From: Archaeoglobales archaeon
GTDB lineage: Archaea > Halobacteriota > Archaeoglobi > Archaeoglobales > Archaeoglobaceae
Direction of reading: 5' to 3'
Assembly (NCBI GenBank): GCA_003662995.1
Contig: QMZC01000011.1
Location: 1-38,548 of the forward strand
DNA length: 38,548 nucleotides
Of this stretch, positions 1-38,548 are shown piece after piece (position 1 is the stretch's first letter; the number at the start of each line of letters is the position of its first letter). The translations under genes were made by a program, and so were the position numbers. A model generated the notes under the pieces. That model did no database searches and was not told the DNA's origin. It was given only the letters and a program-made list of their open reading frames with translations.

Positions 1-2
1 AT

Positions 3-62
3 ACGATAGACTACATCGCTGGCAATCCAACAGCAAAACTGGTGGTGGTGGTATGGCGATGA
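3..62 (+). CDS. C-terminal end of an upstream gene (partial), probably pilin-like
   Basis: The frame starting at base 3 is open to a TGA at 60-62 and ends in a run of valines followed by W-R. The stop overlaps the ATG of the next gene at 59-61 in the ATGA arrangement used at two other junctions of this operon. The hydrophobic beta-strand-like ending resembles the end of the next pilin-like protein, so this is probably the last 19 residues of another member of the cluster. Only the tail lies in the window, so the family is inferred from position. Confidence 0.55.
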   Translation, partial: TIDYIAGNPTAKLVVVVWR

Positions 63-616
63 ACGACAAAGCTCAAGCTTTAACTTTAGAAGGTGTTACC
101 GCTGCTTTGTTACTTTTACTTGCAATGTACGCTCTATTTCAAGGTTCTCTTGTAATTTCACCAGTATGGAGTGAACTGGGCGATGCTCAACTCAAACAAA
201 TCGGTTATGACACCTTAAGAATTTTGGATGGAGATACCTCAAACAACGATTCTTTGAAGTACATGCTTTACCATTTAAACAAGAGCGATCCAGACTTTCC
301 TGTGCCAAACGATGAATTTGTGAACTCTTTGGAAACTCTTTTAACACCAAATATTAGGTATAAGCTGGACGTTTCTTGGGTCAACATAACAGGAAATGGG
401 ACTGACCAGAACACAAGTTTTAATTTCGTTGAGAGTTTAGTTTTAATTAACAACACACCAACGCCTGATGCGGTTACGGTAAGCAAACTTGTTGTTTTAA
501 ATCGTGAATTGTTGTCGGATGATTCACCTTTCAGACAACCTGAATTAAACTTGACTGGTCATAGTCCACGATATCCAATTGTGGTGGAGGTGAGGTTAAC
601 ACTATGGACGATTTAA
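59..616 (+). CDS. Pilin-like surface protein with class III (type IV pilin) N-terminus
   Basis: The protein is about 185 residues. It begins M-N-D-K-A-Q-A-L-T-L-E-G followed by a roughly 20-residue hydrophobic stretch, which fits an archaeal prepilin signal cut after K-A by a PibD/FlaK-type peptidase. The rest is a predicted extracellular domain with several N-x-S/T sequons (NKS, NIT, NGT, NTS, NLT). I chose the ATG at 59 over the one at 53 because it forms the ATGA overlap with the upstream stop, follows a GGTGGT-rich ribosome site, and gives the same M-N-x-K-A start as three later genes. It overlaps the next gene by 13 bases, indicating translational coupling. The function could be a minor pilin or pseudopilin. 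The class of protein is fairly clear, the exact role is not. Confidence 0.7.
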   Translation: MNDKAQALTLEGVTAALLLLLAMYALFQGSLVISPVWSELGDAQLKQIGYDTLRILDGDTSNNDSLKYMLYHLNKSDPDFPVPNDEFVNSLETLLTPNIRYKLDVSWVNITGNGTDQNTSFNFVESLVLINNTPTPDAVTVSKLVVLNRELLSDDSPFRQPELNLTGHSPRYPIVVEVRLTLWTI

Positions 617-978
617 GTTTTGTGAAAGATAATAGGGGGCAAGTTCTAATCATCTTTTCCCTACTGATAACCACAGTCATCGCTTCCCTCGCCATCTTGC
701 ATGCCCAAAATTTGCTTGCAGGTGTGGAGAGTTCGAGGGCTTTAATGGTTTTTCCAAAGGAAGATATCAGAAATCTAAGACAGATCGGAAAAAGCGAATT
801 GCCAAACTACATCGTCTACGAGGATGATTTAAACAAACAGATAGAAATGCTCTACGCTCTACATGGGTTCTACGGAAGTGTTGAGAAAGTGTATGAGGAG
901 TACAATTACTACAAAATGAGAGTTATGTTCAGTAATAGTGAGGTTGAATATGTTGATATATTTATCGTTAGGAAATGA
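604..978 (+). CDS. Small pilin-like membrane protein (pseudopilin type)
   Basis: The 124-residue protein has a short charged leader, then N-R-G-Q-V-L-I-I-F and a hydrophobic segment to about residue 34, followed by a soluble charged domain. An R-G-Q motif before the hydrophobic helix is common in archaeal pilin-like proteins of secretion and pilus clusters. The hydrophobic helix sits inside the membrane or a filament core and the C-terminal part faces out. The gene starts inside the end of its neighbour and is followed after 9 bases by the large von Willebrand protein, so it belongs to the same operon. It has almost no sequons, unlike its neighbours. Whether it is incorporated into a filament or acts in assembly is unknown. 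Confidence 0.6.
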   Translation: MDDLSFVKDNRGQVLIIFSLLITTVIASLAILHAQNLLAGVESSRALMVFPKEDIRNLRQIGKSELPNYIVYEDDLNKQIEMLYALHGFYGSVEKVYEEYNYYKMRVMFSNSEVEYVDIFIVRK

Positions 979-987
979 GGTGGTAGT

Positions 988-3900
988 ATGAACGACAAAG
1001 CTGTTTCAGCCCTACTGGAATACCTGATTGTTATAGGAATACTATCGATGTTCGTTTTATTCTTAGGGTTAATACTAAACGCACAGTTTGCTGAGGGTGA
1101 GACTGGTGTGGTTTTACAAAATCAGTTTTCAGATGTTGCGTCTCAAGTTTCTTCGCAACTTGTTGACATATTTGCGATAACCCCTGAAAATGGTAGGGTT
1201 ACGGCTAAAATTTACATGCCAAAAAGGATTGGAGATTACGAGTATCACGTTGGATTTAGTAGTGTCAGCAATGAGACATACATATTTCTGCAATCAGACA
1301 AGGGAAATTTCAGAAAATACGTTGGTGTTGGTAAATTGGATTTAGACATGACTTTGCAAGGCTCAACTTTCAGTATGTCAAAAGAGCATGGATTAAATTA
1401 TACAAGAACATCCCACATTCTACCTACAGCCGTTTTAATGGTTTCCCCCTCAACCTTACTATTTACAAATCAAAGCAATGTTTGGAAGACGAACAACACT
1501 GCAAACTTCAGAATTTGTGAATCCTTTGCTGAGGGAGGATTTAACTGGACGTTAGAATTTGGAGATGGCAATAGCACTTCTGGGGATTCAAGTATTTGTC
1601 CAAGTGGCATAATTACCCATTATTATTATTGGAACACGACACCTTACAACGTTTCGGCTCATTGTAATGTTACTGATACTGCTAACATGACAGCAATCTG
1701 CCAAGCCAATCTAACGATAACGGACGAATTGGGATATAGCGATGCGTATTCGGTAAACATAACCTTCACAAAGGATGCGCTTGCTGTTAATCCAGATCTC
1801 TACATCGATAAGTACATAATACCCAAAGAAGCTTTGGTGGGACAGCCAGTAGAGATTCACATTTACATTCAGGGACAGGGCTTAAGAACTTCACCACGAG
1901 ACCTTAGCGTTGTTCACGTTATTGACAAGTCTGGAAGTATGAGGGATTATACACAATACATGAAAAGTCCAGATACTGGCACAAATTCCATTACTCCTAC
2001 AATTTGGGAGAGAAGCTTTAACATTAGTAACGAGAGTGGTATCTTAATTAAAGCATACACCAATGATACCAACAATATTATTCGCAATAAATGGTATCAA
2101 AATGTAGGTACATCATCAGATGCCGCTGAGGCAATTCAATTGTTTGTGAAAAGTCCAAGCACAGATTATGTTGAGGGAATAGAAACCATGTATCAAACCA
2201 GCCCATATATGGTTGGAAAACGTTTCTCGCAAAATAATCCTGAAAATGGAGAATGGAGGATCAGAGTTATAGGAGTATTTCCAGATGTGGATGGAGATTC
2301 AACAGATTTACATGTGGATGTCTATAAATATGACAGTGAAACTACAGAAGATGTTGACGATACATTTTACCTTGAATCTGGGAACGGATACCACTACAAT
2401 TACACATTCAACATAACATCGGATGTGGATCAATTTAGGTTTTCTGCCGAAAGTTATTCGTTTTGGTGGTTTTTATGGTTCCCCGACGACACCACCTTAA
2501 ACTTATACGATCCAAATAACAATTTGGTGTACTCAGACACTGACACTTCGCACACGATAACAGTTGAAAACCCAATTTCCGGACAGTGGACAGCAGAGTT
2601 TTCAAGTGACGGCTATAGAAGGGTAGACATAGCCTTAACAAAATATATCAAACAAAATCTAACACTCCTGCAACACTGGGACGACACTTTGACAAGCAAC
2701 TCAGACAACTACCAGTTTAATCTACCTACTGATTGTTTTAAGCTTAAGATAGAGACGGGCTCCAATTCAAACTTTTATTTATGGATTGATGGGCCCACTT
2801 CAAACCCTGATAGATTTTACACTTTGCCTTACGAGAACGCCAGCGACTCATCAACCATAAATCCGTCTGGAACCTACAGTTTTTATCTTGTACCTACCGC
2901 TCCAACTACAATCGATTATTATACAACTGTTTATGTTGCAAAAATCGATGGGGCTAAAATTGCAGCTATGAACTTTAATAGTATGATGGGTTCGGGAGAT
3001 TATGTTGGATTAGTAAGTTATTCCTCCTGTGCAAACATTGAGAACATTGAGAATTATCTCACTACAAACAAAGATACGGTAAATTCCTCAATTCAAAGTT
3101 TGTCACCTGGTGGTTGGACCAATATAGGGCATAGCCTTGAAAAAGCAAAACAAATTTTTGACAGTTATACGCCTCCAGACACAATTCCTGCTGTTATCCT
3201 AATGAGCGACGGAATTGCTAATTGTTGCAACCAGCACTGTGGTGGTTACGACGATTATTTCAGTCAATGTGGTTCGTATTGTGGTGACTCAAACAATTGT
3301 CTGAGTGAGGCTGAACAGTACGCCTTGGACATGGCAGACGCCCTCAAAAGCAATAATGTGACGATATATACAATCTGTTTTGGCGATGATGCAGACGAGG
3401 ATTTAATGGGTCAGATCTCAAGTGAGGGCTATTGTAGGGAGGCATTAACTGCTGAAGACCTCACTAGTATCTATGGACAAATTGCAACAGAACTAAGGGA
3501 CTTTGCTGCTAAAAATGTTACAGTGTCGGATGTAATTCCAAATGGTATAACTATTGATTACAGCGGAGAGATAAATATGACGTGCTGTGATCCTCTTGGT
3601 AGGGGAGATTGCCAAGACATAGAAGTCGATATAAGTGAGACTCCCAACGGAACACTACTTCAATGGAATATATCAAAGATCAACATAACTGAAGAGTGTG
3701 AAGTAACGATAACGGTCCATCCACATAGTAGTGGTGAAGCTATACCGATGGATGTAATCAATGTTAGTAATGTTACTTACCAACCCTATCCTGCCACCTG
3801 CACCGACCCAACAGACCCAACTTGCTACAAGGTGTTTGAACTTCCTGTCAGGTATCTGAAGTATTCTGCTGGAGAGGCATCAACTGTGGAATTGCAATGA
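988..3900 (+). CDS. Giant pilin-like surface protein with PKD-like and interrupted vWA domains
   Basis: The 970-residue protein starts M-N-D-K-A-V-S with a hydrophobic helix to about residue 32, a class III prepilin-like anchor. Residues about 150-260 hold a PKD-like domain (F-G-D-G, later H-Y-Y-Y-W). A von Willebrand A domain begins near 307 with the metal-site motif D313-K-S315-G-S317, but about 330 residues follow before the fold resumes near 652. The MIDAS threonine is then T711 (G-G-W-T-N) and the aspartate D741 (M-S-D-G). The insertion is beta-rich and contains segments resembling pre-peptidase C-terminal or P-domain modules (for example S-G-Q-W-T). A cysteine-rich loop follows D741. 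More than 25 N-x-S/T sequons are visible. There is no C-terminal membrane helix. The ribosome site is AGGTGGTAGT. It is likely an adhesin or tip protein on a pilus-like structure. Confidence 0.75.
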   Translation: MNDKAVSALLEYLIVIGILSMFVLFLGLILNAQFAEGETGVVLQNQFSDVASQVSSQLVDIFAITPENGRVTAKIYMPKRIGDYEYHVGFSSVSNETYIFLQSDKGNFRKYVGVGKLDLDMTLQGSTFSMSKEHGLNYTRTSHILPTAVLMVSPSTLLFTNQSNVWKTNNTANFRICESFAEGGFNWTLEFGDGNSTSGDSSICPSGIITHYYYWNTTPYNVSAHCNVTDTANMTAICQANLTITDELGYSDAYSVNITFTKDALAVNPDLYIDKYIIPKEALVGQPVEIHIYIQGQGLRTSPRDLSVVHVIDKSGSMRDYTQYMKSPDTGTNSITPTIWERSFNISNESGILIKAYTNDTNNIIRNKWYQNVGTSSDAAEAIQLFVKSPSTDYVEGIETMYQTSPYMVGKRFSQNNPENGEWRIRVIGVFPDVDGDSTDLHVDVYKYDSETTEDVDDTFYLESGNGYHYNYTFNITSDVDQFRFSAESYSFWWFLWFPDDTTLNLYDPNNNLVYSDTDTSHTITVENPISGQWTAEFSSDGYRRVDIALTKYIKQNLTLLQHWDDTLTSNSDNYQFNLPTDCFKLKIETGSNSNFYLWIDGPTSNPDRFYTLPYENASDSSTINPSGTYSFYLVPTAPTTIDYYTTVYVAKIDGAKIAAMNFNSMMGSGDYVGLVSYSSCANIENIENYLTTNKDTVNSSIQSLSPGGWTNIGHSLEKAKQIFDSYTPPDTIPAVILMSDGIANCCNQHCGGYDDYFSQCGSYCGDSNNCLSEAEQYALDMADALKSNNVTIYTICFGDDADEDLMGQISSEGYCREALTAEDLTSIYGQIATELRDFAAKNVTVSDVIPNGITIDYSGEINMTCCDPLGRGDCQDIEVDISETPNGTLLQWNISKINITEECEVTITVHPHSSGEAIPMDVINVSNVTYQPYPATCTDPTDPTCYKVFELPVRYLKYSAGEASTVELQ

Positions 3901-4622
3901 TGAACGTTAAAGCTGTTTCGGAAATCCTCGGAGGAGTATTGGTTTTGATGATAATATTGGTAACTATAGGAATAATATTTTCTACAGCTTTTCCAACCAT
4001 CGATGGTTTAAGAAAGGACATAAGGCTGAGGGGCATACAATCTCACATGCTTGATTTTAAGGAGTTGGTTGAGAGGTCCTTGGTTGGTGTTGAGCCATAC
4101 ATAATGCTGAAATTTCCAATTGCTGGTGGTAGCTTATACCTAGACAATTCAACAAAGATAGTTGTAAGAGTGTGGAATTCAACATCATCCTCATGGGATG
4201 AGATAATCAACGAAAGTATCGGCAGGTTTGAGTATTCTGAGGTTGGATGGTACTTTGTGTATGAAAATGGAGCTTTAATAGAAAATAAGGGCTATTCGAG
4301 GATGGTAACCTCTCCGAAGGTTTATACTGAGAACGAATCTGGCTATGCTTACTTGAGTTATCCAATCATATCATTCCAAGGAAATCTCTCAGTGGGTGGG
4401 AGTGGAATGCCTATTATCAAAATAAGGTTGGTAAACGTAACCGCTTACGATTTCAACAACACAAACGTGTCGATAACGTTAGAAACAAAAGATGCCCAGA
4501 GTTGGAAGAACTTTTTTGACTATATAAACGCAAATGCAACCTTGTCTGGAAACAGAGTAACGTTACAGGATTACTTTAATGAGACGCACATAACTGTTTA
4601 TAGAATAGAGGTGAGTCTATGA
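3897..4622 (+). CDS. Type IV pilin-like protein
   Basis: About 240 residues with N-terminus M-N-V-K-A-V-S-E-I-L-G-G and a hydrophobic helix. This is very close to the K-A-V-S-P-V-I consensus of euryarchaeal pilins, including the glutamate five residues after the presumed cleavage site. The body is a beta-rich extracellular domain with sequons and a G-N-L-S-V-G-G-S-G motif that is shared with the next protein as G-N-L-S-I-S-G-S-G. Two adjacent ATGs exist. The first (3897) overlaps the upstream stop as ATGA, and the second (3900) gives the M-N-x-K-A pattern. The 3' end overlaps the next start as ATGA. It is probably a structural or minor pilin paralogous to the following gene. Confidence 0.7.
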   Translation: MMNVKAVSEILGGVLVLMIILVTIGIIFSTAFPTIDGLRKDIRLRGIQSHMLDFKELVERSLVGVEPYIMLKFPIAGGSLYLDNSTKIVVRVWNSTSSSWDEIINESIGRFEYSEVGWYFVYENGALIENKGYSRMVTSPKVYTENESGYAYLSYPIISFQGNLSVGGSGMPIIKIRLVNVTAYDFNNTNVSITLETKDAQSWKNFFDYINANATLSGNRVTLQDYFNETHITVYRIEVSL

Positions 4623-5386
4623 ATTCCAAGGCTGTTTCAGAGGTGCTGAGCTACGTATTTGTTTTCTCAATAATTGTCGTCACGGTTTCAATTGTGTATA
4701 CTCAGGTAAACAACATAATTGAGGATACAAAGGCTAAATACCAACTTGAAGGTTTAAGACAGAGCTTTAAAAGAATACAGAACGTAATATACTTGGTTAC
4801 GTACGGTAAAGCCCCACAACAGGCTTTGGACGTTGAATTACAAGGAGGTAGCATGTGGATAGAAAATTCTTCATTTTTGACAATCAGATTTGACGGTATT
4901 AAAAAGTATGAAGACTACGTTAACTCATTAAACTATGAATTTGAAAATGAGAGAATAAGTTATGAAAATGGTGGTGTTTGGGAAGAATATTACGGTAATC
5001 AAAACATTATATCCAACCCAAGAATTTTTTTGGTGTATAAAGAAGTTGAGAATAAAACTCTGCTAATAGTAATAGTAACAAAAATTGTTGGAAATCTCTC
5101 AATTTCGGGATCTGGTACAATTAAATTGAAAATCATGCAATCAAACAAAACGTTCTTCAGTAGTGAAGAAGATGGGAGTCCTCATGAGGTTGAAATTAAC
5201 ATTTCTTCGTACTACAACGATGCATGGTTTGACTTTTTTGATAGCAAATTAAGGTCTCAGCACAGAAATCCTGCTGGAATAGATGTGAGCAGTGATAGTT
5301 CAAAGGTAATAGCAAGGATAACTTGTGATAAATTCATACTTACAACTTTCAACGTGAGAATTGAGGGAGTTAGCAACGTGATTTAA
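4619..5386 (+). CDS. Type IV pilin-like protein, last gene of the operon
   Basis: The 255-residue protein begins M-N-S-K-A-V-S-E-V-L and a hydrophobic helix, again a prepilin-like leader with cleavage expected after K-A. The extracellular part is paralogous in layout to the preceding protein (sequon-bearing beta-rich domain, G-N-L-S-I-S-G-S-G near residue 162, an aspartate- and phenylalanine-rich segment near 200). ATGA overlap couples it to the preceding gene. The gene converges on the ModE-like regulator, with an AT-rich gap of about 105 bases holding T-rich stretches that probably terminate this operon. It is likely a pilin subunit. No assembly ATPase or platform protein is inside the window, so these would have to be encoded upstream or elsewhere. 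Confidence 0.7.
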   Translation: MNSKAVSEVLSYVFVFSIIVVTVSIVYTQVNNIIEDTKAKYQLEGLRQSFKRIQNVIYLVTYGKAPQQALDVELQGGSMWIENSSFLTIRFDGIKKYEDYVNSLNYEFENERISYENGGVWEEYYGNQNIISNPRIFLVYKEVENKTLLIVIVTKIVGNLSISGSGTIKLKIMQSNKTFFSSEEDGSPHEVEINISSYYNDAWFDFFDSKLRSQHRNPAGIDVSSDSSKVIARITCDKFILTTFNVRIEGVSNVI

Positions 5387-5491
5387 TTTCGAATTTCGAT
5401 TTAAGTGCTTTAAAAGTCTTAAATTTAAATTTACATTTTTCAGGTAAGATTTTAAAAAGTTGGTTATAAAAAAGCTAAAAGCTCAAGTTGG
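5387..5491. terminator. AT-rich convergent gap with T-tracts and a short direct repeat
   Basis: The gap separates the end of the pilin operon from the end of the ModE-like gene. It is almost entirely A and T with T-runs readable on both strands, as expected of archaeal factor-independent termination. The ten-base word AAGTTGGTTA occurs at 5457-5466 and again at 5485-5494. The second copy overlaps the stop of the ModE-like gene. No gene is visible. Confidence 0.35.
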
Positions 5492-5902
5492 TTACTTTAA
5501 ACGCATCACAATAACCTTGTCCCCCCTCTTCAAATCCACTTCAGAATCAAACTTTATTGTAACATTGTTTCTACGAATCTCCTCAACAACTCCCCTACCA
5601 AACTCTTGATTTTTCATCTTTTCAATCAATCCGAAGTATATCTCTAAAATTTCTTCGCCTATGCCAGTTAAAGTTGTCTTTCCACCTTCTTTACCTCCTC
5701 TCTCCCTTTTAACTATTTTTTTACCCAATGCCTGCTCAATCTTGTTTAAGTAATTCCAGACGTATTTGTACGACATGTTCAGACTTTTCGCAGCCTTCGA
5801 GATCGATCCCTGCTCTTTAATAGCCTTTAGAATATCCGCTCCACCCTTACCAATAACGTGTTTACCATCCTTTTCAATCCATACTTTAAATTTAACTTCC
5901 AT
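5492..5902 (-). CDS. ModE-like winged-helix regulator (molybdate/tungstate type, DNA-binding part)
   Basis: The 136-residue protein carries the ModE/LysR-type N-terminal winged helix. The order is I-L-K-A-I-K-E-Q-G-S-I-S-K-A-A, then M-S-Y-K-Y-V-W-N-Y-L (recognition helix, about 45-55), then the wing R-G-G-K-E-G-G-K-T-T-L-T-G. The family senses or accompanies molybdate and tungstate use. A full ModE adds a pair of Mop-type oxyanion-binding domains. Here only about 45 residues follow, with a V-D-L-K-R-G-D-K-V-I-V-M ending that could be a minimal barrel, so direct ligand binding is uncertain. It is the most downstream of three minus-strand regulators. The gap of about 35 bases to the next upstream gene may allow co-transcription. 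Confidence 0.8.
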   Translation of the reverse strand: MEVKFKVWIEKDGKHVIGKGGADILKAIKEQGSISKAAKSLNMSYKYVWNYLNKIEQALGKKIVKRERGGKEGGKTTLTGIGEEILEIYFGLIEKMKNQEFGRGVVEEIRRNNVTIKFDSEVDLKRGDKVIVMRLK

Positions 5903-5937
5903 TAGTTAAAACTGAGTGGACAAAAACATAAACTTTG

Positions 5938-6852
5938 CTAAAGAATTTCGCCAATTTCGTTAAATCTCTCATTTTTCAGTTTATTTAATTTGACTTCTGA
6001 GCTTGCAGTAATAATGACAGCAGTTGCGGGGCAACCTTTTGCATTTTTTGTGTTCATCTCACACCTAACTTTGCCTCCTGCAATGGATGCTGCATAACTT
6101 ACAACTTCCCACACTCCACCGCTTTTAACCGGAAATATCGAGTTAATTTTCCCTTTTTTAACCATTTCCGCCAATTCAATAACCGTTTCTACACTAACAG
6201 TCAAACTTCTGTTATTTAAAAGCTCTTCTCCGCTCAACACTTCTCCAATCAAATATATCTTATCTCCCCTCTGAGGTATGTTCTTTATTGATAAATCTCT
6301 TAACCCTACTGTTGAGCAACTGATCGAAGTGCCATTTAAATCAAAAAAAGGCTCATGACTTGTTAAGATGACTTTTGCTTTACAGTATCTCTCCACCTCC
6401 TTTTTCAACAATTTTAAAAATTTTAAGGAGTAATCCAATGTGTTTGAGGTTGATACCATTATGGCGAGAGGTTCAACGAATCTGCAAATGGCTTCAATTA
6501 ATATCTGTTTAGCCATTATCTCTGCCACATCATCCAATTTTATTTTGAGTCTATCTTCCTCAAGCTCCCCAATTCCGCTGTACGAAGTTAAAAAAATAGT
6601 GATGGACGACATATTGCCCAAATCAACGTTTACAGCGTTTCTCTCCTCATAAACATCTACGTTTGTAATTATGGATGGTTTGAAGTAAAAGCCCAAATTC
6701 TCAAGCAGCATGAGGTATATCGTCAGAGATTGCCTAATTAGTTCAGACCTCGAGATTAAAAGTTTTGATGAAATGCCATCCAATTTCCTTACAATTTCCT
6801 CATCCAGCCTTAAATTTACAATTTTCCCACTCTTACTTTTTTTGCTCTTCAT
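5938..6852 (-). CDS. Ribbon-helix-helix regulator fused to a PurM/AIR-synthase-like domain
   Basis: Residues about 11-52 form a CopG-type ribbon-helix-helix (I-V-N-L-R-L-D-E-E-I, then S-R-S-E-L-I-R-Q-S-L). The remaining 250 residues are much longer than a usual RHH regulator. Residues about 90-215 resemble the N-terminal half of PurM-superfamily proteins (I-K-L-D-D-V-A-E-I-M-A, E-P-L-A-I-M-V-S, R-G-D-K-I-Y-L-I-G). Residues about 222-285 resemble the C-terminal half (V-I-E-L-A-E, K-I-N-S-I-F-P-V-K-S-G-G-V, A-A-S-I-A-G-G-K-V). The match is by motif pattern only. If right, DNA binding is linked to a nucleotide- or metabolite-binding fold. A cysteine cluster (C264, C274) lies in the last third. 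It sits between ModE-like and DtxR-like genes. The target is unknown. Confidence 0.6.
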   Translation of the reverse strand: MKSKKSKSGKIVNLRLDEEIVRKLDGISSKLLISRSELIRQSLTIYLMLLENLGFYFKPSIITNVDVYEERNAVNVDLGNMSSITIFLTSYSGIGELEEDRLKIKLDDVAEIMAKQILIEAICRFVEPLAIMVSTSNTLDYSLKFLKLLKKEVERYCKAKVILTSHEPFFDLNGTSISCSTVGLRDLSIKNIPQRGDKIYLIGEVLSGEELLNNRSLTVSVETVIELAEMVKKGKINSIFPVKSGGVWEVVSYAASIAGGKVRCEMNTKNAKGCPATAVIITASSEVKLNKLKNERFNEIGEIL

Positions 6853-6881
6853 TTAATTTTTATGAGTTTTTATATTCGATG

Positions 6882-7460
6882 TCAATCGACCCTTTCAACG
6901 AGAATCTTTGATTTTATCTTTTCTTCAACATCAAATCTCTCCCCTTCTACATCGATGTAATCTTTTCCAACATCCAAGATTTTTCCAGGTCTGATTCCCA
7001 TTTCTTCAACACCTTTGGGAGCAATGATAACTCTGTATCTTCCAGATTTCGTGTCAGATAGCTTCATCGTTTTAAAATTGCACTCTTCGCAAATGTCACA
7101 TTCAGATGAGATCAATTCACACACCTTTTCCACAACCTCATCGCTTACGTGATGCTCCAGTTCACAACTCAACTTTTTAGCCTCCTCCTCATCAACACCA
7201 AGAAAATCTCTGAAAAATCTTATGAATATCCGATAGTACTTTTTAATCCTCTTTGCCACCTCCTCACCCTTTGGTGTTAGAGTAGCACCATAGTACGGCT
7301 GATATTCTATGTAACCTCTATCACTAAGCTTTGACAGCATTTCTGTAACACTTGAAGGCTTTATGTTGAGTTTTTTCGCCAAATCGCTAGTCTTAGCTAC
7401 CCTTTTCTCAATCTCCTGAATATCGTAGATTGCTTCAAGGTATTCCTCAACTCTCTCCAC
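6882..7460 (-). CDS. DtxR/MntR-family metal-dependent repressor with FeoA-like domain
   Basis: The 192-residue protein has the DtxR order: winged helix (residues about 1-70, with recognition segment K-P-S-S-V-T-E-M-L-S-K-L), a dimerisation and metal-binding domain with C99-E-L-E102-H103, and a C-terminal SH3/FeoA-like domain (about 135-192). The ligand set C/E/H fits an iron or manganese sensor. Archaeoglobus fulgidus MDR1 belongs to this family. A C-D-I-C-E-E-C cluster at 121-127 just before the FeoA-like domain is an extra potential metal site. The start is a GTG at 7460, only a few tens of bases from the divergent methyltransferase start, so one short promoter region serves both directions and may be self-controlled. 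Confidence 0.85.
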   Translation of the reverse strand: MERVEEYLEAIYDIQEIEKRVAKTSDLAKKLNIKPSSVTEMLSKLSDRGYIEYQPYYGATLTPKGEEVAKRIKKYYRIFIRFFRDFLGVDEEEAKKLSCELEHHVSDEVVEKVCELISSECDICEECNFKTMKLSDTKSGRYRVIIAPKGVEEMGIRPGKILDVGKDYIDVEGERFDVEEKIKSKILVERVD

Positions 7461-7493
7461 AAAAATTATTTGAAATGCACCTTAAAAAAATTT

Positions 7494-8213
7494 GTGGAAT
7501 TGCTAATAGTACTTGTTGAGGCAAAGATTCCCGAAAACATCGGATTTGTGGCGAGAGTTATGAAGAATTTTGGATTTAAAAGTTTGTGTTTGTACAAGTG
7601 TAATTTAAATGAAAAATCGTATATAACTGCTTCTCATGCCAAGGACGTTTTAAATAATGCCATAATTTTGAATAATAAAAGAGAGTTTGATGAACTTCTG
7701 TCAAAATGTAATCTAATTGTTTGTACAACTGGTGTTAGCAGTAGCGATGAGAAATATTTGAGAAAACCAACTTTTAAGCCCAATGAAATTAAGGTTGTTG
7801 GAAAAACGGCAATTCTTTTTGGTAGGGAAGATTTTGGACTATTAAATGAGGAGTTGGAGAGATGCCACATCGTTGTTACAATTCCTACCAGTGAGGAATA
7901 TCCGGTTATGAACATCAGCCATGCTGTTGCAATTATTCTGTATGAAATCAGTAAAAACTATCGTGAATGCGATAAAGATTTCGCTACGTCAAAGGACATT
8001 GAAGTTTTGATAACAAACATAGAAGATATGTTAAAATCAACATGGTATCCAAAACACAGAATCAGAAAGACGATGATGGCTTTTAGAAGGGTTTTTGGAA
8101 GGGCAATGCTTACGAGAAGGGAAGTACTAACGTTGAACGGTGTATTTAGGAAAACAAAGAGGTATATTGAAAAGCTGAGAAAAGATAATTTAAAAACAAA
8201 CAAGAAAATTTAA
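7494..8213 (+). CDS. trmJ: SPOUT-class RNA 2'-O-methyltransferase, TrmJ-like
   Basis: The protein has the three SPOUT/TrmH motifs: P-E-N-I-G-F-V-A-R-V-M-K-N-F-G near the N-terminus, I-L-F-G-R-E-D-F-G-L in the middle, and M-N-I-S-H-A-V-A-I after about two thirds of the catalytic domain. The C-terminal extension of about 80 residues is basic and helical, as in TrmJ. The family uses S-adenosylmethionine to methylate ribose at position 32 of tRNA; the exact target here is inferred. The open frame extends to a TTG at 7470, but the family normally begins just before the V-L-V-E strand, so I prefer GTG at 7494 (TTG at 7500 is also possible). It is transcribed divergently from the DtxR gene and leads into the membrane protein downstream. 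Confidence 0.75.
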   Translation: MELLIVLVEAKIPENIGFVARVMKNFGFKSLCLYKCNLNEKSYITASHAKDVLNNAIILNNKREFDELLSKCNLIVCTTGVSSSDEKYLRKPTFKPNEIKVVGKTAILFGREDFGLLNEELERCHIVVTIPTSEEYPVMNISHAVAIILYEISKNYRECDKDFATSKDIEVLITNIEDMLKSTWYPKHRIRKTMMAFRRVFGRAMLTRREVLTLNGVFRKTKRYIEKLRKDNLKTNKKI

Positions 8214-8214
8214 T
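8207..8214 (+). promoter_or_regulatory. TATA-like box for the AI-2E family gene
   Basis: AT-rich TTTAATAG sits about 28 bases before the ATG at 8238 and overlaps the stop of the methyltransferase. No good ribosome site precedes the ATG, which suggests a leaderless transcript. Prediction by spacing only. Confidence 0.35.
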
Positions 8215-8237
8215 AGTAATGAATCAACATCGTTTCC

Positions 8238-9227
8238 ATGAAACAGGATAAGTGGATAATCATACTTGCAATCAGCCTTGTTTCGCTACTCGCTTTAACC
8301 TTTTACTTCTTTTCGCCCCTCTTAGATGGAATAGTGATGGGTATAGTTTTTGCCTATGTGGCAAAGCCGTTCAAAAAAAGATTGGAAAAAATTGGCAGGA
8401 TTCCATCGGCGTTAATTGCTACGTTAATCATAATTATTCCAATTTCGATTTTGATGTTTTATGGTATCTTTCAAGGGATAAATCAGGCAGTCTATATTAT
8501 CACACATCAAAAGTTGTTTGAGGAACGACTTATCGAAGTCTTGACGAATGCTGGAATAGAAAAGGAGTACATTGAACAGATAAGGGGCATTTTTCCGAGT
8601 TTGCTGTCGATAATCCAAAATACGCTGAGAATTTCAGCGTTTGGTGTTACTGTTAGAGCCATCATGTTTCTAATGAACTTTTTAATTTCCACAATAGTTT
8701 GTTTTTATGCCCTAATAGACTCAGAGAATTTTATAGAAAGGACGATGAGAATTTTACCCGAGGATAGGAGGGAGGAATTTAGCAAGTTTATAAAGGAGGT
8801 TGATGATACGTTTCTTGGACTCTGGTTTGGTAACTTTATCGTTGCAATGCTCATCGGTTTGGCAAGTATCCCCTTCTTCATATACTTCAACATCCCATTT
8901 ACACCCCTGCTTTCAGGGTTGATGTTTTTAGCAGCTTTAATTCCCATTTTTGCAGAATGGATGATTTTACTACCAGTTGCTGCATATTTGGCAACGCAGA
9001 GCCTTTCAACAGCCATCTGGTTCCTTGTAATCGGTTTCACTTTTTTGTATTTTCTGCCTGAAATTATACTAAGGCCATACTTCGTCGGTTACACGTCAAA
9101 GATACATCCCCTTGTTTTGATGCTCGCCTTTATTGGAGGGGCGGTTATGGGAGGTGTTGCAGGATTTTTTATCGCACCAATGGTGGCTGGATTGATTACT
9201 GCCGTGTACCACTATTACACAAAATAA
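8238..9227 (+). CDS. AI-2E family (PerM-like) membrane transporter
   Basis: The 329-residue protein has about eight hydrophobic segments: two at the N-terminus (about 6-40), one near 60-80, a soluble stretch of about 60 residues that is largely amphipathic, one near 140-165, and a group from about 195 to 325. The layout and the motif P-x-x-x-R-P-Y-F-V-G near residue 280 (L-P-E-I-I-L-R-P-Y) are characteristic of the AI-2E/PerM family. Characterised members export small signals or act in sodium or proton antiport; in archaea the substrate is usually unknown. No functional link to the flanking genes is apparent. It appears to be a single gene with its own promoter. Confidence 0.8.
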   Translation: MKQDKWIIILAISLVSLLALTFYFFSPLLDGIVMGIVFAYVAKPFKKRLEKIGRIPSALIATLIIIIPISILMFYGIFQGINQAVYIITHQKLFEERLIEVLTNAGIEKEYIEQIRGIFPSLLSIIQNTLRISAFGVTVRAIMFLMNFLISTIVCFYALIDSENFIERTMRILPEDRREEFSKFIKEVDDTFLGLWFGNFIVAMLIGLASIPFFIYFNIPFTPLLSGLMFLAALIPIFAEWMILLPVAAYLATQSLSTAIWFLVIGFTFLYFLPEIILRPYFVGYTSKIHPLVLMLAFIGGAVMGGVAGFFIAPMVAGLITAVYHYYTK

Positions 9228-9257
9228 AGTTAGCTACTTAAACAATTTAGCCGAAAA

Positions 9258-9264
9258 TTTATAT
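9258..9264 (+). promoter_or_regulatory. TATA box of the ether-lipid operon
   Basis: TTTATAT lies about 27 bases before the ATG at 9288, so transcription should start at or next to the start codon. A weak AAGGGG at about 9280-9285 could act as a ribosome site if the transcript starts slightly earlier. Confidence 0.45.
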
Positions 9265-9287
9265 TTCCCAAATTTTACAAAGGGGCA

Positions 9288-9977
9288 ATGGAATGGAGAA
9301 AGTGGAGACACTTAACAAAACTCGACCCAGACAGAAAGAATCCTAGAGGGATTATAAAAGCTGTTGTGGAAAGTGGGACAAATGCTGTGTTAATTTCTGG
9401 AACGCAGGACGTTACATTTGAGAAGGCTAGAAAGTTGTTGGACAGCATTAAAGATTATGGATTGCCCACTATTGTAGAACCATCAGACCCCGCAAATGTA
9501 CTATACGATGCGGATTACCTTTTTGTGCCAACCGTTTTAAATTCTGAGTTAGGAGAATGGATTACTGGTAAACATTCCCTGTGGGTTGAAATGAACTACG
9601 ATAGATTGACCCATTTTATGGAAATTTTGGATAAAACGATTTTTGAGGGTTACATTGTTCTAAATCCAGATTCCGCTGTGGGGAAGGTTACAAAGGCGAG
9701 ATGCGATTTGACGCCCGAACAAGCAGCAAGCTATGCAATTGTTGGTGAAAGGATTTACAATCTCCCAGCAATCTACATTGAATACAGTGGCAAGTTTGGG
9801 GATGTTGGGGTTGTTAAAGAGGTTAAAAGAGTGCTAAACAGGGCTGTTTTGATTTACGGAGGTGGCATAGACAGCAGAGAAAAAGCTTCAAAAATGCTGG
9901 AGTTTGCAGACATGATAGTGGTTGGTAATGTGATATACGAGAAGGGAATTGAACAGTATTTGGAAACAATTCCATAA
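9288..9977 (+). CDS. Geranylgeranylglyceryl phosphate (GGGP) synthase
   Basis: The 229-residue TIM-barrel enzyme joins geranylgeranyl diphosphate to sn-glycerol 1-phosphate, the first committed step of archaeal membrane lipids. Visible family motifs are [10 protein letters not shown] at the start, [34 protein letters not shown] and the phosphate-binding [11 protein letters not shown]. It resembles the group I enzyme of Archaeoglobus fulgidus closely as I recall it, which is one reason for assigning the window to Archaeoglobales. Only two bases separate it from the gene for the next pathway step, so they form an operon. Confidence 0.95.
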
Positions 9978-9979
9978 AA

Positions 9980-10843
9980 ATGAAGAAAATCAAAGCTTTC
10001 TGGGACCTTTTTAGATTGGAGCATGGAATAATGTACGGTGTAGGCGTTATTATTGGTGTTTTCGTTTCAAATCCCAATTATACCAATCTTGAAAATCTAG
10101 CTTTTGGATTTTTTACGGCTTTATTTTTGCAGGCATCGGCATTTGCATTAAACGACTACTTTGATTACGAAGTGGATTTGGCGAACAGAAGGTTCGATAG
10201 ACCGTTGGTGAGGGGAGAGTTAAGTAAAAAGGAGGCTATACTTTCATTCTTCATCTTAATGCCCATCGGTTTTTTCTTTGCTTATTTAATTTCTTCTATC
10301 GCATTGTTGCTCGCATTAGCTATTACACTCATAGGCTACATTTACGACATCAAGCTCAAAGAATTTGGAGTTGCTGGCAACGTTTACATAGCCTTTTCAA
10401 TGGCAGCTCCGTTTGTGTTTGGCAGCATAGTTGCCGAGAATTATTTAACAATTCAGGCAGCAATCCTTGCATTGATAGCCTTTTTGTCTGGAGTGGGTAG
10501 AGAGATAATGAAGGGGATTGAAGATGTTGAAGGGGATGCCATCAGGGATGTTAAGACCGTTGCAAGGATCAAAGGTGTGAGAACAGCTTCCATTTGCGCT
10601 GCTTTACTTTTTATTACCAGTATTTTTTTGAGTTTCGTTCCATTTTTTTTGATTAAAGAATACTACCTCGATTTTAAATACATGATTCCGGTTTTGGTGA
10701 CTGATGCGATCTTAACAGAAGTTTCGTTTGATTTACTCAATAAAGACGAAAAGATAATAAGGCAAAAAATTGGGGATTTTAGGAAAAAAAGCCTTACAGC
10801 AATGGGATTGGGATTGATGGGATTTTTAGCTGGGGCGTTTTAA
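9980..10843 (+). CDS. UbiA-family digeranylgeranylglyceryl phosphate (DGGGP) synthase
   Basis: The 287-residue membrane protein has eight to nine hydrophobic segments and both Asp-rich prenyltransferase motifs: N-D-Y-F-D-Y-E-V-D near residue 54 and D-V-E-G-D-A-I-R-D near 185, plus R-F-D-R-P-L-V-R-G. UbiA enzymes use these aspartates to hold magnesium and the prenyl diphosphate. Its place two bases after GGGP synthase makes the second ether-lipid step, addition of the second geranylgeranyl group at sn-2, the most likely reaction. Other UbiA activities cannot be excluded from motifs alone. It acts in the cytoplasmic membrane. It is followed nine bases later by a DUF2148 gene. Confidence 0.9.
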   Translation: MKKIKAFWDLFRLEHGIMYGVGVIIGVFVSNPNYTNLENLAFGFFTALFLQASAFALNDYFDYEVDLANRRFDRPLVRGELSKKEAILSFFILMPIGFFFAYLISSIALLLALAITLIGYIYDIKLKEFGVAGNVYIAFSMAAPFVFGSIVAENYLTIQAAILALIAFLSGVGREIMKGIEDVEGDAIRDVKTVARIKGVRTASICAALLFITSIFLSFVPFFLIKEYYLDFKYMIPVLVTDAILTEVSFDLLNKDEKIIRQKIGDFRKKSLTAMGLGLMGFLAGAF

Positions 10844-10852
10844 GGTGGTAAC

Positions 10853-11413
10853 ATGATAGTGGGTGAGGAGGAATTAAGGAAAGAGGCAATAAAACTTGCA
10901 GCACATCTTTTAGCAATATCTGCAAGGACTGCACCAAAGTCGAAGGGTGAGGATGACGTAGAGATTGTTTATGTGGATGGAGAGGAGCTGGAGAAAATTG
11001 CAGATAAAATGGTTGAGTTAGCTGGTGAAAAAGGCAGGGATAAAGATTTTGTTAGGGATGCCGAAGGGGTTAGAAAATCACAAGCGGTGCTTTTAATAGG
11101 AGTTAATGGTGGTAAAGCCTTGGGTTTGAACTGTGGGGCTTGCGGTTTTGATTGTAATGAGTTTAAAAAGATTGAGCGAAAAAAGGGCAAGGATTTTGTT
11201 GGTCCGAACTGTTTGTTCAAACTCCTTGATCTGGGCATAGCTTTGGGTTCAGCAGTAAAGCTAGCGGGCATAATCAGTGTGGATAACAGAATAATGTACA
11301 GAATCGGTACAGCAGCAAAAATGTTAGGCTATGCCAAGGCTGATGTTGTGATGGGCATTCCATTAACAGCTTTGGGCAAAAATCCGTTTTTTGATAGAGT
11401 AGTTAAGAAATAA
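10853..11413 (+). CDS. DUF2148 ferredoxin-like domain protein
   Basis: The 186-residue protein matches the DUF2148 family by its cysteine pattern L-N-C-G-A-C-G-F-D-C followed about 30 residues later by G-P-N-C-L-F-K-L-L-D-L-G-I-A-L-G-S-A. The four cysteines are expected to hold an iron-sulfur cluster. The C-terminal part contains M-Y-R-I-G-T-A-A-K and the V-V-M-G-I-P strand typical of the family. The biochemical role is not established. It is the third gene of the lipid operon (nine bases after DGGGPS, ribosome site AAGGTGG), which might hint at a redox job near lipid synthesis, but co-location alone is weak evidence. The operon ends after it at a T-rich stretch. Confidence 0.8.
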   Translation: MIVGEEELRKEAIKLAAHLLAISARTAPKSKGEDDVEIVYVDGEELEKIADKMVELAGEKGRDKDFVRDAEGVRKSQAVLLIGVNGGKALGLNCGACGFDCNEFKKIERKKGKDFVGPNCLFKLLDLGIALGSAVKLAGIISVDNRIMYRIGTAAKMLGYAKADVVMGIPLTALGKNPFFDRVVKK

Positions 11414-11430
11414 GATCAAATCAGTGATCA

Positions 11431-11450
11431 ACTTTTATTTTTATATTTTT
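11431..11450 (+). terminator. T-rich terminator after the lipid operon
   Basis: A run dominated by T follows the DUF2148 stop by about 18 bases, consistent with archaeal intrinsic termination. A TGATCA-containing near-palindrome lies just before it. Confidence 0.5.
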
Positions 11451-11559
11451 AAGATTAATTGAACGATTATGAGCATCTGTTTTTTGTTTTTATTGAAACC
11501 ATAATCACATAGCATGAAGCTGGCAAAAAGCAGAAATAATGTGGGGATAAGTTTAATCA

Positions 11560-12822
11560 ATGGATGTTGTAGTTAGAAAGAGTGAAGTGGAAGGTGTCGT
11601 TACTCCACCACCATCTAAAAGTTACACCCATCGAGTTTTTTTAGCGGCATCACTTTCAAAAAAATGTAGAATTTACAATCCGCTTATAGCTGAAGATACC
11701 CTTGCAACGTTACATGCCTGTAAATTGTTGGGTTCAAGATTCGTTAGACGATTCAGGATCTTCGAGTTTTGGGGTTGTAGTTTGAAAAAAACTAAAGCAA
11801 AATACTTTTATTTGGCAAATTCTGGAACCACATTGAGATTTCTCATCGGCTTAACATCCCAGATTTACGACAGAAAGTATTCTGTGTTAGATGGTGATAC
11901 TTCTTTGAGAAACAGACCGAACAGGGAACTCGTTTTAGCTTTAAAGAGCTTAGGTGCTAGAATCAGGGGTGATGAGAGTTCTAAACCTCCTCTGTTTGTT
12001 AGGGGAGTTGCTGGTGGTGGAGAAGTCAAGATTAAGGCAATAAGCTCACAATTTATTTCATCTTTGCTTTTTACACTTCCAAATGCTACTGGGGATTCCA
12101 CAATATTCGTGGAAGGAATGAAGTCCAAGCCGTACGTTGACATAACTTTGCATGTGTTGAGGAAGGCTAAAGTGAGAGTAGAGGTTGATGGAAACAATTA
12201 CTACATCCAAGGAGAACAGGATTTTAAGCTCAGAAAATTTGAAGTCCCCTCTGATTTCTCATCAGCAAGCTATTTAATCGCTGCTGGATTGTTGGCTGGC
12301 AAATTGAAAATTAAAAACATGTTTGACTCAATGCAGGGCGATAAGCAGATTATAGAGATTGCAAAGCAAATGGGAGGCAAGATAAAGTGGGATAAAGAGG
12401 AAGGAATAATAACCGTTGAAAAATCTGAATTAAAAGGCATAGACATTGATGCATCGAACATCCCCGATTTGGTGCCTGCAATCTCCGTGATGGCTTCGGT
12501 TGCCAAAGGTAAAACGAGGATACACAATGCTGAACATCTCAAATTAAAAGAAATTGACAGAATAGATGGCATTTACCAAAACTTAAAAGCTGTTGGCGTT
12601 GAAGTTAAAAAAATGGATGATGGGTTGATTATTAAAGGTGGCAAGATTAAGGGAGGAGTTGTGAACTCATTTGGCGATCATAGAATGGCTTTAGCCTTCT
12701 CCCTTCTTGGCTTAGTTGCTGAGAGAGAGGTGATGGTTAAAAATGCGGAGGTTGTTTCAGTATCCTTTCCAAACTACTATGAAACCATCATAGAAATTGG
12801 TGGTGTTGTTGAAAAATTGTAG
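11560..12822 (+). CDS. aroA: 3-phosphoshikimate 1-carboxyvinyltransferase (EPSP synthase)
   Basis: The 420-residue enzyme transfers the enolpyruvyl group of phosphoenolpyruvate to shikimate 3-phosphate, the sixth step of the chorismate pathway. Motifs are P-P-P-S-K-S-Y-T-H-R near residue 16 (the catalytic lysine and substrate-binding residues), N-S-G-T-T-L-R-F near 87, D-G-D-T-S-L-R-N-R-P near 108, S-S-Q-F-I-S-S-L-L, a D-x-x-P-x-L-V-P-like segment (S-N-I-P-D-L-V-P) near 304, L-K-x-K-E-I-D-R-I near 327, and G-D-H-R-M-A near 374. The length is normal for archaeal AroA. No other shikimate gene is adjacent. It stands alone after a 146-base gap. Confidence 0.95.
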   Translation: MDVVVRKSEVEGVVTPPPSKSYTHRVFLAASLSKKCRIYNPLIAEDTLATLHACKLLGSRFVRRFRIFEFWGCSLKKTKAKYFYLANSGTTLRFLIGLTSQIYDRKYSVLDGDTSLRNRPNRELVLALKSLGARIRGDESSKPPLFVRGVAGGGEVKIKAISSQFISSLLFTLPNATGDSTIFVEGMKSKPYVDITLHVLRKAKVRVEVDGNNYYIQGEQDFKLRKFEVPSDFSSASYLIAAGLLAGKLKIKNMFDSMQGDKQIIEIAKQMGGKIKWDKEEGIITVEKSELKGIDIDASNIPDLVPAISVMASVAKGKTRIHNAEHLKLKEIDRIDGIYQNLKAVGVEVKKMDDGLIIKGGKIKGGVVNSFGDHRMALAFSLLGLVAEREVMVKNAEVVSVSFPNYYETIIEIGGVVEKL

Positions 12823-12866
12823 GTTAAAAATGTAGTTAATAGATTCAGATAAAAAAATAGACAAAA

Positions 12867-12874
12867 TTTATATA
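12867..12874 (+). promoter_or_regulatory. Strong TATA box for the 12.9 kb membrane-protein genes
   Basis: A perfect TTTATATA lies 28 bases upstream of the ATG at 12895. The spacing predicts a transcript that begins at the start codon (leaderless). A strong promoter in front of the frameshifted gene suggests the break is recent, artefactual or tolerated. Confidence 0.55.
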
Positions 12875-12894
12875 GCAAAACATCAATTTCCGCC

Positions 12895-13285
12895 ATGGAG
12901 AGACCTTTGGGTGTGACGGTACTGGCAATATTGGGGTTCATAGGAAGCATTTTGGCAATAATGAGTGGAATTACAATGCTCGTTCTCGGGCCTGTCATGA
13001 GTTTAGCAATTAAAAAGACGTACGCAGGTATGCCGTTCTTCGCAGCTATTATAGGCGTTGTATCTGTTGTATTGATAGTCGTGGGTGTTGGTGGGAGTTG
13101 TAGTTTCTTATGGACTTTGGACGGGTAAATCATGGGCTTGGTGGATTTACTTGATACTGCTCGTATTAGGCATACTCTCTGGTTTGGCGTCCCTTCCTCA
13201 TGGTTTAGCCGGAATAGCGATAAACGGAATTATAATCTATTACATTACAAGAAAACACGTCAAGGCGTACTTTGGTATAACTTAG
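12895..13285 (+). pseudogene. Small multi-pass membrane protein gene interrupted by a one-base frameshift
   Basis: Two overlapping frames together make one protein. The first (12895-13128) begins M-E-R-P-L-G-V-T-V-L-A-I-L-G-F with two hydrophobic segments. The second continues with V-S-Y-G-L-W-T-G-K-S-W-A-W-W and ends A-Y-F-G-I-T at 13285. The combined order of about 130 residues (leader, membrane segments, Y-G-L-W-T-G-K-x-W-A-W, I-I-Y-Y-I-T-R-x-H-V-K) is what I recall for a common archaeal membrane-protein family of unknown function. Dropping one G from GGG at 13083-13085 restores a continuous frame (V-V-V-L-V-G-V-V-V-S-Y-G). It could be a sequencing error in a short homopolymer, a true mutation or programmed slippage. 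The next gene follows 7 bases later. Confidence 0.7.
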
Positions 13286-13292
13286 GGATTGC

Positions 13293-14186
13293 ATGATAAA
13301 GGAGACGATCATAAAAGGGTTTACAGTGTGGAAGAACAACCTATTACTTGGGTTGCCGTATCTGATGGAGAGTGTAATAACAACTCTTATTTTTTTAATT
13401 ATCGTAATTGGGGTTGTTTTTTACATCACACCAATAACACAGGAGATACGAGAGATCCAAGAGATCTTAAAGGATGATGTATTTAAACGCACAAAAGAGG
13501 AAAAATTAAACGTAGCAAAGGAAAAATATGAGAAAGTCAAAGAAATGGTATTCAAGATTCTTGTTAAGCTTGATAAAAACCTCAATACACTAATTGGCAT
13601 TGCAATTTTCGATTTTTTGATTACATACGCTTTCATTTCATTTTTCAGGTGTGTTGAAATAAAATACTGCCTTGATGCACTCGGGTCTAAAAAAGATTTG
13701 AGAAAAGCGTTTTTTAAAGCTAAAAATAAATGGTTTAACGTTTATGTTTTTTATCTAGTGATGAACGGCATGATTTTCGGTATCGCTGGCATTACCTTTT
13801 TATTCACAGTTTTTCCCAACTACAAGGGGATCAACTTTTTTGAATATGCTAGGGAGGAGATTATATCGTTTATTGCCTCCTCCATACTTTTCATTTTTGT
13901 TGTTGTGACTGTCGTAGCAATCGTTTCATTTTTCTTGGTTTTTGCCCCTTATGCAATTGTTATCGATGATGCGCCCACCTTGATTAGTATTAAAAAGAGC
14001 GTATCGATTGTTAAAAAGAACTTCTGGACAGTTACAATATTCTGGTTGGTGGGCACGATACCTGTTTTTGTCGCTTCTTTACTTATCACACCAATTAGAT
14101 TTCTTATAACTGGAATCGCTGGAATGATTGTATCTCACACAGTACTTTGTTTACTTATCGCCTTTTTTTTGCAAGACCAATTATAA
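13293..14186 (+). CDS. Multi-pass membrane protein of unknown function
   Basis: The 297-residue protein starts M-I-K-E-T-I-I-K-G-F and has about six hydrophobic segments (near 17-45, 98-118, 145-170, 188-220, 240-262, 265-295). A charged, lysine-rich, possibly coiled-coil stretch lies between the first two at about residues 47-95. The layout (short N-terminal amphipathic helix, long charged loop, A-P-Y-A-I-V-I-D-D near 225, then S-I-K-K-S-V) resembles archaeal integral membrane proteins of the DUF4013/DUF7847 type, but I cannot name a function. It probably shares the promoter of the frameshifted gene 7 bases upstream. Confidence 0.65.
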   Translation: MIKETIIKGFTVWKNNLLLGLPYLMESVITTLIFLIIVIGVVFYITPITQEIREIQEILKDDVFKRTKEEKLNVAKEKYEKVKEMVFKILVKLDKNLNTLIGIAIFDFLITYAFISFFRCVEIKYCLDALGSKKDLRKAFFKAKNKWFNVYVFYLVMNGMIFGIAGITFLFTVFPNYKGINFFEYAREEIISFIASSILFIFVVVTVVAIVSFFLVFAPYAIVIDDAPTLISIKKSVSIVKKNFWTVTIFWLVGTIPVFVASLLITPIRFLITGIAGMIVSHTVLCLLIAFFLQDQL

Positions 14187-14227
14187 CGATTTGGTGGATT
14201 CTCGTGTACAAGCAGATTGAGTGATGG

Positions 14228-14302
14228 TCATCTCTCTACCTGCTTAATCTCAACCTCCACGATGTCTCCAACCTTCAAATCTCTCAAATTGTAAACTATC
14301 AA
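14228..14302 (-). pseudogene. Possible remnant of a gene ending in a small barrel domain
   Basis: In the gap before the aminotransferase, the minus strand reads a coding-like peptide of about 24 residues, including N-L-R-D-L-K-V-G-D-I-V-E-V-E-I and ending K-Q-V-E-R before TGA at 14228-14230. L-K-V-G-D-I-V-E-V-E is typical of OB or SH3-like barrels such as TRAM domains. An in-frame stop lies just upstream, so only the tail survives, beginning at most at a TTG at 14302. It could be a decayed gene end or chance. Confidence 0.3.
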
Positions 14303-14377
14303 TCATATTTTATCGATTTAAGTTGATTCAGCGATGTTATTATCACATGTTACATAAAAAGGTGTAATAAAGAAAGG

Positions 14378-14387
14378 TTTTTATAAG
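14378..14387 (+). promoter_or_regulatory. TATA-like box before the class III aminotransferase
   Basis: TTTTTATAAG sits about 50 bases before the ATG at 14434, leaving a leader of roughly 20-30 bases that carries the ribosome site AGGTGGTGG (14424-14432). A second AT-rich box (GTTTAAATAA, 14412-14421) is too close to the ATG to serve as the TATA element for a leadered transcript. Confidence 0.4.
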
Positions 14388-14433
14388 CCTCAATAGGGTT
14401 AAGTTGGTTAAGGTTTAAATAAAAGGTGGTGGA

Positions 14434-15708
14434 ATGAGAAGCAAAGAGATTTACGAGAGGGGATTAAAAATAATTCCCAAAGCTGCACAGACAGGACTAA
14501 GAAGTGAAACGCACTATCCTGAGCCGTTCATTCCAGAAACTGCTTACGGGTGTAAGATAAAGGATGTAGATGGCAATATCTATACAGATTACCACATGGC
14601 TTTTGGACCCATAATCTTGGGACACAATCACCCTGAGGTAAACGAGGTCGTGAAGGAACAAATAGACAAGGGTGTTCTTTTCGGAGCTGGGATGTGTGAG
14701 TTGGAAGTAGAGGTGGCGGAGAAGTTAATTGAACTCATACCATCTGCAGAAATGGTTAACTTCGTTAATTCTGGAACGGAAGCAACTTACCATGCGATAA
14801 GGCTTTCAAGGGCTTATACTGGAAGGGAGAAGGTTGTTAAGTTCGAAGGTTGCTATCACGGCTGGCACGACTACGTGGCGTTCAACGTAAATCCCCCAGC
14901 AGACAAAATGGGAAAAATCTATCCGCAATCCAAAGGAATTTTAAAAGCAGCTTACGATGCAACGCTAATACTACCATTTAATGACAGCGATGCCTTTAAA
15001 GGGTTAATGGCTGAACATCACGATGAGATTGCATGTGTAATACTTGAGCCAATTCCTCATAGCGTTGGAGCTATCATACCCACAAAGGAGTTTTTAAAGA
15101 CCTTGAGAAGAGAAACTAAGACTTATGGCAGTCTATTAATCTTTGATGAAATCATTACAGCCTTTAGACATAACATACACGGTGTTCAGGAAGAGTTTGG
15201 TGTTACTCCTGACATAACTACAATCGGCAAATCAATGGGTAATGGATACCCAATTGCAGCAATTGTTGGAAAGAAGGAAGTTATGTCGATGATTCACAAC
15301 GGTGTTCTCGTTTCAGGCACGTACAGCGGTCATCCATCCGGGTTGGCGGCAACGAAAAAAACAATTGAAATAATCGAGAGAGATAATGTCATTGATTACA
15401 TCTCAAAACTTGGTGAGGAGTATCGAAAAGCTTTAATCGATTTAATCGATGACTTAAATATTACAGCAAGGGTAATTGGCTATAAATCAATATTTGCAAT
15501 TCAGTTTGCTGAAGGTGAGGTTAAAGACTATTCATCAATCGTCGGAATTGACAAGGAAAGATTCAAGAGATTTGCTGCTGAGATGAGAAAAAGAGGAGTG
15601 TTCTTTACACCAAATCCGATGAAAAGGTGCCATCTCTGTTTGGCTCACACAGAAAATGAAATGGATGAATTTTTAGATGCTGCATCTGAGGCTTTGAAGT
15701 TGGTTTGA
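14434..15708 (+). CDS. Class III PLP aminotransferase, glutamate-1-semialdehyde aminomutase-like
   Basis: The 424-residue enzyme is a fold-type I class III aminotransferase closest in pattern to HemL. It has A-G-M-C-E-L-E-V-E-V-A near 90, N-S-G-T-E-A-T near 110, C-Y-H-G-W-H-D-Y near 136, D-E-I-I-T-A-F-R near 237, and the Schiff-base lysine K266 in G-K-S-M-G-N-G-Y-P-I-A. HemL proper usually has G-K-x-I-G-G-G-x-P-x-G-A at the lysine, so this protein looks like a HemL-like paralog rather than the haem enzyme. The C-terminal L-A-H-T-E-N-E-M matches HemL. It lies upstream of a DUF128 regulator and a TRAP transporter, suggesting conversion of an imported amine or amino acid. The substrate is unknown. 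Confidence 0.75.
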   Translation: MRSKEIYERGLKIIPKAAQTGLRSETHYPEPFIPETAYGCKIKDVDGNIYTDYHMAFGPIILGHNHPEVNEVVKEQIDKGVLFGAGMCELEVEVAEKLIELIPSAEMVNFVNSGTEATYHAIRLSRAYTGREKVVKFEGCYHGWHDYVAFNVNPPADKMGKIYPQSKGILKAAYDATLILPFNDSDAFKGLMAEHHDEIACVILEPIPHSVGAIIPTKEFLKTLRRETKTYGSLLIFDEIITAFRHNIHGVQEEFGVTPDITTIGKSMGNGYPIAAIVGKKEVMSMIHNGVLVSGTYSGHPSGLAATKKTIEIIERDNVIDYISKLGEEYRKALIDLIDDLNITARVIGYKSIFAIQFAEGEVKDYSSIVGIDKERFKRFAAEMRKRGVFFTPNPMKRCHLCLAHTENEMDEFLDAASEALKLV

Positions 15709-15713
15709 TCGGT

Positions 15714-15758
15714 GTATGATTTTACGTGTGGCCGATACAATGTTTAAGTAAATCATAC
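15714..15758. repeat. 9-bp inverted repeat upstream of the first DUF128 regulator
   Basis: GTATGATTT at 15714-15722 is matched by its exact reverse complement AAATCATAC at 15750-15758, with a 27-base spacer. It lies between the aminotransferase stop and the regulator start, at the right place to be an operator for self-control or the stem of a terminator hairpin. No T-run follows directly, which favours a protein-binding site. Confidence 0.4.
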
Positions 15759-15820
15759 GTGATACAACAAATTGCGATAAAACCCTAAAATTTTTTAATT
15801 GTTGGATTCGTTAATGGTTG

Positions 15821-16801
15821 ATGAAGCTCGTTGACAACCCTATTCTCTACAACATACTTAAAGTCCTTGCAAATTCAGACATGCCGTTGGGGGCAAAAAC
15901 TATTACAGAAAAATTAGATGAGAAAGGCATTAGTGTAAAAAAGGACACCATCCAATACTATTTAAGAGTCCTCGACAATGCGGGATTAACAAAAAAGATA
16001 GGATTGGCAGGCAGGATAATATCGGAAAAGGGGGTGGAAGAGCTAAGAAAGGGAATGCTGAAAGAAAGAATTGGCTCCTTTATAGAGAGGCGTGAGGAGT
16101 ACGCCTATCAAGCAAATTTCGATGTCGATGCAAGAAATGGTCTAGTAAGTCTAAATTTGGGAATTATCGATGAATCGAAGCTTGAAAAATCACTAAAATT
16201 AATAAAGGAATGTATAGATGCTGGTTTAGCTATTAGTCCACTAATAAAAGTGTACGAGAAAACAACAAACAAGGTAAAGATTCCTGAAAACAAAATTGGA
16301 ATTGGATTGGTAAGCACGTCTGTTGTAGATGCGGCTTTTATAAATTACAAGATAAATACTTTCCCAACGTTTGCTGGAATCTTGCAGTACATGGATTTTG
16401 AACCAATCAGGTTTACCCATGTAATCTCCTACATTGGCTCATCCATCGACCCCATAAGCCTGTTTATAAAAAGTGGGTTGTGTAGCGTAAAAAATGCTGT
16501 GAAAAGAGGGTATGGAGCAGTTCCTGCTGATGTTCGTGAAATACCGTCTATTCTAAGAAAGAGAGCCATCGAAGTTGTTGACAAGCTAAATAAAGCCATG
16601 ATTAAAGGTGTCTTATGTGTAGGAGAGGCTAATGTTGATGTCATGGGTGTGCCGGTAAACAACTACAGGGTTGGGGTTATTGTTATCGCAGGTTCAACGG
16701 CATTGGCTTACTTGAAGGAGCATGGTGTTGATGTGGAAATAAGAACCTTATCAGGATTCGAAAAGTACGAAAATCTTGAGAACATAGAGACTTACCTGTA
16801 A
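15821..16801 (+). CDS. DUF128 (NrpR-type) transcriptional regulator, single effector domain
   Basis: The protein of about 326 residues has an N-terminal winged helix (I-L-K-V-L-A-N-S-D-M-P-L-G-A-K-T-I near 10-25, D-T-I-Q-Y-Y-L-R-V-L-D-N-A-G-L) and one DUF128 domain. The latter is recognisable by G-I-G-L-V-S-T-S-V, T-F-P-T-F-A-G-I-L-Q-Y, I-D-P-I-S-L-F-I, V-P-A-D-V-R-E-I-P, and V-G-E-A-N-V-D-V-M-G-V-P near the end. NrpR of methanogens is a nitrogen repressor that binds 2-oxoglutarate. Whether this paralog senses the same ligand is unknown. I prefer the ATG at 15821 over the TTG at 15818. It sits between the aminotransferase and the TRAP transporter genes, which are its likely targets. Confidence 0.85.
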   Translation: MKLVDNPILYNILKVLANSDMPLGAKTITEKLDEKGISVKKDTIQYYLRVLDNAGLTKKIGLAGRIISEKGVEELRKGMLKERIGSFIERREEYAYQANFDVDARNGLVSLNLGIIDESKLEKSLKLIKECIDAGLAISPLIKVYEKTTNKVKIPENKIGIGLVSTSVVDAAFINYKINTFPTFAGILQYMDFEPIRFTHVISYIGSSIDPISLFIKSGLCSVKNAVKRGYGAVPADVREIPSILRKRAIEVVDKLNKAMIKGVLCVGEANVDVMGVPVNNYRVGVIVIAGSTALAYLKEHGVDVEIRTLSGFEKYENLENIETYL

Positions 16802-16888
16802 TTCTTAAAAAATTATACATTCCCTCTTGTACTAATTATAATGACTTAAATTATGCAAATCCGCTAAACATAACAATAAATGTTTCTC

Positions 16889-16903
16889 AATACGAAAAGT
16901 ATT
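16889..16903. promoter_or_regulatory. Inverted repeat overlapping the TATA box of the TRAP transporter operon
   Basis: AATAC at 16889-16893 and GTATT at 16899-16903 form a perfect five-base inverted repeat with a five-base spacer. The right arm runs into TATTTAAA (16900-16907), a good TATA box. A protein bound here would block transcription factor access, so this is a candidate operator for the DUF128 regulator encoded just upstream. Confidence 0.4.
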
Positions 16904-16976
16904 TAAACGTTTAATTTTTTAATGCTCCAGAGTGAAAGGTGGTGAAAACTTACCCTTAGAGTTGGAGGTGAGTTTC

Positions 16977-18038
16977 GTGAAAAAATGGACAACAGTAGGA
17001 TTAGTTCTTGTTTTGGTATTGGGGCTAGTAATAGCCGGATGTGCTCAAAAGGAGACTGCACCAACTCCTAAAGCTACACCAACGGCTGCAAAGCCTACAC
17101 CCACTGGTATAGAAATACCGAAGACGGAGGATGGGAAATACATAATCACAATCTACACCGGTTCAGGTCCGGGAAGTGTTTACTTTGCTGTGGGTTCGAT
17201 GTATGCAAAGGTTTTGAACAAAAAAGCAACGATGATCTATGCTAAAGGTGTTACAAGTGGTGCAAGTGTTGCAAATTCAAAGGCTATTGGAAAGGGAGAG
17301 GCTTTAGCTGCAATCATCCAGAATGATGTTACTTACTATGCATGGAATAAAAAATTCCAGTTCGAAGATAGGGCTATCAAAGAATTGAGGGGTATTGCAA
17401 CACTCTATCCTGAGCCAATCCAAATTGTAGTTAGGGCCGATAGTGATATTAAAACACTGCAAGATCTAAAAGGAAAGAAGGTTGTTGTTGGAGCAGCTGG
17501 AAGTGGATGTGCTGCAACTGCTGAGAGGGTTTTGAAGGCTGCTGGAGTCTGGAATGATATTGAGCCAGTCTATCAGACGTTTGAGGAAGCTGCACAAAGC
17601 TTGGTTTTGGGACAAATTGATGCTGAGTTCACTGTCATCGCTTATCCGGCTCCTGCAATTGATCAGATAGCTGTTAAGGTACCTGTTCGCTTGCTACCTG
17701 TACCAGACGATGTGGTTGAAAAACTTCACAATGAGGGGTACCCATTCTACGTCAAAGTTACAATTCCAAAAGATACCTACAACGGAATGGATGAGGATGT
17801 TCAAACCATAGCTGTTAAGTCAACCTTAGCAGTCCACAAAGATGTGCCGGATGATGTTGTTTATGAAATGACAAAAGTTCTCTACGAGAACATAGATGAG
17901 CTTGCTAAGGCTCATCAGGTTGCCAAGCAAATAGACATACACCATGCATTTGAGGGATTGATGATTCCGTTACATCCGGGAGCGATTAAATACTACGAAG
18001 AGCAGGGCATAAGCGTACCAGATAGCCTCAAGCCGTGA
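16977..18038 (+). CDS. TAXI-family TRAP transporter solute-binding lipoprotein
   Basis: The mature protein is the extracytoplasmic receptor of a TRAP transporter. The longer frame begins at 16932, but the GTG at 16977 follows an excellent GGAGGTGA (16964-16971) and opens a clean signal peptide (K-K-W, hydrophobic core, lipobox V-I-A-G-C with C22 as lipidation site). A proline/threonine-rich linker leads to the TAXI domain with Y-T-G-S-G-P-G-S-V-Y, G-V-T-S-G-A-S-V-A-N, K-G-K-K-V-V-V-G-A-A-G-S-G and L-H-P-G-A-I-K-Y-Y near the end. TAXI receptors bind organic acids such as glutamate; this ligand is unknown. It is first in a three-gene operon with DUF1850 and the permease. Confidence 0.9.
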   Translation: MKKWTTVGLVLVLVLGLVIAGCAQKETAPTPKATPTAAKPTPTGIEIPKTEDGKYIITIYTGSGPGSVYFAVGSMYAKVLNKKATMIYAKGVTSGASVANSKAIGKGEALAAIIQNDVTYYAWNKKFQFEDRAIKELRGIATLYPEPIQIVVRADSDIKTLQDLKGKKVVVGAAGSGCAATAERVLKAAGVWNDIEPVYQTFEEAAQSLVLGQIDAEFTVIAYPAPAIDQIAVKVPVRLLPVPDDVVEKLHNEGYPFYVKVTIPKDTYNGMDEDVQTIAVKSTLAVHKDVPDDVVYEMTKVLYENIDELAKAHQVAKQIDIHHAFEGLMIPLHPGAIKYYEEQGISVPDSLKP

Positions 18039-18049
18039 GGTGTAACTTA

Positions 18050-18502
18050 TTGAAAAAATATGTTTTATTTTTATTTTTAGCTTTTTTAATTTCATTTTTC
18101 CCAATAAATGCGTTGCAGTTGAAGTTTAACGAGAAAACAATTCGTTGTGTGCCAATTACGTCCAGTTTAAAGTTAACAGTTGATTATACCCATAGCGTTT
18201 CACTTACCGAAGTTACTGATGTTTATTGCGTTAACAGTTCAGGAATTTTTGCAGTGCAAGAGAGATGGCAGGAGTTTGAGGCTGGACAACCCCTTGAAGG
18301 TTACGCTGAAGATGGTTTTTTTGTTAAAGACATGAACATGTATTTAGGTAAAAGTTGGCAGTACTGGTTTATTCCATTAAACAACGTCACCGTTACGCTA
18401 AACGGTAATGTTGTTCTTTCCAAGCCGAGTGAAGAAGGAATTCTGGAGTTTGAAGTGTTTAAAATTCCTGCAGTGATGATTGCTATCGGGTGGTGCGAAT
18501 GA
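18050..18502 (+). CDS. DUF1850 protein accompanying TAXI-TRAP transporters
   Basis: A secreted or membrane-anchored protein of about 150 residues with an N-terminal signal (K-K-Y then a long hydrophobic run ending P-I-N-A). The DUF1850 pattern is clear: L-T-V-D-Y-T-H-S-V near residue 45, E-R-W-Q-E-F-E-A-G-Q-P near 75, and D-G-F-F-V-K-D-M near 94. Genes of this family are known companions of TAXI-type TRAP operons, with unknown function. The frame opens at a GTG at 18035 overlapping the upstream stop, but TTG at 18050 lies seven bases after GAGGTG and gives a normal signal peptide, so I prefer it. Its stop overlaps the permease start as ATGA. Confidence 0.8.
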   Translation: MKKYVLFLFLAFLISFFPINALQLKFNEKTIRCVPITSSLKLTVDYTHSVSLTEVTDVYCVNSSGIFAVQERWQEFEAGQPLEGYAEDGFFVKDMNMYLGKSWQYWFIPLNNVTVTLNGNVVLSKPSEEGILEFEVFKIPAVMIAIGWCE

Positions 18503-20805
18503 GCGAGGATTTGGTGGCAAAGGAATTGGAGATAGAGAGAACAAGAACTTTAACCGCAAAGCTCAACGCGATTGTAAAAATTGCCGCAATATCGATAGGC
18601 ATCTACGAAGTGTTGTTCATCTTCAACTTTACTTATTCCCTATATGATTTATTTGGCAGAATAGGGTTGAAAATCTCATTTTTGCGCCTCGATTTTCAAG
18701 ACAAACAGGGAATGGCATTTGTATTGGCAATGATACTCTTGATAACATTCTTGCTTTATCCAATTGTGAAAAAGGAGAAACAATTCAAAAAAATACCTTT
18801 TTACGACTACATTCTCATTGCCTTGAGTTTAGCAAGCATGTTCTATATGTTTTACAGATTTCCGACGTACATGGTTTATTACAACGTGAACATTTATGAC
18901 ATATTTTTTGGACTTTTGGCAATAGCTTTGGTTTTAGAAGCAACGAGAAGAACCGTAGGTTGGATCTTGCCTGCAATAGTTTTGGTATTTCTGGCTTATG
19001 GAATACAGGACACTCAATTTAACTGGAGTAGGTTTGTCCAGTATCTGTATCTAGATCAAGGTATATTTGGAATTCCATTTTACGTGATGACGATTTACGT
19101 CTTTGCTTTCATATACTTCGGTGCATTTTTGCTGAAAATTGGTGTTAGCGACTATATAACCAAATTTATGATTACACTTTTTGGACCTAGACAAGGTGGA
19201 CCGGCGAAGGCTGCTGTCGTATCAAGCGGATTGATGGGGACTGTAAGTGGAAGTTCTGTAGCTAATGTCCTCACAACGGGAACCTTCACAATCCCCCTGA
19301 TGAAGAGAGCAGGCTACCCAAAAGAGATTGCTGGTGCTGTTGAACCGGTAGCCTCAACTGGAGGTCAGCTAATGCCACCGATTATGGGAGCTGCAGCCTT
19401 TATTATGGCACAGTTTTTAGGTGTTCCTTACAACAAACTGATAATTGCTGCCGTTATTCCTGCCCTGATTTACTATGCGGGAGTTTATCTGTTCATAGAT
19501 CTGGAAACCAAACGGCTGGGATTGAGAGGTATTTCAAGGGAAGAGCTTACGCAACTCAGCTATTTCATACAAAAATTGTACATATTACTGCCAATCGTCG
19601 TTATTACGGTTGCATTGGTGTGGGGATTGGCACCACACATAGTGGCGGTATCATCTCTAGGCATCGCAATATGGGTTGCTTGGATCTCCAGAGAGGAGAT
19701 TGCTGGAAACGAGCAGTTGTTTGTTGGAGTGGCAGTATTAACAACTCTGCTGATGTTCACAAGCAGAAGTATCGGTGATACAAACATTGCAATACCAGTT
19801 GGAATTACTTTGGTTTTAATGGCTGTAGCTTTGATAGTACTTGCATCCACATCAAAACACGTCGAGTTTAATGAAAAGTTGTACATAAGCCTTCTTTTCA
19901 TACTCTTCGTAGCGTTTGCAAAGTTTCTAGACATAAGAAAGGAGGCAATCCTTCTGATGACCGGGGTTTTTGGAATTGTTTTTTCACTTGTTGTTGGCCA
20001 CATATCCAAAAGTGATGCTGGGAAAACGATGTACAAGGCAACTTACGAATCGATGATCGATGCTGGAGTTACATCAACAAGTGTTATGCTTGCTGCCGCT
20101 AGTGCTGGGCTGATACAAGGTGTCTTAACGATGACGGGACTTGTAACAAGTCTTGGATACAAGCTGATAGACTTGACGGGCGGAATTTTAATTCTACTTT
20201 TAATAATGGCGATGATATTCAGCTTAATACTTGGCATGGGCGTACCAACAACTGCTAACTACGTCATAACATCGTTGGTGGCAGCTCCTGCCGTTTACAA
20301 TGCTGTTGCAGGAAACGGAATGTACGATTTGCCTGTTCCCGGTACAGGAGCGGCGATAGCTTTGTTAGCAGCTCACTTCTTCGTCTTCTACTTCGGAATA
20401 CTTGCCGACTTAACGCCACCAGTAGCGTTAGCTGCCTATGCTGGCTCTGCCTTGGCAGGAGGAGATTTCTGGAAAACTGCAAGGAATTCTGTAAAATATG
20501 CCTTAGCCGGATACATTGGACCGTACATCTACTTTACGCATCCTAAGATGTTTCTCATTACAGTCCAATCATGGAATTTGGAGGTTATTGCTGAAGTGCT
20601 GTACTATTTCTTGGCAGCAATAGTGGTGATGTACCTGCTTGCAGTAGCCATAACGGGATTTTACAAAAAACCTTTGAAAAACTGGATCAAGATTTTGTTG
20701 GGAGGTTTAGGGTTAGCGGGAGCAACCTTGAACTTTATTCCAGTAGCTTTGGGTGTTACAGCATTAATAGCCTTGAGGTTTTTTGGGAGTAAGGTGCAGG
20801 CATAG
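18499..20805 (+). CDS. TRAP transporter permease, fused small and large subunits
   Basis: The protein of about 768 residues fuses the four-helix small (DctQ-like) part to the twelve-helix large (DctM-like) part, as usual for TAXI systems. Diagnostic segments are S-G-L-M-G-T-V-S-G-S-S-V-A-N-V near 250, T-G-T-F-T-I-P-L-M-K-R-A-G-Y, S-T-G-G-Q-L-M-P-P-I-M-G-A-A-A-F near 290, and in the second half G-M-G-V-P-T-T-A-N-Y and L-T-P-P-V-A-L-A-A-Y-A-G. It drives ion-coupled uptake of the solute delivered by the lipoprotein. The ATG at 18499 overlaps the DUF1850 stop; an in-frame GTG at 18490 is less likely. The substrate is not visible from the sequence. Confidence 0.92.
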   Translation: MSEDLVAKELEIERTRTLTAKLNAIVKIAAISIGIYEVLFIFNFTYSLYDLFGRIGLKISFLRLDFQDKQGMAFVLAMILLITFLLYPIVKKEKQFKKIPFYDYILIALSLASMFYMFYRFPTYMVYYNVNIYDIFFGLLAIALVLEATRRTVGWILPAIVLVFLAYGIQDTQFNWSRFVQYLYLDQGIFGIPFYVMTIYVFAFIYFGAFLLKIGVSDYITKFMITLFGPRQGGPAKAAVVSSGLMGTVSGSSVANVLTTGTFTIPLMKRAGYPKEIAGAVEPVASTGGQLMPPIMGAAAFIMAQFLGVPYNKLIIAAVIPALIYYAGVYLFIDLETKRLGLRGISREELTQLSYFIQKLYILLPIVVITVALVWGLAPHIVAVSSLGIAIWVAWISREEIAGNEQLFVGVAVLTTLLMFTSRSIGDTNIAIPVGITLVLMAVALIVLASTSKHVEFNEKLYISLLFILFVAFAKFLDIRKEAILLMTGVFGIVFSLVVGHISKSDAGKTMYKATYESMIDAGVTSTSVMLAAASAGLIQGVLTMTGLVTSLGYKLIDLTGGILILLLIMAMIFSLILGMGVPTTANYVITSLVAAPAVYNAVAGNGMYDLPVPGTGAAIALLAAHFFVFYFGILADLTPPVALAAYAGSALAGGDFWKTARNSVKYALAGYIGPYIYFTHPKMFLITVQSWNLEVIAEVLYYFLAAIVVMYLLAVAITGFYKKPLKNWIKILLGGLGLAGATLNFIPVALGVTALIALRFFGSKVQA

Positions 20806-20808
20806 ACA

Positions 20809-21711
20809 CTATTTTTTGTAGCTAAACAGATATTTTGAGAAAGTATTAACATGCTTTGCAACGTACTCTGGTGTTAAAGCCTTAAGCCACTCGACAATTT
20901 TGTCATCATACAGCATGCTTTCACTCAGTGGCACACTCATTCCATCTGGTTTGAAATTTTTAATGTGCAAACAACCCAAGGGAACTCTTGCAAGCTTTCC
21001 ACTCGGAGTTTGGGATGGGTCGATGACTATGTAGTCTTCCTTTTTTTCGTGTCCTCCTGTAACCTTAAATTCAACCTTATGCTTGATCTTCCTAACCCAA
21101 ATGTCAGTCCAAGATTCAAACAACACGCCTTTTGAATGGTACTGAATTTTCTCCTCATAAAATTCAGGAGGTTGATGTTTGTGCAAAAAGCAGTAAACGT
21201 GGAAGCTCGAACCAGTCCAATATACTGCCGTTGATTTTACCAATTCGTTAAATTCCCTATCTTCACTCTTCTGCTTTTCAATAAGCTCTACCAAAAGCCT
21301 CGTTACTTCCAACGATTTTTTTGCAGGTAGGTTTGTTCTGTCAATATCTATAAACACCCTTTCAATTGGCTTTCCTTCCCTTTCCCCATTGGTTGCATAG
21401 AAAAACTCAGAGTACTTTCGGGGGACAAAGTACCTCCAGATTAAAATTTGCCTGTCATTTAACTTATCCTTCACATCAGATAGGTGGTGTTTGGCTCTAA
21501 TTTTCAAAAATTCATCATCAACATGCTTAAAATCGTCAATCCACAACTCTCCAAGTTTACCAGCCCTGTTAAGGAAAAAAGGTATTTTAGCCTTCGGTAC
21601 CCAAGTCTTGCTCGCTATTTCCTTATTCTTCAAAAAATCCGTTAAATGGGGTGCAACTTTGCTGTAGAGATGCAAAACGTCCAACTCACCGTAGGGTTTA
21701 AGGATGTCCAT
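20809..21711 (-). CDS. Stand-alone archaeo-eukaryotic primase-superfamily polymerase (PriS/LigD-Pol-like)
   Basis: The 300-residue protein carries the superfamily signature: V-F-I-D122-I-D124-R-T (metal-binding aspartates), W-T-G-S-S-F-H171-V-Y (nucleotide-binding histidine), and V-I-D-P-S-Q-T-P-S-G-K-L-A-R-V-P-L-G with C-L-H after it (third acidic residue and the R-x-P-x-S-L-H-like motif). The N-terminal L-H-L-Y-S-K-V-A-P-H-L resembles LigD polymerase domains, while the last motif looks more like primase small subunits. No zinc motif is obvious. A LigD-type phosphoesterase gene lies 1.4 kb away on the same strand, which favours a role in DNA end repair. The start ATG at 21711 has a TATA-like ATTAAA about 25 bases upstream. 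Confidence 0.7.
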   Translation of the reverse strand: MDILKPYGELDVLHLYSKVAPHLTDFLKNKEIASKTWVPKAKIPFFLNRAGKLGELWIDDFKHVDDEFLKIRAKHHLSDVKDKLNDRQILIWRYFVPRKYSEFFYATNGEREGKPIERVFIDIDRTNLPAKKSLEVTRLLVELIEKQKSEDREFNELVKSTAVYWTGSSFHVYCFLHKHQPPEFYEEKIQYHSKGVLFESWTDIWVRKIKHKVEFKVTGGHEKKEDYIVIDPSQTPSGKLARVPLGCLHIKNFKPDGMSVPLSESMLYDDKIVEWLKALTPEYVAKHVNTFSKYLFSYKK

Positions 21712-21964
21712 GTTTGAATTGGGCTTTGAGGTTTAATGTGTTTTGTTGTTGACATCAAGATATGGATTTTGAATTGTCTTATCAGTTTGTCAAGATCTTT
21801 CGTTTTTAAGGAATATCTGTGTTATTTTACATCATCTTTGCTTAGTAAACTTCAACAATTCCATAAAAAAGAATTAAGATTTTTCAAGAACCCTCTGTCA
21901 TTTCTTTAATCATAGAAAAACCCACGATATACCATAAACTCACACAACAATCAAACACAAAAAA

Positions 21965-21972
21965 CTTTTAAG
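21965..21972 (+). promoter_or_regulatory. TATA-like box before the BioD/DRTGG gene
   Basis: CTTTTAAG lies about 27 bases before the ATG at 21995, giving a predicted leaderless transcript. The rest of the 283-base gap from 21712 is AT-rich; I saw no gene in it. Confidence 0.4.
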
Positions 21973-21994
21973 ATTAGAGAGAACGCAAGAACCA

Positions 21995-23059
21995 ATGAGA
22001 AGTTTACAAATTTCATCCATTGAGGAGTACTCGGGGAAAAGCGCCTTCATAATTGCATTGGGACTTATACTTAAGGAGATGGGATACAAAATCGGTTACT
22101 TTAAGCCTTTTGGTGTTAATACGACGTATGTCGATGGAAATCTTGTGGATGAGGATGCATACTTCACCGCCAAAGCTTTGAATGTTAAAGAGGATATGGA
22201 TGATATATGTCCAGTGTTGTTGGATAAGCCTTACGTTGAATTTGTTCAGCTAGCGGATGCAGAAGAGCTTAGAAAGGCTATAGTCGATGCTTATCAAAAA
22301 ATTTCAGAAAACAAAGACATAGTTTTGGTTGAGGGAGCTGTTGACTATAAGGTTGGAAGGTCGATAGGAATTTGTGATTTAACGATTTCAACCATTCTCG
22401 ACACAAAGGTTTTGATGGTTGTAAAGTATTCAAATGACTTCGTTTTGGACAGGCTCTTGGCATCCAAGGAGCTTTTTGAGGACCGATTAGGTTTGGCAGT
22501 ATTCAACCAATTGTCAGGCTACAAGAGAACGTACGTGGAAGGTGTTGCAGGGGCTTTGCTACAAAAGAGTGGAATGGAGCTGGTGGGACTGATACCTAGA
22601 GACCCCATTCTGGCAGGTCTTTTTGTTAGCGAAATAAGAAATGCTCTCAGTGGTGATTTACTCGTTGAAGGAAAGGATATGATTATCGAACAGCTTATTA
22701 TCGGGGCAATGTCACCGCAATCGGCAATAAAGTACTTCAGAAATGTTAGGAACGCGGCTTTGATTACTGGAGGGGATAGAGTTGAGTTGCATCTGGTTGC
22801 TTTGGAAGCGATAAACATTAAGTGCCTTATTTTAACGGGAAATCTAATGCCGTCTCAGGTTGTATTGGAAAAAGCCAAAGAAAAGGGAATTCCTATCATA
22901 TTGGTTAAAGATGATACACTAACAACAATGGAAAGGTTGGATGAGCTTTTTGGTAAGGCGAGGATAAAGGGAGAGATTAAAATCAACAGGGTTAAAGAGC
23001 TTGTTGAGAGCTTTGTTGACCTGAAAAAAATTACTGATTATATTGGTTTAGATTTCTAA
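21995..23059 (+). CDS. BioD-like P-loop and DRTGG domain protein (phosphotransacetylase-family, lacking the PTA domain)
   Basis: The 354-residue protein has an N-terminal BioD/AAA_26-like P-loop domain (E-E-Y-S-G-K-S-A near residue 11, K-P-F-G, V-L-V-E-G-A) and a DRTGG domain (about 210-320, with A-L-I-T-G-G-D-R and C-L-I-L-T-G). These two domains form the regulatory front half of long bacterial phosphotransacetylases, and archaea often encode them alone. The catalytic acetyltransferase part is absent, so it probably senses nucleotides or regulates acyl-CoA metabolism rather than catalysing acetyl transfer. It lies between the DNA-end-processing genes and the acyl-CoA ligases, transcribed opposite to the former. 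Confidence 0.8.
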   Translation: MRSLQISSIEEYSGKSAFIIALGLILKEMGYKIGYFKPFGVNTTYVDGNLVDEDAYFTAKALNVKEDMDDICPVLLDKPYVEFVQLADAEELRKAIVDAYQKISENKDIVLVEGAVDYKVGRSIGICDLTISTILDTKVLMVVKYSNDFVLDRLLASKELFEDRLGLAVFNQLSGYKRTYVEGVAGALLQKSGMELVGLIPRDPILAGLFVSEIRNALSGDLLVEGKDMIIEQLIIGAMSPQSAIKYFRNVRNAALITGGDRVELHLVALEAINIKCLILTGNLMPSQVVLEKAKEKGIPIILVKDDTLTTMERLDELFGKARIKGEIKINRVKELVESFVDLKKITDYIGLDF

Positions 23060-23069
23060 AAAATTTAAA

Positions 23070-23429
23070 CTAGGTCTTTATAACCAGCCACGCATCTTCC
23101 CCAGCCTTGGGAAATCTTATCAGGACAAACGTCCCTCTAAACTTATCTCCCTTCAAATTTACCTTAATCTCCTTATCATCTTTTTTTATTAACTCGTACT
23201 CACCTTTGTCATAGATGAAAACCCTTCCAGCACCGTATCCTTCTTTGATTTCGCCCTCAAAATCCATGTACTCCACATCGTGGTCATCAACTTGTATTGC
23301 CAATCTTTTTTCACCCCTTTTTGCTGGTAATCCTTTGGGAATCGCCCAGCTTTTAGCAACCCCATCCATTTCCAAGCGAAAATCAAAGTGATGACGTTTA
23401 GCGAAATGCTCCTGAACAACGAACTTCAT
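23070..23429 (-). CDS. Stand-alone LigD-type 3'-phosphoesterase (PE) domain
   Basis: The 119-residue protein is a whole LigD phosphoesterase domain without ligase or polymerase. It shows F-V-V-Q-E-H-F-A-K-R-H-H-F-D-F-R-L-E at the start (catalytic histidines and aspartate), S-W-A-I-P-K-G-L-P, R-L-A-I-Q-V-D-D-H, Y-M-D-F-E-G and E-G-Y-G-A-G-R-V. Such enzymes trim 3'-terminal ribonucleotides and phosphates at broken DNA ends in non-homologous end joining. Archaeal versions are known as separate polypeptides. It is slightly short but complete. It ends ten bases from the convergent BioD/DRTGG gene and begins about 100 bases from the divergent acyl-CoA ligase. Confidence 0.9.
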   Translation of the reverse strand: MKFVVQEHFAKRHHFDFRLEMDGVAKSWAIPKGLPAKRGEKRLAIQVDDHDVEYMDFEGEIKEGYGAGRVFIYDKGEYELIKKDDKEIKVNLKGDKFRGTFVLIRFPKAGEDAWLVIKT

Positions 23430-23530
23430 ACTACGTATTGTTTTGCATAAAAGATAAGCCTAATGTTCAAATCGAATTTCAAAAAATCTTAAATAAATGC
23501 CAGCTAGTCTCAGGCTGTCAAGGTGATACG

Positions 23531-24838
23531 ATGTATTCAGACAAGTACTGGCAGAAGGAGGAAGTGTTGCCAAAGAAAGAGCTTGAGGATTTGCAACTCA
23601 AAAGGCTTAAGTGGGTTGTTAGGCATGCGTACGATAATGTAGCATTTTTTAGGCAGAGATTTAAAGAAAGAGGAGTACATCCTGATGATATAAGAAAAAG
23701 AGAAGACATCACAAAGCTGCCGTTTACGACAAAAGAGGACTTTAAAGTTAACTATCCCTTTGGCTTGTTTGCTGTTCCAAAACAAAAAATAATCAGGATT
23801 CACACCTCAAGCGGTACATCTGGCAAGCCAAAGGTTGTTGGTTATACTGCCAGAGATTTAGAGAACTGGATCAACATGGTGGCGAGATGCATGTACATGG
23901 TTGGTGTTAGAAGTAAAGACGTATTTCAAAACATGGTCAGCTACACTTTCTTTACTGGCGGTTTGGGATTTCACTATGCAGCAGAAAGAATTGGGGCGAT
24001 GGTTGTGCCTGCTGGCACGGGCAATACGGAGAGGCAGATTAGGTACATGATAGACTTTGGCACAACGGTGATTCATGCAACGCCAAGCTATGCGATGCAC
24101 ATTAAAGAAGTTGCTGAAAGCTTGAAAATAAAACCAGATGAGACTGGGTTGAGAATAGGATGCTTTGGTGCTGAACCTTGGAGCAACAACACGAGGAAAA
24201 GGCTTGAGGATGCGTTTAACATAAAGGCGTTCGATTCTTACGGTTTAAGTGAGATGAATGGGCCCGGTGTTGCTTTTGAGTGTGAAGAGCAAAACGGCTT
24301 GCACATCTGGGCTGACCACTACTTTATAGAAATAGTTGACAAGAATGGAGAGGCTGTTAGTGAAGGTGAGAAGGGTGAGTTGGTTTTAACACCTCTAACA
24401 AAGGAGGCTTTACCACTAATTAGGTACAAAACAGGTGACGTAACGTTTGTAATGGATGATGAATGCAGTTGTGGGAGAACACATCCAAAGATTCACAGAA
24501 TACTTGGCAGGGCAGATGACATGATTGTTGTAAGGGGTATAAACGTATTCCCATCACAGATTGAACACGTATTGATGCAGATTCCTGAGGTAGGAGATCA
24601 CTTCCAAGTTTTAATTACAAGAAACGGTTCGTTGGATGAGATAACGGTCAAAGTAGAGATGAGGGATGAGGCGTTTACTGGTGAATTGTCAGACTTCAAA
24701 CGAATTCAGAGTAAAGTGCAGAGAGAACTTTATAAAGAGTTGGGGTTGAGAACGAATGTTGAGTTGGTTGAGAGGGGTACAATAGAGAGGTTCGTGTTGA
24801 AAGCTAAGAGAGTTGTTGATCTACGAGATGAAATTTGA
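23531..24838 (+). CDS. paaK: Phenylacetate-CoA ligase (first copy)
   Basis: The ATP-dependent enzyme of about 435 residues activates phenylacetate or a related aryl acid to its CoA thioester through an acyl-adenylate. Visible are the P-loop-like S-S-G-T-S-G-K-P-K near residue 95, F-T-G-G-L-G-F-H-Y, G-A-E-P-W, S-Y-G-L-S-E-M, H-I-W-A-D-H, Y-K-T-G-D-V, and C-S-C-G-R-T-H-P with L-G-R-A-D-D-M leading into the mobile C-terminal domain (R-G-I-N-V-F-P-S-Q-I-E). The open frame reaches back to 23438, but the ATG at 23531 follows AAGGTGAT and matches the start of the second copy. A TATA-like box (CTTAAATAA, about 23488) precedes it. True substrate range is unknown. Confidence 0.9.
   Translation: MYSDKYWQKEEVLPKKELEDLQLKRLKWVVRHAYDNVAFFRQRFKERGVHPDDIRKREDITKLPFTTKEDFKVNYPFGLFAVPKQKIIRIHTSSGTSGKPKVVGYTARDLENWINMVARCMYMVGVRSKDVFQNMVSYTFFTGGLGFHYAAERIGAMVVPAGTGNTERQIRYMIDFGTTVIHATPSYAMHIKEVAESLKIKPDETGLRIGCFGAEPWSNNTRKRLEDAFNIKAFDSYGLSEMNGPGVAFECEEQNGLHIWADHYFIEIVDKNGEAVSEGEKGELVLTPLTKEALPLIRYKTGDVTFVMDDECSCGRTHPKIHRILGRADDMIVVRGINVFPSQIEHVLMQIPEVGDHFQVLITRNGSLDEITVKVEMRDEAFTGELSDFKRIQSKVQRELYKELGLRTNVELVERGTIERFVLKAKRVVDLRDEI
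24542..24588 (+). repeat. 47-bp block identical to the second paaK copy
   Basis: Forty-seven bases within the C-terminal hinge region (encoding N-V-F-P-S-Q-I-E-H-V-L-M-Q-I-P) are identical to 25893-25939 in the neighbouring paralog, including third codon positions, while flanking sequence differs at many sites. This suggests recent gene conversion or strong constraint. Confidence 0.8.
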
Positions 24839-24893
24839 AGATTTAAAAATTTGGAGGTTAAGAATTAAAAACACTCAATCTTGAGGTGATGCA

Positions 24894-26189
24894 ATGTATT
24901 GGGATCCGAACGTTGAAAAGATGCCTTTAAAAGATTTGAAAGCCTTGCAGGAGCGAAAATTGAGAGCTTTGGTGCATTTAGCCTACGAATATTCTCCGTT
25001 TTACAGGCGGAAGTTCAAAGAAGTGGGTGTAAATCCTTGGGACATTAGGGGTTTGGAGGACTTATCAAAACTACCTTTCACAAAGAAACAGGATTTGAGG
25101 GATAATTACCCATTCGGGATGTTTGCAGTTCCTACATCACAAATCGTGAGATTTCATGCATCGAGCGGCACGACAGGAAAGCCAACAGTAGTTGGTTACA
25201 CAAGCAACGACATAAACATCTGGGTTGAGAGTATGTGCAGAAGTTTAACTGCCTGTGGCGTTTCAAGAAACGACATAATGCAGATTGCTTACGGCTATGG
25301 CTTGTTTACTGGCGGTTTGGGATTTCATTATGCAGCAGAAAGGTTGGGAGCTACCGTTATCCCAATATCAGCAGGTAATACACAGAGACAAATTGAACTG
25401 ATGAAAGATTTGCACACAACAGTTTTAGCATGCACGCCATCCTACATGCTCTATTTGGCTGAGTACGCATCAAACAACGGCGTTGATTTGAGGGAAACAA
25501 AGCTCAGAATGGGGATATTCGGGGCTGAGCCTTGGAGCGAGGAGACGAGAAAAAGAATAGAGGATAAGACTGGCATTCAGGCATTCGATGTTTATGGAAC
25601 ATCAGAGTTGAGCGGACCTTTGTTTACCGAATGCGTTGAGAAAAACGGCTTGCACATCTGGGCTGACCACTTTTTGATTGAAATTGTTGATGAGGATGGC
25701 AATCTAGTTGGTGAGGGGGAAAGAGGTGAATTAATTGTTACAACGCTAACCAAGGAAGCTATGCCGTTAATAAGGTGGAAGACTGGAGACATCACGATAA
25801 TGGAGGAAGAAAAGTGTAATTGTGGGAGAACACATCCAAGGATAATGAGGATACTTGGCAGGGCAGACGACATGCTGATTGTTAGAGGTGTTAACGTATT
25901 CCCATCACAGATTGAACACGTATTGATGCAGATTCCTGAAGTTGGGGAGCATTACATGATAATCCTCGATAGAGCTGAGAGCGGTTTGGATGAGATGACG
26001 ATACAGGTTGAGCTGGCAGAAAAAGCCTTCAGCGACAAAGTCTCTGATATACTAAAGCTGGAAAAGAGGATTGCTGAAAGGTTGAAGAGTGTCTTGAACG
26101 TATGGGCTAAGGTTGAGGTTGTGAATCCCGGAACATTGCAAAGGTTTGAAGGTAAGGCTAAGAGGGTAATCGATAGGAGGAAGATTTAG
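24894..26189 (+). CDS. paaK: Phenylacetate-CoA ligase (second copy)
   Basis: The 431-residue paralog of the preceding gene has the same motifs: S-S-G-T-T-G-K-P-T near 95, F-T-G-G-L-G-F-H-Y, G-A-E-P-W, V-Y-G-T-S-E-L, H-I-W-A-D-H, W-K-T-G-D-I, C-N-C-G-R-T-H-P, L-G-R-A-D-D-M, and R-G-V-N-V-F-P-S-Q-I-E. Differences in the substrate-pocket region (Y-G-Y-G-L against S-Y-T-F in the first copy, T-S-E-L-S-G-P-L against L-S-E-M-N-G-P-G) may mean different acyl substrates. The start is an ATG nine to ten bases after GAGGTGAT. It is 55 bases after the first copy and 15 bases before the ACT-domain gene, forming an operon. Confidence 0.9.
   Translation: MYWDPNVEKMPLKDLKALQERKLRALVHLAYEYSPFYRRKFKEVGVNPWDIRGLEDLSKLPFTKKQDLRDNYPFGMFAVPTSQIVRFHASSGTTGKPTVVGYTSNDINIWVESMCRSLTACGVSRNDIMQIAYGYGLFTGGLGFHYAAERLGATVIPISAGNTQRQIELMKDLHTTVLACTPSYMLYLAEYASNNGVDLRETKLRMGIFGAEPWSEETRKRIEDKTGIQAFDVYGTSELSGPLFTECVEKNGLHIWADHFLIEIVDEDGNLVGEGERGELIVTTLTKEAMPLIRWKTGDITIMEEEKCNCGRTHPRIMRILGRADDMLIVRGVNVFPSQIEHVLMQIPEVGEHYMIILDRAESGLDEMTIQVELAEKAFSDKVSDILKLEKRIAERLKSVLNVWAKVEVVNPGTLQRFEGKAKRVIDRRKI
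25893..25939 (+). repeat. 47-bp block identical to the first paaK copy
   Basis: Second member of the exact 47-base repeat described at 24542-24588. The spacing between copies is 1351 bases in direct orientation, so recombination between them would delete most of one ligase and produce a hybrid gene. Confidence 0.8.
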
Positions 26190-26204
26190 ATTTAAGGTGA
26201 TTTT

Positions 26205-26633
26205 ATGAAAGAGGAAAAGATAATTAAGCAAGTTTCCGTGTTTGTGGAGAACAAGCCTGGGAGATTGGCGGCAGTGACTGAAAAGTTGTATGAAAAGGGG
26301 ATAAACATAAGAGCTTTCACAATTGCCGAAGCTGGAGATTTCGGAATTATAAGGATGGTTGTGGATAAGACGGATGAGGCTTACAAAGTTTTGAAGGATG
26401 CTGGATTCACCGTCAGCTTAACAAACGTTCTCGGTGTAGAAGTGAAGGATGAGCCCGGTGGACTTTATTCGATAGCAAAAGCTTTGGGAAGTGCAAACAT
26501 AAACATTGAATATGTCTATGCCTTCACTTTCGGCAAAGACAAGGCGTTGATAATACTGCGGGTTGACGACATAGAGAAGGCAATAGAGATCTTGGAGAAG
26601 GAGAACGTTTTGTTTAAGGGCAAGGTTGATTGA
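26205..26633 (+). CDS. Tandem ACT-domain protein of the PaaK operon
   Basis: The 142-residue protein is two ACT domains end to end: the first from about 8 to 70 (V-S-V-F-V-E-N-K-P-G-R-L-A-A-V-T-E), the second from about 75 to 140 (V-L-G-V-E-V-K-D-E-P-G-G-L-Y-S-I-A). Each shows the N/D-x-P-G turn that binds amino acids in this fold. Small tandem ACT proteins commonly sit next to phenylacetate-CoA ligases and indolepyruvate oxidoreductases, where they are thought to sense aromatic amino acids. No DNA-binding part is present, so it would act by binding a protein partner. The ribosome site is AAGGTGAT. Confidence 0.85.
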   Translation: MKEEKIIKQVSVFVENKPGRLAAVTEKLYEKGINIRAFTIAEAGDFGIIRMVVDKTDEAYKVLKDAGFTVSLTNVLGVEVKDEPGGLYSIAKALGSANINIEYVYAFTFGKDKALIILRVDDIEKAIEILEKENVLFKGKVD

Positions 26634-26652
26634 TTTTTTTATTTTATTTTTA
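26634..26652 (+). terminator. T-rich bidirectional terminator between convergent genes
   Basis: A T-rich run directly follows the ACT gene stop; further T and A runs up to 26674 can serve the convergent DUF128 gene on the other strand. Confidence 0.5.
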
Positions 26653-26674
26653 ATTTAAATTTAGTTTAATTTTG

Positions 26675-27667
26675 CTATAGGAAATCTTCTACTGGCTTTA
26701 ACTTTGAAAATTCGATTAGAGTTTCGTTTATTCTCATTTTTAGCTCAAATCCTTTCTCTTGTAATGGGGCGAAATAGTTTAATCCCGTGGGAAAAACAAG
26801 CTTTACTTTCCTGTCAATCAAGAGATCGAAGGGAATGCGCCTTGGATACAATGTTGCAATGGCATTGCTAATTCCTCTTGCCTCAGCCAAAAAAAGCTCC
26901 CTTTCTATAAGCTTGACTATGTGCGGGCTCACGTTTCTTATGTCGCAAACAACGTAGCCATCTCCCGTTTTCATAGTTTCCAAGACAGATGTGTAGCCAC
27001 CTTTGATAAACAACAAACCTGGACTTATTGTGGTTCCTTCGTAGGTTATTAATTCAACAAGACCTTCAGGTCTGAAGTTTGAGTAATGTAGCAATCCGGT
27101 AGCGTAAGGTTCTAAGATCACATTTATGTTCCTCGCTATAACATCGTAGATCGTTGTGGATAGCGTCACTATTCCCATCTTCCCCTCCTGAATCATGATA
27201 TCGCCGACCATCTCTTCTTCATCATAAATTTGAATCAAATCTGAGACCACGAGTTTTGAATGGGCTAATCTGTCAAGGATTTCTAAAGCATTCTCGATCT
27301 TGTCTTTGTCAATCATTGCAATGTTTACCGGCACAGTTCCCTTCATCCTATACAAATCAAATGTAGCCATGTGTAAGTTGTATTGTATCGTCTCGGTAAA
27401 CTCGTCCATCCTTTCAAAGACTGTGCTCTTTTTTAAAACATCCACGCCCAAATCGGTTATGACAAAACCCTTGTTTTTCTCCTGAATGTACCCTTCGCTG
27501 ACCATCTCTTCAATTAAGCTTTTAAGGGTTTTTCTGTCAGAATTTAAATCTCTCTGGTTCAACAAATTGGAAATTTCTCTAAAAGAGAGAGGCTTTTTGT
27601 ACTCTCCCAAAATCTTGAGTATTTCGATAAAAATCACGCTGGTGATGTGGACTCTGGAATGTTTCAT
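26675..27667 (-). CDS. DUF128 (NrpR-type) transcriptional regulator, second copy
   Basis: The protein of about 330 residues has a winged helix (I-L-K-I-L-G-E-Y-K-K-P-L-S-F-R-E-I, then D-R-K-T-L-K-S-L-I-E-E-M) and one DUF128 domain. Recognisable segments are G-I-V-T-L-S-T-T-I-Y, G-L-L-H-Y-S-N-F-R-P-E-G, I-S-P-G-L-L-F-I-K-G-G, V-C-D-I-R-N-V-S-P, and P-F-D-L-L-I-D-R-K-V. It is a clear but diverged relative of the regulator at 15.8 kb. It converges on the PaaK-ACT operon, which is its likely target along with its own promoter. I prefer the ATG at 27667 over a TTG two codons upstream. The ligand is unknown. Confidence 0.83.
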   Translation of the reverse strand: MKHSRVHITSVIFIEILKILGEYKKPLSFREISNLLNQRDLNSDRKTLKSLIEEMVSEGYIQEKNKGFVITDLGVDVLKKSTVFERMDEFTETIQYNLHMATFDLYRMKGTVPVNIAMIDKDKIENALEILDRLAHSKLVVSDLIQIYDEEEMVGDIMIQEGKMGIVTLSTTIYDVIARNINVILEPYATGLLHYSNFRPEGLVELITYEGTTISPGLLFIKGGYTSVLETMKTGDGYVVCDIRNVSPHIVKLIERELFLAEARGISNAIATLYPRRIPFDLLIDRKVKLVFPTGLNYFAPLQEKGFELKMRINETLIEFSKLKPVEDFL

Positions 27668-27717
27668 CAACAATATTACAACACAATAAGTAATTATGCT
27701 TTTCCATTAATCGTTTA

Positions 27718-27765
27718 CGTATTCACTAATTATACGAAAAAATAGGATACTGGATTATTTAGTAT
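27718..27765. promoter_or_regulatory. Two inverted repeats with nine-base spacers upstream of the second DUF128 regulator
   Basis: CGTAT at 27718-27722 pairs with ATACG at 27732-27736, and ATACT at 27747-27751 pairs with AGTAT at 27761-27765. Both spacers are nine bases. They lie in the short gap between metG and the regulator, 50-100 bases upstream of the regulator start, and look like a pair of dimer-binding sites. Function is inferred from symmetry and position only. Confidence 0.4.
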
Positions 27766-27773
27766 GCCAAAGG

Positions 27774-29732
27774 CTATCTTATTTTACTGCCCACGGGGAC
27801 ATCCCTCTCAGGGTGCATCAATATGGCTTTTCCATCAACGTCAACAGCAAGAATCATTCCTTGGCTCTCCACTCCCATTAGTTTTGCTGGCTTTAGGTTT
27901 ACTAGAATTGGCACCAGTTTGCCCACAAGACTTTCTGGTTCATAGCTTTCAGCAATCCCGGCAACAACCTGCCTGACTTCATTGCCTATATCTACTTCAA
28001 GCTTCAGTAGTTTCTTGCTTTTCTTTATTTTTTCAGCCTTTACTATTTTACCAATCCTCAAATCAAGCTTGGTAAACTCCTCAATGTCTACAACTTCTTC
28101 CATCTTCTCACCTCTAATTCTCCTCATCATCTTCTTTTCAAGCTCCTCAACCTTTTCATCCTCAACCTTCTCAAACGGAACTTTTGGTTTGTTTAAAGCA
28201 ATTGTTTCATCAACCTTTAAGGCATCATCAATTTTTGAATTTTTAACATCTATACCGACAATTTTACCCATCTCCACCATCGTCTTTGGCAGAATTGGAT
28301 AACCAAAGATTATCAAGGCTTTCACAAGTTGCAGACAGGACGATAAAACTTTTTCACACTTTTCTTTGTCTTTTTTTATCAACTCCCAAGGCTTCGCATT
28401 TTGGAAATATAGGTTGCCAAAGCTTGCCAATTCCATAAAAGCGTCGCTTGCAACCTTGAATTCCCAATCGTTTAGGGATTCAACGATTTTGTCCTTAACT
28501 TCCTTTATTTTTTCCATAACTTCCTCATCAACATCCATCTTAATTTCCTTGGAGTTCTTCCATGCAAAGTGCAAAACTCGATACATGAAGTTGCCAAGCG
28601 TGGCTATAAGCTCATTGTTCACCTTATCCTTAAAAATCTCCCATGAGAAGTTCAAATCCTTTTGATGGGACGTGTAGTTGATGATGTAATACCTTAAATA
28701 ATCGGTGTTCAATCCAGCTTTCAAATAGTCTTCTTCAACCCAAACGACATAACCCCTGCTTTTTGAGAACGTTTTGCCCTCAACCTTAACCATTCCACTT
28801 GCCACAACAGCTTTCGGCAAGTTGTAGTCTGCCCCTTTCAGCATCGCAGGCCAGAAAATGCAGTGGTGGTAAACGATGTCCAAGCCAATGAAGTGGATGA
28901 TCTCACCATCTTTAAGCCATATGCTTTTCCAATCTTTTTTAAGTTTCTCACAAGCTTTTTTTGTAAAGCTTATGTAGCCGATGGGCGCATCAACCCAGAC
29001 GTAGACAACCAAATCTTCATTCGGAAACTTGACACCCCATTCAAGGTTTCTTGTGATGCACCAGTCTTTTAATTCTGCCTTCACCCACTGCCTTGCGTAA
29101 TTCAAAGCATTTTCTGTCCCTTTTAACTTATCCAAATAACCTTCCAAAAACTCCTTGAATTCTGTCAGCTTGAAGAAGTAGTGTTTTTGTTTTTTGTAAA
29201 CAGCCTTACTTCCACAAATCTTACATTTGGCATTTAAAATTTCTCCAGGCTCTAAATGCCTTCCACATCCCTGATCGCACTCATCTCCTCTCGCTATCTC
29301 ACCACAGTAAGGGCATGTACCTTCAACGTATCTGTCTGGCAAAAACCTTTCACATTTTGGGCAGTAAGCAAGCTCTATTTCCTTTGGATAAACATAACCC
29401 TTTTCAATCAGCTTTTTCACCATTTCTTGAGTGGTTTGGTGGTGGTATTCTTCATCAGTCCTGCCGTAATAATCGAAGTTTATGTCTAATTTTTCGAAGA
29501 TTTCTTGGAAATGCTTGTGATAGATATCAACAAGCTGTTTTGGTGTCATGTTTGCTTGCTCAGCATTCACAACGATTGGTGTTCCATGGCTATCGCTTCC
29601 ACAAACGAATATTACGTCTTCACCCAACATTCTGAGATACTTAACATAGATGTCTGCTGGAATGTAAGTCCTTAGATGTCCAATGTGAGCCTTCCCGTTT
29701 GCGTAAGGCAAACCGCAGGTGATGAGCTTCAT
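27774..29732 (-). CDS. metG: Methionyl-tRNA synthetase with C-terminal tRNA-binding domain
   Basis: The 652-residue class I synthetase charges tRNA-Met. It has H16-I-G-H19 at the start of the Rossmann fold, a double zinc-knuckle insert (C-P-K-C, C-P-Y-C, C-x-x-G-C-G, C-K-I-C, about residues 123-175), and the K-M-S-K-S loop present as T-F-S-K-S-R near 322. A helical anticodon domain follows. From about 545 comes a C-terminal EMAP-II/Trbp111-type OB domain ([15 protein letters not shown]-like and S-Q-G-M-I-L-A) that aids tRNA binding and dimerisation. Full length and intact. TATA-like sequence at about 29750-29759 (minus strand) predicts a nearly leaderless transcript. Confidence 0.96.
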
Positions 29733-29801
29733 GCAGTAAACTCAACAAGGGGTATAAAATTTTAGTGTAATGTTGGGATTTGTTTGATTTGGGGAAACAA
29801 T

Positions 29802-30701
29802 TTAGCTAGACTTAACCCAGCCCAAAATTCCCCTCAAAGAGTTCTCAATGAAGTAATCCTCCCTCTTCTTAATATCATCATCAAGTATTTTATACTTGGC
29901 AAACAACCTATCAATTTTCAACAACTCAGCTTTCGAAGCTTTGATGATTTCTTTGTCATTTTCATACTGACTTGCATTCTCAGAAACGACCTTAACCCAC
30001 AATTTTAATTGCTCTTTAAACAAATCAATTATCTCAAGGCTTTTTGGCTCAAATCCGTAATGTCCGAAGCAAACGATTTTGTCTCCCAACTTCTCCAGTT
30101 TCTTCACCGACTCGTAGGCTATATCAAATACGAATCGTGGAGGTGTGGCGGGACGGAGATAGTAATCCTTCTTTAAGGGTTGATGGACTCCTAAGGCTTC
30201 TCCGGCAAACAAGTAGTTGTCAAACAAGTAGCTCTGATGATGGACTGCATGCCCCGGAGTTTTGATTATCTCAACTTCAAAGCCCTTGAATTCGATGTTG
30301 TCTTTATGGATAACATCCTCACTAATTGGATCAATTCGCCCGTAAATCTCTGCCAAGTCACCCAAAACCTTCTTTGTCCCCTCCCAAAGTTTCTCCGTGT
30401 TTAGCATATGTTTTTCACCCTTCTCATGCAAAACAACTTTAGCATTAAAATACTTCAAAAACTCAGCCAAACCTCCTGCATGGTCTATGTGGATGTGTGT
30501 AATTAATACGTATTCAACCTTTTTTATCTTTAAATATTTTAAATAATCAACGAGATTTTTTATTGTTGATGCTGGCCCAACATCAACCACCATTCCTTTT
30601 TCTCCATCTCTAATAACCCAACAGCTTATAAAATTGCGAAAACCCTCCTTTTTCTGAGGTAAGTCAATTAAAAACAAATCTTTTGAAACTTCGGTTATCA
30701 T
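29802..30701 (-). CDS. Metallo-beta-lactamase-fold hydrolase
   Basis: The protein of about 299 residues has the MBL metal-binding set: I-T-H-I-H-I-D-H-A-G-G near residue 66, T-P-G-H-A-V-H-H near 150, and a later C-F-G-H-Y-G near 215. A helical C-terminal stretch of about 80 residues resembles the extra domain of glyoxalase II-like and LACTB2-like members that act on thioesters or small esters. The frame extends 18 codons further upstream, but M-I-T-E-V-S-K-D-L-F-L-I is the normal start of this fold. The gene lies upstream of metG on the same strand, about 70 bases away. The substrate cannot be read from the sequence. Confidence 0.8.
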   Translation of the reverse strand: MITEVSKDLFLIDLPQKKEGFRNFISCWVIRDGEKGMVVDVGPASTIKNLVDYLKYLKIKKVEYVLITHIHIDHAGGLAEFLKYFNAKVVLHEKGEKHMLNTEKLWEGTKKVLGDLAEIYGRIDPISEDVIHKDNIEFKGFEVEIIKTPGHAVHHQSYLFDNYLFAGEALGVHQPLKKDYYLRPATPPRFVFDIAYESVKKLEKLGDKIVCFGHYGFEPKSLEIIDLFKEQLKLWVKVVSENASQYENDKEIIKASKAELLKIDRLFAKYKILDDDIKKREDYFIENSLRGILGWVKSS

Positions 30702-30736
30702 GGTACAAATCAATTTTACAAAGTTTAAAAAAATTT

Positions 30737-30906
30737 GTGGAATTTGTTTGTGCAATTGTAAATCAACAGAGCGTAACTTTACGACAACTTATTTTTACGA
30801 GCATTGTTGGAAAAGATGGAGAGATGGATTTCTCAAAAATTGCATAAGATTAAAGAGGCTTGAAAGAATGAGGGTGTCAGCGTTGACAGAATTCGCAATT
30901 AATTAA
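30737..30906 (+). pseudogene. Possible decayed small helix-turn-helix gene
   Basis: One frame from a GTG at 30737 reads M-E-F-V-C-A-I-V-N-Q-Q-S-V-T-L-R-Q-L-I and on to a stop at 30847. A shift of frame there continues as R-L-K-R-L-E-R-M-R-V-S-A-L-T-E-F to a stop at 30906. Joined, these would resemble a short winged-helix protein. There is no supporting start signal and I may be reading chance. It occupies most of the 230-base gap between the hydrolase and satP. Confidence 0.2.
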
Positions 30907-30931
30907 AACTAAAAATTAAAAATATAAAAAG

Positions 30932-31528
30932 TTAAGATAGTGGCAACACTTGCTTGCCCCAAACCGTGTTAACGAGCTCTGCCATTGCTATGTACCATGC
31001 TAAAAGCCCTGTAATGAATATTTCCCATCCTGTTGGCACTGGTGAGAGAACACCCAGTGTTACTCCATCAAGCATTATGAATGCAAGTAGCAACAGCCAG
31101 AACAGTGCCGTCAGGAACTTGCCAACCTTGAACACTGCAAGGCAGAAGGCGAATGTAAACAGTGTCCACATCAAGAAGAAACCAAACAATTGTGAACCAT
31201 CTGGCTTCACTCCACCCATAGGTAATACGAATAGCAACACAAAGAGTGCCCACCAGAATGCACCGTATGAACAGAATGCAGTTCCGCCAAAGATGCTACC
31301 CTTTCTGAAATCGATGACACCGGCAATAAACTGAGCAGTTCCACCAAAGGCTATTGCCAATGCTAATGTTGGTCCAGCCCCCCAATATCCAACGTTGTGC
31401 AAACCAGTAGCCATTGTTGTCAAGGCAAAACCCGTCAGTCCGAGAACCGCTGGATTTGCCCACCATTCCTTGTACATTCCAACTGCTTCAAACGCAGACT
31501 TCAACTCATACGCTCTCTCCTCAGCCAT
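30932..31528 (-). CDS. Acetate/succinate transporter, GPR1/FUN34/YaaH (SatP) family
   Basis: The 198-residue membrane protein has six hydrophobic segments and the family signature N-P-A-V-L-G-L-T-G-F-A-L-T near residue 25, followed by F-G-G-T-A-Q-F-I-A-G-V-I-D-F-R-K-G and G-T-A-F-C-S-Y-G-A-F-W-W-A. Family members are channel-like transporters for acetate and related short acids. A good ribosome site, GGAAGGAG (31533-31540, minus strand), precedes the ATG at 31528. It is divergent from an OFA-type carrier, with 239 bases between them that likely hold coordinated promoters. Confidence 0.9.
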   Translation of the reverse strand: MAEERAYELKSAFEAVGMYKEWWANPAVLGLTGFALTTMATGLHNVGYWGAGPTLALAIAFGGTAQFIAGVIDFRKGSIFGGTAFCSYGAFWWALFVLLFVLPMGGVKPDGSQLFGFFLMWTLFTFAFCLAVFKVGKFLTALFWLLLLAFIMLDGVTLGVLSPVPTGWEIFITGLLAWYIAMAELVNTVWGKQVLPLS

Positions 31529-31767
31529 CCAACTCCTTCCTAAAATTTCTCACGATTAGTAATTATATTTTTAGTATTTAAAGATTTCGACATGTGTATC
31601 GAATAAAATATATATTATTTCAAATTTTGAGGAAAAAATTATTTACTATTTAAAACTTTTGGTAGATAGTATCGCAAAGTATAAATATAACATATTCAAA
31701 TATATAATAGAAACATATATATACTACCAATCTTTTATTTTTAATCGTTAAAAAAAGGTGGTAGAGT
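31529..31767. promoter_or_regulatory. Divergent promoter region of the satP-like and OFA-type genes
   Basis: The gap is extremely AT-rich. Leftward, CTTTAAATA (31575-31583, minus strand) is about 50 bases from the satP-like start. Rightward, an ATATATAT-type box at about 31711-31721 leaves a leader with the ribosome site AAAGGTGGT (31754-31762) before the ATG at 31768. GGTAGATAGTAT near 31660-31675 is loosely mirrored by ATATACTACC just before 31728. No gene is visible. Confidence 0.45.
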
Positions 31768-33240
31768 ATGACGTCGAGATGGATATACCTACTCTGTGGG
31801 TTTTTGATAAACCTGATGTTGGGAGTGATTTACTCTTGGTCTGTGTTTATAGGGCCTCTAGAGAGCATCCTTGGATGGACTAGAGCTTTAACATCGGGAG
31901 CTTTTACACTTGTTGTAGCCTTCTTTGCAGTTGGAATGCTCCCCGCTGGTATGTTGCTGAGTAAGTGGGGACCAAAAAAGGTTGTGTGGCTTGGCGGCAT
32001 CCTTCTTGCGTTGGGATGGATTTTGACCAGTGCAGCAGGAATGTTTGCATCAGACGGTTTCTTTGCTGACCCAACAAGCAAGAAGTTCCTGAACAGGGAG
32101 CTTGAATTCGACAGCATTACAATCCCGAACAAGTTCAAGACACCATTGGAGATTACAGTTAATGGTGAAAAAGTTACAATACCTCCTGGAGAAAGTAAAA
32201 CTTTCACAAATGCGAAGATTTTAGTTGATAGCAAACCCGTATTGGAGTCTTTAGTTTACGGTAGAGGTTCAGGATTCAACATGAATTCGCTGTACTGGCT
32301 CTACTTTGCATACGGAATTATTGGTGGCATTGGAATTGGATTTGCTTACAACGTGCCAGTTCCAATTGCCAGACGTTGGTTCCCTGACAAGTCTGGTTTG
32401 GCTGTTGGTTTAGCAGTCATGGGTTTCGGTATGGGTGCATTGTTCTTGGCTCCAGTAGCAGTTAGCCTAATATTCACAGCAGGATGGTCTAACGCTTTCT
32501 TATACATGGGTATACTGTTCCTCATCGTCGTTTGTGGTGCTGGCGCAGTCCTTAGATTCCCACCAGATGACTGGAAGCCGGAAGGTTGGGAGCCACCAGC
32601 TCCAACTACCGATGCAAAGATTCACGTTGCCCACAAGGATTATGAGTGGAGAGAGATGATAAAAACAAAGCAATTCTGGATGCTATGGCTGTGGTATTGG
32701 TTTATGGCTGCTGCCGGATTGTTAACAATCGGGCACATCAAAGTTGTTGCTAAGGAGTACGGTGCAGACTTGCCGATGATGGGGACAACTGCAGGAGTTA
32801 TAGCTGTTGGTATGCTATCACTGTTCAACGGATTTGGAAGGCCCGGATTCGGAGCATTGTCTGATAAAATAGGAAGAAGGACAGCTCTGATCATTGACGC
32901 GGGATTGATGACCATAATGATGTATATATTCCTTGGAATCGTTGCAGCAATGGGTGTTGCAGGAATATTCCTGTCGGTCATCTTGGTTGGTCTTGCTTAC
33001 GGAGGTGTTCTGGCGTTAATGCCAACTTATAACGCAGACTTCTTTGGAGCGAAAAATCTTGGATTTAACTACGCCGTCCACTTTACAGCATGGGGTGCTG
33101 CAGGATTAATAGGTCCTCAGCTTGCAGGTTTCATTAGAGATGCTACTGGAAGCTACGAGGCAGCTTATGCAGCATCGGGTACAATGTGTCTAATAGCAGT
33201 TATAATTTCGTTCCTATTGAAGCCACCAAAAGCTGAATAA
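31768..33240 (+). CDS. OFA-family (oxalate/formate antiporter-like) MFS carrier with an extra outer loop
   Basis: The 490-residue carrier has twelve predicted helices. N-terminal L-M-L-G-V-I-Y-S-W-S-V-F and G-I-G-I-G-F-A-Y-N-V-P-V are typical of the OFA family, which moves monocarboxylates such as oxalate, formate, pyruvate or acetate. R-R-W-F-P-D-K-S-G-L-A-V-G and F-N-G-F-G-R-P-G-F-G-A-L-S-D-K-I-G-R-R are MFS loop motifs. Between helices 3 and 4, residues about 94-173 form an unusual beta-rich loop (T-P-L-E-I-T-V-N-G-E-K-V) expected outside the cell. It is divergent from the SatP-type gene, suggesting joint control of organic-acid transport. The T-rich stretch after the stop is a likely terminator. 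Confidence 0.87.
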   Translation: MTSRWIYLLCGFLINLMLGVIYSWSVFIGPLESILGWTRALTSGAFTLVVAFFAVGMLPAGMLLSKWGPKKVVWLGGILLALGWILTSAAGMFASDGFFADPTSKKFLNRELEFDSITIPNKFKTPLEITVNGEKVTIPPGESKTFTNAKILVDSKPVLESLVYGRGSGFNMNSLYWLYFAYGIIGGIGIGFAYNVPVPIARRWFPDKSGLAVGLAVMGFGMGALFLAPVAVSLIFTAGWSNAFLYMGILFLIVVCGAGAVLRFPPDDWKPEGWEPPAPTTDAKIHVAHKDYEWREMIKTKQFWMLWLWYWFMAAAGLLTIGHIKVVAKEYGADLPMMGTTAGVIAVGMLSLFNGFGRPGFGALSDKIGRRTALIIDAGLMTIMMYIFLGIVAAMGVAGIFLSVILVGLAYGGVLALMPTYNADFFGAKNLGFNYAVHFTAWGAAGLIGPQLAGFIRDATGSYEAAYAASGTMCLIAVIISFLLKPPKAE

Positions 33241-33262
33241 TTTATTTTTTATTTTTTTCTCT
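33241..33262 (+). terminator. T-rich terminator after the OFA-type carrier
   Basis: An almost pure T run begins directly after the stop codon and lies between two convergent genes. Confidence 0.5.
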
Positions 33263-33283
33263 CTACACATCTCTACACTTTTG

Positions 33284-34096
33284 TTATACTATTCCAATTT
33301 CCCCAGCATTCTTGTAAAACAGTTTTTCATACGTCTCCTCTTTTAGGTTTAGAGCTTTTAATTCCTCAATAATTCTTCTGTAGTTCATCAATGGATAGTC
33401 TGTGCCGAATAGAACCTTGTCTTGCAGAAGGCTGTTCATCTGCTTAATTACGACTTCTGGTATGTATTTGGGACTCCAGCCAGCAATGTTGAAGTAAACG
33501 TTTTCGTTTCTCCTTACAACAGCCAAAGCCTCCTCATACCAAGGATAGCCGAAATGGGCAATTATTATCTTTAACTCGGGGAAATCCACTGCAACATCGT
33601 CAAAATAGATAGGCTTGCAGTATTTTATTTTCGTTCCTTTGTGGAATTGGGTGCCTGAATGAAAGAGCAAAATTAAATCGTGTTCCAAAGCCTTTTCGTA
33701 AATGGGGTACATCTTCTCATCGTTCGGATTTAACATGTGCAAGTGGGGCATGAACTTAAGTCCTTTAAACCCCATGTCAACAGCCTTTTCTATTTCTTTC
33801 AAAGCGATAACGCCCTTGTGTGGATCGATGCCTGCAAAACCTATTAACCTTCCATCACTCTTCTCAACAACATCAGCAACGATCTCGTTTGGTATGTAGT
33901 AGTTAAATGTTGTTTGGGCATCAACGGCAACAACTACTGCTTTGTCCACATTACATTCATCCATGTCCTGCAGCATTTCATCCAATCCATAATCAAACTT
34001 TTTTCCAAAAACTCTCTCGTATTCTCGAACCATCTCTCGTGGCAATTTTTCAACAACTTCCCTAACCCAAATTTGAGCGTGTGTATCGATTATCAT
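33284..34096 (-). CDS. Amidohydrolase-2 family metal-dependent hydrolase with altered first metal motif
   Basis: The TIM-barrel protein of about 270 residues resembles the ACMSD-like amidohydrolase-2 family: G-F-A-G-I-D-P-H-K-G near 96, G-L-K-F-M-P-H-L-H near 117, L-L-F-H-S-G near 150, I-I-I-A-H-F-G-Y-P near 182 and L-F-G-T-D-Y-P near 238. The first motif, normally H-x-H, reads D-T-H-A-Q, so one metal ligand is replaced by glutamine. The frame runs on upstream to 34183, but M-I-I-D-T-H is the family's usual start. Reactions in the family include decarboxylation of aromatic acids and lactone hydrolysis; which applies is unknown. It converges on the OFA-type gene and is divergent from a small membrane protein. 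Confidence 0.78.
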   Translation of the reverse strand: MIIDTHAQIWVREVVEKLPREMVREYERVFGKKFDYGLDEMLQDMDECNVDKAVVVAVDAQTTFNYYIPNEIVADVVEKSDGRLIGFAGIDPHKGVIALKEIEKAVDMGFKGLKFMPHLHMLNPNDEKMYPIYEKALEHDLILLFHSGTQFHKGTKIKYCKPIYFDDVAVDFPELKIIIAHFGYPWYEEALAVVRRNENVYFNIAGWSPKYIPEVVIKQMNSLLQDKVLFGTDYPLMNYRRIIEELKALNLKEETYEKLFYKNAGEIGIV

Positions 34097-34188
34097 ACTG
34101 CAATTTAATGGCCTCTCCAAAAATCCTTTTTGATTTTTGTAATTGTAAGGTTTGCCAAAATTTATTTTGTGTGATGCTAACATCGATT

Positions 34189-34380
34189 ATGGAAGATCGC
34201 ATTCCAATAATTAAAGGCTTAGTTATTTTCCATGCGGGAGTATTGTTGTTCGTTATTGGCTCCCTTTTCGGTTTACTCGCATTGCCACCCCCAGAGGATT
34301 TAATTGTGATCTTATTTTCGCTTGTGATAGGAGTTTTTCTGATGCGAAAGGGTTATAGAATTGCCAAAGGTGAGAGGTAG
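34189..34380 (+). CDS. Small two-helix membrane protein of unknown function
   Basis: The 63-residue protein has a charged N-terminus (M-E-D-R-I-P-I-I-K), a hydrophobic helix (about 11-30), a P-P-P-E-D turn and a second hydrophobic helix (about 36-52), ending in a basic tail (R-K-G-Y-R-I-A-K-G-E-R). The pattern is convincing for a helical hairpin in the membrane with both ends inside. The same frame stays open upstream to 34081, but that part overlaps the start of the divergent amidohydrolase and is not membrane-like; ATG at 34174 is an alternative. I do not recognise the family. Confidence 0.5.
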   Translation: MEDRIPIIKGLVIFHAGVLLFVIGSLFGLLALPPPEDLIVILFSLVIGVFLMRKGYRIAKGER

Positions 34381-34665
34381 TTTAGTCACCTGTAAGAATT
34401 ATTTAGGTTGGAGAATTGTGGGTTAAAATGCCACTGTATGTGAAGATGATACTAACTAATTGCAATTTGGATAATTTAGTTCTTCCCACTTCTCTATGAT
34501 TATTGTAGTTATAATTTTTTTTCTTCCGAAAAATTAAAATCATGCAAAAAAATATGTAATTATGGATTACGAACTCATGAAGAATGCGAATACAGATTTT
34601 ATAATTTCACTGAAAGTTAACATTTTAGTTTTTCTAATTTTGAGATATAAATGTAAGGTGGCTCT
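34381..34665. promoter_or_regulatory. AT-rich promoter gap before the UDP-sugar operon
   Basis: The 285-base gap is strongly AT-rich and I see no gene in it. Near its end, GAGATATAAATG (about 34642-34653) is a possible TATA element and AAGGTGG (about 34655-34661) is a good ribosome site for the ATG at 34666. The position marks the left edge of a polysaccharide or glycan gene set. Confidence 0.4.
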
Positions 34666-35613
34666 ATGATTAAAATTGGTGTAATAGGAGTAGGAACTAT
34701 GGGAGAAAATCATGCCAGAATCAACAGTGAAATTAAAAATGTTAAACTAATTGGCGTTTCCGACGTTAATGAAAAAGTAGCAAAAGAAGTTGCGTCAAGA
34801 TACAACACCGATTATTTCATGGACCACCTTGAACTGCTCGAAAAAATTGATGCCGTCACCATTGCAACACCTACAACGATGCACGCTGATGTAGCGATTG
34901 CAGCAGCGGAATACGGAGTACACATGCTAGTAGAGAAGCCCATTTCCAATTCTCTATTCTATGCTGATAAAATGATAAAAGCCGCAAGTGAGAATGGTGT
35001 CAAACTGATGGTAGGCCATATCGAGAGATTTAATCCAGCTGTTTTAAAGCTCAAAGAATTAGTCAATAACGAGGAATTAGGTGAAATAATAACAATTTCA
35101 GCAAAGAGAGTTGGACCGTATCATCCAAGAATAAGGGATGTTGGAATAATAATCGACCTAGCTGTGCATGATATTGATGTCATGTCTTACGTTTACGGCA
35201 ATAAGATCGAGGAAGTTTACGCCATAGCTGGTAATCATTTTCATACAAAAGAAGATTACGCTTCAATCTTACTCAAGTTTGAGAAAAATAGGTCTGGAAT
35301 GATAGAGACGAATTGGTTGACGCCAAAAAAACTCAGAACACTTACGGTAGTTGGAAGTGGAGGAGTAGCCGAAGTGAATTACATCGAACAATCACTTGAG
35401 GTTATGAAGGGTGAAAAAGTTGAACTAATTGAGGTTAGGAAAAAAGAACCGCTCAGAAATGAAATTGAGCAATTTGTTAGTAGCATCATTGAGAACAAAA
35501 AGCCCAGACCATCTGGAGATGATGGAAAACTCAATCTTTGTGTAGCTATAGCAGCGATAAACAGCTATACAATGGGTAGACCATTCAAATTGAGAGATGT
35601 AGAAGCATGTTAG
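34666..35613 (+). CDS. Gfo/Idh/MocA oxidoreductase, UDP-GlcNAc(A) 3-dehydrogenase-like (WbpB/WlbA type)
   Basis: The 315-residue NAD(P)-binding protein has G-V-G-T-M-G-E-N-H-A near the start, A-T-P-T-T-M-H-A-D near 71, V-E-K-P-I-S near 91, and the substrate-side R-D-V-G-I-I-I-D-L-A-V-H-D-I-D near 163. WlbA/WbpB enzymes oxidise C3 of UDP-N-acetylglucosaminuronate to the 3-keto sugar, which the next gene's aminotransferase would aminate. Specific assignment rests on the order of the four genes, since the superfamily is broad. First gene of the operon. Confidence 0.83.
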   Translation: MIKIGVIGVGTMGENHARINSEIKNVKLIGVSDVNEKVAKEVASRYNTDYFMDHLELLEKIDAVTIATPTTMHADVAIAAAEYGVHMLVEKPISNSLFYADKMIKAASENGVKLMVGHIERFNPAVLKLKELVNNEELGEIITISAKRVGPYHPRIRDVGIIIDLAVHDIDVMSYVYGNKIEEVYAIAGNHFHTKEDYASILLKFEKNRSGMIETNWLTPKKLRTLTVVGSGGVAEVNYIEQSLEVMKGEKVELIEVRKKEPLRNEIEQFVSSIIENKKPRPSGDDGKLNLCVAIAAINSYTMGRPFKLRDVEAC

Positions 35614-35665
35614 TAAGACGAGAAGCTTGGATTAATAAAACAAGCGGAAGTAAGGAGTCATTAAA

Positions 35666-36757
35666 ATGAACATTCCTATAGCTAAGCCTACGGTGGAGGA
35701 TGGGGAGATCAAAGGCATTATAGAAGTCCTAAAAAGTGGTATGCTTGCTCAGGGAAAAGTGGTTGAAGAATTCGAAAGAAGTTTTGCGAAGTATGTGGGA
35801 GTAGACCATGCAATTGCCGTTTGTAATGGAACAGTTGCATTGGATTTAGCGTTAAAGGCTTTAAAGATTAAAGAAGGAGATGAAGTTATCACCACCTCCT
35901 TTACATTTATTGCTACTTCCAATTCAATACTTTACCAAGGAGCAAAGCCGATTTTTATTGATATAGATGGAAAAACTTACAACATAAACCCAGATGAAAT
36001 CGTAGATAGGATAACTCCAAAAACAAAAGCTATTATGGGTGTACATTTATATGGACACCCATTCGATGTTAAGCCTTTGATGGATATTTGCGAAGACCAT
36101 AAATTGGTATTGATCGAGGATGCTGCCCAAGCACATGGCGCAGAGTGCGAAAGCAAAAAGGTTGGTGGCTTTGGAATTGGTTGCTTTTCCTTTTATCCAA
36201 CAAAGAACATGACTACTGGAGAGGGGGGCATGATTACAACAGATGATGCAAACTTTGCTGAGAAGATTAGGTTGTTGAGGAATCATGGTGATACTGGCAA
36301 ATACAATCATACTATGCTTGGATACAACTACAGAATGACCAACATTCAGGCAGCGATTGGAATGGAACAACTGAAAAAGCTGGATGAATTAAACAAAAAA
36401 AGAAGGGAGAATGCTAAGTATTTATCCAGTAACATCAAGGTTGATGGGCTTGTTAAGCCTTTTGAAAAAAGAAGCGTAAAACACGTTTATCATCAGTATG
36501 TGATCAGAGTTGAAGAGGAATTTCCGATGTATAGGGATGAATTTATGCAATATTTAACAGACGAAGGTGTTGGATGCGCAATCCACTATCCAAAGCCAAT
36601 ATACAAACAGCAACTTTACGTAGAGTTGAAGTGCCAAGCGTCATGTCCAGTAGCAGAAGAAGTTTCAAAAAAGGTGTTGAGTATCCCTGTGCATCCGGGA
36701 TTAACCAAAGACGAATTGAAATTCATCGTCAAAACTGTTAATGATGTGGTATCATGA
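35666..36757 (+). CDS. DegT/DnrJ/EryC1 sugar aminotransferase (WbpE/WlbC type)
   Basis: The 363-residue PLP enzyme begins I-P-I-A-K-P-T-V and has the family's C-N-G-T-V-A-L-D-L-A near 54, T-T-S-F-T-F-I-A-T-S near 76, E-D-A-A-Q-A-H-G-A near 152 and the Schiff-base lysine K180 in Y-P-T-K-N-M-T-T-G-E-G-G. It would transfer the amino group of glutamate to the 3-keto sugar nucleotide made by the previous enzyme. The P-V-H-P-G-L-T segment near the end is typical. It is 52 bases after the oxidoreductase and overlaps the acetyltransferase start as ATGA, so the genes are co-translated. Other 3- or 4-amino sugars are possible products. Confidence 0.9.
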   Translation: MNIPIAKPTVEDGEIKGIIEVLKSGMLAQGKVVEEFERSFAKYVGVDHAIAVCNGTVALDLALKALKIKEGDEVITTSFTFIATSNSILYQGAKPIFIDIDGKTYNINPDEIVDRITPKTKAIMGVHLYGHPFDVKPLMDICEDHKLVLIEDAAQAHGAECESKKVGGFGIGCFSFYPTKNMTTGEGGMITTDDANFAEKIRLLRNHGDTGKYNHTMLGYNYRMTNIQAAIGMEQLKKLDELNKKRRENAKYLSSNIKVDGLVKPFEKRSVKHVYHQYVIRVEEEFPMYRDEFMQYLTDEGVGCAIHYPKPIYKQQLYVELKCQASCPVAEEVSKKVLSIPVHPGLTKDELKFIVKTVNDVVS

Positions 36758-37296
36758 ACTATTACAAACACCCAACTGCCGTTATTGATAGTAATGAAAT
36801 CGGAGAAAATACAAGAATTTGGCATTTTGTTCATGTGAGAAACGGTGCAAATATAGGAAAAAACTGCAATATTGGAAAGAGTGTTTACATAGATAAAGAT
36901 GTTATAATAGGAAACAACGTTAAGGTCCAAAATTTTGCTACAATTTATAATGGTGTTGTAATTGAGGATGATGTTTTTATTGGTCCGTCAGTAACATTCA
37001 CAAACGATTTGTATCCCCGCTCCTTTGTTTGGGGAGAGGAAATAATAGTTCCTACTTTGGTTAAAAGGGGAGCGAGTATAGGTGCAAATTCAACGTTGAT
37101 ATGCGGGATAGTTATAGGCGAATATGCAATGGTTGGGGCTGGAAGCGTTGTTACCAAAGACGTCCCGCCACACGGACTCGTTTATGGAAATCCCGCCAAA
37201 CTTATGGGTTTTGTTTGTTACTGTGGCAGAAAAATTGAAAAACGTGATGGGTATTACTGCAAAAATTGTGGTAAAGAAGTAGAAGTGAAACTATGA
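36754..37296 (+). CDS. Left-handed beta-helix sugar N-acetyltransferase with C-terminal zinc ribbon (WbpD/WlbB type)
   Basis: The 180-residue protein is built of hexapeptide repeats (G-E-N-T-R-I-W, G-A-N-I-G-K-N-C-N-I-G, V-I-I-G-N-N-V) with F-T-N-D-L-Y-P-R and V-K-R-G-A-S-I-G-A-N-S-T characteristic of UDP-3-amino-sugar acetyltransferases. Acetyl-CoA is the donor and the 3-amino group the acceptor. After the usual G-N-P-A-K ending, about 25 residues carry C-x-C and C-x-x-C (F-V-C-Y-C-G-R, Y-Y-C-K-N-C-G), a zinc-ribbon tail. It overlaps both neighbours by ATGA, which binds it firmly into the operon. Confidence 0.88.
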   Translation: MNYYKHPTAVIDSNEIGENTRIWHFVHVRNGANIGKNCNIGKSVYIDKDVIIGNNVKVQNFATIYNGVVIEDDVFIGPSVTFTNDLYPRSFVWGEEIIVPTLVKRGASIGANSTLICGIVIGEYAMVGAGSVVTKDVPPHGLVYGNPAKLMGFVCYCGRKIEKRDGYYCKNCGKEVEVKL

Positions 37297-38459
37297 AAAT
37301 CTGCGTCATAGGCTTAGGCAAAGCGGGCTTGCCATTAGCATCGGTTATTGCAGACAGCGGATTTGATGTTGTTGGTGTGGATGTTGATAAAAACAAATGT
37401 GAAATGATAAACAAAGGAATAAATCCAATTCCCGAAGAATTGGGGCTGGATGAACTAATAAGCAAACATGGTGGTAAAAAACTAAAAGCTACTTGGGATT
37501 ATAACAAAGCTAAAGATTGCTCCGTATTTATAGTAATCGTCCCACTGTACATCGATGAAAACCACATTCCAGACTTTAGTATCCTTGAATCTGCTTGTAG
37601 AAGTTTGGGCAAGATTATCAAAAAAGGAGATTTGGTTGTTGTTGAGACTACCTTACCACCGCTAACAACAGAAACCTTAATCAAAAACTGGATTGAAGAG
37701 AAGAGTAATCTAAATGGAGACTTTTACCTTGCATATTCGCCAGAGAGGATTATGACTGGGTATAGTATTTCAAGGCTTAAAGAGTTTCCAAAGGTTATTG
37801 GTGGTGTAGACAAAGAGGGTGGGCAAAGAGCTTATGAAATCTACAAAAATTTTATAGGAGAGCTGAGTCTTGTAAGCAATGCAAGAACTGCGGAGTTTAT
37901 AAAAGTAATAGAGGGGTGTTACAGAGACGTAAACGTGGCATTAGCCAATGAACTCCACAAAATAGCGAATGAGATTGGAGTTGATTTTTATAAAGCAAGA
38001 GGTTATGCAAATCACGAATACTGCCACATCCATTTGCCATCTACCGGAGTCGGGGGGCATTGCATTCCTGTTTATCCTTGGTTTTTGATTAACGAGATGG
38101 AAAAGAGGGGGAAGTTTGATTATACAAGATTGTTGAGAATTGCAAGAGAGTTAAACGATGGGATGGTTGAGTATTGGGCTGAGAAGATAGTTAAAAAATG
38201 TTTGGAGTATAATAAACCTTTAAACGAGATTAAAATATGCATTAAGGGTATAACATTTAGGAGAGGTGTTAAAGAATTGTACCACAGCAGAAACTTGGCA
38301 TTAGCTAAATTTTTAGCTGAAAAAGGTCTTAATGTTTACGTTTACGATGAAATGTTTACTAAAGAGGAAATTGAAAAATTGGGATTAAAATGGATAGAAT
38401 CTAAGGATGCGGATTTAATCTTCGATTGTTTTTCGCTAAGGTTGATAGTGGTATCCTGA
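37293..38459 (+). CDS. UDP-N-acetyl sugar 6-dehydrogenase (WbpA/WecC type)
   Basis: The 388-residue enzyme oxidises C6 of UDP-GlcNAc or UDP-ManNAc to the uronate with two NAD. It has G-L-G-K-A-G-L-P-L-A at the N-terminus, V-P-L-Y-I-D near 87, E-T-T-L-P-P near 116, Y-S-P-E-R-I near 149, T-A-E-F-I-K-V-I-E-G-C-Y-R-D-V near 205, and the catalytic cysteine C257 in G-V-G-G-H-C-I-P. The C-terminal NAD-capping domain is somewhat short (ends D-C-F-S-L-R-L-I-V-V-S), which I read as normal variation. The K-A-G-L and V-P-L-Y variants distinguish it from UDP-glucose dehydrogenases. It completes the set needed for UDP-GlcNAc3NAcA. Confidence 0.9.
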   Translation: MKICVIGLGKAGLPLASVIADSGFDVVGVDVDKNKCEMINKGINPIPEELGLDELISKHGGKKLKATWDYNKAKDCSVFIVIVPLYIDENHIPDFSILESACRSLGKIIKKGDLVVVETTLPPLTTETLIKNWIEEKSNLNGDFYLAYSPERIMTGYSISRLKEFPKVIGGVDKEGGQRAYEIYKNFIGELSLVSNARTAEFIKVIEGCYRDVNVALANELHKIANEIGVDFYKARGYANHEYCHIHLPSTGVGGHCIPVYPWFLINEMEKRGKFDYTRLLRIARELNDGMVEYWAEKIVKKCLEYNKPLNEIKICIKGITFRRGVKELYHSRNLALAKFLAEKGLNVYVYDEMFTKEEIEKLGLKWIESKDADLIFDCFSLRLIVVS

Positions 38460-38465
38460 ACTAAT

Positions 38466-38548
38466 TTAATCAACCTCCCATTCGTTTGAGGATGACTTAT
38501 CCTTACCAAGATGTTTTACTCCCTTCTTTACAAGAAATTCCTTAAATG
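38466..38548 (-). CDS. C-terminal fragment of a minus-strand gene running off the window
   Basis: The minus strand is open from the window edge to a TAA at 38466-38468 and reads F-K-E-F-L-V-K-K-G-V-K-H-L-G-K-D-K and a short acidic tail (E-W-E-V-D). The charged composition looks like a genuine protein end, convergent with the dehydrogenase only 6 bases away. Too short to assign. Confidence 0.45.
   Translation of the reverse strand, partial: FKEFLVKKGVKHLGKDKSSSNEWEVD

Follow-up and report, generated by a model that had tools for sequence, protein, structure and literature searches.

A probable and hitherto unrecognised regulator of vitamin B12-type cofactors in archaea that joins a ribbon-helix-helix domain to a CblS-type domain

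Introduction

RbkR, which joins an HTH domain to a riboflavin kinase, is listed as a bifunctional gene regulator and enzyme (PMC8305020). RbkR and ThiR (PMC8305020, PMC10746257) share a logic in which an enzyme domain from a vitamin pathway is coupled to a DNA-binding domain that controls the genes of the same vitamin. For cobalamin, a predicted archaeal regulon, CblR, is listed for Pyrococcus furiosus with its regulator given as unknown (PMC10746257). NikR, which is found in archaea, has an N-terminal ribbon-helix-helix (RHH) domain of about 50 aa and a C-terminal ligand-binding domain, in its case an ACT domain with a nickel site. The sensor domain of ThiR is ThiN. CblS is described as an alpha-ribazole kinase (Gray and Escalante-Semerena 2010, as cited in PMC6722938 and PMC5064896), and a CblT-CblS-CobS-CobC operon has been reported on plasmid pMF1298-5 (PMC6722938).

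Here we analyse a gene in a 38,548-nt stretch of DNA from an Archaeoglobales archaeon (contig QMZC01000011.1; hereafter the window), the product of which, RHH-CblS, probably regulates vitamin B12-type cofactors in archaea and has so far gone unrecognised in this role. We describe its domain make-up, kinship to CblS, operator and target genes computationally, and infer direct binding, the ligand and the sign of regulation. The protein has the domain order of NikR, but its sensor belongs to the PurM superfamily and resembles CblS rather than ACT, and its operator and regulon differ. It shares the logic of RbkR and ThiR without being homologous to them: an RHH domain stands where RbkR has HTH, a CblS/PurM fold where RbkR has riboflavin kinase, and RbkR is listed as an active enzyme whereas RHH-CblS looks dead. 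As with CblR, the proposed role in archaeal cobalamin regulation comes from comparative genomics, here with a concrete protein, operator and regulon proposed for archaeal cobamide regulation. If the proposal is correct, a PurM/CblS fold has been turned into a transcription sensor, in parallel to RbkR for riboflavin, and shared regulation would place the orphan RiPP CbpA-CbpB peptide in cobamide metabolism. A search for RHH-PurM, RHH-AIR synthase or RHH-CblS fusions in a literature collection lacking most subscription journals found none.

Results

A conserved gene with an N-terminal RHH domain

The gene and its two domains are as follows.

5938..6852, minus strand: RHH-CblS regulator, whole gene, 304 aa plus stop codon (ORF, orthologues and homologues)
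6700..6822, minus strand: ribbon-helix-helix DNA-binding domain, about residues 11-51 (Pfam RHH_1 and AlphaFold2 helices)
5941..6654, minus strand: CblS-type (PurM superfamily) sensor domain, residues 67-304 (Foldseek and hhalign)

The 304-aa ORF is a real, conserved gene and not a chance product, because 22 of 55 Archaeoglobaceae genomes encode an orthologue with this architecture, at 46-72% identity. Beyond this family, full-length RHH-CblS proteins were found in one family of the same order (f2) and in four other families of the phylum (f7, f9, f12 and f17), and methyl-coenzyme M reductase (MCR) genes are present in the tested genomes of these families. Genes were called with a simple ORF script, and many of the comparison genomes are probably metagenome-assembled.

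The N-terminal domain matched Pfam RHH_1 at residues 12-45 (E 2.4e-4), exceeding the Pfam cut-off, and the AlphaFold2 model places helices at residues 18-31 and 35-53, with the first strand region modelled at low confidence. The strand motif VNLRL resembles VNIRL of the f7 family. The profile match and the two modelled helices assign the domain to the RHH (CopG/MetJ/Arc) superfamily.

A sensor domain related to CblS

When the window protein was searched by sequence against Pfam, NCBIfam and the PDB, the RHH domain alone was detected; none of the PurM/AIRS models in Pfam and NCBIfam matched it, nor did the selD model of NCBIfam. We modelled the protein with AlphaFold2 from a 22-row orthologue alignment (A1), which gave a mean pLDDT of 81 and a pTM of 0.74. 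When this model was compared with the PDB by Foldseek, all 50 of the 50 matches listed were to the PurM superfamily (ThiL, SelD, HypE, PurL and PurM), with a best E of 1.4e-12, a probability of 1.00 and TM values of 0.38-0.57 among the matches listed. By this comparison the model has the two-subdomain fold of the PurM/AIR synthase superfamily.

A stand-alone 234-aa AIRS protein that adjoins an ECF-transporter S component was found by profile search in a genome of the same order (G056). Searched over the phylum, its best matches were the C-terminal domains of RHH proteins, which aligned at nearly full length (E down to 9e-35); other AIRS proteins matched over about residues 12-120 alone (1e-9 to 1e-7), and the window protein matched over residues 11-224 (E 4.8e-9). 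In a plasmid collection the same query matched the pMF1298-5 ORF between an ECF S component and cobS. Two further matches serve as CblS references: the Listeria ORF precedes cobU-cobS-cobC, and the Cytobacillus ORF comes after cob genes and an ECF S component. Judged by gene position and the cited descriptions, the family formed by the G056, pMF1298-5, Listeria and Cytobacillus proteins is CblS.

We then compared profiles with hhalign. The Archaeoglobi sensor domain matched the CblS profile with a probability of 98.8-98.9% (E 5.5e-17 to 1.4e-17) in an alignment spanning the whole sensor domain and the whole of CblS (212-223 columns), and the sensor domains of other families matched CblS with E down to 3.4e-38. 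The ThiL, PurM, PurL, HypE and sll0787-like profiles all gave the Archaeoglobi domain probabilities below 7%, and nothing among the other AIRS families compared approached its full-length similarity to CblS. On profile evidence, the sensor is of the short CblS type within the PurM superfamily and not of the PurM, ThiL, PurL or HypE type. It shares with CblS the GGIG-x-K-x2-D motif region and the short C-terminal subdomain. RHH-CblS differs from CblS in carrying an RHH domain, in adjoining or controlling cobT rather than replacing CobT, and in having no ECF S partner gene.

A preliminary description of this locus had proposed an unusual architecture in which a CopG-type N-terminal domain is joined to a PurM-superfamily fold, and Pfam, AlphaFold2 and Foldseek support it on both counts. 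Its fold call is correct because the Foldseek matches listed all belong to the PurM superfamily, with no other fold among them, and four of the motifs that it named (D-D-V-A-E-I-M-A, E-P-L-A-I-M-V-S, G-D-K-I-Y-L-I-G and P-V-K-S-G-G-V) are present as given. Its ORF bounds were exact, the minus strand being a detail that it omitted. The profile-profile comparison that it suggested gave below 7% for PurM, ThiL and HypE, and 98.9% for another member of the superfamily, CblS; with CblS matching at E 1.4e-17 and PurM, ThiL, PurL and HypE below 7%, its placing of the domain within the superfamily proves too general or wrong.

Loss of CblS-invariant residues

Three sites in the sensor domain correspond to conserved elements of CblS.

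6553..6576, minus strand: GIGELEED motif region, residues 93-100, equivalent of CblS GGIG-x-K-x2-D, with G93, G95 and D100 kept
6352..6354, minus strand: E167, of the CblS G-S-T-E-E-N motif, kept in all aligned RHH-CblS proteins
6586..6588, minus strand: codon of T89, at the position of invariant Asp24 in CblS

We aligned 39 RHH-CblS proteins with four CblS proteins, so that the 30 residues counted as CblS-invariant rest on four sequences. Asp24 of CblS is lost in 39 of the 39 RHH-CblS proteins, which suggests a dead kinase, and Glu55 has become Lys in every protein of f7, f9, f17 and f12. In Archaeoglobi, Gly28, Gly30, Asp35, Glu55 and Glu100 (CblS numbering) are kept and Arg50 and Asn102 are mostly lost. 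The window protein lacks Asp24, Arg50 and Asn102 in the alignment and retains 14 of the 30 invariant residues, and because of these losses we class it as having a CblS-derived domain and not as a CblS enzyme. The f7-type proteins keep about 23 of the 30, including GHTEEN and GGIG-x-K-x2-D. From this pattern we infer a non-catalytic sensor in which part of the CblS pocket is retained; as 14 of 30 residues are kept in the window protein, the sensor ligand in Archaeoglobi may have changed.

Gene neighbourhoods

Two genes for putative DNA-binding proteins flank the RHH-CblS gene in the window.

6882..7460, minus strand: DtxR/MntR-like regulator gene, upstream of the RHH-CblS gene with a 29-bp gap
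5492..5902, minus strand: ModE-type DNA-binding protein gene, downstream with a 35-bp gap (ModE_repress E 1.9e-24, below the model cut-off)

The DtxR/MntR-like gene is possibly co-transcribed with the RHH-CblS gene in the window. Both flanking genes are found in the congener G021 as well, and by synteny the DtxR/MntR-like gene is no conserved partner. Archaeoglobus has the RHH-CblS gene followed by genes for a precorrin-2 dehydrogenase (CysG N-terminal type), a fused siroheme decarboxylase and tRNA thiolation, and in Geoglobus and Ferroglobus fdhD is divergent to it. Divergent to the RHH-CblS gene in f7 and f9 are, in varying combinations, cbpB (TIGR04163), cobT (TIGR03160), trpD-like and zinc-dehydrogenase genes, and in f12 cobQ and cbiA are near it. 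The DtxR/ModE setting is therefore local, because the cobamide/tetrapyrrole theme alone recurs across families. A link to molybdenum or formate dehydrogenase through DtxR, FdhD, FmdE and ModE neighbours was dropped, as these neighbours differ between genera; the cobamide-regulator explanation does not account for the FdhD, DtxR and ModE neighbours.

The preliminary description had read a metal-cofactor link from the DtxR-like and ModE-like genes and proposed synteny as a check; the neighbourhood varies between genera and does not provide that basis. In the broad sense the link survives, since cobamides contain cobalt, but it rests instead on the operators at cobT and cbpAB described below and on the cob gene neighbours in other families.

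Further loci were noted in passing. In f7 (L083, L092, L095 and L099), genes for a trpD-like phosphoribosyltransferase and a zinc dehydrogenase recur beside cobT or the RHH-CblS gene and may be part of lower-ligand synthesis. A different RHH protein of about 180-188 aa, with a C-terminal domain of its own, lies beside TauE/SafE-like permease genes in Archaeoglobaceae (L054, L049 and L051). In the window, the region at 3897-5386 and 988-3900 has two ORFs with pilin-like N-terminal hydrophobic segments beside a protein of 970 aa in which a von Willebrand A-like stretch can be made out by eye, and it is a possible archaeal pilus or adhesion cluster.

A candidate operator that tracks the regulator

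A near-palindrome upstream of the RHH-CblS genes of f7/f9, Archaeoglobus and f2 yielded the candidate operator GTAWTAC-N4-GTAWTAC. Scanning 630 kb of context with the loose consensus gave 25 places with at most one mismatch, of which 21 are at RHH-CblS genes (including two loci where the ORF script had missed the gene) and one is before cbpA, a result that is partly circular because the consensus was drawn from the same upstream regions; shuffled context gave 1-7 strand hits.

Scans of whole genomes next located the motif before cobT, and the comparisons that follow, at cobT, at cbpA-cbpB and in the genome of the window, are independent of the regions that gave the consensus. We examined the cobT promoter in all Archaeoglobaceae genomes from which cobT could be extracted. 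An operator with at most two mismatches lies 54-59 nt before the start in 19 of 20 genomes with the regulator versus 0 of 23 without it (Fisher 2.5e-11, phylogeny ignored; the 23 include G018, with a truncated cobT locus), and in the latter the best upstream match has 3-6 mismatches. In the one exception, G052, the operator is at cbpA only. Most of the remaining strong sites precede cbpA-cbpB. There the operator is present in 13 of 13 genomes that carry the regulator and in 0 of 14 that lack it (Fisher 5e-8, kinship ignored), and because the genomes are related both Fisher values overstate independence. Genus g13 shows the contrast among close relatives: regulator and cbpA operator are both present in G050 and G052 and both absent from G049, G051, G053 and G054, the CbpA peptides being very similar. 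In the 2.6-Mb genome of the window, from which cbpB is absent, the tight motif (at most one mismatch) has one match, at the cobT promoter (G000 C96:8296-8313), with the sequence GTAATAATACTGTAATAC.

The 32 aligned cobT and cbpA sites read T-GTAWTAC-N4-GTAWTAC-AAA. The predicted operator consists of two 7-bp boxes, each palindromic, 11 bp (one helical turn) apart. RHH proteins bind tandem palindromic boxes one helical turn apart, with Arc and MetJ as precedents, and by this analogy the spacing fits two RHH dimers on one helix face. At cobT and cbpAB the operators are directly upstream of the BRE/TATA region; their end is separated by roughly 10-15 nt from a TATA-like element and by about 40 nt from the start codon. 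The own-gene operators of Archaeoglobus, f2, f7 and f9 lie at the start codon or immediately ahead of it, or else follow a TATA-like element; none was seen in the regions upstream of the RHH-CblS genes of the window, Geoglobus, Ferroglobus, f17 and f12.

Several other signals were set aside. The looser pattern GYAWTNCN4GNAWTRC gave extra sites that look like chance. Other one-mismatch matches (G001 at 1236967, G024 at 1488541, G021 C117 and C208) and an exact match in G009, a genome without the regulator, are near unrelated genes. Presence of CobT is uninformative, as it is found in most Archaeoglobaceae genomes; cbpB occurs in 27 of 55 genomes, of which 13 have the regulator and 14 lack it, so it is the operator and not the gene that tracks the regulator.

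The CbpA-CbpB genes

CbpB is the radical-SAM maturase of the 'cobo_pep' RiPP (TIGR04163). In Archaeoglobi a short ORF of about 26-27 aa lies between operator and cbpB (for example MAYSYMFECEVGGGLTHYVMPGEESPF), and its sole NCBIfam match is CbpA (TIGR04164), below the curated cut-off. The target genes here are thus members of the CbpA-CbpB (TIGR04164/TIGR04163) RiPP system, with the CbpA match below that cut-off; model names and the literature searched gave no regulator for this system. CbpA precursor ORFs of about 26-47 aa with the core GGLTHY...SPF occupy the operator-to-cbpB interval in Archaeoglobi, f7 and f9 (L233:1894-2060, L239, L241, L183, L073, L096 and others), and they score below the TIGR04164 cut-off and may escape annotation. 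In G003 the operator lies between cbpA-cbpB and a divergent ModE-like gene (L239:2149-2538) resembling the one at window 5492-5902, and this ModE-like gene may be in the same regulon.

Discussion

We consider it likely that RHH-CblS is a metabolite-responsive regulator of the cobamide (vitamin B12) nucleotide-loop pathway that acts through a CblS-derived sensor. Its RHH dimers would bind the paired GTAWTAC boxes, 11 bp apart, at the cobT promoter in the window's genome and, in relatives, also at the cbpA-cbpB promoter and, in several lineages, at the regulator's own gene. As a CblS descendant, the C-terminal domain would bind alpha-ribazole, alpha-ribazole phosphate or a close analogue and couple the level of this metabolite to DNA binding; binding without phosphorylation is most likely because CblS-invariant residues are lost. 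Chances seem about even that the signal is alpha-ribazole or its phosphate, and otherwise it would be another lower-ligand nucleoside or nucleotide. The product of CobT, alpha-ribazole 5'-phosphate, is also the product of CblS, and because of this shared product the ancestry of the sensor and the identity of its target, which are independent lines of evidence, point to the same metabolite.

The operators at cobT and cbpAB have an activator-like position and those at the regulator's own promoters a repressor-like one. Activation of cobT and cbpAB with autorepression is favoured because of these positions relative to BRE/TATA and the own gene start, and is somewhat more probable than not. Archaeal activators act directly upstream of BRE, SurR and Ptr2 being examples that work from an upstream position. 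In Pyrococcus furiosus, the promoters regulated by CopR likewise have their motif directly upstream of BRE (PMC7830388). Alternatively, the same regulator might repress the same targets at every site, blocking TFB/TBP at cobT and cbpAB until its ligand releases it, or loading as a co-repressor complex with that ligand. Many RHH proteins are repressors, the own-gene operators are at the gene start, and an operator that abuts the BRE region could hinder TFB. However, in the 32 aligned cobT/cbpA promoters the operator is upstream of, not on, the TATA-like element, and the CopR, SurR and Ptr2 arrangements also speak against repression throughout, which we regard as possible but doubtful. A working alpha-ribazole kinase that doubles as a transcription regulator, as in RbkR and NadR, is unlikely: the f7-type proteins do retain about 23 of 30 invariant residues, but the losses of Asp24, Glu55, Arg50 and Asn102 described above argue against catalysis, and CobT, which is present in f7/f9 and Archaeoglobi, gives alpha-ribazole phosphate directly.

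It is also possible in principle that another co-occurring factor reads the operator, the RHH-CblS gene being a target or a hitch-hiker. DtxR-like and ModE-like genes adjoin RHH-CblS in some genomes and binding by RHH-CblS is a prediction, but the operator follows the RHH-CblS gene in its distribution at two unrelated promoters, occurs at that gene itself in Archaeoglobus, f2, f7 and f9, and has the tandem palindromic boxes one helical turn apart that suit RHH binding; we judge such a factor quite improbable. A sensor of purine, thiamin, selenium or hydrogenase-maturation metabolites, tied to metals through DtxR and ModE, would agree with the PurM-superfamily fold and with the adjacent genes in the window and G021. 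Nevertheless, the profile comparison identifies CblS and rejects ThiL, HypE, PurM and PurL, the neighbours differ among genera and the operators point to cobT and cbpAB, which makes this reading very unlikely indeed. On balance, we favour the view that RHH-CblS represents an unrecognised archaeal transcription factor family that arose from an inactivated alpha-ribazole kinase, serves as a cobamide regulator in Archaeoglobi and several MCR-bearing lineages, and co-regulates CbpA-CbpB with cobT.

A separate observation concerns the stand-alone CblS-like protein of G056, a genome that also encodes RHH-CblS: at L053:974-2169 the gene for an archaeal ECF S component is followed by the gene for this protein, and the two are a possible alpha-ribazole salvage pair.
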